From NCBI GenBank assembly GCA_029259775.1, contig JAJDEN010000036.1:1-64000 (forward strand): 64,000 nucleotides of DNA. Reading direction: 5' to 3'. Origin of the DNA: Planctomycetota bacterium (GTDB lineage Bacteria; Planctomycetota; PLA2; JAEUHO01). The notes beneath the pieces are model-generated. The model made no database searches and had not been told where the DNA came from. It saw nothing but the letters and a program-made list of their open reading frames with translations. The position numbers and the translations under genes are program-made. This document shows, piece by piece, positions 1-64,000 of the stretch (positions within the stretch are counted from its first letter, which is position 1; each line of letters opens with the position of its first letter).

Positions 1-189
1 GACGAGATGAATCGCGACCTCGGCTCGCACATCCTGGACTTGCACATCCCGCCGCCGGGCTCGGGGACGCTGGGCGTGGAGGGCGGCTACCACGCGAACG
101 CGTGGATCCGTATGCGCCACCCCGACTACGACGAGCTCCACAAGATGATGGACCACGTGGTCGAGACGGTGCACGTGAAGGCGCAGTAG
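1..189 (+). CDS. C-terminal fragment of an unidentified protein (cut by window edge)
   Basis: Open reading frame running in from the window start and ending at TAG 187-189; only the last 62 residues are visible, so the true start is outside. The tail contains a Pro-Gly rich turn (PPPGSGTLGVEGGY) and an acidic/His-rich helix (RHPDYDELHKMMDHVVE). I do not recognise the family from this piece. Codon use matches the neighbouring genes, which supports real coding. It is convergent with the next gene on the minus strand. Confidence 0.6.
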   Translation, partial: DEMNRDLGSHILDLHIPPPGSGTLGVEGGYHANAWIRMRHPDYDELHKMMDHVVETVHVKAQ

Positions 190-449
190 CGCTCGGACCG
201 GCAGGCACGACGGGCGCAGCAGAGCCGCTAGTGTTCTGAACCAAGAGTTCGCACGCACGAACTGGGCGCATCTCGTGTTGCGTCGCGGTCACCAAGTGTG
301 GAGCGTCCGCATTCGATCGGCGGCCTGGATGGGGAGCGGAAGGCCGATGAGGAGCACGTGGCGTGGTCTGTCACGCGAGTGCGACGAAGCGGCCTGCTCG
401 CCCCCAGCCAAGGACGCAGCACGGGCTCATCCAACGACCCGCTGGCGAC
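190..449. other. Gene-free stretch between convergent genes
   Basis: No reading frame here has a ribosome binding site or a recognisable product. No strong hairpin with a T-tract was seen. Confidence 0.4.
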
Positions 450-1973
450 CTACGGAACCTTGAATCCGTTGGTGACATAGGCCCGCCACTTGGTGTCGCA
501 CTGCTTGTAGGTGACCCCGAAGGCGGCCTTGAGGGCGTCCTGCTCGCTCGTGCCGCGCTCCTTGCTCTGGTCGATGAACGCCTTGAACTTCTTGGCGTCC
601 CAGCGCGTGAGAAACTCGACGATGCTCCAGGACTTCACGAGTTCCTCGTAGCCGACGCGGTCGACGCCCATCTTGGCCATCCGGCGCAGCGGCGGATCGA
701 GGCCTTCGGTCACGGTCTTGCGGAGCGCGGCCCGCCACTGTTCGCTGTCGGCCCAAGCGGGCCCTTTCACGCCGGCGCCCGCGCTGCCGCCGCGCCCGAG
801 CGAGAACGACTGAGAGTAGCCCAGCGTCTCCATCTCGAGGAAGTAGGCGAAGCCCTCGCGCAGCCACACGGAGGGGAAGGCGTAGTTCGCCTTGTAACGC
901 GTCAGCATGATCAGCCCGGCGTTATGGACGACGTTGCTGACGTAGGTCTTCTCGGTGTTGGGGAACTGGTAGTTCGCGGTCCAGCGATGGTCCTGCACCC
1001 ACCACCACGAGTGCTGCCGCTGGATCGCGCGAACGAAGCCGGGCACGAGGGAGTCCGCGTCGTAGGTCTTGTCGAACCACTTCGAGAAGCGCACGAAGCC
1101 GGGAAGCTTCTTCATGAGCGCCAGCCTGATGCGTTCCTCGACGACGTCGGGGTAGTCCTCCTCTGTCGGGCGGAGCGTGCTGCGCATCTTGCTGTACGCC
1201 TTCTCGCACGCCTTGAGGATGCGCTTGGTCACCTCGGGGTTGACCTCGGCGATCGCGTCGAAGTGCGGTCCCCAGTGGTAGGCAACCTTCACGCGGCTCT
1301 CGCGCAGCACCTTCGCTCCGAGAAGCTTGCCTTCCGCGAAGCCGACCTTGATCCACTTGCCGCCGACGAGCTTCTCGCCACGGCGCTTGTGCCACTCCTC
1401 TTCCGTGACCCAGTCGTCGCCGTCCTTGAGCAGCCCCTTCTCGCGCGCGTCGCGCTCCTCGGGTGTGACCCAGGCGCCCTCGTAGAGCACGAGCCCTTTG
1501 GCGCGTTGCTCCGCGGCGAACTTCTCTGCAAGGTGCTTCTTCTCGTCCTCGGGCGTCATCCAGGCGCCGTCGACCTTCTTGTGGCCGAGCAGCTTGCGCG
1601 CCTTGCGATCGTCCGGCTTGAGGTCGACGATGGCTTCGAGGATGTAGCCGAGTTCCTCGACGAAGCCGCGCCGCTTGGCCCACGTGTAGAGATCCCAGCG
1701 CTCTTCGACGTTCTTCGCCGTGGATGCGCGGTACTTCAGTTGGTCGCGCAGCGGCGGGACGTTCTCGTTGACGGACTTCACGTCCGCGCGCTTGAGCGTC
1801 TTCATGCCGTCGAAGGTCGTCTCGATGACGACCTCCTTCTCGTCCTTGCGCAGGACCTTGCCCTCGAGCTTGGTCCCGTCGTTCAGCACGACCTCGTGGG
1901 CGAGGGCGGGCACGGCGGCGGCCAGCGAGAGCAGGGCGGCGAGACAGAAGCTGAGGAGAGGCGTGCGGTGCAT
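450..1973 (-). CDS. Secreted peptidase-MA-like protein, probably catalytically dead
   Basis: 507 aa from ATG 1973; an in-frame ATG lies 8 codons upstream, but from 1973 a clean signal peptide begins (MHRTPLLSFCLAALLSLAAA, cut near ALA-HE). After the signal comes a short beta region (LNDGTKLEGKV) of the kind seen in many planctomycete secreted proteins, then three spaced copies of a W(V/M)T(P)EE motif (about residues 138, 168 and 188). The C-terminal half has the layout of a gluzincin-like Peptidase_MA/DUF1570 domain: a helix that should carry HExxH reads HNAGL (about residue 350), followed 20 residues later by WLREGFAYF, the usual WLxEGxA motif. Loss of the HExxH glutamate and second histidine argues against zinc catalysis. 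Role unknown; periplasmic or extracellular. Confidence 0.7.
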   Translation of the reverse strand: MHRTPLLSFCLAALLSLAAAVPALAHEVVLNDGTKLEGKVLRKDEKEVVIETTFDGMKTLKRADVKSVNENVPPLRDQLKYRASTAKNVEERWDLYTWAKRRGFVEELGYILEAIVDLKPDDRKARKLLGHKKVDGAWMTPEDEKKHLAEKFAAEQRAKGLVLYEGAWVTPEERDAREKGLLKDGDDWVTEEEWHKRRGEKLVGGKWIKVGFAEGKLLGAKVLRESRVKVAYHWGPHFDAIAEVNPEVTKRILKACEKAYSKMRSTLRPTEEDYPDVVEERIRLALMKKLPGFVRFSKWFDKTYDADSLVPGFVRAIQRQHSWWWVQDHRWTANYQFPNTEKTYVSNVVHNAGLIMLTRYKANYAFPSVWLREGFAYFLEMETLGYSQSFSLGRGGSAGAGVKGPAWADSEQWRAALRKTVTEGLDPPLRRMAKMGVDRVGYEELVKSWSIVEFLTRWDAKKFKAFIDQSKERGTSEQDALKAAFGVTYKQCDTKWRAYVTNGFKVP

Positions 1974-2020
1974 GCGAGGAACCCCGGGCGCCGACATCCT
2001 AGCGGCGAATCCAGCGCTGC

Positions 2021-3730
2021 CTACGCGGCGGGCTCAGGTGTATCGCCGCCGCGACGCCAGACGCGGAATGCCTCGAAGAAGACGAGGGCCTCCAGAAGGA
2101 GGAACAGGGCGCCGAAGACCACCACGACCGTGTTGCCCTTGGCGATCTGGTCCTGAAGCCCCATGACGCCGGCGACGGTGGTCATGACGACGAGGAACAC
2201 GAGCGGGATCACGATCGGCCAGACCGGCCTCTTGCGGGCCCGCAGGTGGAAGAACAGCAGGAGCAGCGTCACGGCGCCGATGAGTTGGTTGGTCGTGCCG
2301 AAGATGGGCCACAGGATGAACCCACCGCTGCCCGGGCCCTTGCCCCCATCGGTGAAGATCGCCAGCACGGCCGCCGGCACGATCGCGATGGCGGCCGCAA
2401 GGAAGCGGTTGCGCAACACGGTGATCCCGAAGGAGGCGCCGAGCTCGGCGAGGCAGAAACGCTGGATGCGCGCCGCCGTGTCGAGGGTCGTAGCCGCGAA
2501 CGAGATCACGATGACGGCGACGATGGTCTTGGCCAAGGCGACGTTCTCGCCCACGAACGGCACGAGGAACGTGGCTGCGCCGGTGACGAAGTTGCCGATC
2601 CCGGAGTTGCCGACCTCCTTCCAGGACCCGTACTTGGCCTGCCACTGGTCCGCCGACCCAAGGCCCGCGGAGACGGCGAGCACGGCGACGAGGGCGAGCA
2701 GGCCCTCGCCCAGCATGCCGCCGTAGCCGATGCCGCGGGCGTCGCGCATGCGATCGAGCTGCTTGGATGTCGTGCCGCTCGCGACAAGACCGTGGAAGCC
2801 GCTGATGGCGCCGCACGCGATCGTGATGAAGAGCAGCGGGATGAGCGGAGGCGCATTCGGATCGATGTTGGTGTTGAACGCCGGCGCGGTCACCTCGGGG
2901 TTCGTGATGAAGATGCCGAGCAGCAGCGCACCGAGGCCGATGAAGAGCTGGTGGCTGTTGATGTAGTCACGCGGCTGCAGCAAGACCCGCACGGGCAGGA
3001 CGGACGCGATGTAGGCGTAGGCCAGCAGGAACAGGATCCACGTGACGATCGGCGAGCCGAACATGTGCATCGACGAGGGCAGCGTCCCCCACTCGGGATG
3101 CTTCGCGCAGACGAAGATGGCCACGTAGAGCAGGACGACCGCGATGATCGACGGCCACAGCAGGCTGCCCTTGCGCTTGTAGATCCACCAGCCGATGACG
3201 ACGGCCACGAGGATCTCGAAGTTGACGGGCCAGACGGCCTGTGGCACGCCGACCTTCTCGTGGCCGAAGAGCACGGCGATGAGGTAGGCGAAGACGGCGA
3301 TCACCACCCAGGTGAGCAGCACGATGATCGCGAGGAACCAGATCTTGGCGCGCGGCCCCAGGATGTCGCCGGCCAGGTCCCCCATCGTGCGGCCGCCACG
3401 TTTGGCCGAGAGCGCGAGCGCGCCGAAGTCGTGCACGGCGCCGATGAAGATGGTGCCGAAGACGACCCACAGCAGCGCGGGCAGCCAGCCCCAGATGACG
3501 GCGATCGCGGGACCCACGATGGGCGCGGCGCCGGCGACCGAGCAGAAGTGGTGGCCGAAAAGCACATGCCGGTTGCACGCTACGAAGTCGATGCCGTCGG
3601 GGGAGGTGTGCGCGGGTGTCGGTTCGTCGTTGTCGGTCTCGTAGAGCCGCCGCTCGAGCCAGCGGGCGTAGAACCTCATCGCGAGGTAGAAGGCGAGCAG
3701 GCCCAGGATCGCGAGGACGGCGGCGTTCAT
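2021..3730 (-). CDS. cstA: Carbon starvation protein CstA-family transporter
   Basis: 569 aa, all-helical inner-membrane protein with about 14-16 hydrophobic segments. The CstA signature is near the N-terminus: a CNRHVLFGHHF stretch, GPAIAVIWGWLPALLW and GAVHDFGALALSAKRGGRT, then long transmembrane runs to the end. CstA proteins are peptide/pyruvate permeases induced on carbon limitation. At 569 aa this is the shorter family form, lacking most of the C-terminal extension of the 700-aa E. coli protein. Start ATG 3730 gives the usual N-terminal helix. It stands alone, 48 bp from the gene at 1973 on the same strand. The FHA-sigma54 regulator gene lies just upstream on the same strand; control by it is only a guess. 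Confidence 0.92.
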   Translation of the reverse strand: MNAAVLAILGLLAFYLAMRFYARWLERRLYETDNDEPTPAHTSPDGIDFVACNRHVLFGHHFCSVAGAAPIVGPAIAVIWGWLPALLWVVFGTIFIGAVHDFGALALSAKRGGRTMGDLAGDILGPRAKIWFLAIIVLLTWVVIAVFAYLIAVLFGHEKVGVPQAVWPVNFEILVAVVIGWWIYKRKGSLLWPSIIAVVLLYVAIFVCAKHPEWGTLPSSMHMFGSPIVTWILFLLAYAYIASVLPVRVLLQPRDYINSHQLFIGLGALLLGIFITNPEVTAPAFNTNIDPNAPPLIPLLFITIACGAISGFHGLVASGTTSKQLDRMRDARGIGYGGMLGEGLLALVAVLAVSAGLGSADQWQAKYGSWKEVGNSGIGNFVTGAATFLVPFVGENVALAKTIVAVIVISFAATTLDTAARIQRFCLAELGASFGITVLRNRFLAAAIAIVPAAVLAIFTDGGKGPGSGGFILWPIFGTTNQLIGAVTLLLLFFHLRARKRPVWPIVIPLVFLVVMTTVAGVMGLQDQIAKGNTVVVVFGALFLLLEALVFFEAFRVWRRGGDTPEPAA

Positions 3731-3774
3731 GGCCGGGGAAGATACATGATGGGGGGCTCGGGAGAACGCGCCTT

Positions 3775-3849
3775 GGTCCGGAGGACGGTGGGGCGCGCCG
3801 GTCCGGAGGACGGTTACGCGCCCCGACCGGGAGGACGGTTACGCGCCCC
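3775..3849. repeat. Three tandem copies of a 25-bp unit
   Basis: Units begin at 3775, 3800 and 3825 with a period of exactly 25 bp; the common core is GGAGGACGGT followed by a GCGC-rich tail. It lies between cstA and the sigma54 regulator gene, in non-coding DNA. No function can be assigned. Confidence 0.8.
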
Positions 3850-3902
3850 GCCGCAGGAACGCCCGAAGAGGGCGACCACCCGCAGCGCGCGTAGCGCGCG
3901 GC

Positions 3903-3916
3903 TAGGGGCGCCCCTA
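3903..3916. repeat. Perfect 14-bp palindrome TAGGGGCGCCCCTA
   Basis: Perfect inverted repeat 32 bp beyond the stop codon of the minus-strand regulator gene. The TAGGGGC start is shared with the hairpins at 7145-7250 and the repeats at 16404-16614, so it may be a minimal member of the same REP-like family. A role as transcription terminator is possible, but there is no T-tract. Confidence 0.5.
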
Positions 3917-3947
3917 CCCGCATGCTGACGACGGCCGAGCGGGGCCG

Positions 3948-5864
3948 TTAGGAGTTCATGCCGTATTTCTCGAGCTTGCGCTGGAGCGTGAAGCGGCTGA
4001 TGCCGAGAAGGTCGGCGGCGCGGGTCTTGTTGCCTTCCGCGACCTTGAGGGCACGCTCGATCTCGCGCCGCTCGACCTGCTCGACGAGCTCGAGCAGATT
4101 GCGGACGGGGCCTTCCTCGTCCATGTCGACGAGGCCTCGGGCACCGCGCTTGACGTGGTCCGAGAGGATGTCGACGGCGATGGTCTCTTCCGACAGAGCG
4201 ACCATGCGCTTGACCTCGTTCTCGAGCTCGCGCACGTTGCCCGGCCAGTCGTAGCCCTGGAGCGTCTCGACGACGCCCGTGTCCATGGCCTTGATCGCTC
4301 GACCATCCTTCGTGTGCATGGCCAGGAAGTGCGTCGTGAGCGCCGGGATGTCCTCCTTGCGGTCGCGCAGCGGCGGTAGGTCCACGGTGAGTACGCGCAG
4401 CCGGTAGAAGAGATCCTCGCGGAACTCGCCGGCCCGGACGAGGCGGCCCAGCACCTTGTTGCTGGCGCTCACGATGCGCACGTCGACCTTGCGGACGGCC
4501 TTGCCGCCCACAGGGCGGATCTCGCCCTCCTGCAGCGCACGCAGGAGCTTCTTCTGCATCTCGGGGCTCATGTCCCCGACCTCGTCGAGGAAAAGCGTGC
4601 CCTTGTGCGCGAGCTCGAAGAGCCCCTTCTTGTCGCGATCGGCCCCGGTGAAGGAGCCCTTCACGTGACCGAAGAGCTCGCTCTCGAGCAGCGTGTCGGT
4701 CAGGGCCGCGCAGTTCTCGGACAGGAAGGCCTGCTTCGCGCGGGGGCCGTGGACGTGGATCGCGCGGGCGATCAGTTCCTTGCCCGTGCCGGACTCGCCG
4801 GTGATGAGCACCGGCTCCTCGGTCTTCACGACCTTGTCGAGCAGGCGCAGCACGTCGGTCATGGCGCGCGCATTGCCGATGATCTGCGGGTAGACGCCCT
4901 CCGGTTGGCCCACGGTGCGCAAGCGGTCCTTGACCTCGACGAGCTCGCGCCCCTGCGTGTCGACGCGCATCTCGAGGCGCTGATTGAGTTGCTCGAGCTC
5001 GACGGCGCGCTGCTCGTTCTCCTCGTACAGCCGCGCGCGCTCGATGGCCGCGGCCGCGAGGTCGACGAGCGACATCAGCGTGTCGCGTTCGATGCCGCCA
5101 AACGCGCCCATCTGCAGACGGTTGTCGAGGTACGCGGCCCCCATCACCGTGCCGCGCTGACGGAAGGGCAGGCACATGACACTGCGCGCGCGAATGGCGT
5201 TGATGGAGAGCGTGTCCTGGAAGCGATCGTCCTCGACGGCGTTCGCCGTGACGAGCAGATCGCCGGTCTTGCAGACGCGCTCGACGATGGACGCGGAGAA
5301 GCCGACATCGGGCTCGCGGACGTCCTCCTGCTCGAAGTTGCGCGCCACGCGGACCTGGGGGCGGCCCGCGCCCGCGGTGAGCACGAGGAAGCCGCGCTCC
5401 GCGCCGGAGATCTCGACCAGGTGATCGATGATGATCCGGAGCAGCGGGTCGAGATGCAGCTCGCTGTTGACGGCCATCGTCACGCGCTGGAGGCGCTGGA
5501 GCTGGTCGAGGCCCGGGTCGAGGCCGATGGCCTCAGCGGACGTGACCATGGTGTCGCTGGGGTCGAGGTCGTCGGGCGGCGGCGCCTCCTCGAACCAGAG
5601 GCGGGCGCTGCCCACGCCGATCTCGTCGCCCTTCTTGAGGCGGGCCCGCTCGACCAGATGGCCGTTGTGGCGGGTCCCGTTCTGGCTGCCGAGGTCGATC
5701 AGAAGGAACTGGTCCCCATGGCGCTCGACGCGGCAGTGCTCGCGGGAGGCACGCAGGTCCAGGACGGCGATATCGCTCTCGATCGCCCGGCCTACGGTCA
5801 CGGCCGGCTTTTCGAGGTCGAAGACCGTCCGGGTGTCCTTCTCGTCGAGGATGTATCTCGGCAC
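3948..5864 (-). CDS. FHA-GAF-AAA+ sigma54-dependent transcriptional activator
   Basis: 638 aa. Domains in order: FHA (about 20-95; signature SREHCRVERHG and LIDLGSQNGTRHNG), which reads phosphothreonine; GAF (about 125-275); short coiled coil (280-320); sigma54-interaction AAA+ ATPase (325-560) with Walker A GESGTGKE (356), the sigma54 loop as GSFTGAD (403; usual form GAFTGA), Walker B GTLFLDEVGDM (422) and the WPGNVRELENE stretch (540); C-terminal Fis-type HTH (595-638). It should remodel RNAP-sigma54 at enhancer-dependent promoters, controlled by kinase signalling through the FHA and by a ligand at the GAF. No Ser/Thr kinase gene is next to it. A ~180-bp gap separates it from the divergent parA-like gene. 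Confidence 0.93.
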   Translation of the reverse strand: MPRYILDEKDTRTVFDLEKPAVTVGRAIESDIAVLDLRASREHCRVERHGDQFLLIDLGSQNGTRHNGHLVERARLKKGDEIGVGSARLWFEEAPPPDDLDPSDTMVTSAEAIGLDPGLDQLQRLQRVTMAVNSELHLDPLLRIIIDHLVEISGAERGFLVLTAGAGRPQVRVARNFEQEDVREPDVGFSASIVERVCKTGDLLVTANAVEDDRFQDTLSINAIRARSVMCLPFRQRGTVMGAAYLDNRLQMGAFGGIERDTLMSLVDLAAAAIERARLYEENEQRAVELEQLNQRLEMRVDTQGRELVEVKDRLRTVGQPEGVYPQIIGNARAMTDVLRLLDKVVKTEEPVLITGESGTGKELIARAIHVHGPRAKQAFLSENCAALTDTLLESELFGHVKGSFTGADRDKKGLFELAHKGTLFLDEVGDMSPEMQKKLLRALQEGEIRPVGGKAVRKVDVRIVSASNKVLGRLVRAGEFREDLFYRLRVLTVDLPPLRDRKEDIPALTTHFLAMHTKDGRAIKAMDTGVVETLQGYDWPGNVRELENEVKRMVALSEETIAVDILSDHVKRGARGLVDMDEEGPVRNLLELVEQVERREIERALKVAEGNKTRAADLLGISRFTLQRKLEKYGMNS

Positions 5865-6047
5865 GCAATCCGCCTGGAACGCCCCGCCGGCCCAGCCCGT
5901 GGGGCGCGGCGTATCCTACGGCATGGCGGCCCGTCCGGGAGACCTCGCATGAGCGCGGCTTCCCTGGGGGTGCGCAGCGGTACATTTCCGCCCGTGGCCC
6001 CGCTCCGAGCGCGGGCACCGAGACGAGAAAGAGCCAACCCCCGACCC

Positions 6048-7139
6048 ATGTCCAAGACGTACACCCTCGCTGAACTGGCCGCCCTGGCGGGCGTGCAGCC
6101 CGAGAAGGTGCTTGGGTGGGAGGACCAGGGCTTCCTGGGCGACGTGCGCCATGCCGTCATTCCGACCCGCAAGGGTGATCCGCAGAACGGCGACGGCGCC
6201 CGCACGCCCATCTACGGCTTCGAGCAGGCCGAGCGCTGCGTCGAGCTGGGCGGCCGCGGCATCCCGCGGCGGATCTGCGTGGTCAACCAGAAGGGCGGCG
6301 TCGGCAAGACGACGACCACCTTCACGCTCGCCGCGGCCCTGGCGGAGCTCGGGCGCCGCGTTCTGGTCGTGGACCTCGATGCCCAGGCCAACCTGACCAC
6401 CTCGTTCGGCTTCGACCCGGACGAACTGGAGCTGACCAGCGCCGATCTCCTCACGAACGAGAACATCCAGCCCGAGGACGTGATTCTCGAGACGGCCATC
6501 GAGGGCATCCACGCGATCCCGGGCGACATCACGCTCGCGGGGGTCGAGACCCGTATCCAGGACACGCTCATGCGCGAGCGCATCCTGTTCACCAAGCTCG
6601 AACCGTTGTTCGATCGCTATCACACGATCCTCTTCGACTGCCCGCCCAACCTCAGCCGCATCACGCTCAACGCGCTGGTGGCGAGCCGCGAGGTGATCGT
6701 GCCCGTCGAGACGCAGTCGTACTCGATCAAGGCCATCGCCGACCTGACCAACACCTTCGCCCTGCTCAAGGCCAAGATGGGCCATGAGCTGATGGTGTGG
6801 ATCCTGCCGACGAAGGTCGACCGCCGCATGAAGCTGGCCGGCGACATCCTCGAGGCGCTGGACGAGGGCTTCCGCGGGCAGATCCTCGACCCCATCCACA
6901 TCGACAGCAACCTCGTCCGCGCTCCGTTGCTCTGCGAGCCGGTGACGCGCGCGTTTCCGACGTCCCGCTCCTCGCAGGAGTACGGCCGGCTGGCGCGCTT
7001 CCTCGTGCTGCCCGACGCCGAGCGCGCCAAGTGGATGGACCTGCCGCTGCGCACACGCCGCAAGGTCATCCAACGCGCCGAAGAGGGCGCGAAGGACCTC
7101 GGGCTGAACGAGGGCAAGAAGAAGCGCGTCACCGCGTAA
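6048..7139 (+). CDS. ParA/MinD-like ATPase with N-terminal MerR-type HTH
   Basis: 363 aa from ATG 6048. The same frame is open far upstream, but only from here does it read like a protein. Residues 5-70 form a MerR-like helix-turn-helix (TLAELAALAGVQPEKVLGW). The ATPase begins with the deviant Walker A KGGVGKTTT (82-90), then the usual VVDLDAQANLT and FDCPPN motifs. The C-terminus (about 330-363) is Lys/Arg-rich (KGKKKR-type). ParA proteins with a DNA-binding head form nucleoid-bound gradients that move plasmids, chromosomes or cargo. No parB and no obvious cluster of parS-like sites was seen in the flanks, so cargo is unknown. It is convergent with the heptosyltransferase gene across a nested hairpin. 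Confidence 0.88.
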   Translation: MSKTYTLAELAALAGVQPEKVLGWEDQGFLGDVRHAVIPTRKGDPQNGDGARTPIYGFEQAERCVELGGRGIPRRICVVNQKGGVGKTTTTFTLAAALAELGRRVLVVDLDAQANLTTSFGFDPDELELTSADLLTNENIQPEDVILETAIEGIHAIPGDITLAGVETRIQDTLMRERILFTKLEPLFDRYHTILFDCPPNLSRITLNALVASREVIVPVETQSYSIKAIADLTNTFALLKAKMGHELMVWILPTKVDRRMKLAGDILEALDEGFRGQILDPIHIDSNLVRAPLLCEPVTRAFPTSRSSQEYGRLARFLVLPDAERAKWMDLPLRTRRKVIQRAEEGAKDLGLNEGKKKRVTA

Positions 7140-7144
7140 CGCCG

Positions 7145-7250
7145 TAGGGGCAGCCTGAGCGACGAGCGCAGCCAGGAGCCGTTGGCTGCCCGCGAGCCAC
7201 CGTGGGCAGCCAACCACTCGCGCGAAACGGACTCGCTCAGGCTGCCCCTA
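7145..7250. terminator. Nested inverted repeat between convergent genes (REP-like, bidirectional terminator candidate)
   Basis: Outer arms TAGGGGCAGCCTGAGCGA (7145-7162) and its exact complement (7233-7250); inside them a second perfect hairpin, GTTGGCTGCCC (7181-7191) with GGGCAGCCAAC (7204-7214). It fills the space between the stop codons of two convergent genes. There is no T-tract, so termination is inferred. The TAGGGGC ends resemble REP elements mobilised by Y1 (RAYT) transposases; none is encoded in this window. Confidence 0.7.
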
Positions 7251-7255
7251 CCGCG

Positions 7256-8317
7256 TCAGCTCCCCAGCATCCCCAACGCCAACCGCTCCACGCGCTCGAC
7301 CCCCAGCTTGCGCAAGCACGGATGCCCGGGGATCGGGCACACGCGCAAGAAGCACGGACTGCACGGCTCGGGATCGAAGAGCAACGTCCGCCGGCCCTGC
7401 CCGATCGGGCTGCTGACCACCGGATCCGTCGCGCCGAACAGCGCCAGCACCGGCGCACCGACGGCCGCGGCGAGATGCATCGGCCCCGTGTCGTTGCTCA
7501 CCACCAGCCGCGCCTCGGCCAAGAGCCCGATCAACACGCTCAGGTCCGGCGTCCTGCCGGCCGTCCGCAGCAGACCCAGGCCGGCCGCCTTGGCCACGTC
7601 GTCTTCGAGCGGCTTCGTGTCGTCCGTGCCGACCGTCGCCACGTCGAAGCCGGCGGCCATCAGGTTCGCGGCCAGCTGACCGAAGCGCTCGGCCGGCCAG
7701 CACTTGGCCGGGCCGTAGCTGGCGCCCGGCTCCAGGACGACCAGCGGCTTGCGCTCGTCGCGACCCAGCTGCGCGAGAAGATCCACCCCGGCCGCACGCA
7801 GGTCGGCCGGAACGTCGATGCGCCAGGCCTCCCCCACCTCCGCGCCGAAGGCGCCGGCCAACAGCCCGAACCACTGGCTGCGGTGGGCGCGGCGGTAGGG
7901 CTTCCAGCCCTTGACCGCATGCGTGAGCCTGCGCCCGGCCCCGGCGTAGCCGATGCGGAGCGGGATCCCCGCACGACGCGGCGCCCGGGCGGCGCGATAC
8001 GAACGCGGGAAGAGCACGGCGGCGTCGAGGTTCAGTTCCCTCAGGGCAGCCGCGCTCGTCGCGACGTCGCCGAAGCTTCGATCCGGGCCGGCGGGGATCG
8101 TCTTCACGACGCCGGGCAGCAAGGCGGCCAGCGGCATGAACGGCTTGATCACCTGCGCGACGAGCTCGGCGTCGGGCCGCGCCGCCTGGATCGCCGCGAC
8201 GGCGGGTGCCGCCATCACGACATCCCCCATCCAGTTGGGCAGGCGGAGGAGGATGCGCTTCTGCCCCAGCGGAACGCTCGGGAGCTCAAGCGTCGGTGCG
8301 TCGATCGGCGCGCTCAC
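7256..8317 (-). CDS. waaF: Glycosyltransferase family 9, ADP-heptose:LPS heptosyltransferase II-like
   Basis: 353 aa. GT9 features: N-terminal Rossmann motif LPNWMGDVVMAAP (27-38; the WaaF-type NWxGD), a linker, then the C-terminal nucleotide-sugar lobe with VVLEPGASYGPAKCWP and SNDTGPMHLAAAVG. It should transfer a heptose from ADP-heptose to inner-core lipopolysaccharide at the cytoplasmic face. The ATG at 8317 overlaps the stop region of the upstream cytochrome gene by 4 bp, which indicates translational coupling. WaaF fits better than WaaC because of the NWMGD motif, but the exact acceptor is not provable from sequence. Confidence 0.85.
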   Translation of the reverse strand: MSAPIDAPTLELPSVPLGQKRILLRLPNWMGDVVMAAPAVAAIQAARPDAELVAQVIKPFMPLAALLPGVVKTIPAGPDRSFGDVATSAAALRELNLDAAVLFPRSYRAARAPRRAGIPLRIGYAGAGRRLTHAVKGWKPYRRAHRSQWFGLLAGAFGAEVGEAWRIDVPADLRAAGVDLLAQLGRDERKPLVVLEPGASYGPAKCWPAERFGQLAANLMAAGFDVATVGTDDTKPLEDDVAKAAGLGLLRTAGRTPDLSVLIGLLAEARLVVSNDTGPMHLAAAVGAPVLALFGATDPVVSSPIGQGRRTLLFDPEPCSPCFLRVCPIPGHPCLRKLGVERVERLALGMLGS

Positions 8318-9993
8318 TTCGCGACCTCGATCCTGGGCCAGGCCATCTTCCCGGCGGCGACCTCGGACTCGGTGCGCGCCAGGTGCAGCACGTAGAGGAC
8401 CAGCGCCCAGTCGTCGCCGAAGCCCTTCCTAGTGAGCTTGGTGAGGATCTCCTCGTAGACGCCGCTCGCGTTGCTCGCGACGACACCGGCGACCTCGAAG
8501 AGCCGCTCGTCCTTGAGCGGGACCTGCAAGACGCCGTCGTTGCCTTCCTGCGTGCGGAAGACCTTGCCCGCCCCCGGCATGCCCGTCGTGTCGAGCCCGT
8601 TCATGATCGTGCGGTGGATGTCCTCGGGGCGCGCCCCACCGCGCAACCGGCGGCGAGGCTGGTCGGTCGCGTTGCGCGGCTTGAAGTCGCGCGCGCGGAT
8701 CCGCCGGCCGTCGCTGAATTGCGCGATCGCGTCCGCCCCGTCGCCGCGGCCTTCGGTGCCGTGACACCCCGCGCAGCCGAGCGTCACGTAGACCGCCTTG
8801 CCACGCAACACGTGCTTCATGTAGCCCGCCTGGTCGGTCTTGCTCGCGAGCTCCATGGCCGGCGCGCCGCTCGGAGGTGGCAGGGCAGACTCCGCGTCTG
8901 ACGGCTGCGCAACGACCGGCGGGCTCGGACGCAGACCGCGCAGGAAGACCTGGATGTCCGTCCAATCGTTGGCCCGTGCGTGCGGCCGACCCGGCATGCC
9001 TGCCGCGGGCATGCCGTGGAGGAAGGACGCGTACCCTGGGTACTTCAGGCGCCCGCGCGCGAGGTCCGTCGGAGGTGTGTCCAGGAAGAGCCCGGCCGGT
9101 CCGTCGCCGCGGCCCTGGGCACCGTGGCACTGCGCGCACTCGAGGTCGTAGATGCGTCGACCGATCTGTGGATCCGGGCCGCGGCCGTCGATCCACTCGC
9201 CGTGCGGCAGCTCGGGCGCGCGAAGATCCACCGGCTCCTGCACCCGCATCAAGTACGCGACGATCGCCTTCGTGCCCGGCAGCGGTTCCGGGCGGATGTC
9301 GCGCAGCGAGAGGATGCCGTCGCCCTGCTCCTCGCCGGGCTGCCAGACGTCTTCGTAGGCGCGCTTGCCCTCGGCGTCGTACCAGAGTTCCTCGCCGCTC
9401 TTGCTCTGCAGCTTGCCGCGCGGCGGTGCGCGCAGACCCGCGACGTCCAACTCGCTCATCCGCGCGACCGACATGCCGTCTTGCTGCCATGCGGCCGTCG
9501 CATCCGTGACGAACGAGACGCGGCCGTCGCCGTTCGTGTCGAACGTGGCGATCAACGCAGGAACTTCCGTGCGCGCCTGGTAGGGCGCCGGGCGGAAGAG
9601 ATGCGGCGAGCCGGGCATGACGCCGCGCGGCTCGACGAGGCGAGGATCGTAGAGCTTGGCGTAGAGCCAGTCCTCCGAGCGCCAGGACGGCGGCTTGGTC
9701 AGGTCGGCGCCGAAGCGTATCCCACCCCTGAGGTCCGGCCCGACCAGCGTGCCGGCTGCGGACGGCACCGGCCCCCACTGCCGGCGCTCGTCGTCGATCG
9801 GGCGGATGAAGTTGGCGTGGCACTGCCAGCACATCTCGGCGCGGTAGTGCTCGCGGCCGGCGCGCTCGAGCCGCGACCAACCGACCGCGCCCGTGCGGCC
9901 GGCGGTGGGTTCCCAGATGTCGTGAGCCCAGGCCGTCCACGCGAGCGCGAGGATGGGCAGGAGCATCAGGACGAGGAGCGCGGTCTTGCGCAT
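8314..9993 (-). CDS. Exported triheme cytochrome c with CcoO-like N-terminus
   Basis: 559 aa with an N-terminal hydrophobic segment (8-23). Three heme c motifs: CWQCH (55-59), CAQCH (286-290) and CAGCH (407-411). The region around heme 1 (HANFIRPIDDE ... GPDLRGG ... DPRLVEPRGVMPG) follows the mono-heme CcoO/FixO subunit of cbb3 oxidases, including the RP-DE pair and the late methionine ligand. Hemes 2 and 3 sit in typical class I domains (GRGDG). An EF-hand-like calcium loop, DTNGDGRVSF (152-161), lies between. No oxidase catalytic subunit is nearby. It probably carries electrons in the periplasm. Why it is coupled to waaF is not clear. Confidence 0.85.
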   Translation of the reverse strand: MRKTALLVLMLLPILALAWTAWAHDIWEPTAGRTGAVGWSRLERAGREHYRAEMCWQCHANFIRPIDDERRQWGPVPSAAGTLVGPDLRGGIRFGADLTKPPSWRSEDWLYAKLYDPRLVEPRGVMPGSPHLFRPAPYQARTEVPALIATFDTNGDGRVSFVTDATAAWQQDGMSVARMSELDVAGLRAPPRGKLQSKSGEELWYDAEGKRAYEDVWQPGEEQGDGILSLRDIRPEPLPGTKAIVAYLMRVQEPVDLRAPELPHGEWIDGRGPDPQIGRRIYDLECAQCHGAQGRGDGPAGLFLDTPPTDLARGRLKYPGYASFLHGMPAAGMPGRPHARANDWTDIQVFLRGLRPSPPVVAQPSDAESALPPPSGAPAMELASKTDQAGYMKHVLRGKAVYVTLGCAGCHGTEGRGDGADAIAQFSDGRRIRARDFKPRNATDQPRRRLRGGARPEDIHRTIMNGLDTTGMPGAGKVFRTQEGNDGVLQVPLKDERLFEVAGVVASNASGVYEEILTKLTRKGFGDDWALVLYVLHLARTESEVAAGKMAWPRIEVAK

Positions 9994-10035
9994 GGGCCTG
10001 TTGTACGTCAGCCGTGCCCGATCGTAGGCCCCGAG

Positions 10036-11055
10036 CTACGACTGGGTGCGCGAGCCCCGGACCGTCTCGAGGAGACGCAGGTCCTCGCAGAGATCGCGGA
10101 AGTCACTGGGCTCGAGAGCCTGCTCGGCATCGGAGAGCGCCGCCTGCGGGTTGCAGTGGACCTCGATGATGACGCCGTCGGCGCCGGCGGCGCAGGCGGC
10201 CTTGGCCATCGGCGGGACGTAGGACGCCTTCCCCGTGGCATGGCTCGGATCGATGAGGATCGGCAGATGCGAACGCTCGCGGACGGCGGGAATCGCCGCC
10301 AGGTCGAGCGTGTTTCGCGTGGCCGTATCGAAGCCGCGCACGCCGCGCTCGCAGAGCACGACGTTCGGGTTGCCCTGCGCGAGGATGTACTCCGCCGCGT
10401 TGAGCCAGTCGTTGATCGTGGCCGAGCGGCCGCGCTTGAGCAGGACCGGATGCCCCGACTTGCCGATCTCGATGAGGAGATCGAAGTTGCTCATGTTGCG
10501 CGTGCCGACCTGGAGCATGTCGAGGTTGCTGATGCACGCCTCGATGTGCCGCGGGTCGCAGACCTCGCTGACCGTAGCGAGGCCGGTCTCCTGACCGATG
10601 TCGCGCAACATCAGCAGGCCATCGAGGCCCAAGCCGCGGAAGCTGTAGGGACTCGTGCGCGGCTTGTAGGCGCCGCCACGCAGGATGGTCGCGCCGGAGG
10701 TCTTCACCTGGATGGCGATCTCGCGGAGCGTGCTCTCGTCTTCGACCGCGCAGGGGCCGCCGATGACGACGAAGCCGCCGCCGCCGATGTGCGTGTCGCC
10801 GACCTTGACGACGGTCGGCTCGGCCTGGTGCTCGAGGCTGCCGAGGGAGTACGCGCCGCTGAGCGGCACGACCTTGGTCACACCGTCGAAGATCTTCAAC
10901 GGGACCTGGCGCAGGTGGTCGAGGTCACCGTCGATGAGCAGCAGCAGACCCTGGCGGGTCGGCGTCTCGGTGATGGTGCAACCGGCGCCGTGGATCGCCT
11001 CGTCCAGCGTGCGGCGGTGGTCGGACGTGATGTTCTTGTCGAGGAGCAGCAGCAT
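10036..11055 (-). CDS. aroF: 3-deoxy-7-phosphoheptulonate (DAHP) synthase, type I-beta with regulatory N-domain
   Basis: 339 aa. Start at ATG 11055 chosen over an upstream in-frame ATG because the family N-terminus begins at LLLLDKNITS. Residues 1-75 form the ferredoxin-like regulatory domain known from Thermotoga-type DAHP synthases; the (beta/alpha)8 barrel follows, with GGPCAVEDE, ILRGGAYKPRTSPYSF, LLKRGRSATINDW, and a metal/substrate-binding IDPSHATGK. It condenses PEP with erythrose 4-phosphate, the first step of aromatic amino-acid synthesis. The regulatory domain suggests feedback inhibition by Tyr/Phe. Divergent from tpiA with a 99-bp shared promoter region. Confidence 0.93.
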   Translation of the reverse strand: MLLLLDKNITSDHRRTLDEAIHGAGCTITETPTRQGLLLLIDGDLDHLRQVPLKIFDGVTKVVPLSGAYSLGSLEHQAEPTVVKVGDTHIGGGGFVVIGGPCAVEDESTLREIAIQVKTSGATILRGGAYKPRTSPYSFRGLGLDGLLMLRDIGQETGLATVSEVCDPRHIEACISNLDMLQVGTRNMSNFDLLIEIGKSGHPVLLKRGRSATINDWLNAAEYILAQGNPNVVLCERGVRGFDTATRNTLDLAAIPAVRERSHLPILIDPSHATGKASYVPPMAKAACAAGADGVIIEVHCNPQAALSDAEQALEPSDFRDLCEDLRLLETVRGSRTQS

Positions 11056-11154
11056 GGCCGGAGAGTGTATGCGGCCCGTGGGCCCGGTACCCAGATGCTC
11101 CGGGCGCCCCCTCACGGCGCTGACACGAACAGACAGCGGAGGTACGGTGCCCGC

Positions 11155-11916
11155 ATGAGAACGCCCCTGATCGCAGGCAACTGGAAGATGAACGGCACGC
11201 GTGCCGAGGCCCTGACGTGGGCAGCCGCTGCCGTGGAGGCCGCGGCGGAGAGCCCCAACGATGCCGCGGTCTTTCCCCCGGACGTCTGGCTGGCCGCCGT
11301 GGCCGAGGTGGTCGGCGACGCGATCGGCCTGGGCGGCCAGGCCTGCTCCTGGGAGACCTCAGGCGCCTTCACCGGCGCCACGGCCGCCACCATGCTGGCC
11401 GAGGCCGGCTGCAGCATGGTCCTCTGCGGCCACAGCGAGCGCCGGCACGTCTTCGGCGAGACGGATGCCGAGGTGGCCGGAAGCGTGACACGCGCGCTGG
11501 AGGCGGGCTTGACGCCGGTTCTCTGCGTGGGCGAGACGCTCGAGGAGCGCGAAGCCGGGCGCACGCGCGATGTCCTGCTCCGCCAGGTGGATGCCGGCAT
11601 CGGGGCCACCCGCGGCCCCGCGGACCCCCTGATCATCGCCTACGAGCCCGTCTGGGCGATCGGTACAGGCAAGGCCGCGAGCCCGACGGAGGCCGCGGAA
11701 GCGCACGCGTGGATCCGCGCGCGGGTGGCCGAGACGGATGCCGAACGTGCGGCGGCGGTCCGAATCCTCTACGGCGGCAGCGCGAACCCGGACAACATTG
11801 GCGGCTTCCTCGAAGTTCCCGACGTCGACGGCGCCCTGATCGGTGGCGCGGCGCTGGATCCGGCCACGTTCGGCCGCATGATCCGGCACGCTCCCGCCAG
11901 CGCCCCTGAGGCCTAG
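11155..11916 (+). CDS. tpiA: Triosephosphate isomerase
   Basis: 253 aa, full family length. Catalytic residues are visible: K11 in NWKMNG, H93 in CGHSERR, E164 in AYEPVWAIGTG, and the phosphate loop LYGGSANPDN near the end. Interconverts DHAP and glyceraldehyde 3-phosphate. GCGGAGGT lies 12-15 bp before the ATG. First gene of a dense same-strand run (secG, yicC, gmk, rpoZ); tpiA-secG adjacency is common in bacteria. Confidence 0.97.
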   Translation: MRTPLIAGNWKMNGTRAEALTWAAAAVEAAAESPNDAAVFPPDVWLAAVAEVVGDAIGLGGQACSWETSGAFTGATAATMLAEAGCSMVLCGHSERRHVFGETDAEVAGSVTRALEAGLTPVLCVGETLEEREAGRTRDVLLRQVDAGIGATRGPADPLIIAYEPVWAIGTGKAASPTEAAEAHAWIRARVAETDAERAAAVRILYGGSANPDNIGGFLEVPDVDGALIGGAALDPATFGRMIRHAPASAPEA

Positions 11917-11984
11917 GCTCCGGGGACAATCTCCCCCCCTCGTTCCGACTCTCCGCTCGCTCGATCCGCCCAGGAGTTCCGGCT

Positions 11985-12404
11985 GTGCCCACCTACGACA
12001 TGCCCCTCGCCGCCGTGATGGACGTCATCCAAGGCGCCGTCATGGTGCTGTTCACCATCAGCAGCTTCCTGGTCATCCTGGTCGTCCTGGCCCAAGAGGG
12101 CAAGGGTGGCGGACTCGCCGGTGCCTTCGGGGGCGCGGGCTCCGAGACCTTCGGCGTCAAGGCTGGCACGGTGAACATGTTCACCGCCTGGCTCGCCGCC
12201 GCCTTCCTCGGCCTCGCCCTGCTGCACGCCGGCCTCAGCACGGCGGAACCCGTCATCAGCACCCCGGAGGTCATCGCGGATCCCGGTGCCGACGACGTGG
12301 ACGGCACGAACGAGGCTGGGGATCCCAAGAAGGACAAGAAGCCCGGCGACGACGACGCGAAGGCCAAGAAGTCCGCCGACGACGACAAGAAGAAGGACAA
12401 GTAG
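11985..12404 (+). CDS. secG: Preprotein translocase subunit SecG with charged tail
   Basis: 139 aa from GTG 11985, preceded by CAGGAG at the right distance. Two transmembrane segments (about 12-35 and 62-82) flank the SecG loop LAQEGKGGGLAGAFGGAGS. It helps SecA-driven export through SecYE. The protein is longer than the usual 70-110 aa because of a low-complexity Asp/Lys tail (DDDAKAKKSADDDKKKDK) that should be hydrophilic; its role is unknown. 15 bp before yicC, so probably cotranscribed. Confidence 0.93.
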   Translation: MPTYDMPLAAVMDVIQGAVMVLFTISSFLVILVVLAQEGKGGGLAGAFGGAGSETFGVKAGTVNMFTAWLAAAFLGLALLHAGLSTAEPVISTPEVIADPGADDVDGTNEAGDPKKDKKPGDDDAKAKKSADDDKKKDK

Positions 12405-12418
12405 GAATCGCCGCGCCC

Positions 12419-13342
12419 ATGGGCGACGCCCCGTTGTCTTCCGAAGCCATGTCTTCCGAGCCCGTCCGCTCCATGACCGGAGCAGGTACGTTCGTCAGCG
12501 AGTCCGACCTCGGTCGCATCGAGGCCGAGGCGCGCAGCGTCAACCACCGCTTCTTCAAGGCGAGCGTGCGCACGCACGGTCCGCTCACAGGAGCGAGCCA
12601 GGTCGTCGAGGACGCGCTCAAGAAGGTCGTGCAACGCGGCCACGTGAACGTCTTCCTGCGCTTCCGTCCGGCGAGCAGCGATGACGCCTCCGCGCGCATC
12701 GACGCCGGGGCCTTCGCCCAGGTCGCGGCGCAACTGCGCTTGCTGGCCACCGAACACGAGCTGGGCCCTGTCCAGACGCGCGACGTCCTGCGTGTGCCGG
12801 GCGTGCTCGGCGAGGACCGCAGCCGGGGCGACGAGAAGGCGCTCGCTGCAGCGCTGAAGCAGGCGGCCGACGGCGTGGCCGACGCACTGCAGACCGCGCG
12901 CGAACGCGAAGGCGCGCTGATGGCCCAGGAGGTCGACGAGCTGCTGGCCTCCATCTCGGCCTCCATGGCATCGATCGAGGATCGTGCCGGCGAGGTGCCC
13001 GCCGCTTACCAAGAGCGCCTCCGCAAACGCCTGGACGACCTGCTGCGCAGCAGCGGCGTCGAGCCGGATCCGGCCCAGATCGCGCGCGAATGCGCCGTGC
13101 TGGCCGAGAAGTCCGACGTGCGCGAGGAGATCGCCCGCGTCGCGGCCCACGTGCAGCACGCCCGCGAGATGTTGGCCGCGGGCGGCCCCGTGGGCCGGCG
13201 CTTGGACTTCCTCGTCCAGGAACTGCACCGGGAGGCGAACACGATCGGGTCCAAGACGAACGATCTGGACCTCAGCCGCGCGGTCTTCGACCTGCGTGCC
13301 GCTGTGGAGCGCCTGCGCGAGCAGGTCCAGAACCTGGAGTAG
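12419..13342 (+). CDS. yicC: YicC/YloC-family endoribonuclease
   Basis: 307 aa. N-terminal YicC domain begins at RSMTGAGTFVSE; the characteristic SVNHRFFK follows, and the C-terminal DUF1732 part has GRRLDFLVQELHREANTIG then SKTNDLDLS, closing with EQVQNLE. YicC proteins act as ring-shaped RNA endonucleases in RNA turnover. Two upstream Met codons (1 and 11) are possible starts; the family N-terminus starts at about residue 17, so either fits. The neighbour gmk, 4 bp downstream, is the standard partner. Confidence 0.95.
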   Translation: MGDAPLSSEAMSSEPVRSMTGAGTFVSESDLGRIEAEARSVNHRFFKASVRTHGPLTGASQVVEDALKKVVQRGHVNVFLRFRPASSDDASARIDAGAFAQVAAQLRLLATEHELGPVQTRDVLRVPGVLGEDRSRGDEKALAAALKQAADGVADALQTAREREGALMAQEVDELLASISASMASIEDRAGEVPAAYQERLRKRLDDLLRSSGVEPDPAQIARECAVLAEKSDVREEIARVAAHVQHAREMLAAGGPVGRRLDFLVQELHREANTIGSKTNDLDLSRAVFDLRAAVERLREQVQNLE

Positions 13343-13346
13343 GCAG

Positions 13347-13925
13347 GTGAGCGCCTCCGAGACCCCCAGCCCGAGTACGCGCCTGATCGTCGTTTCCGGC
13401 GCCAGCGGCGCGGGCAAGACGTCCGTGGCCCACCGGCTGCTGGAGGACCAGCGCTTCGCCCGGGCGGTCACCGCGACCACGCGCGAGCCGCGCGGCACGG
13501 AGCAGGATGGGGTCGACTACCACTTCCTGACAGCCGGCGACTTCCACAAGCGACTCATCGCCGAGGGCTTCCTGGCCCCCGCGGAGGTCTACGGCCACTG
13601 GTACGGGACACCCCGTGAGAACGTTGAGGGGATCCTCGCCTCCGGGCGACACTGCATCCTCGTGATCGACGTCCAGGGCGTCGAGGACCTCAAGGAGTCG
13701 GAGGTCGACGCGCTCTACGTGTTCGTCGACGCTCCCAGCCAGGAGGAACTCGAGCGGCGGCTGAAGAGCCGTGGCGACGACGCGCCGGAAAAGATCAGCG
13801 CTCGCCTCCGGGCAGCGCGCGAGGAGCTGGAGAAGAAGGACCTCTTCGACCGGGTCCTCGTGAACGACGACATCAAACGTGCAGCACGCGAGCTGGCCGG
13901 CTGGGTCGGCCTCGAGCTCGCCTGA
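13347..13925 (+). CDS. gmk: Guanylate kinase
   Basis: 192 aa from GTG 13347, 4 bp after the yicC stop. P-loop GASGAGKTS (18-26), the GMP-binding TATTREPRGTEQDGVDYHFL, and the lid region with LKSRGDDAPEKISARL. Phosphorylates GMP to GDP. The yicC-gmk-rpoZ-coaBC order is widespread, and the tight spacing implies one mRNA. Confidence 0.96.
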   Translation: MSASETPSPSTRLIVVSGASGAGKTSVAHRLLEDQRFARAVTATTREPRGTEQDGVDYHFLTAGDFHKRLIAEGFLAPAEVYGHWYGTPRENVEGILASGRHCILVIDVQGVEDLKESEVDALYVFVDAPSQEELERRLKSRGDDAPEKISARLRAAREELEKKDLFDRVLVNDDIKRAARELAGWVGLELA

Positions 13926-13959
13926 CGCACGCGTGCCCTCCGGGGCGACAGGAGCCACC

Positions 13960-14166
13960 ATGGAAGAGAAGATCCGCATCATCGATGAGCTCGAGCAGAA
14001 GATCGGTGGCCGCTTCCTGCTGACCGCCCTCCTCCAGAAGCGCATTCGCGAGCTGGTGGCCGGCGCTCCGCGTCTGGTCGAGATCCGCTCGGAGAATCCG
14101 ATCGACATCGCGATCGAGGAGATCCGCGCCGGCAAGATCGACCTCGTTCCGGAGGACGCTGAGTAG
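13960..14166 (+). CDS. rpoZ: RNA polymerase omega subunit
   Basis: 68 aa from ATG 13960 with GGAG 6 bp before it. Contains the omega core: IGGRFLLTALLQKRIRELVAGA, followed by PIDIAIEEI, the usual C-terminal helix. Omega stabilises beta-prime in RNA polymerase. The position between gmk and the coaC-like gene supports the call despite its small size. Confidence 0.9.
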   Translation: MEEKIRIIDELEQKIGGRFLLTALLQKRIRELVAGAPRLVEIRSENPIDIAIEEIRAGKIDLVPEDAE

Positions 14167-14177
14167 CGCGTCGCCTG

Positions 14178-14741
14178 ATGCCTGACCAGCGCCCCCGCAT
14201 CGTTCTCTGCGTCGGCGGCAGCATCGCCGCCTACAAGGCCTGCGATCTGACCTCCAAGCTCGTGCAGTCGGGTCACACCGTCGACGTGGTGTTGACGTCC
14301 TCCGCCGAGCACTTCGTGAAGCCGCTCGCCTTCGCGGCGCTCACCCACCGTCCCGTCTTCACCGGCGCCACGTGGTTCGACGGGGCGAGTGAGTCGACCG
14401 GCGCCGCCGCACACTTGCGCGTCAGCGAGCGTGCCGACCTGCTCGTCGTGGCCCCCTGCACAGCGAATCTCATCGGCAAGTTCGCCCACGGGATCGCTGA
14501 TGAGATCGTCTCCACGACCTACCTCGGCGCGACCTGCCCCGTGCTGATCGCGCCGGCGATGCACCACCGCATGTGGGCCGCGCCGCGCGTGCAAGCCAAC
14601 GTTGCCGTCCTGAAGGGCGACGGGGCCCAGTTCGTCGGACCCGAGTCCGGCTATCTGGCCGAGGGCGACGAGGGCCCTGGCCGCATGAGCGAGCCGGCGG
14701 GAATCCTCGAGGCGCTGGGGCGTTTGCTCGAACAGGAGTGA
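14178..14741 (+). CDS. Flavoprotein of the phosphopantothenoylcysteine decarboxylase (CoaC/HFCD) family
   Basis: 187 aa, only the flavin-binding half of CoaBC; no CoaB (synthetase) domain follows. Motifs: VGGSIAAYKACDL at the start, AAHL with the catalytic-type His79, APCTANLIGKFAHGIADE for flavin contacts. Two positions important in E. coli Dfp differ: the PxMNxxMW motif reads PAMHHRMW (Asn to His129), and the Cys of the substrate clamp (ACG-type) is Glu162 in LAEGDEGPGRM. The context (rpoZ just upstream) is that of coaBC, so coenzyme A synthesis is the first guess, with CoaB elsewhere. The substitutions leave open another decarboxylation. Confidence 0.78.
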   Translation: MPDQRPRIVLCVGGSIAAYKACDLTSKLVQSGHTVDVVLTSSAEHFVKPLAFAALTHRPVFTGATWFDGASESTGAAAHLRVSERADLLVVAPCTANLIGKFAHGIADEIVSTTYLGATCPVLIAPAMHHRMWAAPRVQANVAVLKGDGAQFVGPESGYLAEGDEGPGRMSEPAGILEALGRLLEQE

Positions 14742-14796
14742 ACGACCCGCCCGCACGCGGGCTGTCTGCGCTCGGGACCGGTAGACTTCGGAGCCC

Positions 14797-16407
14797 ATGC
14801 CCCAACGCCACGTCCTCGGACGCACCCTTCTGCGCCGCGCCGTCCTGGCGGCGGCCTGCGCCTGCGCCCTGGCCCCCTGGCTGATCTCCTGTGGCGACGA
14901 CACGCAGCCCGTGGCGCCGCCCACGGACACGGCCGCGCGCGCCCGCGAGGTGTTCGAGGGCTTCCACAAGGCGGATCCCGAGCGCATCCCGTCGCGCTTG
15001 GCGACCAATCCAGGGCGGCCCTGGGGCGATTTCGTCGGCAGCGATGCCTGCAAGCGCTGCCACGAGGAGGACTACGCCAAGTGGCGCGGCTCGTTCCACA
15101 GCCGCACGCTCTACGACGCCGTCCCCGAGACGGTCTTCGGCGACTTCAGCGGCACGGCGCGCTTCGACGACCCCGAGTACGCCTGGCGCGTGACGCCCAG
15201 CAGCAAGGTCGACGCGGCCACCGGCAAGCGTCGGTTCTTCTTGGAGGTGCAGCTCAAGACGCACGAAGAGCGCGGCCCGGGCAAGCTGAAGGACATCGAC
15301 ACCTACGGCTCGGGCGTGCTGCCGGACGCGACCGAGGGTCCGTTCGAGGTGCTCTACGCGTTCGGCAATCGCCGTCACCAGCCGTACGTCGTGCGCGACA
15401 AGGCCGGCCAGGCCTGGGTGGCGCCGGTCTACTGGGACGACATCCAGAAGAGCTGGCGCTACGACGGCTGGCGTCCCTACGTGCGCTCCTGCGGGAACTG
15501 CCACGTGACCGGCATCCGCACAGCGGAGAAGCCCTGGCGCCCGGGGCTTCCGGCGCTGCCCTACACCATGCCCACGCGCTGGAACCTCGAGCCGGCCAAG
15601 GAGCAGTGGGCTGAGGGCGCCGTGGGCTGCGAGGTCTGCCACGGCGCGGGACGCAAGCACATCGAGGCCGTCGATCGGATCGGGTCGAAGGAGTACAGCC
15701 GCCGTCTGGCGGCCGGCACGAAGGACCGCACGATCTACGACGGCAAGAGCCGCATTCGCGAGCACCGCATGCATGCCTGCGGCCGGTGCCACAACTTCAT
15801 GACCGAGAGCTCGTGCACGTGGATGCCGGGGCCGAAGGGCTACGACCGGGATCCGATCCTCGATCTGCTTCGACCCAGCACGTCCATCAAGCCGCACGCC
15901 GATCGCAAGGCCCTGCAGTTCTACGCCGACGGGTCGCACGTGAGTCCGTGCACGGTCTTTGCCGTCTTCAAGACCTCGAAGATGTACAAGCAGGGCGTGG
16001 ACTGCGCGGACTGCCACGATCCGCACGGCACGGATCACTGGGCCGACCTGGTGCTGCCGATCGCCGACAACAGCCTCTGCATCAGCTGCCACACGGACCT
16101 CGACAGCGTCGAGGCGCAGACCAAGCACTCGATGCACATGGCCGGCTCCAGCGGCAACCGCTGCGTCGAGTGCCACATGCCGCGCACGATGGCGTTCACC
16201 AACGGTGAACACATGATGAGCCGTCAGGTGCACAACCACTACTTCAGCTCGCCAACCGGCAAGCGTCGTCCGGGCGGTCCGCCAAGTTCGTGCAACATCT
16301 GCCACGACGACCGCACACACAAGTGGACCCGCGCCACGATCGCGGCCTGGAAGAAGAAGGGCATGCTGAAGGTCCAGAAGGCCAGCTCGCTGCTCGAGGG
16401 GAAGTAG
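14797..16407 (+). CDS. Octaheme cytochrome c lipoprotein
   Basis: 536 aa. Lipoprotein signal with lipobox LISC (Cys32). Eight CxxCH motifs: CKRCH, CGNCH, CEVCH, CGRCH, CADCH, CISCH, CVECH and CNICH, in a layout like cytochrome c554/multiheme electron-transfer proteins. Late in the chain the usual CxxCHMPRT is followed by spaced histidines (NGEHMM, VHNHYF) suited as distal ligands. It should hold eight hemes in the periplasm, anchored by lipid, and pass electrons in respiration. The catalytic Lys-ligated heme of NrfA is not visible. The stop codon TAG is part of the first unit of a 93-bp tandem repeat. Confidence 0.88.
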   Translation: MPQRHVLGRTLLRRAVLAAACACALAPWLISCGDDTQPVAPPTDTAARAREVFEGFHKADPERIPSRLATNPGRPWGDFVGSDACKRCHEEDYAKWRGSFHSRTLYDAVPETVFGDFSGTARFDDPEYAWRVTPSSKVDAATGKRRFFLEVQLKTHEERGPGKLKDIDTYGSGVLPDATEGPFEVLYAFGNRRHQPYVVRDKAGQAWVAPVYWDDIQKSWRYDGWRPYVRSCGNCHVTGIRTAEKPWRPGLPALPYTMPTRWNLEPAKEQWAEGAVGCEVCHGAGRKHIEAVDRIGSKEYSRRLAAGTKDRTIYDGKSRIREHRMHACGRCHNFMTESSCTWMPGPKGYDRDPILDLLRPSTSIKPHADRKALQFYADGSHVSPCTVFAVFKTSKMYKQGVDCADCHDPHGTDHWADLVLPIADNSLCISCHTDLDSVEAQTKHSMHMAGSSGNRCVECHMPRTMAFTNGEHMMSRQVHNHYFSSPTGKRRPGGPPSSCNICHDDRTHKWTRATIAAWKKKGMLKVQKASSLLEGK

Positions 16408-16614
16408 GGGCGACCCTTGTGGTCGCCCGGGATGCCCACGTACCTCGTGCGTCGCGGGCGTCGGTCGCCGCGTGCCCATCCCGTGTGCCCTTACGGGTAG
16501 GGGCGACCCTTGTGGTCGCCCGGGAGGCCCACGTACCTCGTGCGTCGCGGGCGTCGGTCGCCGCGTGCCCATCCCGTGTGCCCTTACGGGTAGGGGCGAC
16601 CCTTGTGGTCGCCC
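16404..16614. repeat. 93-bp tandem repeat, 2.3 copies, REP-like
   Basis: Units start at 16404, 16497 and 16590 with an exact 93-bp period; the first two differ at about one base, and the third stops after ~25 bp. Each unit opens with GTAGGGGCGACCCTTGTGG then TCGCCC, an inverted repeat (GGGCGACC/GGTCGCCC) typical of REP/RAYT elements. The first unit supplies the stop codon of the octaheme cytochrome. Near-identity suggests recent duplication. Confidence 0.9.
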
Positions 16615-16625
16615 ACGAGCCTCGA

Positions 16626-16839
16626 GTGTCCGTGTCCGTGTCCGTGTCCGTGTCCGTGTCCGTGTCAGGAGGGGGTGACACACCACCCGGTCGCGGTACA
16701 TCGTGACGCTACGCACGAGCGGAAGCTCGTGCAGGTTCGTGACCTCACGCCACGTGTATCGGAGCGGGACCCGAGTAGGCCGTGAGGGCCCTGCCCGCCG
16801 GGCTACTTGGGGAGCTCCGGGTGTCCGTGTCCGTGTCCG
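16626..16839. repeat. GTGTCC hexamer microsatellite, two clusters, with a hairpin between
   Basis: GTGTCC occurs 6.8 times at 16626-16666 and again three times at 16821-16839. Between them lies a perfect hairpin GCACGAGC-GGAA-GCTCGTGC (16713-16732). No coding sequence is visible in 16408-16979; the open frames here are repeat-driven. Confidence 0.85.
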
Positions 16840-16876
16840 TGAAGGGGACGTGGAAGGCAAAGTCGAAGTCAAAGTG

Positions 16877-16914
16877 GACGGGAGCCTTACGGACCAGCCC
16901 GTAAGGCTCCCGTC
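16877..16914. terminator. Perfect 16-bp stem-loop upstream of ftsK
   Basis: Arms GACGGGAGCCTTACGG (16877-16892) and its exact complement (16899-16914) around a 6-nt loop ACCAGC. Without a T-tract it may be a terminator for the cytochrome unit, an RNA-processing site, or another REP-like element. Confidence 0.6.
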
Positions 16915-16979
16915 AGCCCCCCTCACCTCGCCTTCGCCTCGGATGAATCCGAGGCCCCCACGACCCGATCCATCGAAGG

Positions 16980-19436
16980 ATGGCTCGAACGACGACAGCA
17001 ACACAGTCCCGGTCCGCCCGCACGTCCCGCGCCCAGGCTGAAGTCGAGCCCGTCGGGCTCGAGCTCGCCGGGGTCGCGCTCACCCTGGGGTCGCTCCTCT
17101 TGGGGGCCGCCATGGCGACCCTCGAGGGTGATGGCGGCGGGAGCGGTTTCAGCAACGTGACCGGCGCCATCGGCGGCTTCGCGGCCCGCGGTGTCACCTC
17201 GGCCGTCGGCATCGGCGCCTGGATGTTGCCGGCGTTCGCCATCGCGTGGGGCATCACCTGCCTCCGCGGCCGCCGGCCCGCCAACTGGCTGCGCGCCGCC
17301 CTGTTGCTCCCCTTGCTCATGGGCCTGGCTGGTGTGATCGGCTCCCTCGTTCTCGAGCGCGGCTTCCTGCCCGGTCTCGAGCGTGCGGGCCCCGGTGGCT
17401 ACTTCGGCCTCGCGCTCGGCTCCGTCGCCTTCAGCGCCTTCGGCAAGGCCGCCGGCCTGATCGGCGCCGTGGCGTGGATCGCCGTCTTCCGCGTCATGAC
17501 CCAGATCGATCTCGTCCAGGGCGTGATGCGCCTGGCTGGTCTCATCGCGCGCCGCGGCAGCGACGTCGCACGCAGCGCGACGAAGCGCTCCCCGCGCACG
17601 TCCGACGACGAAGGCGGCGTCGCGGTCGCTGACGAGGAAGAGATCTACGAGGACGAGGACGACGAAGAGGAAGAGGACGACGGGGAGTGGGAGTACGCCG
17701 ACGAGAACGGCGAGTTCCCGACCGCCGAGCTCGACGAGGAGTACGAAGACGAGGAGGACGACGAGGAGGAGTACGAGGACGACGAGGAAGAAGAGGACGC
17801 CGAGGAGGAGGCCCCCGCCCCCGCACGGCCCGCGCCGCGCCCCATGATCGCCGTCCCGCCGCCTCCGCCGCCTCGCAAGCCGCGCGTGGCCAAGCCGCGC
17901 GGCGCGTACGTCGCGCCGCCGCTCAACCTGCTCACGCCCGGCGACCGCGTCGACCCGGAGGCCGTGCGCGAGGAGGTCGAGGCGAACGCCGAGGTACTCG
18001 AAGAGGCTCTCGCTTCGTTCGGTGTCGAGGCGCGCGTGGTTTCGCATCAGCGTGGCCCCGTCATCACGTTCTATGAGATCAAGGTGCCCTCCGGCATCCG
18101 CCTCAGCCGCGTGACCGCCCTCACGGATGACCTCGCCATCGCGCTCAAGGCGCCCAGCATCCGCATCGTGGCGCCGATCCCCGGCCGCAGCACGGTCGGC
18201 GTCGAGGTGCCGAACACCACGCGCGAGATCGTGCGTATGCGCGACCTGCTGGAGCAGGAGGGCGACAAGGTCGACCGCGCAGCGATCCCGGTCGCGCTCG
18301 GTGCCGACACGTCCGGCGCCCCCATCGTCGAAGACCTGGCGAAGACGCCGCACCTCCTGATCGCCGGCGCGACGGGCTCGGGCAAGAGCGTCTGCATCAA
18401 CGCCATCCTGCTGTCGATCCTCTACACGCGCGGGCCGGAGGACGTGAACCTGATCCTGATCGACCCAAAGCAGGTCGAGCTGAGCTTCTACGAAGGCATC
18501 CCCCACCTGCTGACGCCTGTCGTCACGGACATGCGCCGCGCGGCCAAGATCCTCGAATGGGCCGTAGAGCGCATGGAAGAGCGGTACTCCAAGCTCCTGG
18601 CCTGCGGCGTGCGCAACATCGCGGGCTACAACGCGCTGCCGAAGGACAAGCGCGAGAAGGCGCGCGAGCGCACGAACATGGACGAGGAGGAGCTGCCCGA
18701 CAAGATGCCCTTCCTCGTCATCGTGATCGACGAGCTGGCCGACGTGATCCTGACGAACGGCAAGGACGTGGAGCTCGCCATCACGCGCCTCGCCCAGAAG
18801 AGCCGCGCCGTCGGCATCCACCTCGTGCTGGCTACGCAGCGTCCCTCGACGAACGTCATCACGGGCCTCATCAAGGCCAACATGCCGACGCGCATCTCGT
18901 TCGTGGTCTCGAGCAAGATCGACAGCCGCGTGGTGCTGGACGCCAACGGCGCCGATCGTCTGCTGGGCCACGGCGACATGCTCTGGATGCACCCGCGCAG
19001 CCTGCATCTGCGCCGCTCGCAGGGCACGCTGGTTACCGACGCCGAGGCGCGGGCCACGGTCGAGTTCCTGGCGAAGCAGTACCCCGACATCGAGTACGAG
19101 GATCTGCTCAAGACCAAGGTTGGCGAGTTGACCGATCCGATGGGCGAAGACGACCTCTACGACGACGCCGTTCGCGCGGTGCTGTCGACGAAGCTCGGCA
19201 GCGCGAGCATGCTGCAGCGGCGCTTGGGCGTCGGCTACACGCGCGCCTCGCGCCTCGTGGACATGATGAGCGACCGCGGCCTGGTGGGCCCGCATGTGGG
19301 CAGCAAGGCGCGCGAGGTCCTGATGGAGCTGGAGGACTGGGAGGCCGCGAAGGCGCAGGCGGAGGTCACGAAGCCCGCGGCGAGCGAGTACTTCGACTAC
19401 GACGACCCGCCGCCGGTGGATACGAACTGGGACTAG
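16980..19436 (+). CDS. ftsK: FtsK/SpoIIIE DNA translocase
   Basis: 818 aa. N-terminal membrane part with about four helices (28-180), then an extremely acidic linker of Glu/Asp with Tyr (about 217-278), then the alpha and beta motor domains: Walker A GATGSGKS (about 463), Walker B-type VIVIDELADVI, and the LATQRPSTNVITG stretch. The C-terminal gamma winged helix (about 723-785; RRLGVGYTRASRLVD) reads KOPS-type polarity sequences. A hexameric pump that clears and decatenates chromosome termini at the division septum. ATG 16980 is preceded by GGA-rich sequence. The next gene resembles it without the motor. Confidence 0.96.
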   Translation: MARTTTATQSRSARTSRAQAEVEPVGLELAGVALTLGSLLLGAAMATLEGDGGGSGFSNVTGAIGGFAARGVTSAVGIGAWMLPAFAIAWGITCLRGRRPANWLRAALLLPLLMGLAGVIGSLVLERGFLPGLERAGPGGYFGLALGSVAFSAFGKAAGLIGAVAWIAVFRVMTQIDLVQGVMRLAGLIARRGSDVARSATKRSPRTSDDEGGVAVADEEEIYEDEDDEEEEDDGEWEYADENGEFPTAELDEEYEDEEDDEEEYEDDEEEEDAEEEAPAPARPAPRPMIAVPPPPPPRKPRVAKPRGAYVAPPLNLLTPGDRVDPEAVREEVEANAEVLEEALASFGVEARVVSHQRGPVITFYEIKVPSGIRLSRVTALTDDLAIALKAPSIRIVAPIPGRSTVGVEVPNTTREIVRMRDLLEQEGDKVDRAAIPVALGADTSGAPIVEDLAKTPHLLIAGATGSGKSVCINAILLSILYTRGPEDVNLILIDPKQVELSFYEGIPHLLTPVVTDMRRAAKILEWAVERMEERYSKLLACGVRNIAGYNALPKDKREKARERTNMDEEELPDKMPFLVIVIDELADVILTNGKDVELAITRLAQKSRAVGIHLVLATQRPSTNVITGLIKANMPTRISFVVSSKIDSRVVLDANGADRLLGHGDMLWMHPRSLHLRRSQGTLVTDAEARATVEFLAKQYPDIEYEDLLKTKVGELTDPMGEDDLYDDAVRAVLSTKLGSASMLQRRLGVGYTRASRLVDMMSDRGLVGPHVGSKAREVLMELEDWEAAKAQAEVTKPAASEYFDYDDPPPVDTNWD

Positions 19437-19514
19437 GCGGCCGAAGGCCGCGCAGTCCCCACGCCCGCCCCCGAGCCGCCCCTGCGCGTACGGCTGGCGG
19501 GCCCCGTCCTGGGG

Positions 19515-21779
19515 GTGGCCCCACCTACGATCCGGCGCGTGGAACGTCTGCGGCCCATCCTCCAGAGTCTCGCCACCTTCGTGGCGCCCGGACTCGTCCT
19601 GCTGCTCCTGGGCATCCAGGTGGCGTTCGGGCTGCGTGGCTTCGATCGCCCGGATGACAGCTGGCTGCAGGTCTTGCAGGTGCCCGGCGTACTTCTGGGC
19701 TGGGGCGGCGTCGTCCTGCTCGTCCCGCTGCTCGTGTGGATGGTGCTCGACTGGTGGGGCTATGACCTCGGCGGCTTCGCGCTCAAGGGCCTCGGCTCGG
19801 CCGTCCTCGGCATCGCCGCCGGCACGCTCTGCGGCCTCGCGGGCGAGGTCTCCAGCGGCGGCATCGTCGGGGGCGGACTGGCCGCCGTGTTGGGCGACAC
19901 GGTCGGTCCCATCATCTCCATCGCCGTCCTCGGGCTCATGGCCGTCCCGGCGGCCGTGCTCGCGTTCACGATGCAGAAGCGCGCCCCGCGCCCCACGAGC
20001 GCTGCGGCTCGAGAGAACGAGGCGGACCGAAAGCAGGACGGGACGGAGACGAAAGGCCTTCTTGGCCGCCTCTTCGCGTGGCTTCCGCGGGGCAAGCGCC
20101 CAAAGCACCCCGCGCGCAAGACGTGGTATCCGGAGCGCCGCCTCGATGCGCTGGGCAACGAAGTGCCGATGCAGTTCAAGACCCGCGACGTGGGCGGGAT
20201 CCGCTACGCCGATGAGGTCGCGGAGGCGAGCGCGCCGGAGACGGCCGCCACGGCCGACGCGAGCGACGTCGCGGACGCCCCTGCGGCCATGGGCGATGTC
20301 GTTGCGGGCGAAGAGCGCCTGCCGACGATCCCCGAATTGCTGGCCGGCAACTGGCGCGGCGAGCGCGTCGCCAAGCTGCTTCATGACCCGTCCGGCGGCC
20401 CGCGGGAGACCGACGCCGATCAGCCGGACGACGGCCCGGTCCACGTCGACAGCGAAGGCCGCGCCCGCCGCGCCACGCAGCGCGACGTCCTCATCCCGGG
20501 CGTCTACGTGGCACGAGGTCCGGTGGAGGATCGGTCCGCGGAGGGTCATGAGGTCGCCGGGCAGGTTGGAGAAGGCGACGTGTCGTACGGCGAGGGGGCT
20601 GCCTTGGCAGCGACCGACGTCACGTCCGACCTAACGTCGGACGTTCCGCGACCCCGCCAACAGACGATGGCGTTCGTGCCCGCCCCGCCCGCACCCCTCG
20701 CCGTCACGGAGAGTGCGCTGCCGCCCGGCGTGCGCTACGCCGACGACCCGACGCCGCCGCCGATCAGCGAGGACGACCTCGACACGGACGGCGACCTCGA
20801 CACGGAGGTCGACACGGAGGTCGACACGGAGGTCGATGCCGAGGGCGTCTACGAACTCGGTCTCGCGCTCGACGAAGAGCCCGACCTCTCACGAGCCATC
20901 GAGGACGCCGTCCGCGGCCCCTCCGCCGGACCGCAAGATGCCGCGCACACGGCCAGGTCCATCCGCGAGACCCTGCGCGCCAAGGTCGAGGCCATCCAGT
21001 CCGACGGTGCCAGCAGCCGCTACATCGCCAAGCTGGATTCGATCGGCCTGTTCGACATGGCCGAGCCCGACGCGCCGCGTATGGACGCCGATTCGAGGCA
21101 GGCCTCCAAGAAGGCCTCCAAGAAAGCTTCACCCAAGAAGCGGGCCGCCACCAAGAAGCGGGCCGCATCCGGGAAGCCTGCGGCCAAGCGCACCCGTACG
21201 AAGAGGGGCACCGGGGCGACCGGGACGCGCACGGGGGTGGCCGTCAAGAAGCGTGCGGCCACCAAGAAGAAGACCACGACCAAGAAGCCCTCGGTCACGG
21301 CGGCGGCCACCAAGCGGACTGCGACGAAGAAGGCCGCCACGAAGAAGGCCGCCACGAAGAAGGCCGTCACGAGGAAGGCCGTCGCGAAGAAGCGCAGCGT
21401 GGCACGCCGCAAGCTGCCGCCGAAGCCCAGCGCCTCCGTGCTCGCTGCGCGCAAGAAGGCTGCCGAGAAGGCCGCGATGCTGGACGTACTCCGCATCGAG
21501 CGGCTCGATCCCCTCTTCTCCAAGGCCGTGGCCGCCGCACTTGAACGCGGCGCTGCCTCGCCGGTCCTCCTCACGCGCCAGCTCGGCCTGCCCTTCCAGC
21601 GGGCCACCGGGCTGCTGGAGCGGATGATCGCCACCGGTGTCCTCGAACAGGCCTCACCGCGGGGTTCCCACACGGTTCTGATCACTGCCAAGGACTGGGC
21701 CTCGACGACACCCAAGACGACACCCAAGACGGCACCCAAGACGGCACCGAGCGAGGCGCACAAGCCGTCCCCGACGTAG
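19515..21779 (+). CDS. Motor-less FtsK-like membrane protein with histone-H1-like linker and gamma-type winged helix
   Basis: 754 aa from GTG 19515 (another GTG at 19539 is possible). Residues about 15-155: four or five transmembrane helices laid out like the FtsK 4TM domain, including GGIVGGGLAAVLGDTVGPI. Residues 160-530: long charged linker with a DTEVDTEVDTEVDAEG repeat. Residues 530-640: Lys/Ala/Thr repeats (KKASKKASPKK, ATKKAATKKAVTRKAVAKK), as in bacterial histone-H1-like DNA-binding proteins. Residues 658-725: a winged helix matching the FtsK gamma domain (LDPLFSKAVAAALERGAAS, then RQLGLPFQRATGLLERM). No Walker A or B is present, so the RecA motor is absent. It sits directly after ftsK and before rimO. 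Inference: a septum- or membrane-bound DNA tether acting beside FtsK. Confidence 0.8.
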   Translation: MAPPTIRRVERLRPILQSLATFVAPGLVLLLLGIQVAFGLRGFDRPDDSWLQVLQVPGVLLGWGGVVLLVPLLVWMVLDWWGYDLGGFALKGLGSAVLGIAAGTLCGLAGEVSSGGIVGGGLAAVLGDTVGPIISIAVLGLMAVPAAVLAFTMQKRAPRPTSAAARENEADRKQDGTETKGLLGRLFAWLPRGKRPKHPARKTWYPERRLDALGNEVPMQFKTRDVGGIRYADEVAEASAPETAATADASDVADAPAAMGDVVAGEERLPTIPELLAGNWRGERVAKLLHDPSGGPRETDADQPDDGPVHVDSEGRARRATQRDVLIPGVYVARGPVEDRSAEGHEVAGQVGEGDVSYGEGAALAATDVTSDLTSDVPRPRQQTMAFVPAPPAPLAVTESALPPGVRYADDPTPPPISEDDLDTDGDLDTEVDTEVDTEVDAEGVYELGLALDEEPDLSRAIEDAVRGPSAGPQDAAHTARSIRETLRAKVEAIQSDGASSRYIAKLDSIGLFDMAEPDAPRMDADSRQASKKASKKASPKKRAATKKRAASGKPAAKRTRTKRGTGATGTRTGVAVKKRAATKKKTTTKKPSVTAAATKRTATKKAATKKAATKKAVTRKAVAKKRSVARRKLPPKPSASVLAARKKAAEKAAMLDVLRIERLDPLFSKAVAAALERGAASPVLLTRQLGLPFQRATGLLERMIATGVLEQASPRGSHTVLITAKDWASTTPKTTPKTAPKTAPSEAHKPSPT

Positions 21780-21832
21780 ACGGACGGGCGTGGCTTGACG
21801 CGTGGCCTCGGCCCCCTTCCCCTGGCGGCTGC

Positions 21833-23152
21833 ATGGACACCGAAGCACCCCTTGGCCGCATTGCCCTCGTCTCGCTCGGCTGCGCGAAGAACCTCGTCGA
21901 CAGCGAGCGTCTCGTGGGGGATCTGCAGGCTGCCGGCTTCGCGCTGGCGGACGACATGGGCACTGCCGACCTCGCCCTGATCAACACCTGCGGCTTCATC
22001 GATCCCGCAAAGGAGGAGTCGGTCGACACGATCCTCAAGGTGACGAACCAGAAGGAGTTCGGACGGCTGCGCGGCGTGATGGTCGCGGGCTGCCTCGTGG
22101 AGCGCTACCGCGAGGATCTGGAGCGGGACATTCCCGAGGTGGATCGCTGGCTCAGCTTCGGGGACTACACGCACGTCGTCGAATCCGCGCGAGAACTGAT
22201 GGACCTGCCGCAGGTCCGTGAGCTGCCGCCCCAGCGCGTCCTGCTGACGCCGCGCGCCTACGCCTACCTGAAGGTCAGCGAAGGCTGCGACCAGAAGTGC
22301 ACCTTCTGCGCGATCCCCGGCATCCGCGGGCGGCTCGTCAGCCGCACGATCGAAGCCAACGTCGAGGACGCGCGCAAGCTCGCGGCCCAAGGCGTAGGCG
22401 AGGTCAACCTGGTCTCGCAGGATACGACGGCGTACGGCCGCGACATCTACGGCAAGCCGCGACTGAAGGAGCTGCTCCAGGAGCTCACGAAGATCGACGG
22501 TCCGCGCTGGTGGCGCATCCTCTACCTCTACCCGTCGATCCTGCGCGATGACCTGCTCGAGGAAATGGCTTCCAACGACCGGATCGCCAAGTACATCGAC
22601 ATGCCGCTCCAGCACGTGAGCGATCACATGCTGCGCACGATGCGTCGGGGCATCAACGGCAAGCGCCAGCGCATCCTGCTGGAGTCGATCCGTCGGATCC
22701 TTCCGACGGCGGTGATTCGCACGACGCTCATTTCCGGCTTCCCGGGCGAGACGAACGCGGATCACCAGGAACTGCTCGAGTTCGTGCGCGATGGCTGGTT
22801 CGACCGCCTCGGCATCTTCACGTTCAGCCGCGAGGAGGGCACGCCCTCCTTCGACATGGCCGATCAGGTCCCGGCCGCGCTCGCAGAGGAGCGCCGCGGC
22901 GAGTTGATGCAGGCCCAGCAGGCCGTCCACTTGCGCCGCAACGAGGCTCGCGTGGGGGAGGAACTCGACGTCTTGATCGAGGACCACGTCCCGCTCACCA
23001 AGCAGGCGACGGGCCGGACGGAGCACGACGCACCCGAGGTGGACGGCACGGTCCGCCTGAAGGGCGTCGAGCACGCACGTCCCGGAGCGGTCATCCGCGC
23101 GCGGATCACGGCGGCCGACGGCTACGACCTCGAAGCCGAGCCCGTGGAGTAG
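21833..23152 (+). CDS. rimO: Ribosomal protein uS12 methylthiotransferase RimO
   Basis: 439 aa. MTTase N-domain with three cluster cysteines (C17 in LGCAKN, C53 in NTCGF, C87 in VAGCLVE), radical-SAM CDQKCTFC (C152, C156, C159), then the barrel and a C-terminal TRAM domain (about 370-435). It methylthiolates Asp88/89 of ribosomal protein S12 with two 4Fe-4S clusters and SAM. The LGCAKN and VSEGCDQKC wording identify RimO rather than MiaB. It lies between the ftsK pair and pgsA, a common order. Confidence 0.95.
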   Translation: MDTEAPLGRIALVSLGCAKNLVDSERLVGDLQAAGFALADDMGTADLALINTCGFIDPAKEESVDTILKVTNQKEFGRLRGVMVAGCLVERYREDLERDIPEVDRWLSFGDYTHVVESARELMDLPQVRELPPQRVLLTPRAYAYLKVSEGCDQKCTFCAIPGIRGRLVSRTIEANVEDARKLAAQGVGEVNLVSQDTTAYGRDIYGKPRLKELLQELTKIDGPRWWRILYLYPSILRDDLLEEMASNDRIAKYIDMPLQHVSDHMLRTMRRGINGKRQRILLESIRRILPTAVIRTTLISGFPGETNADHQELLEFVRDGWFDRLGIFTFSREEGTPSFDMADQVPAALAEERRGELMQAQQAVHLRRNEARVGEELDVLIEDHVPLTKQATGRTEHDAPEVDGTVRLKGVEHARPGAVIRARITAADGYDLEAEPVE

Positions 23153-23161
23153 ATTGGCGTC

Positions 23162-23773
23162 ATGGGTTGGGCCAATCGCATCACACTTCTCCGCGCGGTT
23201 CTCACGCTGGTGCTGTGGGCGTTGATCATGTACGCGGTCGATCACGGCACCGCGACAGTCTGGCATGTCTGCTTCTGGCTCTTCATCGTCACGGCCGGCT
23301 CGGACTTCGTGGACGGCATGCTGGCTCGCAAGATGGGCGACGTCACCGTGTTCGGCCGGATCACGGATCCGCTCGTGGACAAGATGCTCACGATCGGCAC
23401 CCTCATCGTGTTGCTCGGCGTCCCGGCGCTGCACGTGTGGCTGCCGGCTTGGACCGTGGCGCTGATCTTCACCCGCGAGATGCTCGTGACAGCCGTTCGC
23501 GGCCAGATCGAGGGCGCCGGTGTCAACTTCCAGGCGCTGCCGGTCGGCAAGTACAAGATGGTCCTGCAGTGTTCGGCCGCTGCCGCGCTGATCCTCTGCA
23601 TGACGGGCACGCCGTGGGTGCGCGCCGAGTGGCCCTTCCTCGCGTGGCTCCCCGGCCCCGAGGGCACGTGGAACCTCGCGCACGTCCTGGTGTGGGCCTC
23701 GTTGCTGTTGACCGTGGTCTCCGGCGTCATCTACGCGCTGCGCGCACGGGCGGCTCTCCGTGCCGCCTCCTGA
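23162..23773 (+). CDS. pgsA: CDP-diacylglycerol-glycerol-3-phosphate 3-phosphatidyltransferase
   Basis: 203 aa integral membrane enzyme with about five helices. The CDP-alcohol phosphotransferase motif D-x2-DG-x2-AR-x8-G-x3-D-x3-D is complete (D48, D51, G52, A55, R56, G65, D69, D73). It makes phosphatidylglycerophosphate for PG and cardiolipin synthesis. The stop overlaps the next gene, pgpA, which removes the phosphate; the pair forms a two-step pathway unit. Confidence 0.94.
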   Translation: MGWANRITLLRAVLTLVLWALIMYAVDHGTATVWHVCFWLFIVTAGSDFVDGMLARKMGDVTVFGRITDPLVDKMLTIGTLIVLLGVPALHVWLPAWTVALIFTREMLVTAVRGQIEGAGVNFQALPVGKYKMVLQCSAAAALILCMTGTPWVRAEWPFLAWLPGPEGTWNLAHVLVWASLLLTVVSGVIYALRARAALRAAS

Positions 23774-24263
23774 GCGGGGCGACGCCGACAGGCGCCTCGG
23801 CGCCCTCCTGCTCAGCGCGTTCGGCCTGGGCCTCTCCCCCATCGTGCCCGGCACGATCGCCTCGCTTGCGACCGCCGCCCTGCTCTGGGTCGTCGCACCG
23901 GGCATCCCCGCCTTCCTGGGCCTCGCGTTCGTGCTGATCCTCTTCGGGTGCCACGTGACCCTCCGCTACGGGGGGCTCGTCACGGGACCGGATGCGAAGG
24001 GCGACCCGGGCTGGGTCGTCAGCGACGAGGTCGCCGGCCAAGCCGTCGCATGCCTGGGCGCGCTGCCGTTCGGCGCCTCGCCGGCGCTGATCGCCGCCTC
24101 GTTCGTGCTCTTCCGGATCTTCGACATGACGAAACCGCCGCCGGTCAGCACGCTCGAGAAATTGCACGGCCCGCGCGGCATCCTGATGGACGACATCGCG
24201 GCGGGCGCCATCGCCGCCGTCCTCACCCTGGCGATCGGCCTGCTGGACGTGTTGCCCACTTAG
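23760..24263 (+). CDS. pgpA: Phosphatidylglycerophosphatase A
   Basis: 167 aa from GTG 23760, overlapping the end of pgsA by 14 nt. PgpA features: LSPIVPGTIASLATAALLW, DPGWVVSDEVAGQAVAC (acidic active-site pair) and FRIFDMTKPPPVSTLEKL near the end. Four hydrophobic segments. It dephosphorylates PGP to phosphatidylglycerol at the inner membrane. Overlap with pgsA implies coupled translation. Confidence 0.93.
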   Translation: MPPPERGDADRRLGALLLSAFGLGLSPIVPGTIASLATAALLWVVAPGIPAFLGLAFVLILFGCHVTLRYGGLVTGPDAKGDPGWVVSDEVAGQAVACLGALPFGASPALIAASFVLFRIFDMTKPPPVSTLEKLHGPRGILMDDIAAGAIAAVLTLAIGLLDVLPT

Positions 24264-24337
24264 GGTGCCCTCGCTGCCCCAGGGCCCTATACTCCCTCGC
24301 TCACCGGCTCGGGCCGGGACCCAGGGAGGTTAGCGAC

Positions 24338-26434
24338 ATGGCCAAGGCACCCCGGCGGCGCAGCGGAAGTGGCGGACGCGATCGGCGCGGCGGCGACAAG
24401 CCCCCGGCCGCGAAGCCCGTACGCCCCGTGAAGCCCGCGGCCGTCCAGCCGGTGCAGCCCGTCAAGCCGGTGCAGCCCATCAAGCCGGTTCAGCCGGTCA
24501 GGCCCGCGAAGCCCGCCGCGGCGAAGCCGGTTCGGCCTCCGGTGGCTCCGCCCGTCGCCAAGCCGGTCGCGGCGAAGCCCATCGCCAAGCCGGTGGCGGC
24601 CAGCCCCCAACGTCCGGCACGCTCGGGCGGTGCGCCCGCCAAGCGCGTGGCGGAGCAGGAAGTCGGCCGCCGCGGCGGCCGTGCGCCGGCCCGTGGCGGC
24701 TCCGGGCGCGGCGGCATGGGCATCGGCGCGAAGGTCGGCCTGATCGCGGCGTTGGTCACGTTCCTGGTCGTCGCCCTCACCGTCTTCGCCGGCAGCTCCG
24801 GCGGCGGCGGCGACGAGGCCGCCGAGTTCAATGCATTCGGCTACACGGCCGCTTCGGTGCTCACGGCACCGGACGCCCGCTGGTGGCGCGGTACGGCGGG
24901 CAGCGGCGGCTCGAAGGGCCTCGGCAGTCTGGAGAAGCGGTTCAAGACGCTGCTCGGCAAGAAGGGCGCGGAGTTCTGGGACAAGCGCATCAAGGAACTG
25001 TCCACGCCCCCGCCGCGCGACATGAACGACTTCGAGAAGATGGACCTCGAGAAGGACCAGACCCGCTTCCAGAAGGAAGTCGGGAAGCTGAGCGGCGGTA
25101 GCGCCGGTCCGACCGGGGCCAAGTACGTGCACGCCCGCCTCAGTCAGGTGTGGAATGCGATGGCGTCGGGCGAGAAGGACCGCTACATGGTCCACAGCGC
25201 CTGGGTCCGCGACGCCGGCGACAAGGAAGCCTGGCTCGCGGGCAACGTGAACCAGGACTCCGTCCAGTACGCCGCGGGCGACTGGGACGAGCGTGGTGCC
25301 GGCTACGCGTCGATCGAGGGCAAGATCGACGGCACCAAGGTGCGCATATTCAAAGGCTACATCCGCGGCGTCCCCCCCACGAAGCCGATGCTGGCCTTCG
25401 TCGCGGTCACGGACAACGGCTCCAAGGGCGGCGGCGGTGCCGCGCTCGGCATGGCCATGCTCCTTCTGGGCCCCCTGCTGGTCGGTTTTGCGGCCTACAG
25501 CATTGCCGGCGCGCACAGCAAGAACGTGCGCACGCTGGCCCGGGAGATCGATCGCCTGGGCTCGTCCGGTGATCCCGAGAGAACGATCCGCGCCCACGGC
25601 GCCGAAGCCTCAGCGATTGCACGCAGCGTCGAGCGCATGGTCTCGAATCTCGAGTTCCGGGAGAAGCACGAGGGCGCGGACCTGGACGAGGTCGTCTCGC
25701 GCGAGCAGAAGGTCGCCGAGGAGATCCACGGCGCCCTGATCGCGAAGAACCCGCCGCGCTTGCAGGACTACGAGGTCGAGACGCTGTTCAAGCCCGGCTT
25801 CGAGATCGGCGGCGATCACTTCGAGTACTTCCGCGTCGACGACGACCACCTCGGTCTCATGCTGCTCGACACGAACGTACGTGGTGTGCCCGCGGCGCTC
25901 GTGATGTCGGCGACGCGCTCGTACGTGCGCGCCGCCGCCCCGGGTGTGCTCTCCCCCGCCGAGGTGCTCAAGCGTGTCAACCGCCACCTCGCGGGCGAGC
26001 TGCCCGCGGGCCGGCACGTGACGGCGCTCTACGTCGTACTCAATCAGTCCGATGGCAGCGCGACGATCGCCAGCGCGGGCCACCTGCCCTTGCTCGTCTA
26101 CCGCCACCAGGCCGGCAAGATGGCCAAGGTGAATCCGGAAGGCATCGCGATGGGCATGGACCGCGGACCGGTCTTCGACGACTCGCTGCAAGAGGGCGAC
26201 ATCCCGATGGGGCTCGGCGATCGCATCGTCATGTACACGGACGGCGCGCTGCGCATCCAAAACGCGGAGGGCGACGAGTTCGGCGAGGCGCGCTTCCACG
26301 CCGCCGTGACCGCCGAGGCGCCGAAGAACTCGCAGGCGTTCGTCAACTTCGTTGGCGCCGCCATCGACCGCTTCCACCTCGAGGTGCCGCAGAACGACGA
26401 CATCACGATCTCGACCATCAAGCGCCTGCGCTGA
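24338..26434 (+). CDS. Membrane-bound SpoIIE/RsbU-type PP2C phosphatase
   Basis: 698 aa; ATG 24338 is preceded by a strong AGGGAGGT. Residues 20-90 are Lys/Pro repeats (KPVQPVKPVQPIKPVQPV); a transmembrane helix at about 128-150; a periplasmic-side region without a known domain (150-365); a second helix (about 367-391) followed by a HAMP-like segment; then the PPM/SpoIIE phosphatase (476-698) with EIGGDHFEYFRVDDDH, LLDTNVRGVPAALVM, VMYTDGALRIQNAEGDEFG and NDDITIS. The metal-binding aspartates are kept, while the usual DVSGHG reads DTNVRG. These phosphatases usually act on anti-anti-sigma factors; no partner switch gene is nearby. Confidence 0.86.
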   Translation: MAKAPRRRSGSGGRDRRGGDKPPAAKPVRPVKPAAVQPVQPVKPVQPIKPVQPVRPAKPAAAKPVRPPVAPPVAKPVAAKPIAKPVAASPQRPARSGGAPAKRVAEQEVGRRGGRAPARGGSGRGGMGIGAKVGLIAALVTFLVVALTVFAGSSGGGGDEAAEFNAFGYTAASVLTAPDARWWRGTAGSGGSKGLGSLEKRFKTLLGKKGAEFWDKRIKELSTPPPRDMNDFEKMDLEKDQTRFQKEVGKLSGGSAGPTGAKYVHARLSQVWNAMASGEKDRYMVHSAWVRDAGDKEAWLAGNVNQDSVQYAAGDWDERGAGYASIEGKIDGTKVRIFKGYIRGVPPTKPMLAFVAVTDNGSKGGGGAALGMAMLLLGPLLVGFAAYSIAGAHSKNVRTLAREIDRLGSSGDPERTIRAHGAEASAIARSVERMVSNLEFREKHEGADLDEVVSREQKVAEEIHGALIAKNPPRLQDYEVETLFKPGFEIGGDHFEYFRVDDDHLGLMLLDTNVRGVPAALVMSATRSYVRAAAPGVLSPAEVLKRVNRHLAGELPAGRHVTALYVVLNQSDGSATIASAGHLPLLVYRHQAGKMAKVNPEGIAMGMDRGPVFDDSLQEGDIPMGLGDRIVMYTDGALRIQNAEGDEFGEARFHAAVTAEAPKNSQAFVNFVGAAIDRFHLEVPQNDDITISTIKRLR

Positions 26435-26445
26435 GGAGACGCGAG

Positions 26446-26772
26446 ATGGCCGACGGCAGGGAGCTCCCCCACCAGCGCCTGCGCGCCTTCCAGGCGAAGA
26501 TCGACGCCACCTACGGGGAGCGCGACGCCTCCCGTGGCATCGCGGGCACGTACATGTGGTTCGTCGAGGAGGTCGGGGAGCTGGGCCGAGCGATCCGGAA
26601 GGGCGATGTCACCAATCTGGAGGCCGAAGTGGGCGATGTGCTCGCCTGGCTGACGACGCTCGCCTCGCTGAACGGCATCGACATGGAGCGAGCCGCCTCG
26701 CGCTACACGGCCGGCTGCCCGCGTTGTGGTTCTGTTCCGTGCGCCTGCCAACGCGGACCCGCGCGATCCTGA
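26446..26772 (+). CDS. MazG-like nucleotide pyrophosphohydrolase
   Basis: 108 aa, 11 bp after the phosphatase gene. The MazG EExxE metal motif is WFVEEVGELGRAI and the partner ExxD is EAEVGDVLAWL. A C-terminal cysteine cluster (GCPRCGSVPCAC) is known in a subgroup of short MazG-like proteins and may bind zinc. Probably hydrolyses non-canonical or excess NTPs to NMP and PPi; the exact substrate is unknown. Confidence 0.85.
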   Translation: MADGRELPHQRLRAFQAKIDATYGERDASRGIAGTYMWFVEEVGELGRAIRKGDVTNLEAEVGDVLAWLTTLASLNGIDMERAASRYTAGCPRCGSVPCACQRGPARS

Positions 26773-27301
26773 CACAACGCCTTTCTATGAAAGGACTTGT
26801 GGAACATCTACAAAGAATTACACGAAGTCAGTGGCCATACTATACGACACAAGGTAATGTGTCCGTACTGGCTTACTGGTCATGGCATCACCCCCCCTGG
26901 ATGCCGCGGGTCTTGAGCCATCGAATGCGAAGGGTTACGGCCCCTGGGACCTGGTCTCAGGGGCCGCTTTCGTTTTGGCGTCGTTCTGCGACGCAACGCC
27001 CTGCGGGATGCCTGCGCGCGAGGGCTGCGTGATACAGTTTCGCGCCGTTAGGGCAGCCTGCCTGGGGCGTCGTCGTCCCATGCCGTGCTGACAGGAGGTA
27101 GTGAGGTTCATCGGCCGACCGGGTGATCCCGGGGCGCCGACGAGCGATGTGGCCGAGGGTTCACGGAGGGCGATTTGTTCGCTTCCGTCTGTTCATGCCA
27201 CGCGCCTGAGGCTCATTCTCCCGCCCTTGCCAACCGAACATCCGATCAGGTGGTACGGCGGTCCCAGATGGGGTCGGCCGACCGCTTCGAGGAGCTCCGT
27301 T
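26773..27301. other. 529-bp gene-free region with AT-rich, highly structured part
   Basis: 26773-26880 is much richer in A+T than its surroundings. Visible structures: CCTTTC-TAT-GAAAGG (26780-26794), GACACA-AGGTAA-TGTGTC at about 26846-26863 extended by GCCA/TGGC arms, and GCGTCG-TTCTG-CGACGC (26978-26994). A GC stem with T-rich tail follows at 26939-26976. Just before the next gene is the palindrome GGTCGGCCGACC (27272-27283). It could hold a small RNA or a leader with promoter; no known riboswitch class is recognised. Confidence 0.5.
26939..26976 (+). terminator. Rho-independent terminator candidate
   Basis: Stem GGCCCCTG (26939-26946) with CAGGGGCC (26958-26965), then GCTTTCGTTTT on the plus strand. 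It would end the phosphatase-mazG transcript or a small RNA from the AT-rich stretch just upstream. Confidence 0.65.
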
Positions 27302-29575
27302 ATGATCGTGCGCAGGGCCTTCTTGATGCTGGCGCTCATTGGCGTCGCGGCGTCCTGTCAGTCCACCCCCCTCGACGACATCTGGCCCGGCTGCCAGGTC
27401 TGTGTCGAGGTCGCTCAGCCCGCGGCTCAGATCCCGACCTCATGTCGGATCGAGGAGCGTGTCTCGCCGCGCGTGGACTGCAACCCCGTACGTACCCAGC
27501 ACACGCTCGTCGTGACGGTGCTGGACCAGTGCGGCAACCCCATGCCCGGCCAGCGCGTCGAGTGGATCCTCTCGCGGTACCCGGAAGCCGTCGGTGACAT
27601 CGTCGCTGTCGACGACCAGTACGGCACGGGTCGCATCGCGCCGATGGCCGCTGCCTACCCCGGCAACAACGGCAACAAGATCGACAACCAGTACGCGGTG
27701 TCGGTCACCAACTGGGGCCCGGAGCTCATCGACGCGGGCAACAACTACCCGTACATGAGCGACAACGGCGCACGCCTGCCCGACATCACCGTCGGCCCGG
27801 GCGAGACCTGGCTCACGATCACGTCGACCCGCGAAGGCGTGACGGACATCATCATCTACATCCCGGGCATCCGGGACGGCACCAAGCACAAGTGCTGGGC
27901 CAAGAAGATCTGGGCCGACTTCAACGTCGAGTTCCCGGAGAGCGCTGTCAACACGCTCCCCGACGCATCCCACGACTTCCCCGTCACGATCACGCGCACG
28001 GACGGCTCCGGCATCCCCGGCCAGCCGGTCGAGGCCGAGATCATCGATGGCCCTACGGCGACCTTTGCCAACGGCCAGACAGTCCAGAAGCTCGAGACGA
28101 ACGCCAACGGCATCGCTGACTTCCAGTTGAAGAACTCGGGGGGGGCCACAGGCACCAACCGCATCCGGTTCACGGCCCTCGGCAGCTTCTACGGCGCCAC
28201 GTGCCCGCGTTCGCGCATCGTCACCAAGACCTGGCGCAAGGTCGCGCTCGAGGTCGACTGCACGTTCCCGAACGGCCCGACCGCCGCGACCGGCAAGACC
28301 TTCGCGAAGGTCATCACCGTGCGCAACACCGGCGACGCGCCGGCCGAGAACGTCACGCTGGAAGACACGCCGCAGGGCGGGCTCAACGTGGCCGACGGCT
28401 CGGTGTTCCCGATGAACCTCGGCACGCTGGCACCCGGCCAGACGGTGTCGAAGACGGTCAACTTCTCGGCCAACGCGGCCGGCACCTACAGCAACACGGT
28501 GCGTGTGCGCGGCGGCAACGCGACGGCCGAGAGCACATGCTCGATCGAGGTCACCGAGGGCAAGCTCGAGATCGCCAAGGTCTGTGACCCGACACGGGCC
28601 CAGGCCGGCAGCACGGTCCGCTTCGTGGTCACCGTGTCGAACTCCGGCCGCGCGCCGCTCGACAACGTCGTGGTCGTGGACGAGTTCCCGAAGGGCATCA
28701 AGCCCACGAGCCAGGCCAGCGCCAACCTCGGCACGATGATGCCGGGTGACAGCCAGGACGTCGTCTTCACCGGTGTCGCAGAGGCTCCGGGTACGTACAC
28801 GAACGTCGCCCGCGCCACGGCCGACGGCCAGCAGGAAGTCCGCGCGCAGTGCACGCTCGAGGTCGTCCAGTGCAAGCTCGAGATGGAGATGATCGGCCCC
28901 GACGAGATCTACTACGGCGAGGACGCCAACTTCACCCTGAAGGTCACCAACGTCGGCGACGGTCAGGCTGAGGGCTGTGTGGTCCGCGTCAACTACGGAA
29001 GCTGCCTCGGTGGCGGGTTCGAGGACGTCAACATCGGCCCGATGGCGCCGGGTGAGGTCTGGACCCACGACTGGAGCAAGACCGCTGTCGCGGTGGGTCC
29101 GTGCACGATCAGTGCGGACAGCAACTGTGGCGCTCGCTGTGAGATCCGCCGCGAAGCCGGCATCAAGGTCACGGGCCTGACGGCCCTCCAGGTCGAGATG
29201 ACCGACAAGGCCAAGGACGGCGTCGAAGCGGGCGTGTTCCGCGTCGGCGAGACGTTCCTCTACCGTCTGCGCGTCGAGAACGACGTCGGCACCGAAACCA
29301 CGCCCGAGATCAACGTGGTCTGGAACCTCCCGCCGGAGCTCGAGTACGTCTCGGGCAAGAGCATGTCGGGTGACGTCGTCGTCACGGGCTCGGGCAACTC
29401 CGCTCGCAGCGCCGACTTCGCCATGGGCGTCGGGGGTCGCATGGACTTCGAGATCCTCGTACGCGTCGTCTCGGCGCCGGCTTCGACGCTCGTCAAGACC
29501 GTCGCGCTCATCCAGCGCGCGGCCGACAGCGCCGAGCTCGCCAGCGAAAGCGAGAGCACGACGCTCAAGAAGTAG
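27302..29575 (+). CDS. Cysteine-rich DUF11-repeat lipoprotein (OmcB-like)
   Basis: 757 aa from ATG 27302 with GAGGAG before it. Lipoprotein signal MIVRRAFLMLALIGVAASC, lipobox AASC. Then an Ig-like region with conserved Cys, and from about residue 310 three to four DUF11 modules with phrases such as VRNTGDAPAENVTLEDTP, VSNSGRAPLDNVVVVDEFP and VTNVGDGQAEGC. More than 15 cysteines are spread at regular places (near module starts and ends), as in the chlamydial outer-envelope protein OmcB, which also has DUF11 repeats and forms disulfide-linked layers. It may be a disulfide-crosslinked envelope protein. It is preceded by a long AT-rich, structured upstream region. Confidence 0.78.
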   Translation: MIVRRAFLMLALIGVAASCQSTPLDDIWPGCQVCVEVAQPAAQIPTSCRIEERVSPRVDCNPVRTQHTLVVTVLDQCGNPMPGQRVEWILSRYPEAVGDIVAVDDQYGTGRIAPMAAAYPGNNGNKIDNQYAVSVTNWGPELIDAGNNYPYMSDNGARLPDITVGPGETWLTITSTREGVTDIIIYIPGIRDGTKHKCWAKKIWADFNVEFPESAVNTLPDASHDFPVTITRTDGSGIPGQPVEAEIIDGPTATFANGQTVQKLETNANGIADFQLKNSGGATGTNRIRFTALGSFYGATCPRSRIVTKTWRKVALEVDCTFPNGPTAATGKTFAKVITVRNTGDAPAENVTLEDTPQGGLNVADGSVFPMNLGTLAPGQTVSKTVNFSANAAGTYSNTVRVRGGNATAESTCSIEVTEGKLEIAKVCDPTRAQAGSTVRFVVTVSNSGRAPLDNVVVVDEFPKGIKPTSQASANLGTMMPGDSQDVVFTGVAEAPGTYTNVARATADGQQEVRAQCTLEVVQCKLEMEMIGPDEIYYGEDANFTLKVTNVGDGQAEGCVVRVNYGSCLGGGFEDVNIGPMAPGEVWTHDWSKTAVAVGPCTISADSNCGARCEIRREAGIKVTGLTALQVEMTDKAKDGVEAGVFRVGETFLYRLRVENDVGTETTPEINVVWNLPPELEYVSGKSMSGDVVVTGSGNSARSADFAMGVGGRMDFEILVRVVSAPASTLVKTVALIQRAADSAELASESESTTLKK

Positions 29576-29601
29576 GCCCAGGTCGCCGCGCCGCCATCTC
29601 A

Positions 29602-29649
29602 GTACCTCGCGGTACCGGTAGCTCGCCGTTCCGGTACCTCGCCGTTCCG
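29602..29649. repeat. Three tandem 16-bp units upstream of fhs
   Basis: Units at 29602, 29618 and 29634, consensus GTACCTCGCCGTTCCG with two or fewer changes. Lies between the DUF11 gene and fhs. No function is apparent. Confidence 0.8.
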
Positions 29650-29743
29650 GTGGCGCGGCGCGACCAACCCCCTGCAGAGGCACCCACCCACCCCTGGAAG
29701 GAGCGGCCGCGCCCCCGGTGCCGCGCCGTCCCCGCGAGAACGC

Positions 29744-31438
29744 ATGAAGAGTGACCTCGAAATCGCCCGCGAAGCCAAGCTCCAGCCGATCCAGGCGATC
29801 GGTGAGGCCGTCGGCCTGCTGCCCGATGAGATCGAGCCGCACGGCAAGCACATGGCAAAGGTCTCGCTGCGTGCGATCGCCCGCCTGGCGGATCGTCCGC
29901 GCGCCCGCTACGTGGTGGTGTCCGCCATCACCCCGACCCCGCTCGGCGAAGGCAAGACGGTCCACACGATCGGCCTCTCGCTCGCCCTGGCCAAGCTGGG
30001 CCGCAAGGTCGTCACCTGCATCCGACAGCCGTCCATGGGGCCGCTGTTCGGCATCAAGGGCGGCGCGGCCGGCGGCGGCTACAGCCAGGTCGTCCCGATG
30101 GAGCAGTTCAACCTGCACCTCACCGGCGACATCCACGCGGTCGGCGCAGCGCACAACCTCATCGCCGCGCACGTCGACGCCTCGATCCTGCTCAAGAACC
30201 GCTTCGGCTTCGATCCGGACACCGTCACCTGGCGCCGCGTCTCGGACACGAACGACCGGGTCCTGCGCGAGATCATCCTCGGCTTGGGCGGACCCAAGAA
30301 TGGCATCCCGCGCCGCTCCGGCTTCGACATCACGGTCGCGAGCGAGCTGATGGCAATCCTCGGACTGGCCACGAGCCTGCGCGACATGCGCAGGCGCATC
30401 GGTCGCGTGATCCTCGGCTACAGCAAGGATGGCAAGGCCATCACCGCCGAGGACACGAACTGCGCCGGCGCCGCGACGGTCGTCATGCGTGAGTCGATCA
30501 AGCCGACGCTGATGCAGACGATGGAGGGCACCGCCTGCTTCGTGCACGCGGGGCCGTTCGCCAACATCGCCCACGGCAACTCGTCCATCATCGCGGACCA
30601 GATCGCCGTACATCTCGGCGACTACGTCCTCACCGAGGCCGGCTTCGGCGCAGACATCGGCGCCGAGAAGTTCTTCAACATCAAGTGCCGCGCCTCGGGC
30701 CTCACGCCCGATGCCGCAGTCCTCGTCGCCACCGTGCGCGCCCTGAAGAGCCACAGCGGCCGCTTCAAGATCGTGCCGGGCAAGCCGCTCGACCAGGGCC
30801 TGCTCATGGAGGACCTCGACGCCCTCGGTGCCGGCATGCCGAACCTCGTCAAGCAGATCGAGAACCTGCGCGCCCACGGCGTGCCGGTCGTGGTCGCCAT
30901 GAACCGCTTCCCGACCGATACCCAAGCCGAGTACGACCTCATCCGCGAGGCCGCCATGCAAGCCGGCGCGCACGCGTGCGAGGTCAGCGAGGTCTTCGCC
31001 AAGGGTGGGGCGGGCGGCCTGGAGCTCGCCGAGGCGATCGAGAGCGCGTGCGAGGTCGGTGCCGACTTCAAGCACCTCTACGAGCTCGATCAGCCCGTCC
31101 GCGCGAAGATCGAGACGATCGCCACGCGCATGTACGGCGCGGACGGCGTCGACTTCCTGCCGCGCGCCGAGGAAGAGATCGATCACTACGAGGCGCTCGG
31201 CTACGGCAAGCTCCCCATCTGCATGGCGAAGACGCACCTCTCGCTATCGCACGACGCGCAGCAGAAGGGCCGACCGACGGGCTTCCGCCTGCCCGTGCGC
31301 AGCGTCCGCCTGGCGGCGGGCGCCGGCTTCCTCTACCCGCTCTGCGGCACGATGATGACCATGCCAGGACTCGGCTCCCGGCCGGCCCTCGAGCAGGTGG
31401 ACATCGACGACGACGGCCAGGTCGTAGGCTTGTTCTAG
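29744..31438 (+). CDS. fhs: Formate-tetrahydrofolate ligase
   Basis: 564 aa, family length. P-loop TPTPLGEGKT (63-72), then RQPSMGPLFGIKGGAAGGG, TGDIHAVGAAHNL, AGPFANIAHGNSS and the C-terminal LCGTMMTMPGLGSRPA. Makes 10-formyl-THF from formate, THF and ATP, feeding purine and fMet synthesis. Cytoplasmic. plsC follows 3 bp after the stop, so the two are probably cotranscribed although unrelated in pathway. Confidence 0.97.
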   Translation: MKSDLEIAREAKLQPIQAIGEAVGLLPDEIEPHGKHMAKVSLRAIARLADRPRARYVVVSAITPTPLGEGKTVHTIGLSLALAKLGRKVVTCIRQPSMGPLFGIKGGAAGGGYSQVVPMEQFNLHLTGDIHAVGAAHNLIAAHVDASILLKNRFGFDPDTVTWRRVSDTNDRVLREIILGLGGPKNGIPRRSGFDITVASELMAILGLATSLRDMRRRIGRVILGYSKDGKAITAEDTNCAGAATVVMRESIKPTLMQTMEGTACFVHAGPFANIAHGNSSIIADQIAVHLGDYVLTEAGFGADIGAEKFFNIKCRASGLTPDAAVLVATVRALKSHSGRFKIVPGKPLDQGLLMEDLDALGAGMPNLVKQIENLRAHGVPVVVAMNRFPTDTQAEYDLIREAAMQAGAHACEVSEVFAKGGAGGLELAEAIESACEVGADFKHLYELDQPVRAKIETIATRMYGADGVDFLPRAEEEIDHYEALGYGKLPICMAKTHLSLSHDAQQKGRPTGFRLPVRSVRLAAGAGFLYPLCGTMMTMPGLGSRPALEQVDIDDDGQVVGLF

Positions 31439-31441
31439 GCC

Positions 31442-32173
31442 ATGCGCGCGGTGCTGCGCTTCCTCCGCGTCGCCTGCTTCGTCTATCTCGCGTTCTGGTG
31501 GATGCTGCTGACGTTCGTCGTCGGCGTCATCATGCTCATTCCTGCACCGCGTTCGGCGCGCCTCTCGCATCCGTTCCTGCGCCTCTGGGGGCGCGGCATG
31601 CTCGCCCTGGGCGGGGTTGGCCTGCGCGTCGAGGGCCCCGGCACCTTCGATCCGGGTGAGGCGCGCATGCTCGTAGCCAACCACGGTTCCTACCTCGACC
31701 CGCCGGCGCTGGTCGGCGGCTTTCCGGGCCAGCTGCGTTTCGTGCTCAAGCAAGAGCTCATGCGCATGCCGTTCGTCGGCTGGTACGCGAAGCTCGCCGG
31801 CCACTTCCTGCTCGATCGCGGCAATCCCCGCGAGGGCAAGCGCGTCCTCGACCGGGCCATGGCGCGTGCCAAGCGCTACAAGCTCAGCCCGTTGGTCTTC
31901 CCGGAGGGCACCCGCTCACGCGACGGCAAGCTCGCACCGTTCAAGACGGGCGCGTTCCAGCTGGCCATCTCCGCGGGCATTCCCGTGCAGCCCATTGCCG
32001 TGATCGGCTCCTACGACATCATGCCGCGCGAAGCCGCTGCGCCGCGCTACGCCGGCGAGATCATCCTGCGTGTGGGCGAGCCGATCCCGATCGAGGGCTA
32101 CAAGGGCAGCCCCGGCCGCAAGGCGCTCGCCGAGCGTGTGCGGATCGCGATGCACGAGCTCGGCGTCGAGTAG
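31442..32173 (+). CDS. plsC: 1-acyl-sn-glycerol-3-phosphate acyltransferase
   Basis: 243 aa with an N-terminal transmembrane helix (about 12-36). Acyltransferase blocks: NHGSYLDPPAL (H-x4-D), the second block around DRGNPREGKRVLD, and FPEGTRSRDGKLAPFKTGAF. It acylates lysophosphatidic acid to phosphatidic acid at the inner membrane. Starts 3 bp after fhs. Confidence 0.92.
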   Translation: MRAVLRFLRVACFVYLAFWWMLLTFVVGVIMLIPAPRSARLSHPFLRLWGRGMLALGGVGLRVEGPGTFDPGEARMLVANHGSYLDPPALVGGFPGQLRFVLKQELMRMPFVGWYAKLAGHFLLDRGNPREGKRVLDRAMARAKRYKLSPLVFPEGTRSRDGKLAPFKTGAFQLAISAGIPVQPIAVIGSYDIMPREAAAPRYAGEIILRVGEPIPIEGYKGSPGRKALAERVRIAMHELGVE

Positions 32174-32207
32174 CGCTCACCCGGCGTGGAACGCCTGGCC
32201 CGAGCGG

Positions 32208-33176
32208 CTAGCGGGAACGCACCAGCAGTTCGCGGTCGATGTGCTCGTCCGTCAGCACGGCTTCGACGTCTTCGAGGAAACGGCGCCCATCGGTCACGTA
32301 GCCGGCGGTGGGCCGCACCGACGGCAGGCGCTCGTGGAACCAGCCGTTCAGCCCCTGCATGAACAGCTCGCGCGTGAGCTTGGCCGCCATGCTGGCCCAG
32401 CCGACGGCGAGCGAGACGCGATCGCCCTTGGTGACGAAGCGCACGTGCAGCAGCCGGTCGGGCAGGCGCACCCGGTAGCGTGCTTCATCCGCCGGACTCG
32501 CGGCGGGGCTCACGATCGCGAACGGGAACACGCGCGCCAGATAGCCCGCGTAGTCCCGGCGCCCACCCTGGCGGTCCATGATGACGAGTGCATCCTCGCC
32601 CGGATGGCGATCGAGGACGGACACGAGGAGCGTCGCCGACAGGAGGCCGAGCACGTTCGCCTTGTTGCGCACCGCGTCAAAGGAAGCGTTGAGCTCAGGC
32701 GCGTCCGTGGGCAAGACGCGCAGGTCGAGGGCCTGGACGCCTCGGGCAGCGAAGCGCTCGTCCAGCGGACCCGTCCACGGGTAGCGCGGCAGCTCGCAGT
32801 GCGAGAGGTCGCGGAACCAGGGCGCAGGATCGAAGGCCTCGGGCTGCCGATCGGAGTAGCGCACGATCAGGTCCTCGAGATGGGCCGGCGGGGGTGTCGC
32901 CATGGCGGAGGCGAAGAGACCGACGCCCCGCGCGAGCCCTTCGAGGCCGTGGCGCTGCTTCACGGCCTTCGAGTCGTCCACAGGCACGGGCAGCGGGCCC
33001 TCGCGGCGACCGCCGGCGGCACGCACCACGATCCCCTTGAGGCGCTTCCGGAGCCCACAGGCCCAGTCGTCGGCGCCCGAGCCGGCCTCGGGCTGCACGC
33101 GGAAGGCAGAGAGCCCGATGACGAGCGGTCCGAGCAGCGGTCCGTAGCCAGCCTCGTCGACGCCGATGTGCAGCAC
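32208..33176 (-). CDS. Divergent, enlarged RNase HII-like nuclease
   Basis: 322 aa from GTG 33176, with AGGAGG 8 bp before it; a longer open frame upstream is not coding. N-terminus IGVDEAGYGPLLGPLVIG follows the RNase HII IDEAGRGPLAGP box, with D7 and E8 kept but the GRG that senses the RNA 2'-OH changed to G10-Y11-G12. Further catalytic acids are likely in VIMDRQGGRRDY and KGDRVSLAVGWASMAAKLTRE, and RPTAGYVTDGRRF matches the HKGYxT end. It is ~120 aa longer than normal RNase HII, mainly through an insertion in the first half. It probably cleaves RNA in RNA-DNA hybrids, with altered junction recognition. Confidence 0.78.
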   Translation of the reverse strand: MLHIGVDEAGYGPLLGPLVIGLSAFRVQPEAGSGADDWACGLRKRLKGIVVRAAGGRREGPLPVPVDDSKAVKQRHGLEGLARGVGLFASAMATPPPAHLEDLIVRYSDRQPEAFDPAPWFRDLSHCELPRYPWTGPLDERFAARGVQALDLRVLPTDAPELNASFDAVRNKANVLGLLSATLLVSVLDRHPGEDALVIMDRQGGRRDYAGYLARVFPFAIVSPAASPADEARYRVRLPDRLLHVRFVTKGDRVSLAVGWASMAAKLTRELFMQGLNGWFHERLPSVRPTAGYVTDGRRFLEDVEAVLTDEHIDRELLVRSR

Positions 33177-33374
33177 GCGCGCGCACCTCCTGCTGCCGGA
33201 TATAGCACGGCAAACCGCAGCGCAGGTGACCCATGGATGACGGGAGGGCCTGGGAAGGGCGGATTCGGCCGCGTCGGATTGCCGTCCTGCGAGCAGCCGC
33301 CCGAAGACGGGGTACAATTGGGAGAGCAGCCGCATCCGGCCGGTTGGATCCCGACCCACGGAGGATTCTCAACC

Positions 33375-33659
33375 ATGCACTCGGCGACCCAGACGAAGAC
33401 CACGACCACCAAGATCACGACCACCATGATGAGGCGCAGCCTCCTCGTGCGGTCGACAGCCATCGTGCTCATGCTCATGTGCCTCGCAGGCACCATGACG
33501 GCATGCGGCAGCGGCGGCGCGGTGGCAGGTGCTGTCATCGGCGCAGCCGTCGGCGGCGCGATCGGTTCGACGTACGACGACCCGTACTACGACGACGGCT
33601 ACTACTACGACCCCTACTACTACAAGGCGGAAGCCGTCGAGTACGACGACACCTGGTAG
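33375..33659 (+). CDS. Small Gly-zipper, Tyr-rich lipoprotein
   Basis: 94 aa from ATG 33375 (GGAGG 10 bp upstream); an internal Met-Met at 33426 is an alternative start that gives a cleaner signal peptide. Lipobox-like MTAC, then a glycine zipper AGAVIGAAVGGAIGS, then a Tyr/Asp-rich tail (DDPYYDDGYYYDPYYY). Glycine-zipper lipoproteins insert in or line the outer membrane. Function unknown. Confidence 0.75.
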   Translation: MHSATQTKTTTTKITTTMMRRSLLVRSTAIVLMLMCLAGTMTACGSGGAVAGAVIGAAVGGAIGSTYDDPYYDDGYYYDPYYYKAEAVEYDDTW

Positions 33660-33756
33660 CACGCGTCGGCCCCCCGGTGGGAGACGGCTTGCCGGCGCCC
33701 GCCTCCCCCTGTCTCGCCGCTCCCCGGTCCTGGCTACGGACGGCGGCCGCGCAGGG

Positions 33757-34092
33757 TCACTTCAGTTTCTTCAGCAGATCGTGCAGGACCTCGTTCACGA
33801 GCCCCATGGCCTCCTGCTGCTTCTCCAACGTGCGATCGACGCTGGACGCATGCTTGGCGGCCTGCTCCATGTAGCTCTGGAACTGCTTGTTCAGGGTCTG
33901 CTGCGAGTCGAGCACGCCTTGCAGGTCGCCATTGATCTTCTGCTGGAACATCTGGAACGCCTCGAGACGGACGACACGGTCCCGCAACCCGGCGTCGGCG
34001 TCGGGCGCGGCCTTGCCGCCGCACGCCACCCCACCCAACGCGACCAGGTTGAGAAGTCCTACGACCAGCAGGGCCTTGCGCAGTCCATCCAT
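33757..34092 (-). CDS. Coiled-coil lipoprotein
   Basis: 111 aa, GGAGGTGA before ATG 34092. Signal with lipobox GVAC (Cys24), then a long amphipathic helix (38-110) rich in Gln/Leu with heptad spacing, predicted coiled coil, ending in LLKKLK. General form is like Lpp or small trimeric coiled-coil lipoproteins; specific role unknown. Confidence 0.75.
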   Translation of the reverse strand: MDGLRKALLVVGLLNLVALGGVACGGKAAPDADAGLRDRVVRLEAFQMFQQKINGDLQGVLDSQQTLNKQFQSYMEQAAKHASSVDRTLEKQQEAMGLVNEVLHDLLKKLK

Positions 34093-34141
34093 GCTTCACC
34101 TCCGGCCCGAGCGTAGCCGCAACAGGGAAGCAGGCTCGGCA

Positions 34142-34663
34142 CTACTCGCCGTCGTAGTCCACCAGGCTCTGGGTCGGGACGCCCAGGGCCTCGATGCGGC
34201 GCTGCCCGCCCAGATCAGGCAGGCTGACGATGAACGCTGCACCGAGCACCTCGGCGCCTGCCCGGCGCAACAGCTTCACGGCGGCTTCCGCCGTTCCGCC
34301 GGTGGCGATCAGGTCGTCCACGACGAGGATCCGATCGCCCTCACGGACCGCGTCGATGTGGATCTCGACCGCGTCGGACCCGTACTCGAGCTCATACTCC
34401 TCGATGAGCGTCGTATGCGGCAGCTTGCCGCGCTTGCGGACCGGAATGAAGCCGATGGAGAGCTGGTGCGCAACCGCGCCACCCAGGATGAAGCCGCGCG
34501 CCTCGATGCCGGCGACCCCATCGATCTTGGCGCCCGCCCACGGCTGGACGAGTTGGTCGATGCTCACACGGAACGCGCGAGCATCTCCCATCAGGGTCGT
34601 CACATCACGAAACTGGATGCCCGGCTTGGGGTAGTCCGGGATCGTTCGGATCTTCTCGCGCAT
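34142..34663 (-). CDS. apt: Adenine phosphoribosyltransferase
   Basis: 173 aa from ATG 34663, the family start ([20 protein letters not shown]). PRPP loop [16 protein letters not shown], adenine-side motif [16 protein letters not shown] and RKRGKLP. Salvages adenine to AMP. The frame is open upstream but without family sequence. Confidence 0.95.
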
Positions 34664-34784
34664 CAGGTCCAAGCTGTCGCCCTCCGTCCCATGAGGCCTC
34701 CCTGCATACACGCGCCCCCCCCTCGGACGCCAGCCCGCGCCGGACCGCACGTTGGCTAGCGAAACGTCCACCGGATGGCGGGCG

Positions 34785-35066
34785 TTATCGCACGGGCCGA
34801 CTGGGGAACGGCCGCGGTGTTTGCGACCACCCGTTGGGATCTGGTTCCCCGAAGACCATGGGCGGCGGCAAGGGGCACTCGTAGGGACCGCCCTCCCACG
34901 GATCGCCGCCACGATCGAGGGGGTCCCGGCCGTCGCCCGTCACGCTGTCGCCTGTCACGACGTCTGCCGGGAGCGGCGACGGCCCGGCGACCAGCGACCC
35001 CAGATCATGCTGACAGCCCGAGCCCGCGAGGGTCAGCAGCAGCAAGGCAAGGCGCGCGCGATGCAT
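34785..35066 (-). CDS. Small lipoprotein of unknown function
   Basis: 93 aa from ATG 35066. Signal peptide [18 protein letters not shown] with lipobox GSGC. The mature part is Pro/Gly/Asp-rich with one further Cys (PYECPLPPP) and no predicted fold. Its own start is more likely than the upstream in-frame ATG because the signal begins here. Confidence 0.6.
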
Positions 35067-35440
35067 GCCGAGATGAACGCCCGCCGCGCCCCGCGGTTCA
35101 CCGCATGCGATGCGGAGGTGGCGTGACCGATCTGGAGTCCGGCCACCGAAGCCCGCGCGGCTACCTCGGTACACCCGCCGACAGGTGCGCCTAGCTGGCC
35201 CTCGATCCCGCGAGTCGATCCATCAGGCATGGGGGATCCTAGGCCCAGGCCGAACGGCCCCCGGCACTGTCCGTACCCACGAGCCCACCTCCTATAGGTC
35301 CTCGCGCCACACGCGATCGCAAGGCGCGCACCGACGCGCGGTCGCACAAACCCCAGCACCGGCCCTCCTCACAACGCGACAGGGCCTGGCCTACCGCATG
35401 GCTGACCGCCGGCCGTTTTCCTCGGGAAAGGAGTCGCTGC
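35067..35440. other. 374-bp gene-free region before the FG-GAP lipoprotein
   Basis: No frame here has a convincing start site or product. GGAAAGGAGT at 35423-35432 is the ribosome binding site of the next gene. No repeats or strong hairpins were found. Confidence 0.4.
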
Positions 35441-37936
35441 ATGCTCTCCCGTTCTGCCCTCTCCCTCTTGGTCCTGACGCTCTTCCCCCTCGTGGCCGCC
35501 TGCGGCGGCGGAGGCGGCGGCGCCCCCATCGCCTCGGCAGCCATCACCGTCGTCGCGCCGGCCAACGCGTTCGCCCGAGAGGAGACGGCCTTCCGCATCT
35601 CCGGCGAGAACCTGCCCTCCCCCGCATCCGCCATTCGCGTGCGACTGGAAGCCGCGACGGGAACTCCGTTCCATGGCGGCACGAGCTCGACGTTCGACTT
35701 CGAGCCAGGCATCGCGGACCTGCACGAGATCGCGGGCATCCTGCCGGCAACCGGCGTGACGGAGCGCGTGCTGGCGCGCGTCCGTGTCATTTCCCCCAGC
35801 GGGATCGTCGACGCAGGTGATACGCGCAGGATCCTGATCAGGCCGCAGCGCCTCGACCGGATCGATGAGCACCTGGTATCGGCCGGCACGCTGACGAACC
35901 TGGTCCTGCACGGCGAGGGCTTTCACCCCGTAGGCCACGTGGCGACCGTCACGTTCTTGCCGGTGTCCGGACCCGGCTTCCGGGGCAACAGCAGCCTGAG
36001 CATGACCGCCTCGATCACGAGCGATCGCACCGTCAGCGTCATCTTCCCGGACGTGCGCGTCCTCGATGAGGTTCGGGCGGCGGCACGGATCACGCTGCCC
36101 TCCGGCCTGCAGCTCGTGACGCCGGAGGACGAACTCCTCACGGTCACGCCCGTGCCCTTCCTGGAAGGCAACGCCTCCGCCAGCGTCTTTGCACTGGAGC
36201 AGCAGACCTTCGTGCTCCAGGGCTTCGGTTTCGATCGGGGCGTGCCGGGCGATGAAGAAGATGAGGAGGATGCCCCCACGCTCCGCCTCACGGCTTCGTC
36301 CGGCACGCCATTCCGCGGCGGCACGGAGCGGAGCATCGACGTCACGCCCGGCATCCGCAGCAACAACGTGCTCGAGGTCGTCATGCCTCCCATGTCGCTG
36401 CGCGAGGCCGTGAGCGTCAGTGCCGTGCTCCAGCATCCGGATGGGACCTCGATCGCGTCGGACGGCGCCGTCATCCAGGTCCAGCCCCAGGCCATCACGG
36501 AGGTATCTCCGGCTACGTGGACGCACCTCTCGGCCGGCAACGTCGTGACGGTGCGAGGCTTCGGCCTACTCCCGGGCTCGGGCGAGGGACGCTTGCGCGT
36601 GAGCGCCACCAAGGGAACGCCGTTCTTCGGTGGTACGACGGCGCAACTGGAGATCCCCGTCAACCTCACGAACACGGGATCGGCCACGGGCCTCCTGCCG
36701 GACCTCCGGATCTTCGAGGACGCGGAGGCAACCGTCGACCTGGTGCTCCCGACCGGCGTCACGCTCGCCGGGGGCGACCTGCGCGTCACGCTGGAGCGCG
36801 CCTACGCGAACTTCGACAGCAAGGAACCGCTCGTCATCGGGACGGAGGCGGCCACGTCCGTTGCGGCGGCCGACTTCGACGGCAACGGGGTACTCGATCT
36901 GGTCTTCTCCCACAGCTCGATCGAGCCGTACGTCTACCTCAACGACGGGACGGCGCGCTTCCCGCTGGAGCTTCGCGAGGAGCTCGGCGGTCCCGCCGGA
37001 GATCAGGTCTTTGCCCTCAACCTCGATTTCCAGGTGGCGCCCGACATCATCATGACCAGCGCCGGTGACGACGATGGCGGCCCGAAGCCGCCGCCGGGCC
37101 CCGTGCCCGAGGAGAAGCCGACAGCGGATGTGAGCGCGGAGGCTGCCGGCCCGCACCGCATCTACCGCAACGACGGGCAGGCCTTCTTCCCGTTCGCGGG
37201 CAGCTTTGGCCCGACGTCCAGCGGATCGACGGCGGAAGCCAAGATGCTCGACCTCGACGCGGATGGGCGGCTCGACATGGTGATCGCCTACACGGGCGAC
37301 ACGCGACGCGGCGTCGAACTGTGGCGCAACACCGGCTTCGGGAGCTTCCAGCTCCTGTCGCGGCTCACGGAGTCCCTCGACGTCCTGCCCGACGATGTCG
37401 TCGGCGTGGCGGGCGGAGACTTCAACGGCGACGGCCGCGTCGACCTCGCGCTTCTCTCCGCGGAGGATGGCATCCAGATCTGGCGCCAGACCTCACGCAA
37501 CGAGTTCGTGCGTACGGCAACGATCGCCGTGAACCAGGGCCGCACGATCGAGGCGGTGGACATCGACGGCGACTTCGACCTCGACCTGCTGGTGGGCACG
37601 AGTGCGAACCTGTTGGTCTACGAGAACCGGACACCGACCACCTTCGCCTTTGCGCTCGGCCAGAGCATCTTGGCCGACCTCGTCAACCAGATCTTGGTAC
37701 GCGACATGGACGGCGACGGCGACCTGGACCTCGTCATCGCACGTGGCGAGGAGGAGGCTGAACGCTCGACCGTCATCTACGACAACCTCGGTCAGCGGCA
37801 GTTCCTGGATACCGGCTTCGCCACACCGGCGTCGGCGACGCGCGGCATCGCGCTCGCGGACATCGATGGGGACGGCCTGGCCGACCTCATCCAAGCCACG
37901 GCCAAGGGCAAGGTGATCTTCTTCCGCGACCGGTAG
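35441..37936 (+). CDS. Surface lipoprotein with IPT/TIG-like modules and FG-GAP/VCBS repeats
   Basis: 831 aa; ATG 35441 follows AAAGGAG. Lipobox VAAC then poly-Gly. Residues 30-450 hold four Ig-like IPT/TIG modules, three carrying the phrase GTPF(H/R/F)GGT at equal places. Residues 465-831 form a beta-propeller with six calcium-loop repeats such as DFDGNGVLDL, DLDADGRLDM, DFNGDGRVDL, DIDGDFDLDL, DMDGDGDLDL and DIDGDGLADL. Typical for cell-surface binding or adhesion proteins of planctomycetes. Ligand unknown. Confidence 0.85.
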   Translation: MLSRSALSLLVLTLFPLVAACGGGGGGAPIASAAITVVAPANAFAREETAFRISGENLPSPASAIRVRLEAATGTPFHGGTSSTFDFEPGIADLHEIAGILPATGVTERVLARVRVISPSGIVDAGDTRRILIRPQRLDRIDEHLVSAGTLTNLVLHGEGFHPVGHVATVTFLPVSGPGFRGNSSLSMTASITSDRTVSVIFPDVRVLDEVRAAARITLPSGLQLVTPEDELLTVTPVPFLEGNASASVFALEQQTFVLQGFGFDRGVPGDEEDEEDAPTLRLTASSGTPFRGGTERSIDVTPGIRSNNVLEVVMPPMSLREAVSVSAVLQHPDGTSIASDGAVIQVQPQAITEVSPATWTHLSAGNVVTVRGFGLLPGSGEGRLRVSATKGTPFFGGTTAQLEIPVNLTNTGSATGLLPDLRIFEDAEATVDLVLPTGVTLAGGDLRVTLERAYANFDSKEPLVIGTEAATSVAAADFDGNGVLDLVFSHSSIEPYVYLNDGTARFPLELREELGGPAGDQVFALNLDFQVAPDIIMTSAGDDDGGPKPPPGPVPEEKPTADVSAEAAGPHRIYRNDGQAFFPFAGSFGPTSSGSTAEAKMLDLDADGRLDMVIAYTGDTRRGVELWRNTGFGSFQLLSRLTESLDVLPDDVVGVAGGDFNGDGRVDLALLSAEDGIQIWRQTSRNEFVRTATIAVNQGRTIEAVDIDGDFDLDLLVGTSANLLVYENRTPTTFAFALGQSILADLVNQILVRDMDGDGDLDLVIARGEEEAERSTVIYDNLGQRQFLDTGFATPASATRGIALADIDGDGLADLIQATAKGKVIFFRDR

Positions 37937-37997
37937 TCGCGGACCGCCCCCCCCGCGTCGCGGCATCCATGGCGGCGCGGGGTGTGGCGGGCTTGGC

Positions 37998-38489
37998 TCA
38001 GGCGGGCGGCAGGTCCACGGCACCCTTGCTCTGCTCCTCCCGCATCGCGCGCACCGAGGTGTCGTACGCCTCGTGCGCGAGCCCCAGGATCTGGGCCGCG
38101 AGGATGGCGGCGTTCTTCGCGCCGGCCTTGCCGATCGCCAGCGTCCCGACCGGCACGCCGCCAGGCATCTGTGCGATGGAGAGCAGGGCGTCCAGGCCCT
38201 CCGTCGCCCAGCCCTTCATGGGCACGCCGAGCACGGGGCGCGCCGTGAGGCTCGCCAAGACGCCCGGCAGATGTGCGGCACCGCCCGCGGCACCGATGAA
38301 GACGAGCACACCGTCCTGCTCCGCCTTCTCGACGTAGGCATGCAGCGCCGCCGGCTGGCGATGCGCGCTGATGGCCTTGCACTCATGCGGCACGCCGAGG
38401 GCCTCGAGCTGCGCACTGCAGTGCTGCATCGTGTCCCAATCGGACGTCGAACCCATGAGGACGGCGACGAGGGGCTGGGCTTCGGACAT
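37998..38489 (-). CDS. purE: N5-carboxyaminoimidazole ribonucleotide mutase (PurE class I)
   Basis: 163 aa. VLMGSTSDWDTMQ and the catalytic AISAHRQP (usually SAHRTP; Thr replaced by Gln), FIGAAGGAAHLPGV and GVPMKG follow PurE. Rearranges N5-CAIR to CAIR in purine synthesis and needs PurK, which is not in the window. Stands alone on the minus strand. Confidence 0.93.
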   Translation of the reverse strand: MSEAQPLVAVLMGSTSDWDTMQHCSAQLEALGVPHECKAISAHRQPAALHAYVEKAEQDGVLVFIGAAGGAAHLPGVLASLTARPVLGVPMKGWATEGLDALLSIAQMPGGVPVGTLAIGKAGAKNAAILAAQILGLAHEAYDTSVRAMREEQSKGAVDLPPA

Positions 38490-38664
38490 GGCGGGGTCTC
38501 CCGGGTGAGGCGTGGGCTGCGTGGACCGAGAGTCTCCCCCAGCGAGCCGACGCGCTCCAAAGGGGAACGGAGTGGGCCCCCGCGAGTCTTGCGTAGACGC
38601 CCCCGAGGGCGTCGGGGGGCATCTCTAGACTCCCGCCTGCCCAGTCGCACCCAGGAGGCGCCCC

Positions 38665-39486
38665 ATGGATATCAACTGGCAGGAACTGCTGAACAAGATC
38701 GTCGAGCAGGTCGTACTCATGGGACCGGGGATCGTCGGCGGCTTGGCCCTCTTCTTCTTCGGACGCATCGCCGCCAGGATCGTGCGCGCCATCCTCCGCA
38801 GCGCGATGCGACGCAGCAAGGTGGATGAGACGCTCACGCTCTTCATCGGCAACATCGCCTACGCCGGGCTCATGGCGTTCGTCGTGATCGCGGCGATGAC
38901 GGCAGCCGGCATCCCCACGGGCTCGCTCGTCGCCATCATCGCAACGGCCGGCCTCGCCATCGGCTTCGCCCTGCAAGGCTCGCTCGGCAACTTCGCCGCG
39001 GGCGTGATGCTCATCATGTTCCGCCCGTTCAAGGTCGGGGATCTCGTCGAAGCCGGCGGGATCACGGGGGTCGTGAAAGACATCCAGATCTTCAACACCA
39101 TGTTCGACACGCCGGACAACAAGCAGGTGATCGTGCCCAACTCGTCAATCACGGGCAACGTCGTCACGAACTACAGCGGCAATGCGACGCGTCGCGTGGA
39201 CCTGGTCGCGGGCATCGGCTATGGCGACGACATCCCGAAGGCGAAGTCGATCCTCGAGGACATCCTCGCGACGCACCCCCTCGTACTCAAGGATCCGGCG
39301 CCGAGTGTCGCGCTCATCGCACTCGCCGACAGCAGCGTGAACTTCAATGTCCGCCCTTGGTGCAAGACCGGCGACTACTGGGCCTGCTACAGCACGATCA
39401 CAGAGAAGATCAAGCTGCGCTTCGACGAGGCCGGCATCAACATTCCGTTCCCGCAGCGCGACGTCCACCTGCACACCGTCGCGTAG
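38665..39486 (+). CDS. mscS: Small-conductance mechanosensitive channel MscS
   Basis: 273 aa with CAGGAGG before the ATG. Three transmembrane helices; the third is the pore lining, rich in Gly/Ala (GLAIGFALQGSLGNFAAGVMLIMFRPF), then VGDLVEAGGITG of the beta domain and VIVPNSSITGNVVTNYS. Opens under membrane tension to release solutes in hypo-osmotic shock. Confidence 0.95.
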   Translation: MDINWQELLNKIVEQVVLMGPGIVGGLALFFFGRIAARIVRAILRSAMRRSKVDETLTLFIGNIAYAGLMAFVVIAAMTAAGIPTGSLVAIIATAGLAIGFALQGSLGNFAAGVMLIMFRPFKVGDLVEAGGITGVVKDIQIFNTMFDTPDNKQVIVPNSSITGNVVTNYSGNATRRVDLVAGIGYGDDIPKAKSILEDILATHPLVLKDPAPSVALIALADSSVNFNVRPWCKTGDYWACYSTITEKIKLRFDEAGINIPFPQRDVHLHTVA

Positions 39487-39519
39487 GCGGCGGGCCAGCT
39501 CTTCAGGGAGGTCGCGGGC

Positions 39520-40095
39520 TCAGCGAAGCCCAGGCTTGCGCTCCGCGGGCGGCTTCGGCGCGGCGCGAAACGTCTCGAAACGCTCGCGGATGGTCGGACG
39601 GGGGTCCGGCACCGCCCACCGGGGCGAGAAACGCCAGAGCCAGCGCGTCGCCGCACGCGCGCGCAGCCAGTGTTCGTGGTCCCACTCGACCTCGGCGAGG
39701 TGGAGCAACTCGTCGATGTCCCCCTCCCGGTCGGCGAACCACGCCAGCCGCGCCAGGTCCTCGTACTCCACGATGTTGGCCGACTCCAGCCGCGCCGCGC
39801 CGTACATGGGCAGGTACCAGCCGCCAATCCGGCACAGGCAGCCGATCGTGCGGCCGATCCGGCGCATCTTGCGCTCGCGCTTCGGATCAGGTTCTGCGCC
39901 GAGCGCCTCGAGCATGCGGAGGACGATCCGGCGGTGGAGGATCTCGTCCTTCAGGATGTCGACGATCAACTGCCGATCGCTGCCGTGACGCAGGGCGGCG
40001 CGATGGCCGAGGTAGGCGTGGACTGCGCCCCACTCCCCGGAATACGCCAACTGAAGTCCCCGGATGAGCCGCGTGCGGGCTGTGGTGGCGTCCAC
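39520..40095 (-). CDS. Ferritin-like di-iron protein, Coq7/demethoxyubiquinone-hydroxylase family
   Basis: 191 aa. Four-helix ferritin-like order of ligands: Glu in SGEWGAVHAY, ExxH in KDEILHR, Glu in ESANIVEYEDLA, ExxH in LAEVEWDHEHW. This is the Coq7 pattern, so a carboxylate-bridged di-iron site is likely. In ubiquinone makers Coq7 hydroxylates demethoxyubiquinone; other quinone genes are not nearby, so substrate is open. Confidence 0.75.
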   Translation of the reverse strand: MDATTARTRLIRGLQLAYSGEWGAVHAYLGHRAALRHGSDRQLIVDILKDEILHRRIVLRMLEALGAEPDPKRERKMRRIGRTIGCLCRIGGWYLPMYGAARLESANIVEYEDLARLAWFADREGDIDELLHLAEVEWDHEHWLRARAATRWLWRFSPRWAVPDPRPTIRERFETFRAAPKPPAERKPGLR

Positions 40096-40144
40096 GTCGG
40101 CATCCTAGCGCCCGACCCGGGCGCAGCCGACCTCCGTCGATGGG

Positions 40145-40333
40145 TCAGCTCGTGGGAAGCCGCCCCGCGCGGTAGGCCTCGAGCAACGCCGAGGGATCCC
40201 GCACGTCTTCCTCGATGCGCACGGTCCCGTCCATCAGGTGCAGGAGAGCCAGCGGGATGCCGACCAACGAGAGGCAGAGAAGGCAGAACCAGAAGACGCT
40301 GCCCAGGAACTCGTAGCGGACGACCTTGGCCAT
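40145..40333 (-). CDS. Small single-pass membrane protein
   Basis: 62 aa; a clear AAGGAGG precedes ATG 40333. One or two hydrophobic segments (8-32), then a short acidic tail ending in a predicted helix (DPSALLEAYRAGRLP). Unknown family. Same strand as the Coq7-like gene 49 bp downstream, possibly cotranscribed. Confidence 0.7.
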   Translation of the reverse strand: MAKVVRYEFLGSVFWFCLLCLSLVGIPLALLHLMDGTVRIEEDVRDPSALLEAYRAGRLPTS

Positions 40334-40401
40334 CGGAGACCTCCTTGCGCCGACTCGTGGCCGGGCCCTTCAGACACGCGTTCGAGCCTACCATCGTCGC
40401 G

Positions 40402-41109
40402 CTACGCCTCGACGCGCTGGAACCTGCCCATCAAGAGTCGATTCTTCGGCGTGATCTCCGCCGGAATGTGCTGCGTCCAGACCTTGTAGCCCGCATCCCG
40501 CAGGCGCACGGCACGCACGACATCGATCGCAAGATCGCCGCCGAGCCATCCACGGAGTCCGCCGTCGTCGAGGCGGCTGTGGTCTGAGCAGCAGGGCAGC
40601 ACGGCGACGTCGGCACCGGCGTCAAGCGCGAGATCCAGCGCACGATCGGTCAAGGAGCCGCAGCCGTGGGCGCAGACGACGATGTCGTTCTCGAGCACGG
40701 GGACGCTGCGAACGTCGCCCTGCTGCAGGCGTACGCGCTCCGCGAGCGAGGGCCACTCCGCCTCCATCGCGTCGCGCAGCAGCGCGGCGGAGGGCGGCAG
40801 GCGTCGGTCCACGGCGATGATCTCGGGCACGGAGGGCATGATCACCGCCAGCGCGTACGCCACGAGCCCGTGGCCGCACGCAAGATCGATGATGCGCGTG
40901 CCGCGCAGGTGCCGGCGAACGCGCTTCACGATCTCCCAGGACTCGTAGAGTTCCTTGCGCGGGATGCGCCCCACACGGCAGACCGTGCGCGCGATCCGGT
41001 CGAAGGCGGACGGGCTCGGATAGTGGCACTGCGCTCCGGGCCGCAGCGACTTCTTCGAGCCGAGGTCGCGAGGCTCCTCGGTGCTGACGGCGTCGGTCCA
41101 GTCGCTCAT
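40402..41109 (-). CDS. SAM-dependent methyltransferase-like protein (Methyltransf_32 type)
   Basis: 235 aa from ATG 41109. SAM-binding motif I as IIDLACGHGLVAYALAV, acidic ligand AVDRRLP, and the VVCAHGCGSLTDRALDLAL and ADVAVLPCCSDHS region typical of the Methyltransf_32 group. Substrate unknown (some relatives are RNA or small-molecule enzymes). Confidence 0.75.
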   Translation of the reverse strand: MSDWTDAVSTEEPRDLGSKKSLRPGAQCHYPSPSAFDRIARTVCRVGRIPRKELYESWEIVKRVRRHLRGTRIIDLACGHGLVAYALAVIMPSVPEIIAVDRRLPPSAALLRDAMEAEWPSLAERVRLQQGDVRSVPVLENDIVVCAHGCGSLTDRALDLALDAGADVAVLPCCSDHSRLDDGGLRGWLGGDLAIDVVRAVRLRDAGYKVWTQHIPAEITPKNRLLMGRFQRVEA

Positions 41110-41270
41110 GCGGGCTCCCCGCGCCCGGGAGGACGCGACGCACATGCTACGCGACGTGATCGCGACGGAGAGCCGATCGCGCCTCCCAGCCAGGCCGCCG
41201 GGGCTGCGCCATCAAGCCCGTGCCGTCCCCGGCGGCCCGTCACGCCGTTCCGGCTACCATCCGCGTCCGC

Positions 41271-41588
41271 ATGCAGCCCGCCCCCACCGCCCTCCCCCGT
41301 GTCAACGCAGCGCCGTGCGCCTACCTTGCGGATGACTTCGTCACGCCAGACGAGGGCAGCGGAACCTGGTTCCCCTCGGCCCCGCCGTCCCGGCTCCTGG
41401 TTCGCGCACGTGCGGGCAGCCTGATCGTCTGGTGCCACCACACGCCGGACGGAGCCAATGATCCCCAAGCCGTCCGCGGGGGGCTCTCCGTGTTGCGCGG
41501 TCAGGAGGCCACCGTGACCAACTTCCGCTACGGGCCGCTCGCGGCAAGCGCGATCGTGCCGCCCGCGACCCGGGAGACGCCCGCATGA
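41271..41588 (+). CDS. Hypothetical protein translationally coupled to ATP-grasp ligase
   Basis: 105 aa. Its stop overlaps the start of the next gene (ATGA at 41585-41588), so the pair is coupled. Beta-rich, with WCHHTPDG and FRYGPL; no signal peptide, no recognised domain. It could be a partner or substrate of the ligase, but nothing in its sequence proves this. Confidence 0.6.
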   Translation: MQPAPTALPRVNAAPCAYLADDFVTPDEGSGTWFPSAPPSRLLVRARAGSLIVWCHHTPDGANDPQAVRGGLSVLRGQEATVTNFRYGPLAASAIVPPATRETPA

Positions 41589-42466
41589 GATTCTGGTGCA
41601 TTAACGTCGACGTCCCTGACGAGATCACGCAGATGCTGCGCGCCGCATGCATCGAGCGCGGCGTGTCCTACAAGGAGATCCACGCTCCCGACTTCGACTT
41701 CGACCCCAAGCACCGTCTTCCGCCTGGCGACATCCTCTACCGCCCTGCCGTGGCTACGTCGGCGATGCGCGTCGAGCAGTTCCTGTTCACGCCGGGCGTC
41801 GCCACGTTCCACACGGAGGATCAGGCGGTCTTCTACGACTTCGTGTCCTCCCCGTTGATGTTCCAGCGCGCCGGATTGCCGATCCCACGGACGGTCTACT
41901 GCGCCTCGGCGGATCGCCAGTTGCTGGACGCCCACGCGGAGCGCTTGGGTGGCTTCCCCCTCGTCGTCAAGCAACTCGGTGGACAGGGCGGCGTCGGGGT
42001 AATGATCGCTGAGTCGCGCCGCGGACTCTACGCGCTCATGGATCACTTGATCGACGGCGGCTCGAACCCGCTGCTGTGCGCGTACATCCCGGACGCGATG
42101 CACTGGCGCGTGGTCGTCGTCGGTGAACGCGCGGTGGCGGCCTATCGCAATCCGATCGACGAGAACGACTTCAGGACCTACTCAAGTACCGATCCGGATG
42201 ACTACACGTCAGACGTGCCGACGGAGATGGCACGCATCGCCATGGAAGCTGTACGCACGATGCAGAGTGAGTTTGGGGGCGTCGACCTGCTCGAGCACGA
42301 GAGCGGACGCCTGTACCTGCTCGAGGCCAACGTGCCCTGCTACTTCCCCCAAGCCCAGGAGACGGCGGGCATAGACGTGGCCGGCCCGATGCTGGACCAC
42401 CTGATCGCCAAGGCTCGTGGACTGGCGCCGGGCGCGAGACCGGAGGACGTGAGCGTCATCGATTGA
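41585..42466 (+). CDS. RimK-like ATP-grasp ligase
   Basis: 293 aa. ATP-grasp features: central FPLVVKQLGGQGGVGVMIAES (Lys and Gly-rich loop), metal-site region FGGVDLLEHESGRLYLLEANVPCYFPQAQ with the E-x-N pair, and the closing GIDVAGPMLDHLIAKA. RimK, LysX and the graspetide macrocyclases share this fold: they link an amine or alcohol to a carboxylate through an acyl phosphate. Coupled to the 105-aa gene upstream and convergent (25 bp) with the PqqD-repeat gene. Peptide modification is a reasonable guess, not shown. Confidence 0.8.
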   Translation: MRFWCINVDVPDEITQMLRAACIERGVSYKEIHAPDFDFDPKHRLPPGDILYRPAVATSAMRVEQFLFTPGVATFHTEDQAVFYDFVSSPLMFQRAGLPIPRTVYCASADRQLLDAHAERLGGFPLVVKQLGGQGGVGVMIAESRRGLYALMDHLIDGGSNPLLCAYIPDAMHWRVVVVGERAVAAYRNPIDENDFRTYSSTDPDDYTSDVPTEMARIAMEAVRTMQSEFGGVDLLEHESGRLYLLEANVPCYFPQAQETAGIDVAGPMLDHLIAKARGLAPGARPEDVSVID

Positions 42467-42491
42467 CCCGCCCACGCTCACGAGGAGAGGG

Positions 42492-43244
42492 CTATCCGCC
42501 GAGCGGCCCCGCGGCGCGCTTGGCCTTCTCTTCGGCGGCCTTCTGCTTCAGCTTGACCCTCTGCTCGGCGGCCTTCTGCTTCTGCGCGAGCTTCTTCTTC
42601 TTCTGCTCGGCGGCTTTCTGCTTCTGCGCGAGCTTCTTCTTCTGCTCAGCGGCCTTCTGCTTCTGCGCCAGCTTCTTCTTCTGCTCGGCGGCCTGCTTTG
42701 CCTTCTGCTCGGTGGCCTTCTGTTTCCGCTTGGCCTTCTGCTCCGCAGCCTTCTTCGCCTGCTCCTCGCCAGCCTTGCCGCCCTTGCCCGACTTGCCCGA
42801 CTTGCCCGAGCTGCCACTCTTCCCCGACTTGCCGCTCTTGCCCGACTTGCCTGAGCTGCCGCTCTTACCCGACTTGGCCAGCGCCGTGAGGTCGCTGCCT
42901 GCGACGACGATGGCCGCGGCGCTCGCGGCGGCAACGTAGCGGAAGAGCGAGCGGCGCGAGATTGTCTCACCGGAGGGCGGCGAAGCACGCTCGGCCAGCA
43001 GCCCCGCGTCGGTCAGTACGTCGAGGATCTCCCAGACGCCCTGCTCCGTGGCGCGGGCGTCGGGGCCGGCTCGCAGCAGTGCCGTGATCTCGCTCACCGT
43101 CCGGGAGCCGTCGGCATGACGGAACACGAAGGCGGCGACGGGCTCGAGGTCGAGCGCGCGTCCGCTCTGCGACTCGGTGACGCGCAGCATGGCACCGAGG
43201 TCCTCGCAGTGGAGACCGTCTGTCATCTTCGGGTTGTGTCGCAT
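42492..43244 (-). CDS. PqqD-domain protein with Tat-like signal and Ser-Gly-Lys / Lys-Ala-Glu-Gln repeats
   Basis: 250 aa from ATG 43244 (GAGGAGG upstream). Residues 10-86: PqqD/RRE-like fold (MLRVTESQSGRALDLEPVAAF, DGSRTVSEI, VWEILDVLTDAGLL). Residues 97-122: SRRSLFRYVAAASAAAIVVAG, a twin-arginine-like hydrophobic segment placed in the middle. Residues 124-157: repeated SGK/SSGK units. Residues 158-245: near-periodic AAEQKKKLAQKQK units. Low complexity and strongly basic. PqqD-like domains bind leader peptides of RiPPs; fused to a repeat tail this could be a self-carrying substrate exported after modification. Other possibility: a cell-envelope-binding basic protein with an unrelated RRE. 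Confidence 0.7.
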   Translation of the reverse strand: MRHNPKMTDGLHCEDLGAMLRVTESQSGRALDLEPVAAFVFRHADGSRTVSEITALLRAGPDARATEQGVWEILDVLTDAGLLAERASPPSGETISRRSLFRYVAAASAAAIVVAGSDLTALAKSGKSGSSGKSGKSGKSGKSGSSGKSGKSGKGGKAGEEQAKKAAEQKAKRKQKATEQKAKQAAEQKKKLAQKQKAAEQKKKLAQKQKAAEQKKKKLAQKQKAAEQRVKLKQKAAEEKAKRAAGPLGG

Positions 43245-43342
43245 CACGCCTCCTCGCGGCTGTGTCACAGGGCGTACGGATCGTAGGACAGAGCCGCGCG
43301 GGGCGCAACGGCGAGGCTCTGGATCCGTGGACGAAGCGGGCC

Positions 43343-43705
43343 TCAGCGCGTTCGTGTGCGAACGATGCCGATCCAATCCGCGACGGTCTTGAGCTGCGCG
43401 GCCTCCGCGGCGGGAAGCCGGATCTCGAACTCGGCCTCGAGCGCCGCAGTGATCTCGACGATGTCGAGCTCGTCCGCCTTCATGTCGCGCAGGAGATCCG
43501 TCGTGGGCGTGAGGCGAGCCGCGTCGCACTCGAGTTGCTTGCACAGGACGCCGACGACGCGACGAGTCAGTTCGTCTTGCGGGACGGGAGCGGCAGAGGG
43601 CGCGGGTCGCGCCGCCGGATCCGGCTGAACGCTCCACCAACCCGCCCAGCCTGCGGCTGTCAGGACGAGTACGGTTCCCAGGACGAGGACCCAGCGATTG
43701 GCCAT
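43343..43705 (-). CDS. Membrane-anchored acyl-carrier-protein-like domain lacking the phosphopantetheine Ser
   Basis: 120 aa from ATG 43705. N-terminal transmembrane anchor (5-24), Pro/Ala linker (28-42), then a four-helix ACP domain (43-118): ELTRRVVGVLCKQLE, TTDLLRDMKADELDIVEITAALEAEFEIRLP, LKTVADWIGIV. In ACPs the DSL serine carries 4'-phosphopantetheine; here the motif is ADELD (Glu79). The domain should thus not carry an acyl chain and, by the helix orientation, may face the periplasm. Same strand as the PqqD gene downstream. Function unknown. Confidence 0.72.
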   Translation of the reverse strand: MANRWVLVLGTVLVLTAAGWAGWWSVQPDPAARPAPSAAPVPQDELTRRVVGVLCKQLECDAARLTPTTDLLRDMKADELDIVEITAALEAEFEIRLPAAEAAQLKTVADWIGIVRTRTR

Positions 43706-43880
43706 GCACCCACAGTACGGGACAAGGCGCGGTGGCTCCGAGGAGTACACGAACCGACGCGGGACACCGTGCCCGCTCCTGGCTTCGCGCGCGGCTCGCT
43801 GGGCTCTCCGACCAGGGCCTGCGCCCCGGCCCGCCCCCCACCCGCGGCGAGGAGCCGAGGGGCCGTGCTACCGTTTCACG

Positions 43881-44813
43881 ATGACACGCGACAGCAACGA
43901 TCTCACGCGCCGCAGCGTGCTCGCCGGGGGCGCGGCCGCCGCGGCCCTGGCCGTCCTCGGCGCCCCCTCCTTGGAAGCGGCCGAGCCGCGCAAGATCCCC
44001 AAGATGCCCGTCGGCTACGTCAGCCACGGCTCGCCCATGAGCGCCCTGAGCAAGAAGCGCAACGCGGAATGGAACGCCTGGGCCACCGCACAGCCCAAGC
44101 CTGTGGCCGTGCTCGTCATCTCGGCGCACTACACGCTCTCGCCCGTGACGATCGGCGCGACGAAGCCCCTCCCGCTCGTCTACGACTTCCGCGGGTTCGC
44201 GAAGGAGCTCTACCAGATCAAGTGGAGCCCGCCGGGCGCACCGAAGCTCGCCAAGCGCGTGGAGAAGGTCCTCACGCCGCTGCGCAAGGTCGAGCACGAC
44301 CCCGAGCGCGGCCACGACCACGGCGCGTGGGTGCCGCTCCGTGCGATGTATCCGAAGGCCGATGTGCCGACCCTCTCGATCTCGCTTCCGACGCGCAATA
44401 CGAAGGCCCTGTTCGAGATCGGCAAGGCGCTCGCTCCGCTGCGCGACGAAGGCGTGTTCATCCTCGGCAGCGGCGCGCTGACGCACAACCTGCGCTATCG
44501 CCACAAGCCCGGCGCCAAGGCCCCCACCTGGGCCAAGGAGTTCGACGTCTGGGCCAAGGAGACGCTCGAGAAGCACGACGTGGACGCCCTGCTCGATTGG
44601 GAGAAGAAGGCCCCCGCCGCGCGCACGAACCACCCCACGGTCGAGCACTTCATCCCGCTCCTCCTGGCCGCGGGCGCGCGCCGTAGCGGCGACCGCGCCA
44701 CGTTCCCCCTCGCCGGATTCGACAACGCCATCACCTCGAACCGCTGCGTCGCCTTCGGTCCGCCGCCGAAGCCGCCGAAGCCGCCGAAGCCGCCGCCGAA
44801 GAGGGTGAAGTAG
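43881..44813 (+). CDS. Tat-exported extradiol dioxygenase, DODA/YgiD-type
   Basis: 310 aa from ATG 43881. Tat-type signal LTRRSVLAGGAAAAALAVLG ending near LEA-AE. LigB/DODA fold with zinc-ligand histidines in GYVSHGSPM, ISAHYTLS, HDHGAWVPL and TVEHFIPLL. Cytosolic homologues (YgiD) open the ring of DOPA. An exported form is unusual. The tail is a proline-lysine repeat (PPKPPKPPKPPPK). Confidence 0.82.
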   Translation: MTRDSNDLTRRSVLAGGAAAAALAVLGAPSLEAAEPRKIPKMPVGYVSHGSPMSALSKKRNAEWNAWATAQPKPVAVLVISAHYTLSPVTIGATKPLPLVYDFRGFAKELYQIKWSPPGAPKLAKRVEKVLTPLRKVEHDPERGHDHGAWVPLRAMYPKADVPTLSISLPTRNTKALFEIGKALAPLRDEGVFILGSGALTHNLRYRHKPGAKAPTWAKEFDVWAKETLEKHDVDALLDWEKKAPAARTNHPTVEHFIPLLLAAGARRSGDRATFPLAGFDNAITSNRCVAFGPPPKPPKPPKPPPKRVK

Positions 44814-44957
44814 CCCAGCCCCGCTCGCCTCGGCCCACGAGGGAGGGCGGCCCCCGCCGCCCTCGGCCAAGATCGTGGAGTTCGCCCACGTCTCGGCACG
44901 CCTGGACGGGCCCTGGTAGTAGCGTCGTCCCAGCAGCGAACGGCAAGGAGCAGCACC

Positions 44958-45203
44958 ATGGACGCGCTCAGCATCGTCGGACTCATCTGTGGCGGCTTCG
45001 TCGTCGGCTTCGTGCTCGGGCGAGGCACGAACCGACGCCCTGCGCCGGCGGCGGCCCTCAAGGCGCCGCCCGCGCCTGACGAGCTCGCCAAGATCAAGGC
45101 CGTCCGCGACAGCGGGCAGATGATCACCGCCATCAAGATGTACCGCGACCAGACCGGCGCGGGCCTCAAGCAAGCCAAGGAGGCGGTCGAGCAGATCGTC
45201 TGA
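44958..45203 (+). CDS. Membrane-anchored L7/L12 C-terminal-like domain protein
   Basis: 81 aa; AAGGAG before the ATG. Hydrophobic helix (4-20), then Pro/Ala linker and a short domain (42-81) with AIKMYRDQTGAGLKQAKEAVE, the signature of the ribosomal L7/L12 C-terminal fold. It is not the ribosomal stalk protein (no N-terminal dimer domain). Small proteins of this type occur in several phyla; role unknown. Confidence 0.75.
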   Translation: MDALSIVGLICGGFVVGFVLGRGTNRRPAPAAALKAPPAPDELAKIKAVRDSGQMITAIKMYRDQTGAGLKQAKEAVEQIV

Positions 45204-45249
45204 CGCGGACGCGACGGCCCCGCTCCAGGGCGGGAGCCTCTCGCGGGGT

Positions 45250-46845
<1,596 letters not shown>

Positions 46846-47071
46846 TCGGTTCACCTCCGTGCGGGGGCGGGTCACCGCCCGCCGATGCTCTCGTGCCGCA
46901 CGCTGCCAGACCCTCCGGCCGGCGTGCCCGTGGCGCGCAATGTACGGCAATCGAGGGTCCGCGCGCGAGGGGGCATCGGGGAACCGAGGCCGACGTGGGA
47001 GAGCTGCCGCGAACAGCCTTGCTTCGGCGGGGTAGCGAGCCGGGGCACAGACGGGCCGCTTGGTGACGGGG

Positions 47072-47413
47072 TCACCGATCGGCTGCCATCTCGTGCCACG
47101 CCGTACTTGGGCGCCCTAGGAGTACGGCCGCGATCCCGGAACAAGCAACGAGTGCCAGCCCGACCCACATCTGGCGGACCACGCGCCGTCGGGAGAGGGC
47201 TCGCGTCTCCGCCGTACCGTCGCTGGAGTTCAGGATGGCGACATGCGAGCCGACAGCTCGCAGTTGGGCGTACACCCATGCGGCCAGCAACATCAGTACG
47301 GCGATCTTGAACAAGAGCAGTCTTCGTCGACCTCCATGCCGTCTCGGCCCGGGACCTCGAGACTCCGCGGGCCTGGTGCCCTTGAGACGAGGGTGGCGCG
47401 TTCGTGGTTCCAA
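47072..47413 (-). CDS. Possible small two-helix membrane protein
   Basis: 113 aa with two hydrophobic segments (about 34-50 and 84-100) separated by a charged region; the N-terminus is Arg/Pro/Gly-rich. The start lies beside the 67-bp repeat copy. Coding status is uncertain, since the N-terminal part looks non-coding. It may start further in. Confidence 0.4.
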   Translation of the reverse strand: MEPRTRHPRLKGTRPAESRGPGPRRHGGRRRLLLFKIAVLMLLAAWVYAQLRAVGSHVAILNSSDGTAETRALSRRRVVRQMWVGLALVACSGIAAVLLGRPSTAWHEMAADR

Positions 47414-47418
47414 GCAAT

Positions 47419-47485
47419 GGGGTCAGGCACCTTTCGCACCCCCTTGTGACCGTGTCACAGCGGGACGTGGAAAACGCCAGACCCG
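47419..47485. repeat. 67-bp element copy 1 (GGGGTCAGGC ends)
   Basis: Begins GGGGTCAGGCACC, contains TGTGAC-CGT-GTCACA as a perfect internal hairpin, and ends ACGCCAGACCC, an imperfect complement of the beginning. The second copy is at 48764-48830 in the same orientation. REP/MITE-like. Confidence 0.8.
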
Positions 47486-47603
47486 CGCTCTGTGACCCTC
47501 GCACTCCTGGATGTCCGGAGATGAGGCTCTGCCGGCGGGGGCGGATCCTGCATGGCCCGAGGGACGTCTCGCCTTCGCCATCTCCATCATGCGGAGTGCG
47601 CCT

Positions 47604-47633
47604 TATACGCAGATCGTATATATACTGCGTATA
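47604..47633. promoter_or_regulatory. Operator-like palindrome at the nucleotidyltransferase start
   Basis: Arms TATACGCAG (47604-47612) and CTGCGTATA (47625-47633) with a 12-bp AT-rich centre that holds GTATATATAC. It lies 3 bp before the ATG, so a bound repressor would block initiation. TATACT (47621-47626) inside could be a -10 element. The pattern suggests autoregulation. Confidence 0.65.
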
Positions 47634-47636
47634 ACC

Positions 47637-48695
47637 ATGATCCACCGCCTGCCCGAAGACACCCAGACCCTCTACGCTGAAGCCCTCGCCCTCCTCCTCG
47701 CGATGGAGAGCGAGCGCAGTTGGTCACACCTGCGCGGATCCTTCAGCACGAAGCGCATCAAAGGCGCCGACTACGTGTATTTCCAATACTCGGATCCCGG
47801 CGGAACCAAGCGCCAGTTCAGCCTGGGACGCCACACACCCGAGATCGAGCGGGCGATCCTGCGCCGGGAGTCCAAGGCGGCCGAGGTCGAGCCCGACAGG
47901 GAGGCCTTGCAGCGGTTGGCGGGACTCCTCCGGGCAGCGGGCATCGTACCGCTACCCCATGGCCCCTACCGGGTCCTCCGTGGACTGGTTGATGCGGGGG
48001 TCTTCCAGATCGGCGGCGTCCTCGTGGGATCGCACGCCTTCCACGCGGTGGGATCCCAACTCGGGGTCGCGTGGCCCGACGCTGCATGGCGCACACAGGA
48101 CGTAGACATCGCGACGCACGTGAAGCTGGCCGTGGAGGCCACGACTGCCGACGTACCGCACACACTCGAAAGCCTGGAGATGGGATTCATCCCCGTTCCG
48201 CAGCTGGATGCCCGGCATCCTTCCTCTTCCTTTCGCGTACGAGGCAAGACGCTACGCGTCGATCTGTTGACCCCGGACACAGATGAGGACCGAGCGCCCA
48301 TTCCCGTGCCTCGCCTCAAGGCGGCGGCCGCCCCCATCAAGTACTTGTCGCTCGTCATGAAGGAGGCGCAGCCGACTCTGGTGACGGATGGCACGGACGC
48401 TGCGCTGGTCGTGGTGCCGGCGCCTGCGCGTCTCGCGCTGCACAAGCTCCTGGTGAGCCAGTCGCGCTCGACGATGCAGCAGGTCAAGAGCGGCAAGGAT
48501 CTCCATCAGGCGGCCCTGCTGATCGAAGTGCTGGGCGCCGACCGACCGCAAGACCTGGAGCACGCCGCCCTTGCGTTCGCCGAGTCGGGGCCCACCGTCA
48601 TGGCGCGAGTGGTGCGGGGACTCGCGGCAGCGGAGCGGCGCTGGCCTGACGCCGAGGCTGGCGCGGAGCTCGTGCGCCGCGCGCTTGGCCGCTAG
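47637..48695 (+). CDS. GSU2403-type nucleotidyltransferase-fold protein
   Basis: 352 aa from ATG 47637. The nucleotidyltransferase core is near the middle: GGVLVGSHAFHAVGSQLG with WRTQDVDIATH, i.e. the GS and DxD positions of the NTP_transf_8 group. N- and C-terminal parts are helical. This family is related to AbiEii-type toxins and is often found on islands, but no AbiEi-like antitoxin is next to it. Flanked by the two 67-bp elements. Confidence 0.78.
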   Translation: MIHRLPEDTQTLYAEALALLLAMESERSWSHLRGSFSTKRIKGADYVYFQYSDPGGTKRQFSLGRHTPEIERAILRRESKAAEVEPDREALQRLAGLLRAAGIVPLPHGPYRVLRGLVDAGVFQIGGVLVGSHAFHAVGSQLGVAWPDAAWRTQDVDIATHVKLAVEATTADVPHTLESLEMGFIPVPQLDARHPSSSFRVRGKTLRVDLLTPDTDEDRAPIPVPRLKAAAAPIKYLSLVMKEAQPTLVTDGTDAALVVVPAPARLALHKLLVSQSRSTMQQVKSGKDLHQAALLIEVLGADRPQDLEHAALAFAESGPTVMARVVRGLAAAERRWPDAEAGAELVRRALGR

Positions 48696-48763
48696 CCATG
48701 CGCGTACGGTGCCGCGGCACCGCACGCCTCGGCACCGAGAAACCGAGCCGCGCAAGAATGAAC

Positions 48764-48830
48764 GGGGTCAGGCACGCTTCGCACCCCCCTGTGACCGTGT
48801 CACAGCGGGATGCGAAAAACGCCTGACCCC
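48764..48830. repeat. 67-bp element copy 2
   Basis: GGGGTCAGGC start and GCCTGACCCC end are exact complements here; TGTGAC-CGT-GTCACA lies inside, as in copy 1. Together the two copies bracket the nucleotidyltransferase gene. Confidence 0.82.
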
Positions 48831-48860
48831 TCCCTTCACGACCGCATTGAGGAGGATGGG

Positions 48861-49136
48861 ATGGAGCAGTTGGCCTCGGAAGTGCAGAAGTTGCGCAAGC
48901 AGGTGGAAGTTCAGGGACGGATCATCGCCGTGTTCGTCGCGGTAGCCGTAGCCTCGCTCGTGGTCCCGCTCTTCTTCAAGGACGACCCCCGGCAGTTCGT
49001 CGCCTACGCTCCTGCCCTCGGCCGTGCCGCCGGGGACCCTCTTCCTCGATTGCTTCTCGTCCATCTGTCTCCCTTTCTCCTGCCTCGAAGGCAGGCCCAG
49101 GGAAAGGACCCAATCAACAGCCCTTTCAGCTCATAG
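48861..49136 (+). CDS. Short coiled-coil/transmembrane protein, C-terminus probably altered
   Basis: 91 aa from ATG 48861 with GGAGGATG before it. Helix with heptads (1-18), transmembrane segment (19-37; IIAVFVAVAVASLVVPLFF), then a tail that reads unlike coding sequence (Pro/Leu/Arg-rich), so a frameshift or truncation after about residue 45 is possible. A hairpin CCTGCC-TCGAA-GGCAGG lies within the 3' end. Confidence 0.5.
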   Translation: MEQLASEVQKLRKQVEVQGRIIAVFVAVAVASLVVPLFFKDDPRQFVAYAPALGRAAGDPLPRLLLVHLSPFLLPRRQAQGKDPINSPFSS

Positions 49137-49164
49137 GGTGGACAGACTTATGTCGAGGAGCACA

Positions 49165-49217
49165 GGCAACGCGCGTCACGATGCCGCCCATCTTGCACGT
49201 GCGGCGCGGGCGGGGCA
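49165..49217 (-). repeat. 55-bp ATG-carrying repeat, copy a
   Basis: On the minus strand it reads GTTGCC-type GC-rich leader, then ATGGGCGGCATCGTG. The short frame (MGGIVTRVACAPRH...) stops soon. Homologous copies at 54460-54514, 56514-56566 and 57081-57135. Confidence 0.8.
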
Positions 49218-49232
49218 ATGGAGGAAGACTCG

Positions 49233-49287
49233 CCCCTCCTGCACCGCCCGCTGCCGCAAGGCCTCGGGATCCTGACGCCGGTATGCC
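49233..49287 (-). pseudogene. Fragment homologous to the 3' end of the gene at 51526-51816
   Basis: On the minus strand CCCGAGGCC, then GGCAGCGGGCGGTGCAGGAG match the codons for the C-terminal PEAAWQRAVQEG of the 51526-51816 gene with few differences, but the stop codon has been lost and only ~55 bp remain. Confidence 0.7.
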
Positions 49288-49306
49288 GGGCCACCGCGCC
49301 CCCGTC

Positions 49307-49963
49307 CTACTGCACGCCCCCGCTCCGTGCGCCGAGCGCGTACTGCCTAAGGTCGTCCGGAACCCGGCGTCCCTTCGCGGCGAGGAAGGCATCGACAGCC
49401 CCCTGGACGCGCTCCCGGTGGCTGGAGGCGACGTGGCCCAACCCATGCAGAGCGCTGGCCCAGCACTCAGGCGCATCCAGAGTCAGAGCGTGCTCCAGTA
49501 CCTCGAAGCAGATAGGAACGAGGTTCTTGGGCTCACCGAACAGGGGAATCCCCAAGAGCCCACCGTCCATATCCCAGAGCATGAAGCAGGCGGACGCAAG
49601 CGGAGGACTCTCACGTCCGAACCCACCCCAGCCCGGCAGGTGCTCTGCAAAGCACCGCTCGTAGAGGTAGAGCAGCGATCGAACCGCGTCCTCTGCATAC
49701 TCCAGAGACGCTTCCCGCACCGTGTGCCATACCTCCTCACCGGCGCCCATCAGGTACCAGATCATCTGACCAACGACATCTGCACCTACCTCCTCGACGT
49801 GCTTGCCCGCCCGCGAGCAGAAGTCCTCAACGAACTCCGCCATCTGGTCGGGCGTGAGCCGAGGCGCCGACTCTTCGAGGGCCATGTAGGCATCTGTCTC
49901 CCGGGCTGCCCACGCTGCCGCGTAGGCCCGGTAGTGGTCGAAGATCGTCTTGTAGCGGGTCAT
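49307..49963 (-). CDS. Hypothetical helical cytoplasmic protein
   Basis: 218 aa from ATG 49963. Mostly helical, rich in Ala/Glu/Leu, with segments such as DQMAEFVEDFCSRAGKHVEEVG and ALHGLGHVASSHRERVQ that look like helical-repeat pieces. No signal peptide, no recognised motif. Similar orphan proteins are often immunity or island genes; no assignment. Confidence 0.6.
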   Translation of the reverse strand: MTRYKTIFDHYRAYAAAWAARETDAYMALEESAPRLTPDQMAEFVEDFCSRAGKHVEEVGADVVGQMIWYLMGAGEEVWHTVREASLEYAEDAVRSLLYLYERCFAEHLPGWGGFGRESPPLASACFMLWDMDGGLLGIPLFGEPKNLVPICFEVLEHALTLDAPECWASALHGLGHVASSHRERVQGAVDAFLAAKGRRVPDDLRQYALGARSGGVQ

Positions 49964-50225
49964 CCGGGGTGAATGGTCCCCGGCCTGCTGATCGCGTGCA
50001 ACGGGTAGCCACGCACTGGCCACCGCGACCCCCCAGTGTCGGGTACGGAGGCAGGCTCCGTTGTTGCCTATTGGCCGTCGCGGTGCGATCGCTACGGTGC
50101 GAATCTGCAACAACTTCTCACGCCTCCGGACCTCAACACTCCCGACGAGTTCTCGTCGGCTAGGCAGGCTTGCAGACAGTCCGAGTCGCCAGCCGCGTCG
50201 CCCGATGACACGATGCCGGGATGGA
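49964..50225. other. Non-coding or fragment-bearing interval before repeat copy 1
   Basis: A plus-strand frame (50036-50260) runs into the 106-bp repeat and ends in its GNSASQL-stop tail; its upstream part (LQQLLTPPDLNTPDEFSSARQA) may be a remnant. No ribosome binding site and no family were recognised. Confidence 0.35.
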
Positions 50226-50331
50226 GTACCGAATCTGGTAATAGTGCATCACAATTGTGACCGATCCGTGCCAGGTGATCACCTGACCCGAATCGGTCGA
50301 CATATCGATGCACTTTCACCCGGTTCAGTAC
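50226..50331 (+). repeat. 106-bp palindromic repeat, copy 1 (plus multiplied right end to 50361)
   Basis: Starts GTACCGAATCTGGTAATAG, ends CCGGTTCAGTAC; internal arms GTGCATC/GATGCAC and ACCGAT/ATCGGT surround the perfect palindrome CAGGTGATCACCTG. After the element the end is repeated as CGGTTCAGTACCA to about 50361. Confidence 0.92.
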
Positions 50332-50365
50332 CACGGTTCAGTACCACGGTTCAGTACCACCTCGG

Positions 50366-50728
50366 CTAGTCCGCCAGGCGAACTGTGATCGGGTTGAGCG
50401 AGATGCGCGCCCGAGGGACGGGGTCCGAGTCAGGGCCTCCCTCTCCTCGCGCGGCTCCCGCGATGGTGAGCAGGGGCGCCTCTCCAGTGACAGTGGCCGC
50501 GACAACATCGTTCAGGAAGGCATGCATCACCGGCTCGGTTCCAGGCTCGCGCTCCAACGCGATGGTCACGTCCCCATGGTGCGTTCCGAAGCAGACCGTG
50601 AGAATCAGCGGCCCTTCGCGGACTCGGTAGTGCAGCGACCCGAAGAACTCCTGCTCCTCGGGCTCCGCCTCCGTAGGAGCAGCACCGAAGAAGCGCGTCA
50701 GGGTCGGCTCGTCCAAGTCCATGTTCAC
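50366..50728 (-). CDS. Hypothetical protein
   Basis: 120 aa from ATG 50728 (or 50722). Acidic, beta-rich, with FFGSLHYRVREGPLILTVCFG and DVTIALEREPG; no signal. The stop lies 5 bp past the multiplied repeat end, so its 3' end may have been reshaped by the insertion. Follows the 52-aa gene on the same strand. Confidence 0.6.
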   Translation of the reverse strand: MNMDLDEPTLTRFFGAAPTEAEPEEQEFFGSLHYRVREGPLILTVCFGTHHGDVTIALEREPGTEPVMHAFLNDVVAATVTGEAPLLTIAGAARGEGGPDSDPVPRARISLNPITVRLAD

Positions 50729-50790
50729 AGCCTATCGTGAGGAGCGTTCCTCTCCCCCACCTCCAAGCATCCCGCCAGCGCCGGGCTGGC

Positions 50791-50949
50791 TCATGGCTGC
50801 TCCGGCTGCTCGCCCCGAAGGTGTTTCCAGTACCTCGCCGGGGCATCGAGGATCCCCCTGGTGATCTGGTAGTGGCTGGTCTCTTCCACGGCGATGTCGG
50901 GTAGCGCTGCCTCGTCGAAGCTGACGATCTGGGCACCAGGGATGGTCAT
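50791..50949 (-). CDS. Small hypothetical protein
   Basis: 52 aa, ATG 50949, stop 50791-50793. Sequence MTIPGAQIVSFDEAALPDI... with DAPARYWKHLRG near the end reads like genuine coding with good codon use. Same strand and 62 bp upstream of the 120-aa gene. No family recognised. Confidence 0.45.
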   Translation of the reverse strand: MTIPGAQIVSFDEAALPDIAVEETSHYQITRGILDAPARYWKHLRGEQPEQP

Positions 50950-50980
50950 GGGACTACGGTGCCGCGTGATGATTACGGTG

Positions 50981-51039
50981 CCGCGTGATAACTTCGCCGC
51001 TGCGTGATGGTGTCATCGACTGGCGAAGTTTTCACGCGG
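50981..51039. repeat. 18-bp inverted-repeat pair, possible insertion-sequence end relic
   Basis: CCGCGTGATAACTTCGCC (50981-50998) and GGCGAAGTTTTCACGCGG (51022-51039) are complementary at 17 of 18 positions. The left arm is preceded by a direct repeat, TACGGTGCCGCGTGAT at about 50955 and again at 50974. This looks like terminal repeats of a lost IS; no transposase remains between. Confidence 0.55.
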
Positions 51040-51049
51040 CTCTGCACCC

Positions 51050-51153
51050 CTACCTGGCTCCTTCGACTGGGGGAAGCGGCGAGGCTCCCGCAATGGACTC
51101 AGACTCCCAGGTCAACAGGAACTCCCGGCCGACGTGGGGCACGCCGATGGTGA
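51050..51153 (-). pseudogene. 5'-truncated gene fragment adjoining repeat copy 2
   Basis: On the minus strand an open frame enters from the repeat and reads TIGVPHVGREFLLTWESESI then AGASPLPPVEGAR-stop. Codon use looks genuine and there is no start, so the 5' part appears lost at the repeat boundary. Confidence 0.45.
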
Positions 51154-51259
51154 GTACCGAACCGCGTAATAGTGCATCACAATTGTGACCGATCCGTGCC
51201 AGGTGATCACCTGACCCGAATCGGTCGACATATCGATTCATTTTCACCCGGTTCAGTAC
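51154..51259 (+). repeat. 106-bp palindromic repeat, copy 2
   Basis: Same length and ends as copy 1 (GTACCGAACCGCGTAATAG ... CCGGTTCAGTAC). Same orientation. The right flank is a 5'-truncated gene; the left flank is a minus-strand fragment. Confidence 0.93.
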
Positions 51260-51261
51260 CA

Positions 51262-51519
51262 GTCGATCAAGTCGGGGAGACGATCTTCTCCTTCGGCTGC
51301 TACGTGGGCGAGGTCCTCGTTCGCAACGCTGGCGGTCGGTGGCGGGACCGTCGAGAGACAGCGCTTGCCGAGCACGGTGGCATGCCAATCGTCGTGGAAC
51401 TACCGCACGGGATAGTCTGCGATCCGATCGGCAAGGCGTTCAAGCGGCTGAGAAACGGAGCCGTGGACAGCCTGCTCCACTTCTACAAGGTGTTCACCGA
51501 GCCGCCGTCGCCAAAGTAG
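51262..51519 (+). pseudogene. 5'-truncated hypothetical gene adjoining repeat copy 2
   Basis: The frame begins inside or at the end of the repeat and reads VDQVGETIFSFGCYVGEVLV then RNAGGRW..., ending with KVFTEPPSPK. The body has the form of small cytoplasmic orphan proteins (FGCYVGEVLVRNAGGRW, VELPHGIVCDPIGKAFKR); its start has been replaced by the repeat. Confidence 0.6.
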
Positions 51520-51525
51520 CCCCGA

Positions 51526-51816
51526 CTACCCCTCCTGCACCGCCCGCTGCCACGCGGCCTCGGGACTCTCGCGCCAGGCATGCCAACCGAGGGGCAGGTC
51601 CGACAACTCGGCGAGCCGTGGCTCCAGCGCGACCATCTCCTCAAGCGCAACGACGGCGGCCTCCCTCATGGGCGTGCCGCCATGCGGATGGAACTGCCAG
51701 GCACCGTCGTCGGCTTCATGCGTGACACGGCAGACCCACTCGTCGCCGTCGATGATGCGGAGACTGGTGAATACAGCGGTCCTGGCTGGGTCGTCGAAAG
51801 GCCAGTCCATAGCCAT
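51526..51816 (-). CDS. Small DUF2185-like protein (possible immunity-type)
   Basis: 96 aa from ATG 51816 (MAMDWP). Pattern AVFTSLRIIDGDEWVCRVTH, EADDGAWQFH and LSDLPLGWHAWRESPEAAW fits the DUF2185-like family, which occurs among polymorphic-toxin immunity genes. A fragment of a paralogue is at 49233-49287. 14 bp after the preceding gene, so probably an operon. Confidence 0.6.
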   Translation of the reverse strand: MAMDWPFDDPARTAVFTSLRIIDGDEWVCRVTHEADDGAWQFHPHGGTPMREAAVVALEEMVALEPRLAELSDLPLGWHAWRESPEAAWQRAVQEG

Positions 51817-51829
51817 GTCACTCTCCCCC

Positions 51830-52180
51830 TCACCCCGGCGATGAGGCATTTGGCACTCGCGCTGCGTCATCAATGGGCCCCGGGGGCAGAACACGAATCA
51901 CCACCTCGTCCCCGACAATCAGGCTCCGGTTGCGCACCCAGTTCACAGACTCGTCCCGCACGGAGTCGAGGCCGCCGAGATCCACGACGAGATGCTCGGA
52001 CAGCCAGTCCTCCCGATCCACCTCGGGATCGTCTCGGACGTGCTCGGGCATCGCGTCGGGGTTCCTGCGCGCCCACGACACGATGGCCGTCAGCACGCCG
52101 AAGGCGCCGACGCCGCCCGTGGCGAGGGTCTCGCCGTTGACGCACAACTCGAACCGGATGCTCTTGCTTGAGTCAGTCAT
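51830..52180 (-). CDS. Hypothetical protein
   Basis: 116 aa. Starts MTDSSKSIRFELCVNGETLA; contains ARRNPDAMPEHVRDDPEVDR and a closing beta region VGDEVVIRVLPPG. Cytoplasmic; no family recognised. Precedes the DUF2185-like gene. Confidence 0.6.
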   Translation of the reverse strand: MTDSSKSIRFELCVNGETLATGGVGAFGVLTAIVSWARRNPDAMPEHVRDDPEVDREDWLSEHLVVDLGGLDSVRDESVNWVRNRSLIVGDEVVIRVLPPGPIDDAARVPNASSPG

Positions 52181-52203
52181 GCTCTCTCCCGGGCCGGGAT
52201 CAC

Positions 52204-52480
52204 CTACCGGCCGCTGCGCCTCTTCACCTCGTAGCGCCTCGCGACTCGATCGAACACGAGGTTGTCCTTGTGCTGGTCAAACCACGCACGAGCCTTCTCA
52301 ACTCGATGCGCACGCTCATCTCCAGCCTCGACGAGTACGGAGCCCGGCGATTTCCGCCGGAACTGGCAGGCTCACGCACCGCGTGCCCAGTGTTGGTGGA
52401 AACTGCCGGGCTCGGTACCCCGGTACCTCCAGCACCAGGCCCTGTGCCCAGCGCGCCAATCGGGACTTGCCGTTGCTCAT
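52204..52480 (-). pseudogene. Frameshifted remnant of a small gene
   Basis: The 5' part (ATG 52480; MSNGKSRLARWAQGLVLEVP...) is in one frame, while the 3' part (VEKARAWFDQHKDNLVFDRV then ARRYEVKRRSGR-stop) is in another with no start. Both look coding; the frames overlap at about 52310-52371, so one frameshift joins them. Confidence 0.5.
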
Positions 52481-52499
52481 CGCCAGCGTCGCTCCGCTC

Positions 52500-53000
52500 T
52501 TACTGCTGCGGCAACTGGAACTTGAAGACGCTCTTGCCTAGGTCGAAGGTGACGACCTGGGTCGCGTGATCAAGCGCGATAACTTGCTCGGCAGGAGCAC
52601 GTAGCCGATCTTCGGACACGTACTCCAAGGGGAAGCGCAGATAGCCGATCACCACTTCTCGCTCCTTGGTGCGATGCAAGACCGTGATGGCGAAGAAGTC
52701 CAGAGCGCCGTCAGCGGGATCCGTGAACTCGCCGAGACCAACGCTCACCCTGTAGCGACCGTCCACGATGTCCATGCCCCGGACAGTCGTGCCAGACGTG
52801 CGCCCGACCATCTGGATGCGTCGATAGCTGGGGGGGAGGGCAATCCAACCGGACCATCCGGGTTCGCCGAGGCGGGGCGACTCCTGAGGACTTGGCCCGC
52901 CCACGTATTGCTTCTCCTCCCCGAGGAAGTCGTGCGCCACCGACAGCGTCATGAGCAACACCAGGATGAGGAGAAGGGCGTCGCGCCGCTCGATCTTCAT
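52500..53000 (-). CDS. Membrane-anchored or secreted hypothetical protein
   Basis: 166 aa from ATG 53000 with GGGGGTG upstream. Signal anchor (RRDALLLILVLLMTLSVAHD), then a beta-rich domain (GMDIVDGRYRVSVGLGEF, TVLHRTKEREVVIGYLRFP). Unknown family. Confidence 0.62.
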   Translation of the reverse strand: MKIERRDALLLILVLLMTLSVAHDFLGEEKQYVGGPSPQESPRLGEPGWSGWIALPPSYRRIQMVGRTSGTTVRGMDIVDGRYRVSVGLGEFTDPADGALDFFAITVLHRTKEREVVIGYLRFPLEYVSEDRLRAPAEQVIALDHATQVVTFDLGKSVFKFQLPQQ

Positions 53001-53148
53001 GTCGCACCCCCTTCGTGCCGCAGATACCACCAACATACGATCCCGAGCACGCTCCGGGGAAGCACCTGGCCGGATACGGAGCCAGGGATACGGAGCCAGG
53101 GCAGTTCTCATGGAACGTGACGGCTCTAATCCATGAGTACCGAACCGA

Positions 53149-53254
53149 GTACCGAACCGGGTAATAGTGCATCACAATTGTGACCGATCCGTGCCAGGTG
53201 ATCACCTGACCCGAATCGGTCGACATATCGATGCATTTTCACCCGGTTCAGTAC
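53149..53254 (+). repeat. 106-bp palindromic repeat, copy 3 (left end duplicated from 53137)
   Basis: GTACCGAACCGGGTAATAG ... CCGGTTCAGTAC, same orientation. The left end is preceded by a second GTACCGAACCGA (53137-53148). A plus-strand gene fragment starts straight after. Confidence 0.93.
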
Positions 53255-53255
53255 C

Positions 53256-53378
53256 AGGGATCCATCCGGGGTCCGTGACCCGGTGGGTCTGGCGGTGGCG
53301 ATCGACGCAATGGTGCGGGAGCACCACAGGGCCCGCCGCCGCGCCCAGCGGGGCGAGCCCCCCGCGCGCCCGTCTTGA
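53256..53378 (+). pseudogene. 5'-truncated gene fragment after repeat copy 3
   Basis: Forty codons without start: RDPSGVRDPVGLAVAIDAMV then REHHRARRRAQRGEPPARPS-stop. Helical, basic tail. The parent protein is not recognised. Confidence 0.45.
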
Positions 53379-53427
53379 GGTGACGCCCGGACGTGGCTGT
53401 TCGCGTGACCGAGACGCCCGTGCGTTT

Positions 53428-53576
53428 CTACCGGGGCGTCTGGGTCACCTTGATGCGCGCGTTCTGCGAGCCGCCCGATTGGACGTGGACCTCCTGCACG
53501 CCCTCGGTCTGCCGAAGAGTTCGGTGGATGACGCGAAGTCGATAGGACCCGGCAGGCACACGCGCGAACTCGACGA
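53428..53576 (-). pseudogene. 5'-truncated fragment before repeat copy 4 (beta-sandwich C-terminus)
   Basis: Minus-strand frame out of the repeat: VEFARVPAGSYRLRVIHRTL ... SQNARIKVTQTPR-stop. The phrase VPAGSYRLRV and a closing KVTQ are typical for carboxypeptidase-regulatory-like beta sandwiches. The start is lost at the repeat. Confidence 0.55.
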
Positions 53577-53682
53577 GTACCGAACCGGGTAATAGTGCAT
53601 CACAATTGTGACCGATCCGTGCCAGGTGATCACCTGACCCGAATCGGTCGACATATCGATGCACTTTCACCCGGTTCAGTAC
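53577..53682 (+). repeat. 106-bp palindromic repeat, copy 4
   Basis: Identical layout to the other copies (GTACCGAACCGGGTAATAG ... CCGGTTCAGTAC). Left flank: minus-strand gene fragment; right flank: IS256 transposase fragment. Confidence 0.94.
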
Positions 53683-53909
53683 CCGAGGGCCTCGCCGTGT
53701 TCGAGCTCGGGCTGACGGAGGCTCAGCGCAAACGCCTGCGCACGACGAACAGCCTCGAGAACCTCAACCAGCAGATCAAGCGGCGGACCGCAGTGGCCCG
53801 CCTCTTCCCGAACGAAGCGTCCTTGCTGAGGCTCGCGAGCGCGGTGCTCATGGAGATCAGCGAGGAGTGGGAAACCGGACGTAGGTACTTGCCGAGGGAC
53901 GACGCCTGA
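53683..53909 (+). mobile_element. IS256-family (Mutator) transposase C-terminal fragment
   Basis: About 75 codons: LTEAQRKRLRTTNSLENLNQ, QIKRRTAVARLFPNEASLLR, EEWETGRRYL. These are the C-terminal motifs of IS256-type transposases (RTTN-LEN-N, R-FPNE-S-LRL, WxTGRRYL). The catalytic first two thirds are missing; the break is at the repeat end. Confidence 0.88.
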
Positions 53910-53955
53910 TCAGCCGCGAACGCTAGTTACAGAAAAGATGTTGCTCAACCCCGGG

Positions 53956-54405
53956 CTAGGCTCCCGACGACTCGGGCCGGGTCTCCGTCGAAGCGAGACT
54001 CAGGACGACTGGCAGGCCCCCTGGCATGCCGGGCGCTTCGAGCAGCAGGCGGTCGTCATTCCGGCGAAGCAGGAGGGCCCCATCGGAATCACGGGGCAAC
54101 CGCCCCAACTTGGCGCCCTGGGGAACCTGTAGTCTCAGCACCGAGTCCGAGTCCGTGTAGGCGCCTCGCAGGGAACCGATGTCCCCTCCGAAGTACGCCA
54201 TGTAGGTACCGTCCGAACTCAGCCTCAGGTCTATGGGCAGCATTGCATGGAGAGCCATCCAGATCCCCTTGCGGTCTACGTCGCCGATGTCAAGGCGAGG
54301 CTCCAAAGCAGCCTCCTCTGGGGCCATGTACTCAACGTGGCTTGTCCAATCGGCGATGTACTGGGTGACTTGCAGTGCGGCCATCGCCAGCAGGATACCC
54401 GGCAT
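53956..54405 (-). CDS. Hypothetical protein
   Basis: 149 aa from ATG 54405. N-terminal hydrophobic stretch (MPGILLAMAALQVTQYIADW), then YMAYFGGDIGSLRG and ALLLRRNDDRLLLEAPG beta strands. Possibly membrane-attached or secreted. A copy of the ATG-carrying repeat with a 13-codon leader frame lies upstream. Confidence 0.58.
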   Translation of the reverse strand: MPGILLAMAALQVTQYIADWTSHVEYMAPEEAALEPRLDIGDVDRKGIWMALHAMLPIDLRLSSDGTYMAYFGGDIGSLRGAYTDSDSVLRLQVPQGAKLGRLPRDSDGALLLRRNDDRLLLEAPGMPGGLPVVLSLASTETRPESSGA

Positions 54406-54459
54406 CGTCGGTCCTCGTCCCGCCCACACCCTGGTCTGGGCGTGTCAAACGACGACGAC

Positions 54460-54514
54460 GGCGACACGCTTCACGATGCCGTCCATCTTGCACCTGCGGC
54501 GCGGGCGGGGCAAC
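54460..54514 (-). repeat. 55-bp ATG-carrying repeat, copy b
   Basis: Identical over 55 bp to copy d at 57081-57135. On the minus strand: GTTGCCCCGCCCGCGCCGC, AGGTGCAAG, ATGGACGGCATCGTG. The leader frame MDGIVKRVAVVVV stops before the gene at 54405. Confidence 0.88.
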
Positions 54515-54618
54515 GAGCAGCCTCTCGTCGAGGTCCGTCGTGCGCCGGGAGGTGCGGATGCGCACGAGGCGCATCCGCCGCCAGCACCGGCGTGGTGCGG
54601 GAAGAGTCGCCCTCGGAG

Positions 54619-54660
54619 GTAAGCCATTGACTTACTACGTCAATGGCTTACAATCGCGCC
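54619..54660 (+). promoter_or_regulatory. brnT promoter with 13-bp inverted-repeat operator
   Basis: Inverted repeat GTAAGCCATTGAC (54619-54631) / GTCAATGGCTTAC (54639-54651), perfect, loop of 7. A -35 TTGACT (54627-54632) and -10 TACAAT (54649-54654) are separated by 16 bp, so the operator covers both. Predicted transcription start is ~54661, at the GTG of brnT. Confidence 0.75.
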
Positions 54661-54957
54661 GTGAAGATCGAATGGGATCCCGCGAAGAACGCCGAGAACC
54701 AGATCAAGCACGGCGTCTCCTTCGAGGAGGCGTCGGTCCTGTTCACCTCGGAGCGGGACTTCCTGGAGATCTTCGATGAAGCGCACTCCGAAGACGAAGA
54801 GCGGCTGATCGCCATCGGCCTCCTACGCAGGGGTGTGATCGTCATCGTCTGGACAGAACGACACGAGGACACCATCAGGATCATCAGCGCCCGCTGGGCG
54901 ACCGGCCGTGAACGCTTGCTGTACGCAAAGCGCATGGAGCATGACCATGACCAATGA
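54661..54957 (+). CDS. brnT: BrnT-family toxin (ribonuclease)
   Basis: 98 aa from GTG 54661, which gives the family N-terminus (MKIEWDPAKNAENQIKHGVS). An ATG at 54643 is in frame but lies inside the operator and upstream of the -10, so it should not be in the mRNA. Further motifs: FEEASVLFTSERD, SEDEERLIAIG and RIISARWATGRERLLY. BrnT is a RelE-like ribonuclease whose usual antitoxin is BrnA; here the next gene is an XRE-type regulator. Confidence 0.88.
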   Translation: MKIEWDPAKNAENQIKHGVSFEEASVLFTSERDFLEIFDEAHSEDEERLIAIGLLRRGVIVIVWTERHEDTIRIISARWATGRERLLYAKRMEHDHDQ

Positions 54958-55264
54958 CAACCGCGAACTGACAGACGACGACTTCGCAAGTGCGATGCCC
55001 GCTCGCCTCCGGCGCCGACTGATGAAGGGCAAGTTCGAGACGGGCAAGGACATCGCCGCGCTACGGCGATTCGTGCGCCTGACGCAGGTCAAGTTCGCCG
55101 AAGCCATGGGCATCAGCGTTCACACGCTTCGGAACTGGGAGCAGGACCGACGCAGGCCCGAAGGTCCGGCTCTCGCCCTCCTCCGCATCGCCGCCCGGCA
55201 TCCGAGGATCTTGCGAGAGAACCTGGCGAGTACCGCACCGGGTAATAGTGCATCACAATTGTGA
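54941..55264 (+). CDS. XRE/HTH antitoxin-type regulator, 3' end replaced by repeat copy 5
   Basis: 107 aa from ATG 54941 (or 54947), overlapping the brnT end. HTH at about 45-75: LTQVKFAEAMGISVHTLRNW EQ. Resembles NadS/HigA-like partners and differs from BrnA. The last codons (GTACCG onward) are in the 106-bp repeat, giving the tail STAPGNSASQL-stop, so the native C-terminus is lost or replaced. Probably neutralises BrnT and represses the operon. Confidence 0.75.
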   Translation: MTMTNDNRELTDDDFASAMPARLRRRLMKGKFETGKDIAALRRFVRLTQVKFAEAMGISVHTLRNWEQDRRRPEGPALALLRIAARHPRILRENLASTAPGNSASQL

Positions 55265-55335
55265 CCGATCCGTGCCAGGTGATCACCTGACCCGAATCGG
55301 TCGACATATCGATGCACTTTCACCCGGTTCAGTAC
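55230..55335 (+). repeat. 106-bp palindromic repeat, copy 5
   Basis: GTACCGCACCGGGTAATAG ... CCGGTTCAGTAC; same orientation. Left: XRE gene end. Right: truncated IS3 orfB. Confidence 0.94.
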
Positions 55336-55658
55336 CACTGAGATGCCGTTCTCACGCATCAAGCGTGCAATCCGGTTCACGCCGACAGGCCGCTTGCGCG
55401 AGCGCAGCTCGGCATGCACACGCGGGCTTCCGTACGTGCCGCGGCTCTGCTGGTGGATCTCACGGATCTCCCGCACGAGCTGCTGGTTCTCAACTCGACG
55501 CCGCGACGGCGGCCTCGTGCGCCAGGCATGGAAGCCGCTGGGCGAGACGCCCAGCAGCTTGCACATGAAGCGAATGGGAAGGTCGGCCTTCTCCGCCTCG
55601 ATCAGCTCGAAGGCTTCGAGCTTTCCTCCCTGGCGAAGAAGGCTGCTGCTTTTTTCAG
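55336..55658 (-). pseudogene. IS3-family OrfB, N-terminal part only
   Basis: Frame after the slippery site: GGKLEAFELIEAEKADLPIR, FMCKLLGVSPSGFHAW, RGTYGSPRVHAEL, VGVNRIARLMRENGIS; then repeat copy 5 begins. The HTH_21 region is present, while the rve integrase core is missing. Confidence 0.88.
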
Positions 55659-55910
55659 GAAGTCCCGCTCCATGCGTACGCGTTTGAGATCGCGCTTCAA
55701 GCGCTGGATCTCCTTCTTCTCGGCCGTGGTGAGCGCGTCAGGCGGTCCCTCGCCGGCATCGACCTTGGCCTGCCTCACCCAGTTCCTGAGCACGTTCGGG
55801 TGCAGATCCAGATCCCGGGCGACCTTCGACAGGTTGCCCACCTCCTTGACCAGTTTCACCGCCTCGGACTTCTGCTGGGCCGTGAACTCGCGCCTCTTCC
55901 TCTGAGCCAT
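55602..55910 (-). CDS. IS3-family transposase OrfA
   Basis: 102 aa, MAQRKRREFTAQQKSEAVKL then the HTH (LSKVARDLDLHPNVLRNWVR) and a leucine zipper (KKEIQRLKRDLKRVRMERDF). Ends KKAAAFFAREESSKPSS. The slippery GAAAAAAG (plus-strand 55649-55656) near its end is the usual programmed -1 frameshift site into orfB. Confidence 0.92.
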   Translation of the reverse strand: MAQRKRREFTAQQKSEAVKLVKEVGNLSKVARDLDLHPNVLRNWVRQAKVDAGEGPPDALTTAEKKEIQRLKRDLKRVRMERDFLKKAAAFFAREESSKPSS

Positions 55911-56033
55911 CTGACTCCTCCTCGGACAGTATCGCCCTTATCCGAGGTGTCCACCAGACCGGGGGAAGGTCACAATCACCGCCAGCCCGGGCATGTTGCG
56001 GCACGCTGTTGCGAACGTGGAGAGTGCCCCCAC

Positions 56034-56540
56034 CTAGTCAATCCGCTTCGCTATCTGCTCCAAGGCGGCATCTACAGCCTTGTCGAGGTGGTATCCACCA
56101 GGGCGGTCTGCGCGGGCCGACCGGAGAGCCAGGATCGTCTCTTCGTCGCTCGCCCTAGCAAGCCGCCCCAGCATGATCACGGAGTACCGCATGATCCACG
56201 GCTGGTCGCGGCGCAAGTTCGATCGCAGCGTGGGAACAGCGATCTCTCCGACCTCCTCCAGGGCCGCCGCCGCTGGCCCGTAGATATCCACTCTCGGCCC
56301 AGCCGCGAGGGCATGCACGAGCGCCTCACGTTCCGCCTCTCCGCCCTGTCGCTTGGCAAACGGAACGATCAACTCGATCGCGTCGTTCAGGTCCGGCTCC
56401 CTGGCGCGGACGTACGCCGCGAGTTCCTCTCCCGTCATCTGCGTGAGGTGGGCCGGAGGACGATCCAGAAGGTACAGAGCGCCACCCACCCCAACAGCCA
56501 GCAAGACGGCAATGGCGACACGCATCGCGATGCCGTCCAT
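56034..56540 (-). CDS. Membrane-anchored HEAT-repeat protein
   Basis: 168 aa from ATG 56540, which lies in a copy of the ATG-carrying repeat. Transmembrane helix (7-26), then HEAT-like helical repeats (about 80-165; GPAAAALEEVGEIAVPTLRS, YSVIMLGRLARASDEETILAL). The frame continues open upstream into the previous gene without a stop. Confidence 0.65.
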   Translation of the reverse strand: MDGIAMRVAIAVLLAVGVGGALYLLDRPPAHLTQMTGEELAAYVRAREPDLNDAIELIVPFAKRQGGEAEREALVHALAAGPRVDIYGPAAAALEEVGEIAVPTLRSNLRRDQPWIMRYSVIMLGRLARASDEETILALRSARADRPGGYHLDKAVDAALEQIAKRID

Positions 56541-56566
56541 CTTGCGCCTGGGGCGCGCTGCCCGGG
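56514..56566 (-). repeat. 55-bp ATG-carrying repeat, copy c (divergent)
   Basis: GGCGACACGCATCGCGATGC then CGTCCATCTTGCGCCTG; several changes compared with copies b and d. This copy provides the actual start (MDGIAMRVA) of the HEAT-repeat protein. Confidence 0.78.
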
Positions 56567-57014
56567 TGCTTCTTCGTTCTCTTCGTGGATCATGGGGTGC
56601 GCATCGTCCGCATCTCGACGCAGCCCAAGTGCCTCCAAGGTCGTCCAGGATCTCCACAGAACAGGTGAACGGCGAACCCCTCCCATGCGACGGCGGCGCG
56701 GGACTGGGGCCTGAGGTGTCGAACTGGACAACGATCCGTGCACCCTTGACCCGGGACACATCAATCCCGGCGCTCTGCAACTGGGCGTTCATCAGGAGGC
56801 TGTAGTCGCGTGCGACTCTGGCCAGGACGCCATGTCCTGACACGCTTGGATCAGGTGTGGCCGCGAGGTCGATCACGACGGACGCCTGACCAAGGTGTCC
56901 TGCGAGTAGACACAGTTTGCCAATGCCCCAGTAGCCATCGATATCGTTGTTTCTACTCACGAACGAGCCGAGTACTCCGCCCGCGATACCCTTCAGCGCT
57001 CTTCGTCGCGGCAT
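56541..57014 (-). CDS. Hypothetical protein, in-frame with the next gene (no stop between)
   Basis: From ATG 57014: MPRRRALKGIAGGVLGSFVS, then DIDGYWGIGKLCLLAGHLGQ and VARDYSLLMNAQLQSAGIDV. No stop occurs before the HEAT gene ATG at 56540, so either a 326-aa fusion is made or the native stop was lost. Its last ~30 codons (DPRRERRSTRAARPRRK) look like non-coding read-through. Confidence 0.5.
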
Positions 57015-57080
57015 GTGCTTCCCACGTCATCCCCGAGGCGCATCCCAGCGACCGCCCTCCATGAGTGCCCGCCTCCCGGT

Positions 57081-57135
57081 GGCGACACGCTTCACGATGC
57101 CGTCCATCTTGCACCTGCGGCGCGGGCGGGGCAAC
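57081..57135 (-). repeat. 55-bp ATG-carrying repeat, copy d
   Basis: Identical to copy b. On the minus strand it opens a 26-codon leader frame (MDGIVKRVATGRRALMEGGR...) that ends at 57027, 12 bp before the next gene start at 57014. Confidence 0.88.
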
Positions 57136-57230
57136 AGCGCGTCACCCACCGCACGTAGCCGGTGAGCATGCAAACGGGAAGCAAGCCATCGCACCTGCGG
57201 GTAGGCTCCAAGAGGAAGCATGGAGGTGGT

Positions 57231-57959
57231 ATGCGAACAGGAACATTGGTGCTCATCATCCTGCTGGGGAGTGCTCTCGCGCCTGGAACTGCCCCTACGG
57301 GCATGGCCGAAGAGAAGGAGAAGCAACTGAAGCCACCGTCCGCTTGGGACTGGGAACTGCTCAAGCCCATTGCCCATGCAGAGGCAACCTGGCGCAAGCG
57401 AGCCGTCCGCATCGAGCGCGTCCGCGTCTTCCCGCGTCAACTGGTACTGACCCTCCGGGCTCCGGCTAGGGCGGATCTTGACTGGGCCCTGCTGGCTCTC
57501 GCCACACGCCCCCTGTTGAAACCCCGCATCGCCTCGTCTGGGCGTTGGGCTGCCCTGTGTCAGCCAACCAAGGATGGCAAGTGGTACGAGGTTGACGTGT
57601 TGATCGACGCTCAGCAGTTCAAGCCGCCGGGAGCCCGAGTGATACCACCGAGTCTCCGTACCAAGCGCCCGAGTGACTACCTAGCGGAGAAGGTGAAGCG
57701 CTCGGCCAGGTACGTAGACATGCATGCGAAGACGCAGGAGAGTTCTGTCCGCCGTATCGAGGGGGAGTCCTTCGAGTCCGCAGTGCTCACATGCAAGCCG
57801 TCTACCGCAGGGCAGTTCACCAAACTCCTCTACAACCTTGCCTCCTGGGGCGACATCTTCATCGCAACCGCACGCTGGGATAGAAAGAGGGACGGCAAGG
57901 AAGCCAGCGACCTCATCGGCCCTTCGATCGTCGAGGTCCTGAAGTTCAAGTCGGAGTAG
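57231..57959 (+). CDS. Secreted hypothetical protein
   Basis: 242 aa from ATG 57231 with GGAGGTGGT directly before it. Signal peptide (GTLVLIILLGSALAPGTAP), then an alpha/beta body with ERVRVFPRQLVLTLRAPAR, KWYEVDVLIDAQQFKPPG and KRPSDYLAEKVKRSARYVD. No family recognised. Last gene of the accessory region. Confidence 0.65.
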   Translation: MRTGTLVLIILLGSALAPGTAPTGMAEEKEKQLKPPSAWDWELLKPIAHAEATWRKRAVRIERVRVFPRQLVLTLRAPARADLDWALLALATRPLLKPRIASSGRWAALCQPTKDGKWYEVDVLIDAQQFKPPGARVIPPSLRTKRPSDYLAEKVKRSARYVDMHAKTQESSVRRIEGESFESAVLTCKPSTAGQFTKLLYNLASWGDIFIATARWDRKRDGKEASDLIGPSIVEVLKFKSE

Positions 57960-58303
57960 GAGCGCCACGACCACCTGGCCAGTGAGCATGCCAACGCATG
58001 GTCCGCTGCTGTCCTCGGGTGTCCGTCGAGCGTGGCGCAGCCGGAGCGCGCCGACTACTCACGACAGCCGCTACGCCCGGACAATCGCGGCCTACGTGGG
58101 CCAGCAGCGGCGTCCGCAACAGCTTGCAGGGGGGTAGGTCGAGATGTTGGCGCAGCCAACTCGAGACCGGAGGGGGGCGGCGGCAGCCCCCCTCGTCATG
58201 GGGGCGGAGGCGCCGCAGCAGCGCAGAGCGCTGCGAGGACAGCGAACGCGCAGCGTTCGCGTGCGGCGCAGGCAGCGCCTGCGCTGCTCGCCGCAGCGAA
58301 GTA
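57960..58303. other. 344-bp gene-free, hairpin-rich stretch next to the tRNA
   Basis: Contains GAGGGGGGC/GCCCCCCTC (about 58172-58195), GCGAACGC-GCA-GCGTTCGC (about 58242-58260) and GCGCAGGC-A-GCGCCTGCGC (about 58265-58283). These could end the tRNA transcript on the minus strand. No gene seen. Confidence 0.5.
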
Positions 58304-58378
58304 TGGAGCCCCGGGACGGATTTGAACCGTCGACCCCAGCTTTACGAAAGCTGTGCTCTGCCACTGAGCTACCAGGGC
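58304..58378 (-). tRNA. tRNA-Thr (anticodon CGT)
   Basis: 75 nt with encoded CCA. Acceptor GCCCTGG/CCGGGGC (one U-G pair), D arm GCTCAGTGGCAGAGC, anticodon stem-loop CAGCT-TTCGTAA-AGCTG, T arm GACGG-TTCAAAT-CCGTC, discriminator T. The CGT anticodon reads ACG. Its 3' end faces the accessory region, the usual target site of island integrases. Confidence 0.95.
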
Positions 58379-58395
58379 GTGCTCGTGCGGGGGAG

Positions 58396-58423
58396 AAGGT
58401 AGTCCAGACGCGGCCGGAGTCAA
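58396..58423 (-). promoter_or_regulatory. Promoter of tRNA-Thr
   Basis: On the minus strand TTGACT (58418-58423), 16 bp, then TACCTT (58396-58401); start of transcription would be about 58389, 11 nt before the tRNA. Confidence 0.6.
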
Positions 58424-58461
58424 TCCACAAGCGGTGCTATAGTGCTTGAGAGGCCGATTTC

Positions 58462-60090
58462 ATGCGGGTCGCGACGGTAACCACGATGAGCTGCCCCCGG
58501 TGTGGGGTCCCCGTCCAGGGCGACTACAAATACTGCCCGGAGTGCGCCTGCCGCCTCCGTCCGGGCTCCGCAGCCGCCGGAGCCCCCGCCACCGGGTCGC
58601 CCCGGGGCACGCTCGTGCTCGCCCTGATCGCCACCGGGCTGCTCGGCGCCGGGATCTTCGTCGGCAGCCGCGTGCTCGGCGATACGCCGCCGGTCAAGCC
58701 CCCCATCCCAACGACGCGCGAGTTCCTCACGGTCGACGACATCCAGGAGCACTTGGTCTCGGTGCCGGAGGGCGTGGCGCTGTGGCAGCCCGAGACCGTC
58801 TGGGAAGCGCCCCCCGACGACGAGGCGGACGACACCATGCTGCGCCTGCTGCCGCGCGGCGCGCTCGCGGCCTTCGCAAGCGACGCAGCCCGCACACCCG
58901 GCCGCCTCAGTCGTTGGTCTGGCCTGCTCAAGCTGTTCTACGCACGCACGCGCGACGTCATGCGGGAGAAGCTGCGCCATGTGCCCATCCGCACGCGGCC
59001 GTTCCTCATGACACGCCACGAGATCACGCGCGGCCAGTGGGCAGAGTTCCTGCGCGCCGTGGAGCGCGATCCGAAGCTCCTCCTGCGCGATCCCTGGGTG
59101 GAGGGCTACTGGCGACCGAAGGAACGCTACGAGTGGGCCGTCAACTACCGGACCGACTGGTGGGGCGCCGTCGTGGAACGCATGCGGCGTCGCTTCGTGC
59201 TCGCCTACACACCCCCCCAGGAACCCGACAACCCCGACGAGCGGGAAGAGAGTCCGCCCGATCCCGACGGCGACCTCGTCGATCCCGACGGCAACCCCGT
59301 CGATCCCGACGCGGGCCCGGATCCGGACGCGGTCGTCGACCCGACCAACATCGAGATCGATTTCCCCGTGTGGCCCACGCCGGACTTCGTCAAGGCCGAA
59401 GACTTCGGCGCCATGAGCAACGCGGACGCGGTGAAGCTCCTCTACCCCGCCGACTGGGTGCGCATGGACGAGAGCGGGGCCCTCTACTGGGTGCTCGAAG
59501 CGGGCACGGAAGATCTGCCCGTCACCGACATCTCCTGGTGGGACGCACAGCTCTTCGTCGTCTGGGCGCGCCAGCGCCTGGGCATCGGCAGCCTGCGCAT
59601 CCCGAACTACGCCGAGTGGGTGCGCGCGTACCACGGCAACCACCCCAAGAAGCCCGCCGACGACTTCGACCCCATCGGCGACGCCGGCTGGCCGTGGCCG
59701 TGGGGCGACGACATCGATGCGCACGGTTGCAACAACGAGGGGCACTCCTGGAACACCCCCACACCCGAGATCCGCAGCGTCCGCCGCCGCTACGGCTGGC
59801 ATGACGGCACGACCGTCGACGGCGCACTCAGCATGGCCGGCAACGCGGCCGAGTGGACGCGTGGCTGGGTGGCCAGCGCGCGCGAGGGCGGAAGCGACTA
59901 CTACGTGCTGAAGGACTGGGCCGAGGAAAGCAAGGCGAGCCACGCCTCCGCGTGTGGCGGCTCCTACCTCGATGGCCTGGACGACTGCAGCGTCGATGGC
60001 CGCGTCCTGCTCCGCAAGACGGAGCGCCGGATCGAAGTGGGCTTCCGCCTCGTCTTCGACGCCACGCCTGGGATGAGCGGCGGCCGATGA
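58462..60090 (+). CDS. Zinc-ribbon membrane protein with SUMF1/FGE-sulfatase-type domain
   Basis: 542 aa from ATG 58462 (a second Met at 58486 begins the zinc ribbon). Residues 10-33: CPRCG ... CPECACRL, a zinc ribbon; transmembrane helix (about 50-70); SUMF1-like domain from about 170 (RPFLMTRHEITRGQWAEFL, DISWWDAQLFVVWARQRLG, RIPNYAEWVRAYHGN, MAGNAAEWTRGW, ACGGSYLD, VGFRLVF). An insert with DPDGDLVDPDGNPVDPD repeats sits at about 265-295. SUMF1 folds include formylglycine generators and many non-catalytic binders; the role here is open. Confidence 0.85.
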   Translation: MRVATVTTMSCPRCGVPVQGDYKYCPECACRLRPGSAAAGAPATGSPRGTLVLALIATGLLGAGIFVGSRVLGDTPPVKPPIPTTREFLTVDDIQEHLVSVPEGVALWQPETVWEAPPDDEADDTMLRLLPRGALAAFASDAARTPGRLSRWSGLLKLFYARTRDVMREKLRHVPIRTRPFLMTRHEITRGQWAEFLRAVERDPKLLLRDPWVEGYWRPKERYEWAVNYRTDWWGAVVERMRRRFVLAYTPPQEPDNPDEREESPPDPDGDLVDPDGNPVDPDAGPDPDAVVDPTNIEIDFPVWPTPDFVKAEDFGAMSNADAVKLLYPADWVRMDESGALYWVLEAGTEDLPVTDISWWDAQLFVVWARQRLGIGSLRIPNYAEWVRAYHGNHPKKPADDFDPIGDAGWPWPWGDDIDAHGCNNEGHSWNTPTPEIRSVRRRYGWHDGTTVDGALSMAGNAAEWTRGWVASAREGGSDYYVLKDWAEESKASHASACGGSYLDGLDDCSVDGRVLLRKTERRIEVGFRLVFDATPGMSGGR

Positions 60091-60944
60091 GCTCCCGCGC
60101 CGGCCGCTTCGTCCTCGGCCTGGGCCTCCTCGCGGCCGCAGCGCTCGTCTACTGGGCGCTGGAGGACGGCGGCGGCGACGAAGGCTTCGACCTGGACCGC
60201 GACGAGCTCCCGCGCGAGGCCGATGCCGCCCCGCCCGGCGAGGCGCCGGATGCCCAGCCTCCCAAGCAGGCTCCGCCCGCCCCCGCGCCCGAAGGCGACC
60301 TCGTGCCACGGGTGCTGCCGCCGGACGCCGCGATCGAGGATGTCCGCGACGCGCTGACGCTCACGGGCCCGAAGCGTACGCGTGAGGTGCAGGCCGCCTA
60401 CGACGCCATCGTGCGGATCGCCGACGACGCGCCCGGCGTGCGCCAGGGCCTGCAGCGCTACCTGGCCCGGGTGGAGTCGCCGCTGGCGCGCGGCATCGTG
60501 CTCGCCGGTCTCGGCAGCGACCGCGCGCCTGCCAACATCACGTGGCTCAGCCAGCGCCTCGTGACGGCCACGACGGCGCCGGAACGCATCGGCGCGCTGC
60601 ATGGCCTCGCGTTCGGCACAAGCGAGTTCGCGCAGACGTCGGAGACGCTCGCCGGCATCAAGATGCCTGTGGGACATCTGCCGCCGGGACGCGAGGCGCG
60701 CAAGGCGGTCGGGACGTTCTTGGATGGCAAACATGGCGCAGCGGCGACGGACGCGAACGCGGTCGTGCTGCTGAACGTCTCGGAGCAGGTCGACTACGCC
60801 GCGCTCCTCGTGGTGGGCGGTACGCGGACGTGCGCGTTCTTCGATGCGGCGCCCGCGAAGGTGCGCGACCTGCTGCGGCGCGGCGCGTTGCGGCACGATG
60901 CGTTGCCGGGCGCGGTGCGGCGGGTGTTGGAAGCCGCGAAGTAG
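60087..60944 (+). CDS. Membrane-anchored helical-repeat protein coupled to the SUMF1 gene
   Basis: 285 aa; its ATG overlaps the preceding stop (ATGA). N-terminal helix (8-24), acidic/proline linker to 75, then a helical body (80-285) with HEAT-like pairs (VQAAYDAIVRIADDAPGVRQ, PLARGIVLAGLGSDRAPANI). Tight coupling implies that it works with the SUMF1-type protein. Confidence 0.7.
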   Translation: MSSRAGRFVLGLGLLAAAALVYWALEDGGGDEGFDLDRDELPREADAAPPGEAPDAQPPKQAPPAPAPEGDLVPRVLPPDAAIEDVRDALTLTGPKRTREVQAAYDAIVRIADDAPGVRQGLQRYLARVESPLARGIVLAGLGSDRAPANITWLSQRLVTATTAPERIGALHGLAFGTSEFAQTSETLAGIKMPVGHLPPGREARKAVGTFLDGKHGAAATDANAVVLLNVSEQVDYAALLVVGGTRTCAFFDAAPAKVRDLLRRGALRHDALPGAVRRVLEAAK

Positions 60945-60986
60945 ACGGTGCGCGGGTCCTCTGCGGTCTCGCGGGTCCTCGGCGGA

Positions 60987-61193
60987 CTAACGCCCGGCGA
61001 GGAACTCCTTGGAGCGGACGCGGACGCTGGCCGAGGCGCGGAGATCACCGCCGCCGGCCGTCGTGCCCTTGCGCGCGAGGATGCGACGAAGCTTCTTGTC
61101 CCAGACGACCTGGACGCAGTCGGACATGTACGGGCAATCCCGTGTCCGGCAGACGTACGTCTCCGATCCGAAACAGTCTTTCTTCTTAGACAT
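60987..61193 (-). CDS. Small cysteine-rich protein
   Basis: 68 aa from ATG 61193. Four cysteines in the first 26 residues (KKDCFGSETYVCRTRDCPYM, SDCVQVVW), then a basic stretch. Could bind a metal or be disulfide-linked. Unknown family. Confidence 0.6.
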   Translation of the reverse strand: MSKKKDCFGSETYVCRTRDCPYMSDCVQVVWDKKLRRILARKGTTAGGGDLRASASVRVRSKEFLAGR

Positions 61194-61400
61194 GAAGTCC
61201 CCGCTTGCGCGGCCAATCGTACGGCCCTCACGGAGGCCGCACAAGGCCCCCCGCTGGCTCCCTCGTCACCCTTGATCGGCCGTTCCCACCCCCTTCTCAA
61301 GGCAACAGATGCCTTCCCGAAGGGGATGCGAACACGATTCCTGCGGCGCCCCTCCGGCACACCGCCGAGGGGCCTGCGAGGCCGGTGGTAGGCTCCCCAG

Positions 61401-61787
61401 ATGCCCCTCAGCGCCCTCAGGATCGGCCAGGACCTCGTAGACGTCGCCCGCCTCGGGCGCGCCCTGGAGGGCAAGGAGGAGCGCTTCCAGCGCCGAGTCT
61501 TCACCGAAGAAGAATGGGCCCGATCCTCCGCCCGTCCGGATCGGGTCGCGGCCCTCGCTGCGCGCTTCGCCGCCAAGGAGGCGGCCTTCAAGGCACTCGG
61601 CACCGGCTGGAGCGACGGCGTCGCCTGGCGGGACGTGGAAGTGCTGGGCGGCAGCCCCGAAACGCCCGTCCTGGCGCTGCATGGCAAGGCGGCCGAGATC
61701 GCCCAGGCTGCCGGGCTCGTGCTCACCGTGAGCCTCACGCACACGGAGGAGCTGGCGGCCGCGATGGTCCTGGCCTACCGCGCCTAG
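61401..61787 (+). CDS. acpS: Holo-[acyl-carrier-protein] synthase
   Basis: 128 aa. AcpS motifs RIGQDLVDVARL (metal Asp), VFTEEEW, and ARFAAKEAAFKALGTGW; VSLTHTEELAAAMVLA closes the protein. Attaches 4'-phosphopantetheine to ACP serine. Confidence 0.94.
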   Translation: MPLSALRIGQDLVDVARLGRALEGKEERFQRRVFTEEEWARSSARPDRVAALAARFAAKEAAFKALGTGWSDGVAWRDVEVLGGSPETPVLALHGKAAEIAQAAGLVLTVSLTHTEELAAAMVLAYRA

Positions 61788-61810
61788 GCAGCGACCCTCG
61801 AGCGGCGGAG

Positions 61811-61847
61811 CAAAAATGAAAGCGGCGAGCGCATGTGCGCTCGCCGC
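61811..61847 (-). terminator. Rho-independent terminator of the HEAT-repeat gene
   Basis: Perfect stem GCGGCGAGCGCA (61822-61833) / TGCGCTCGCCGC (61836-61847), followed on the minus strand by TTTCATTTTTG. It lies 60 bp past the stop codon of the minus-strand gene. Confidence 0.85.
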
Positions 61848-61882
61848 CATCGATCGGTCGGGTGCTGGCTGGTGAGCTAGCT

Positions 61883-61934
61883 GCCCTTCGGGGCGACCTG
61901 GAGGCCCTAGGAGCCCTTCGGGGCGACCTGGAGA
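61883..61934 (-). repeat. Duplicated 3' end of the HEAT gene
   Basis: CCCTTCGGGGCGACCTGGAG occurs at 61883-61902 and 61915-61934. The upstream-most on the minus strand encodes LQVAPKGS-stop; the second is an unused copy after the stop. Confidence 0.85.
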
Positions 61935-64000
61935 CGGTGCGACGCGAAGATCTTCCGTCGCTGATCCGGCGTGAGGTTGCGCACCTGGCCGAGAGCGGCC
62001 AGCGCAGCCTTGCCGACGTCGCCACCAGCACCCGAGGCGGCCATGAGGCCCTCGATCTGCTCGGGCGTGCCGTCGACCGCGGAGAGGACAGCGCCGAGCG
62101 CCGTAGCCGCAGCGGCCTTGAGGCCATCGCCTTCACCCTCGTTCAGCACCTTCAGGAGGGCATCGCCCCCACCCACACGAAGGTTGCCGAGCGCGCGCGT
62201 GGCGTTGAGGCGCACGGCAGCGGTCGGACCCTCGGTGGCGGCCGTCGAGAGAGGCTCGATGGCAACCGTGAGGTCGAAGGACTTGCAGGAGAAGTCGACG
62301 TTGGCAAACGCATCCGCCGCGGTAGCGGCGAGCGTGTTGGCACGGCCCTGGTCCGGGTTGAGGTCCTTGTCCTTGGCAGCCGCGTTGACGGCCGAGAAGG
62401 CGTTGGCCTCGACAACAGGCGAGGAGATGAAGCCGTGGATCGAGTCCCCGTACTTCTGCTTGAAGCCTTCGCGGATGGCGTCGGCCTTGTTCTCCTGCGT
62501 GTCCTGGACGAGAACGACGATCTTCATGCCCTTCGTGCGGGCATCGGCGATGAGCTCGTCGATGACCATGTACGAGGAGCTGTGGCGCGCGGACGCGACA
62601 TCGTTGCGACCACCGAGGTCCGCACGGACGACGATGACGTCGAGGCTCGGAGCGACCTTGGCGCGCATCACGCCGTTGGTCCCCTCAGCCGAACCCGCCG
62701 CCTGGATGCCGCCGTGGTGCAGCGCCATCAGGATCTTCGCGCGGGAGCCCTCGTCATCGTCGATGACGAGCGCCTGGCGAATCGCACTCTCGGACGCAGC
62801 CTGCGCACCCAGCGCGACGACCTTGTCGGCGTTGGGCATGCCACGCTTCGGGCTCATGCGGAGCGAGGCGATGGCCGCGGCGTAGCGGACGCGCTTCTGC
62901 GGCGCCGCCAGGGCGTGACCAAGCGCGTGCCCACCGAGGTCCTCACCACCGTAGGTGGCGGCCACGAGGTAGCAGCACTCGACGGCAACGTCCCAGTCCT
63001 GGCCCTTCATGGCGCCCTCGAGAGCGGCCGTGGCAGCGGCGAAGCCCTGGCTGCGAGCCAGGTCCATCGCGCCGGCGAGGGCCTCGGGAGCCGAGCCACC
63101 GTTGGCGTTCAGCACCTCAGCCTCGACGCTCTGGGCGAGAAGTGCGCGGACCAGCAGGGCGCGGGCGCCCATGTGGCCGGAGTCGATCGCGAGGGCATCG
63201 ACAGCGCACTCTTCCGCCTGGAGGAAGGGGTAGAGGTAGGCCGGAGCGTCGTAGCGGACGAGCGAGCCGCCCTCCCAACGCCACATGTCCTTGGTGTCAC
63301 CGAAGTCACCCACGACGCTGGCGTCGCGGCTGTAGTAGCGGTTGCCGAGGGCGCAGTAGGCGTCGGCCACGGAACCCTCACGGCCACCGAGCTTGGCGAG
63401 GGCCTTGCCGGCCTTCTCCTGGGCGCCCGGATCGTCGTCGAGTGCGGCAACGCGAGCAACGGCGGCGGTGGCACGGCTGTCGCCGATGTCACCCAGCACC
63501 GTGGCGGCGTAGGCGCGCACGCGCGCGTTGTCCGAAGCCAGGCACTCGGAGAGCGGCACGGCGGCGTCGGCGTGAAGCTGACGCAGGGCCATGATGGCGT
63601 TGACGGCGGTGTCCGCGTCTTCGCTGGCAAGGCTGCCGTAGAGGTGGGGCACAGCACGCTCACCGGCAGCGCGCAGCTTCATGCGTGCGTTGCGCTGGAC
63701 GGCGATGTCCTTGCTGTTGACGGCCTCGTCGACGAGGGCCTTCACCTCATCGTCGCCAAGGTTCGTCGACTCCATGGGCTTGCTCTTGTCGAGCAAGTAC
63801 TTCACGAGTCGCTCGTGCTCGCCACCCTGAGCGAGAGCACGGATCAGGACCCGGTTCTCGGTCTCGCGGAGGATCGCATACACCTCGGAATCATCCGGGT
63901 TGCTCTCCACGTAGGCGCGCAGCTTGGGCAACGCTTCCGCGTAGTTGCCCTTCGAGTACTCATGCAGAGCGTCCTTGAGGTCCTCGGGACCGGCGAACGC
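61907..64000 (-). CDS. HEAT-repeat protein, N-terminus beyond the window
   Basis: 697 residues visible, open to the window edge, so the start is outside. The visible N-terminus has TPR-like sequence (LHEYSKGNYAEALPKLRAYV); HEAT-like repeats follow (VPHLYGSLASEDADTAVNAI, SDNARVRAYAATVLGDIGDS). Around residue 450-560 lies a Rossmann-like stretch (LDVIVVRADLGGRNDVASAR, IVVLVQDTQENKADA). Further HEAT repeats close it. Probably a large scaffold; signal peptide not visible. An intrinsic terminator follows. Confidence 0.75.
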   Translation of the reverse strand, partial: AFAGPEDLKDALHEYSKGNYAEALPKLRAYVESNPDDSEVYAILRETENRVLIRALAQGGEHERLVKYLLDKSKPMESTNLGDDEVKALVDEAVNSKDIAVQRNARMKLRAAGERAVPHLYGSLASEDADTAVNAIMALRQLHADAAVPLSECLASDNARVRAYAATVLGDIGDSRATAAVARVAALDDDPGAQEKAGKALAKLGGREGSVADAYCALGNRYYSRDASVVGDFGDTKDMWRWEGGSLVRYDAPAYLYPFLQAEECAVDALAIDSGHMGARALLVRALLAQSVEAEVLNANGGSAPEALAGAMDLARSQGFAAATAALEGAMKGQDWDVAVECCYLVAATYGGEDLGGHALGHALAAPQKRVRYAAAIASLRMSPKRGMPNADKVVALGAQAASESAIRQALVIDDDEGSRAKILMALHHGGIQAAGSAEGTNGVMRAKVAPSLDVIVVRADLGGRNDVASARHSSSYMVIDELIADARTKGMKIVVLVQDTQENKADAIREGFKQKYGDSIHGFISSPVVEANAFSAVNAAAKDKDLNPDQGRANTLAATAADAFANVDFSCKSFDLTVAIEPLSTAATEGPTAAVRLNATRALGNLRVGGGDALLKVLNEGEGDGLKAAAATALGAVLSAVDGTPEQIEGLMAASGAGGDVGKAALAALGQVRNLTPDQRRKIFASHRLQVAPKGS

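Follow-up and report, generated by a model that had tools for sequence, protein, structure and literature searches.

A motorless FtsK paralogue with a gamma domain lies behind ftsK in Planctomycetota

The window, a stretch of 64,000 nucleotides from a Planctomycetota bacterium (contig JAJDEN010000036.1), carries a complete ftsK gene encoding the 4TM, alpha, motor and gamma parts. The nearest match of this FtsK among named records was JAHEIK010000144.1 (Planctomycetota; 90% identity). Directly behind ftsK, after 78 nt, a second open reading frame begins with GTG and is followed by rimO, pgsA and pgpA (Table 1). Its exact start is uncertain because the frame is already open upstream. A promoter and terminator scan gave nothing above chance. 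The encoded protein contains 4-5 hydrophobic segments and a linker of ~500 residues, together with a Lys/Ala-rich stretch, and carries a winged helix towards its C-terminus. Profile searches (E ≤ 1) and a motif scan detected no ATPase motor, no FtsK_alpha domain and no Walker A motif, and the FtsK_SpoIIIE motor with its Walker A and B motifs is thus missing from the window protein. Likewise, the motor profile matched none of the 29 paralogues collected, in which the sole Walker A-like string is a membrane loop of L077. The core of an earlier note on this DNA, which had described an FtsK paralogue that lost its motor, kept a gamma domain and directly follows a complete ftsK, was therefore borne out.

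Table 1. Position of the genes, domains and residues at the ftsK locus of the window.
Feature	Position	Strand	Basis
Complete ftsK (4TM, alpha, motor, gamma)	16980..19436	+	Pfam profiles
Motorless FtsK paralogue, 754 aa	19515..21779	+	ORF, GTG start; frame open from 19437
Hydrophobic membrane region, 4TM-like	19578..19973	+	hydropathy; helices in low-confidence model m507fa48f9cfb
Juxtamembrane motif WYPERRxDxxGNExPMxF..RDVGGIRYAD, family-specific	20124..20213	+	alignment of family members
Long linker of low complexity; short motif G-[VI]-R-[YFW] recurs	20214..21098	+	alignment, composition, motif count
Lys/Ala-rich, histone H1-like stretch	21099..21476	+	sub-cut-off HC2 and NF038053 matches; charge
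FtsK gamma winged-helix domain	21504..21686	+	Pfam over cut-off; fold match
Arg at E. coli R1289 position (XerD contact), kept	21576..21578	+	residue alignment
Gly at E. coli R1300 position (KOPS reading), lost	21609..21611	+	residue alignment
rimO, conserved neighbour downstream	21833..23152	+	profile match and gene order in relatives

The winged helix aligned with the FtsK gamma domain, as had been proposed. Pfam FtsK_gamma matched residues 664-724 significantly (E=5.1e-8, 33.0 bits, cut-off 30.6). Further support was provided by an AlphaFold model of this part (mean pLDDT 77.5), for which solved FtsK gamma domains were the best PDB matches (2j5p, E=4.3e-4; 2ve8; 2j5o), with TM values of 0.76-0.89 by target length. 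At the recognition-helix residues N1296, R1300 and E1303, with which E. coli FtsK reads KOPS, the window gamma has Q, G and E and thus lacks the residue set of a KOPS reader. Among 64 FtsKs the R1300 position is occupied by R (61) or K (3), and G1294 and R1297 are kept throughout; the 29 paralogues retain R1300 in 9 cases and have lost it in 20, and keep G1294 in 12 and R1297 in 11. The position of R1289, in contrast, is basic in 27 of the 29 (R in 24, K in 3). All 7 paralogues compared from the window family have lost R1300 and kept R1289, and Q1288 is lost in the gamma of this family. The host genome encodes two strong XerC/D-like proteins. In the host protein aligned to E. coli XerD, only E183 of the glutamate pair that partners R1289 is kept, and E184 is not. 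Contact of the paralogue's gamma domain with XerD is plausible on this basis, although conservation of R1289 may instead reflect needs of the fold or of DNA-backbone binding.

The membrane part was more difficult to assign. A hydropathy scan showed five overlapping peaks, and the model of the N-terminal part was of low confidence (mean pLDDT 67.7). The window protein alone gave E=0.84 against Pfam FtsK_4TM, and hhalign of its N-terminus with the N-termini of the family's FtsKs gave a probability below 1% in shallow alignments. A direct demonstration of homology thus failed and was replaced by matches in relatives. L067, which has the gamma domain and the same gene position, matched FtsK_4TM with 48.9 bits (E=7.7e-13), and the motorless relatives L077 (32.8 bits, E=7e-8) and L068 (26.6 bits, E=5.6e-6) likewise exceeded the cut-off of 23.1 bits. 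The claim of an FtsK-4TM-like membrane part is hence supported through the relatives and not by the window protein taken by itself: members in other families speak for a 4TM origin of this protein type, and for the window member we infer it through them.

In the window paralogue the Lys/Ala-rich stretch reaches a net charge of +39 per 100 residues. The likeness to H1-like proteins that had been noted was upheld in composition, with Lys/Ala-rich repeats in common. The profiles of both families remained below their cut-offs (HC2, PF07382: 23.6 bits, cut-off 40; NF038053: 31.2 bits, cut-off 80), so that "H1-like" describes composition and family membership is not established; moreover, here the repeats make up a portion of a membrane protein. 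In the window family, linkers are near neutral or positive overall, and 5 of the 7 complete paralogues contain 100 residues with a net charge of +35 to +44; in the 13 other families every linker carries a net negative charge (-26 to -244). The histone-like stretch is therefore a lineage-specific addition within one family, in agreement with the earlier view of a gained segment. Since most paralogue linkers are strongly acidic, a basic linker that holds DNA was ruled out as the ancestral state, and holding DNA cannot have been the original task of the linker. Within the window family, the paralogues of L027 and L030 have kept gamma and lack the basic stretch; that of L026 (G006, 6390-8057) has the 4TM part and a Lys-rich tail, lacks gamma and has rimO starting right behind it. 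The complementarity in these few cases suggests a common task for the basic stretch and gamma, for instance holding DNA. We also noticed that the linkers in the window's family contain the short motif G-[VI]-R-[YFW] 1-2 times per protein, or more if loosely read (window 20124-21098; L022-L030, L011). Twenty copies were counted in 11 family proteins against a mean of 0.04 in shuffled sequences, and none in the paralogues of other families. It is possibly a binding motif.

The distribution of the gene was followed with a profile of the N-terminal part, which detected it in 11 of the 12 genomes of the window's GTDB family and in none of the 5 genomes of the sister family in the same order. The twelfth family genome also has no detectable FtsK gamma. 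The paralogue directly follows ftsK in the six family relatives whose contig covers both genes; in G006 the two genes share a contig but are ~9 kb apart, and in G005 no ftsK is found near the paralogue on its contig. A scan of the phylum found at least two gamma matches in 67 of 294 Planctomycetota genomes (our own tally of the table). All 22 loci read outside the window family, from 13 families, contain a motorless gamma ORF immediately after ftsK in the same orientation, and many of them keep the order dfp-ftsK-paralogue-rimO-pgsA-pgpA. The paralogue type thus spans 14 Planctomycetota families. Its place next to ftsK is shared by relatives within and beyond the family, and what had seemed a one-off architecture is an old paralogue. 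Nearby second gamma domains were not found in 20 loci from other families (L088 being too short for certainty), and in several non-carrier loci ftsK is directly followed by rimO. In the sister family (L106-L109), which is without the paralogue, ftsK does not adjoin rimO, and gene loss and cluster loss thus coincide. No second gamma over the cut-off was present in 58 genomes of Omnitrophota, the one group sampled outside the phylum. Three gamma-like matches each were seen in G027 (C69, 81323-82412) and G109 (C17, C11), from other Planctomycetota families, some close together and in short frames.

In a tree of FtsK motors the carriers fell into one clade of 38 rows (SH-aLRT 92), made up of 29 carriers, 6 non-carriers and 3 of unknown state. 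The carrier state required 3 changes on this tree, compared with 20.7 when labels were shuffled, consistent with a single gain and two losses. On its own, the gamma tree is too short to decide whether the paralogues have one origin; constraining the paralogue gammas to one clade was not rejected (p-AU 0.62) and gave a likelihood above that of the free search. Most likely a partial tandem duplication of ftsK gave rise to the gene a single time, in a large FtsZ-less branch of the Planctomycetota, and nearly all carriers still encode it immediately after ftsK. It is maintained by selection, with dN of 0.20-0.34 and dS of 0.7-1.1 within the genus (4TM and motif region). FtsZ was not found in the 12 family genomes or in 22 other carriers. 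Most non-carriers are also without FtsZ, two having only sub-cut-off matches, so that FtsZ loss alone does not explain the gene and was ruled out as its sole cause.

Starting from the observed architecture, gamma homology, synteny and clade distribution, we infer each functional step of a mechanism in which the paralogue would be an ancient, non-translocating partner of FtsK, serving as a passive tether for DNA or Xer where the cell divides. The four-helix membrane part would place the protein, by itself or mixed with FtsK in joint assemblies, at the division site, from where the long, disordered linker would extend into the cytoplasm. There, gamma could contact XerD or DNA without driving translocation, and during pumping by FtsK the paralogue would keep the terminus or dif region at the septum. 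In the window family, where gamma has given up residues for reading KOPS, the added Lys/Ala stretch would most likely hold DNA without sequence preference. We favour this tether, to which we give an even chance, on account of a gamma domain recognized by sequence and predicted fold, a 4TM part in relatives, the absence of a motor from all 29 paralogues, the position behind ftsK, the single FtsK clade, dN below dS, the basic residue at R1289 in nearly all paralogues with R1300 in a minority, the XerC/D-like pair in the genome and the complementarity of basic stretch and gamma. It is weakened by the other needs that R1289 may serve, by a host XerD without E184, by the strongly acidic linkers of most paralogues, by non-carriers of the same phylum that manage without the paralogue and by a basic FtsK extension from mycobacteria that does not bind DNA (PMC13277299). 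In a bolder version, which we consider unlikely, FtsK would have split into two proteins, one pumping and the other a motorless partner; this partner would be a lineage-wide organiser of the division site that assembles jointly with FtsK and links chromosome terminus, Xer recombination and septum formation in the absence of FtsZ.

The strongest rival, in view of what FtsK does in Chlamydia (PMC11975371) and P. limnophila (PMC6952346), is a role in division only. The paralogue might take over the N-terminal division function of FtsK in FtsZ-less cells, with gamma left over as a relic or used to contact FtsK itself. In the FtsZ-less divisome of Chlamydia, FtsK acts as the organiser, and in P. 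limnophila it alone among the dcw proteins is essential. The N-terminal domain of E. coli FtsK supports division on its own, as cited in PMC12283558. That E. coli truncation is, like the paralogue, a membrane part without a motor; it differs in being an experimental form of one protein without gamma, whereas the paralogue is a natural second gene with gamma. L026, in which gamma alone has been lost, is consistent with such a scaffold. However, every complete member but this one has a folded gamma with the conserved basic residue in most cases, and the N-terminal parts, 35-69% identical within the window family, diverge faster than expected of a conserved scaffold. We regard a purely divisional role as a serious but rather doubtful alternative.

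It is improbable that the paralogue loads or brakes FtsK, with its gammas joining those of FtsK on KOPS, or its subunits entering FtsK rings, and so setting where and how many active pumps form. The operon-like position behind ftsK would suit such a function, as would the R1300 and canonical recognition helix kept in some families (e.g. L068, L083). On the other hand, R1300 is lost in most paralogues, G1294 and R1297 are relaxed too, and no ring interface is known without the motor domain. For the window family the gamma residue table led us to set KOPS loading aside: with R1300 lost in every member compared and R1289 kept, it is unlikely, and the earlier proposal of loading or braking FtsK by this route is disfavoured.

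A very improbable alternative is that the partners of the basic stretch are not DNA but anionic lipids or acidic linkers of proteins, such as that of FtsK itself. In the window's FtsK this linker has a strong negative charge (net -39 over 110 residues). In mycobacterial FtsK, a lineage-specific basic disordered extension binds cardiolipin and phosphatidic acid, not DNA (PMC13277299); as in the paralogue, such a segment has been added to an FtsK-type protein, but there it is N-terminal and belongs to a full, motor-bearing FtsK. Against lipid or protein binding, the Lys/Ala repeats resemble H1-like proteins and the C-terminal tails of actinobacterial TopA, which act on DNA. According to PMC7398561, the lysine repeats give processivity to TopA, likewise a DNA-acting protein with an added lysine-repeat segment, but an enzyme. 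Composition alone cannot decide between DNA and lipid or protein binding. That the gene is a decaying duplicate or a chance frame has a negligible probability: high GC does give many long open frames and sequence drift between families is large, but the frame is long and open in 11 of 12 family genomes and 22 further loci with motifs and position conserved, dN is well below dS within the genus, and a chance ORF or pseudogene was thereby ruled out.

With FtsK/SpoIIIE translocases (FtsK_4TM - linker - FtsK_alpha - FtsK_SpoIIIE motor - FtsK_gamma) the paralogue shares gamma, the long linker, the genomic position and, through its relatives, a 4TM-type membrane part. It differs in having neither alpha nor motor and in the relaxed KOPS-reading residues of gamma. 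Since the defining motor is absent, it is built from FtsK parts without being an FtsK translocase. SftA of Bacillus, a soluble FtsK paralogue with a motor and without a membrane part, also has an altered domain set, but the reverse of that of the motorless membrane paralogue. No curated family covers the whole protein, and no description of a motorless FtsK was found in the open-licence literature. The paralogue adds a concrete new candidate part, conserved in 14 families, to the open question of planctomycete division without FtsZ. It also represents a natural separation-of-function experiment on FtsK, in which anchor and gamma occur without a pump. Only one FtsK homologue is reported for P. 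limnophila, so that model planctomycetes with published genetics may lack the paralogue.

Several further features were observed around ftsK. The full-length FtsKs of the window family end in a conserved acidic peptide, approximately DDPPPVD[TE]SWD, after gamma (window 19395-19436; relatives L022, L024, L025, L027, L015). Upstream of ftsK, a 93-nt unit is repeated in tandem at 16404-16614 (two full copies at 99% and a partial third); each unit starts with GTAGGGGCGACCCTTGTGGTCGCCC, which is capable of self-pairing. The same intergenic stretch contains runs of the hexamer TCCGTG/GTGTCC at 16617-16658 and 16812-16841. In several genomes of the window family, a multihaem cytochrome c-type ORF (window 14797-16407) is located between dfp and ftsK, within an otherwise housekeeping cluster.
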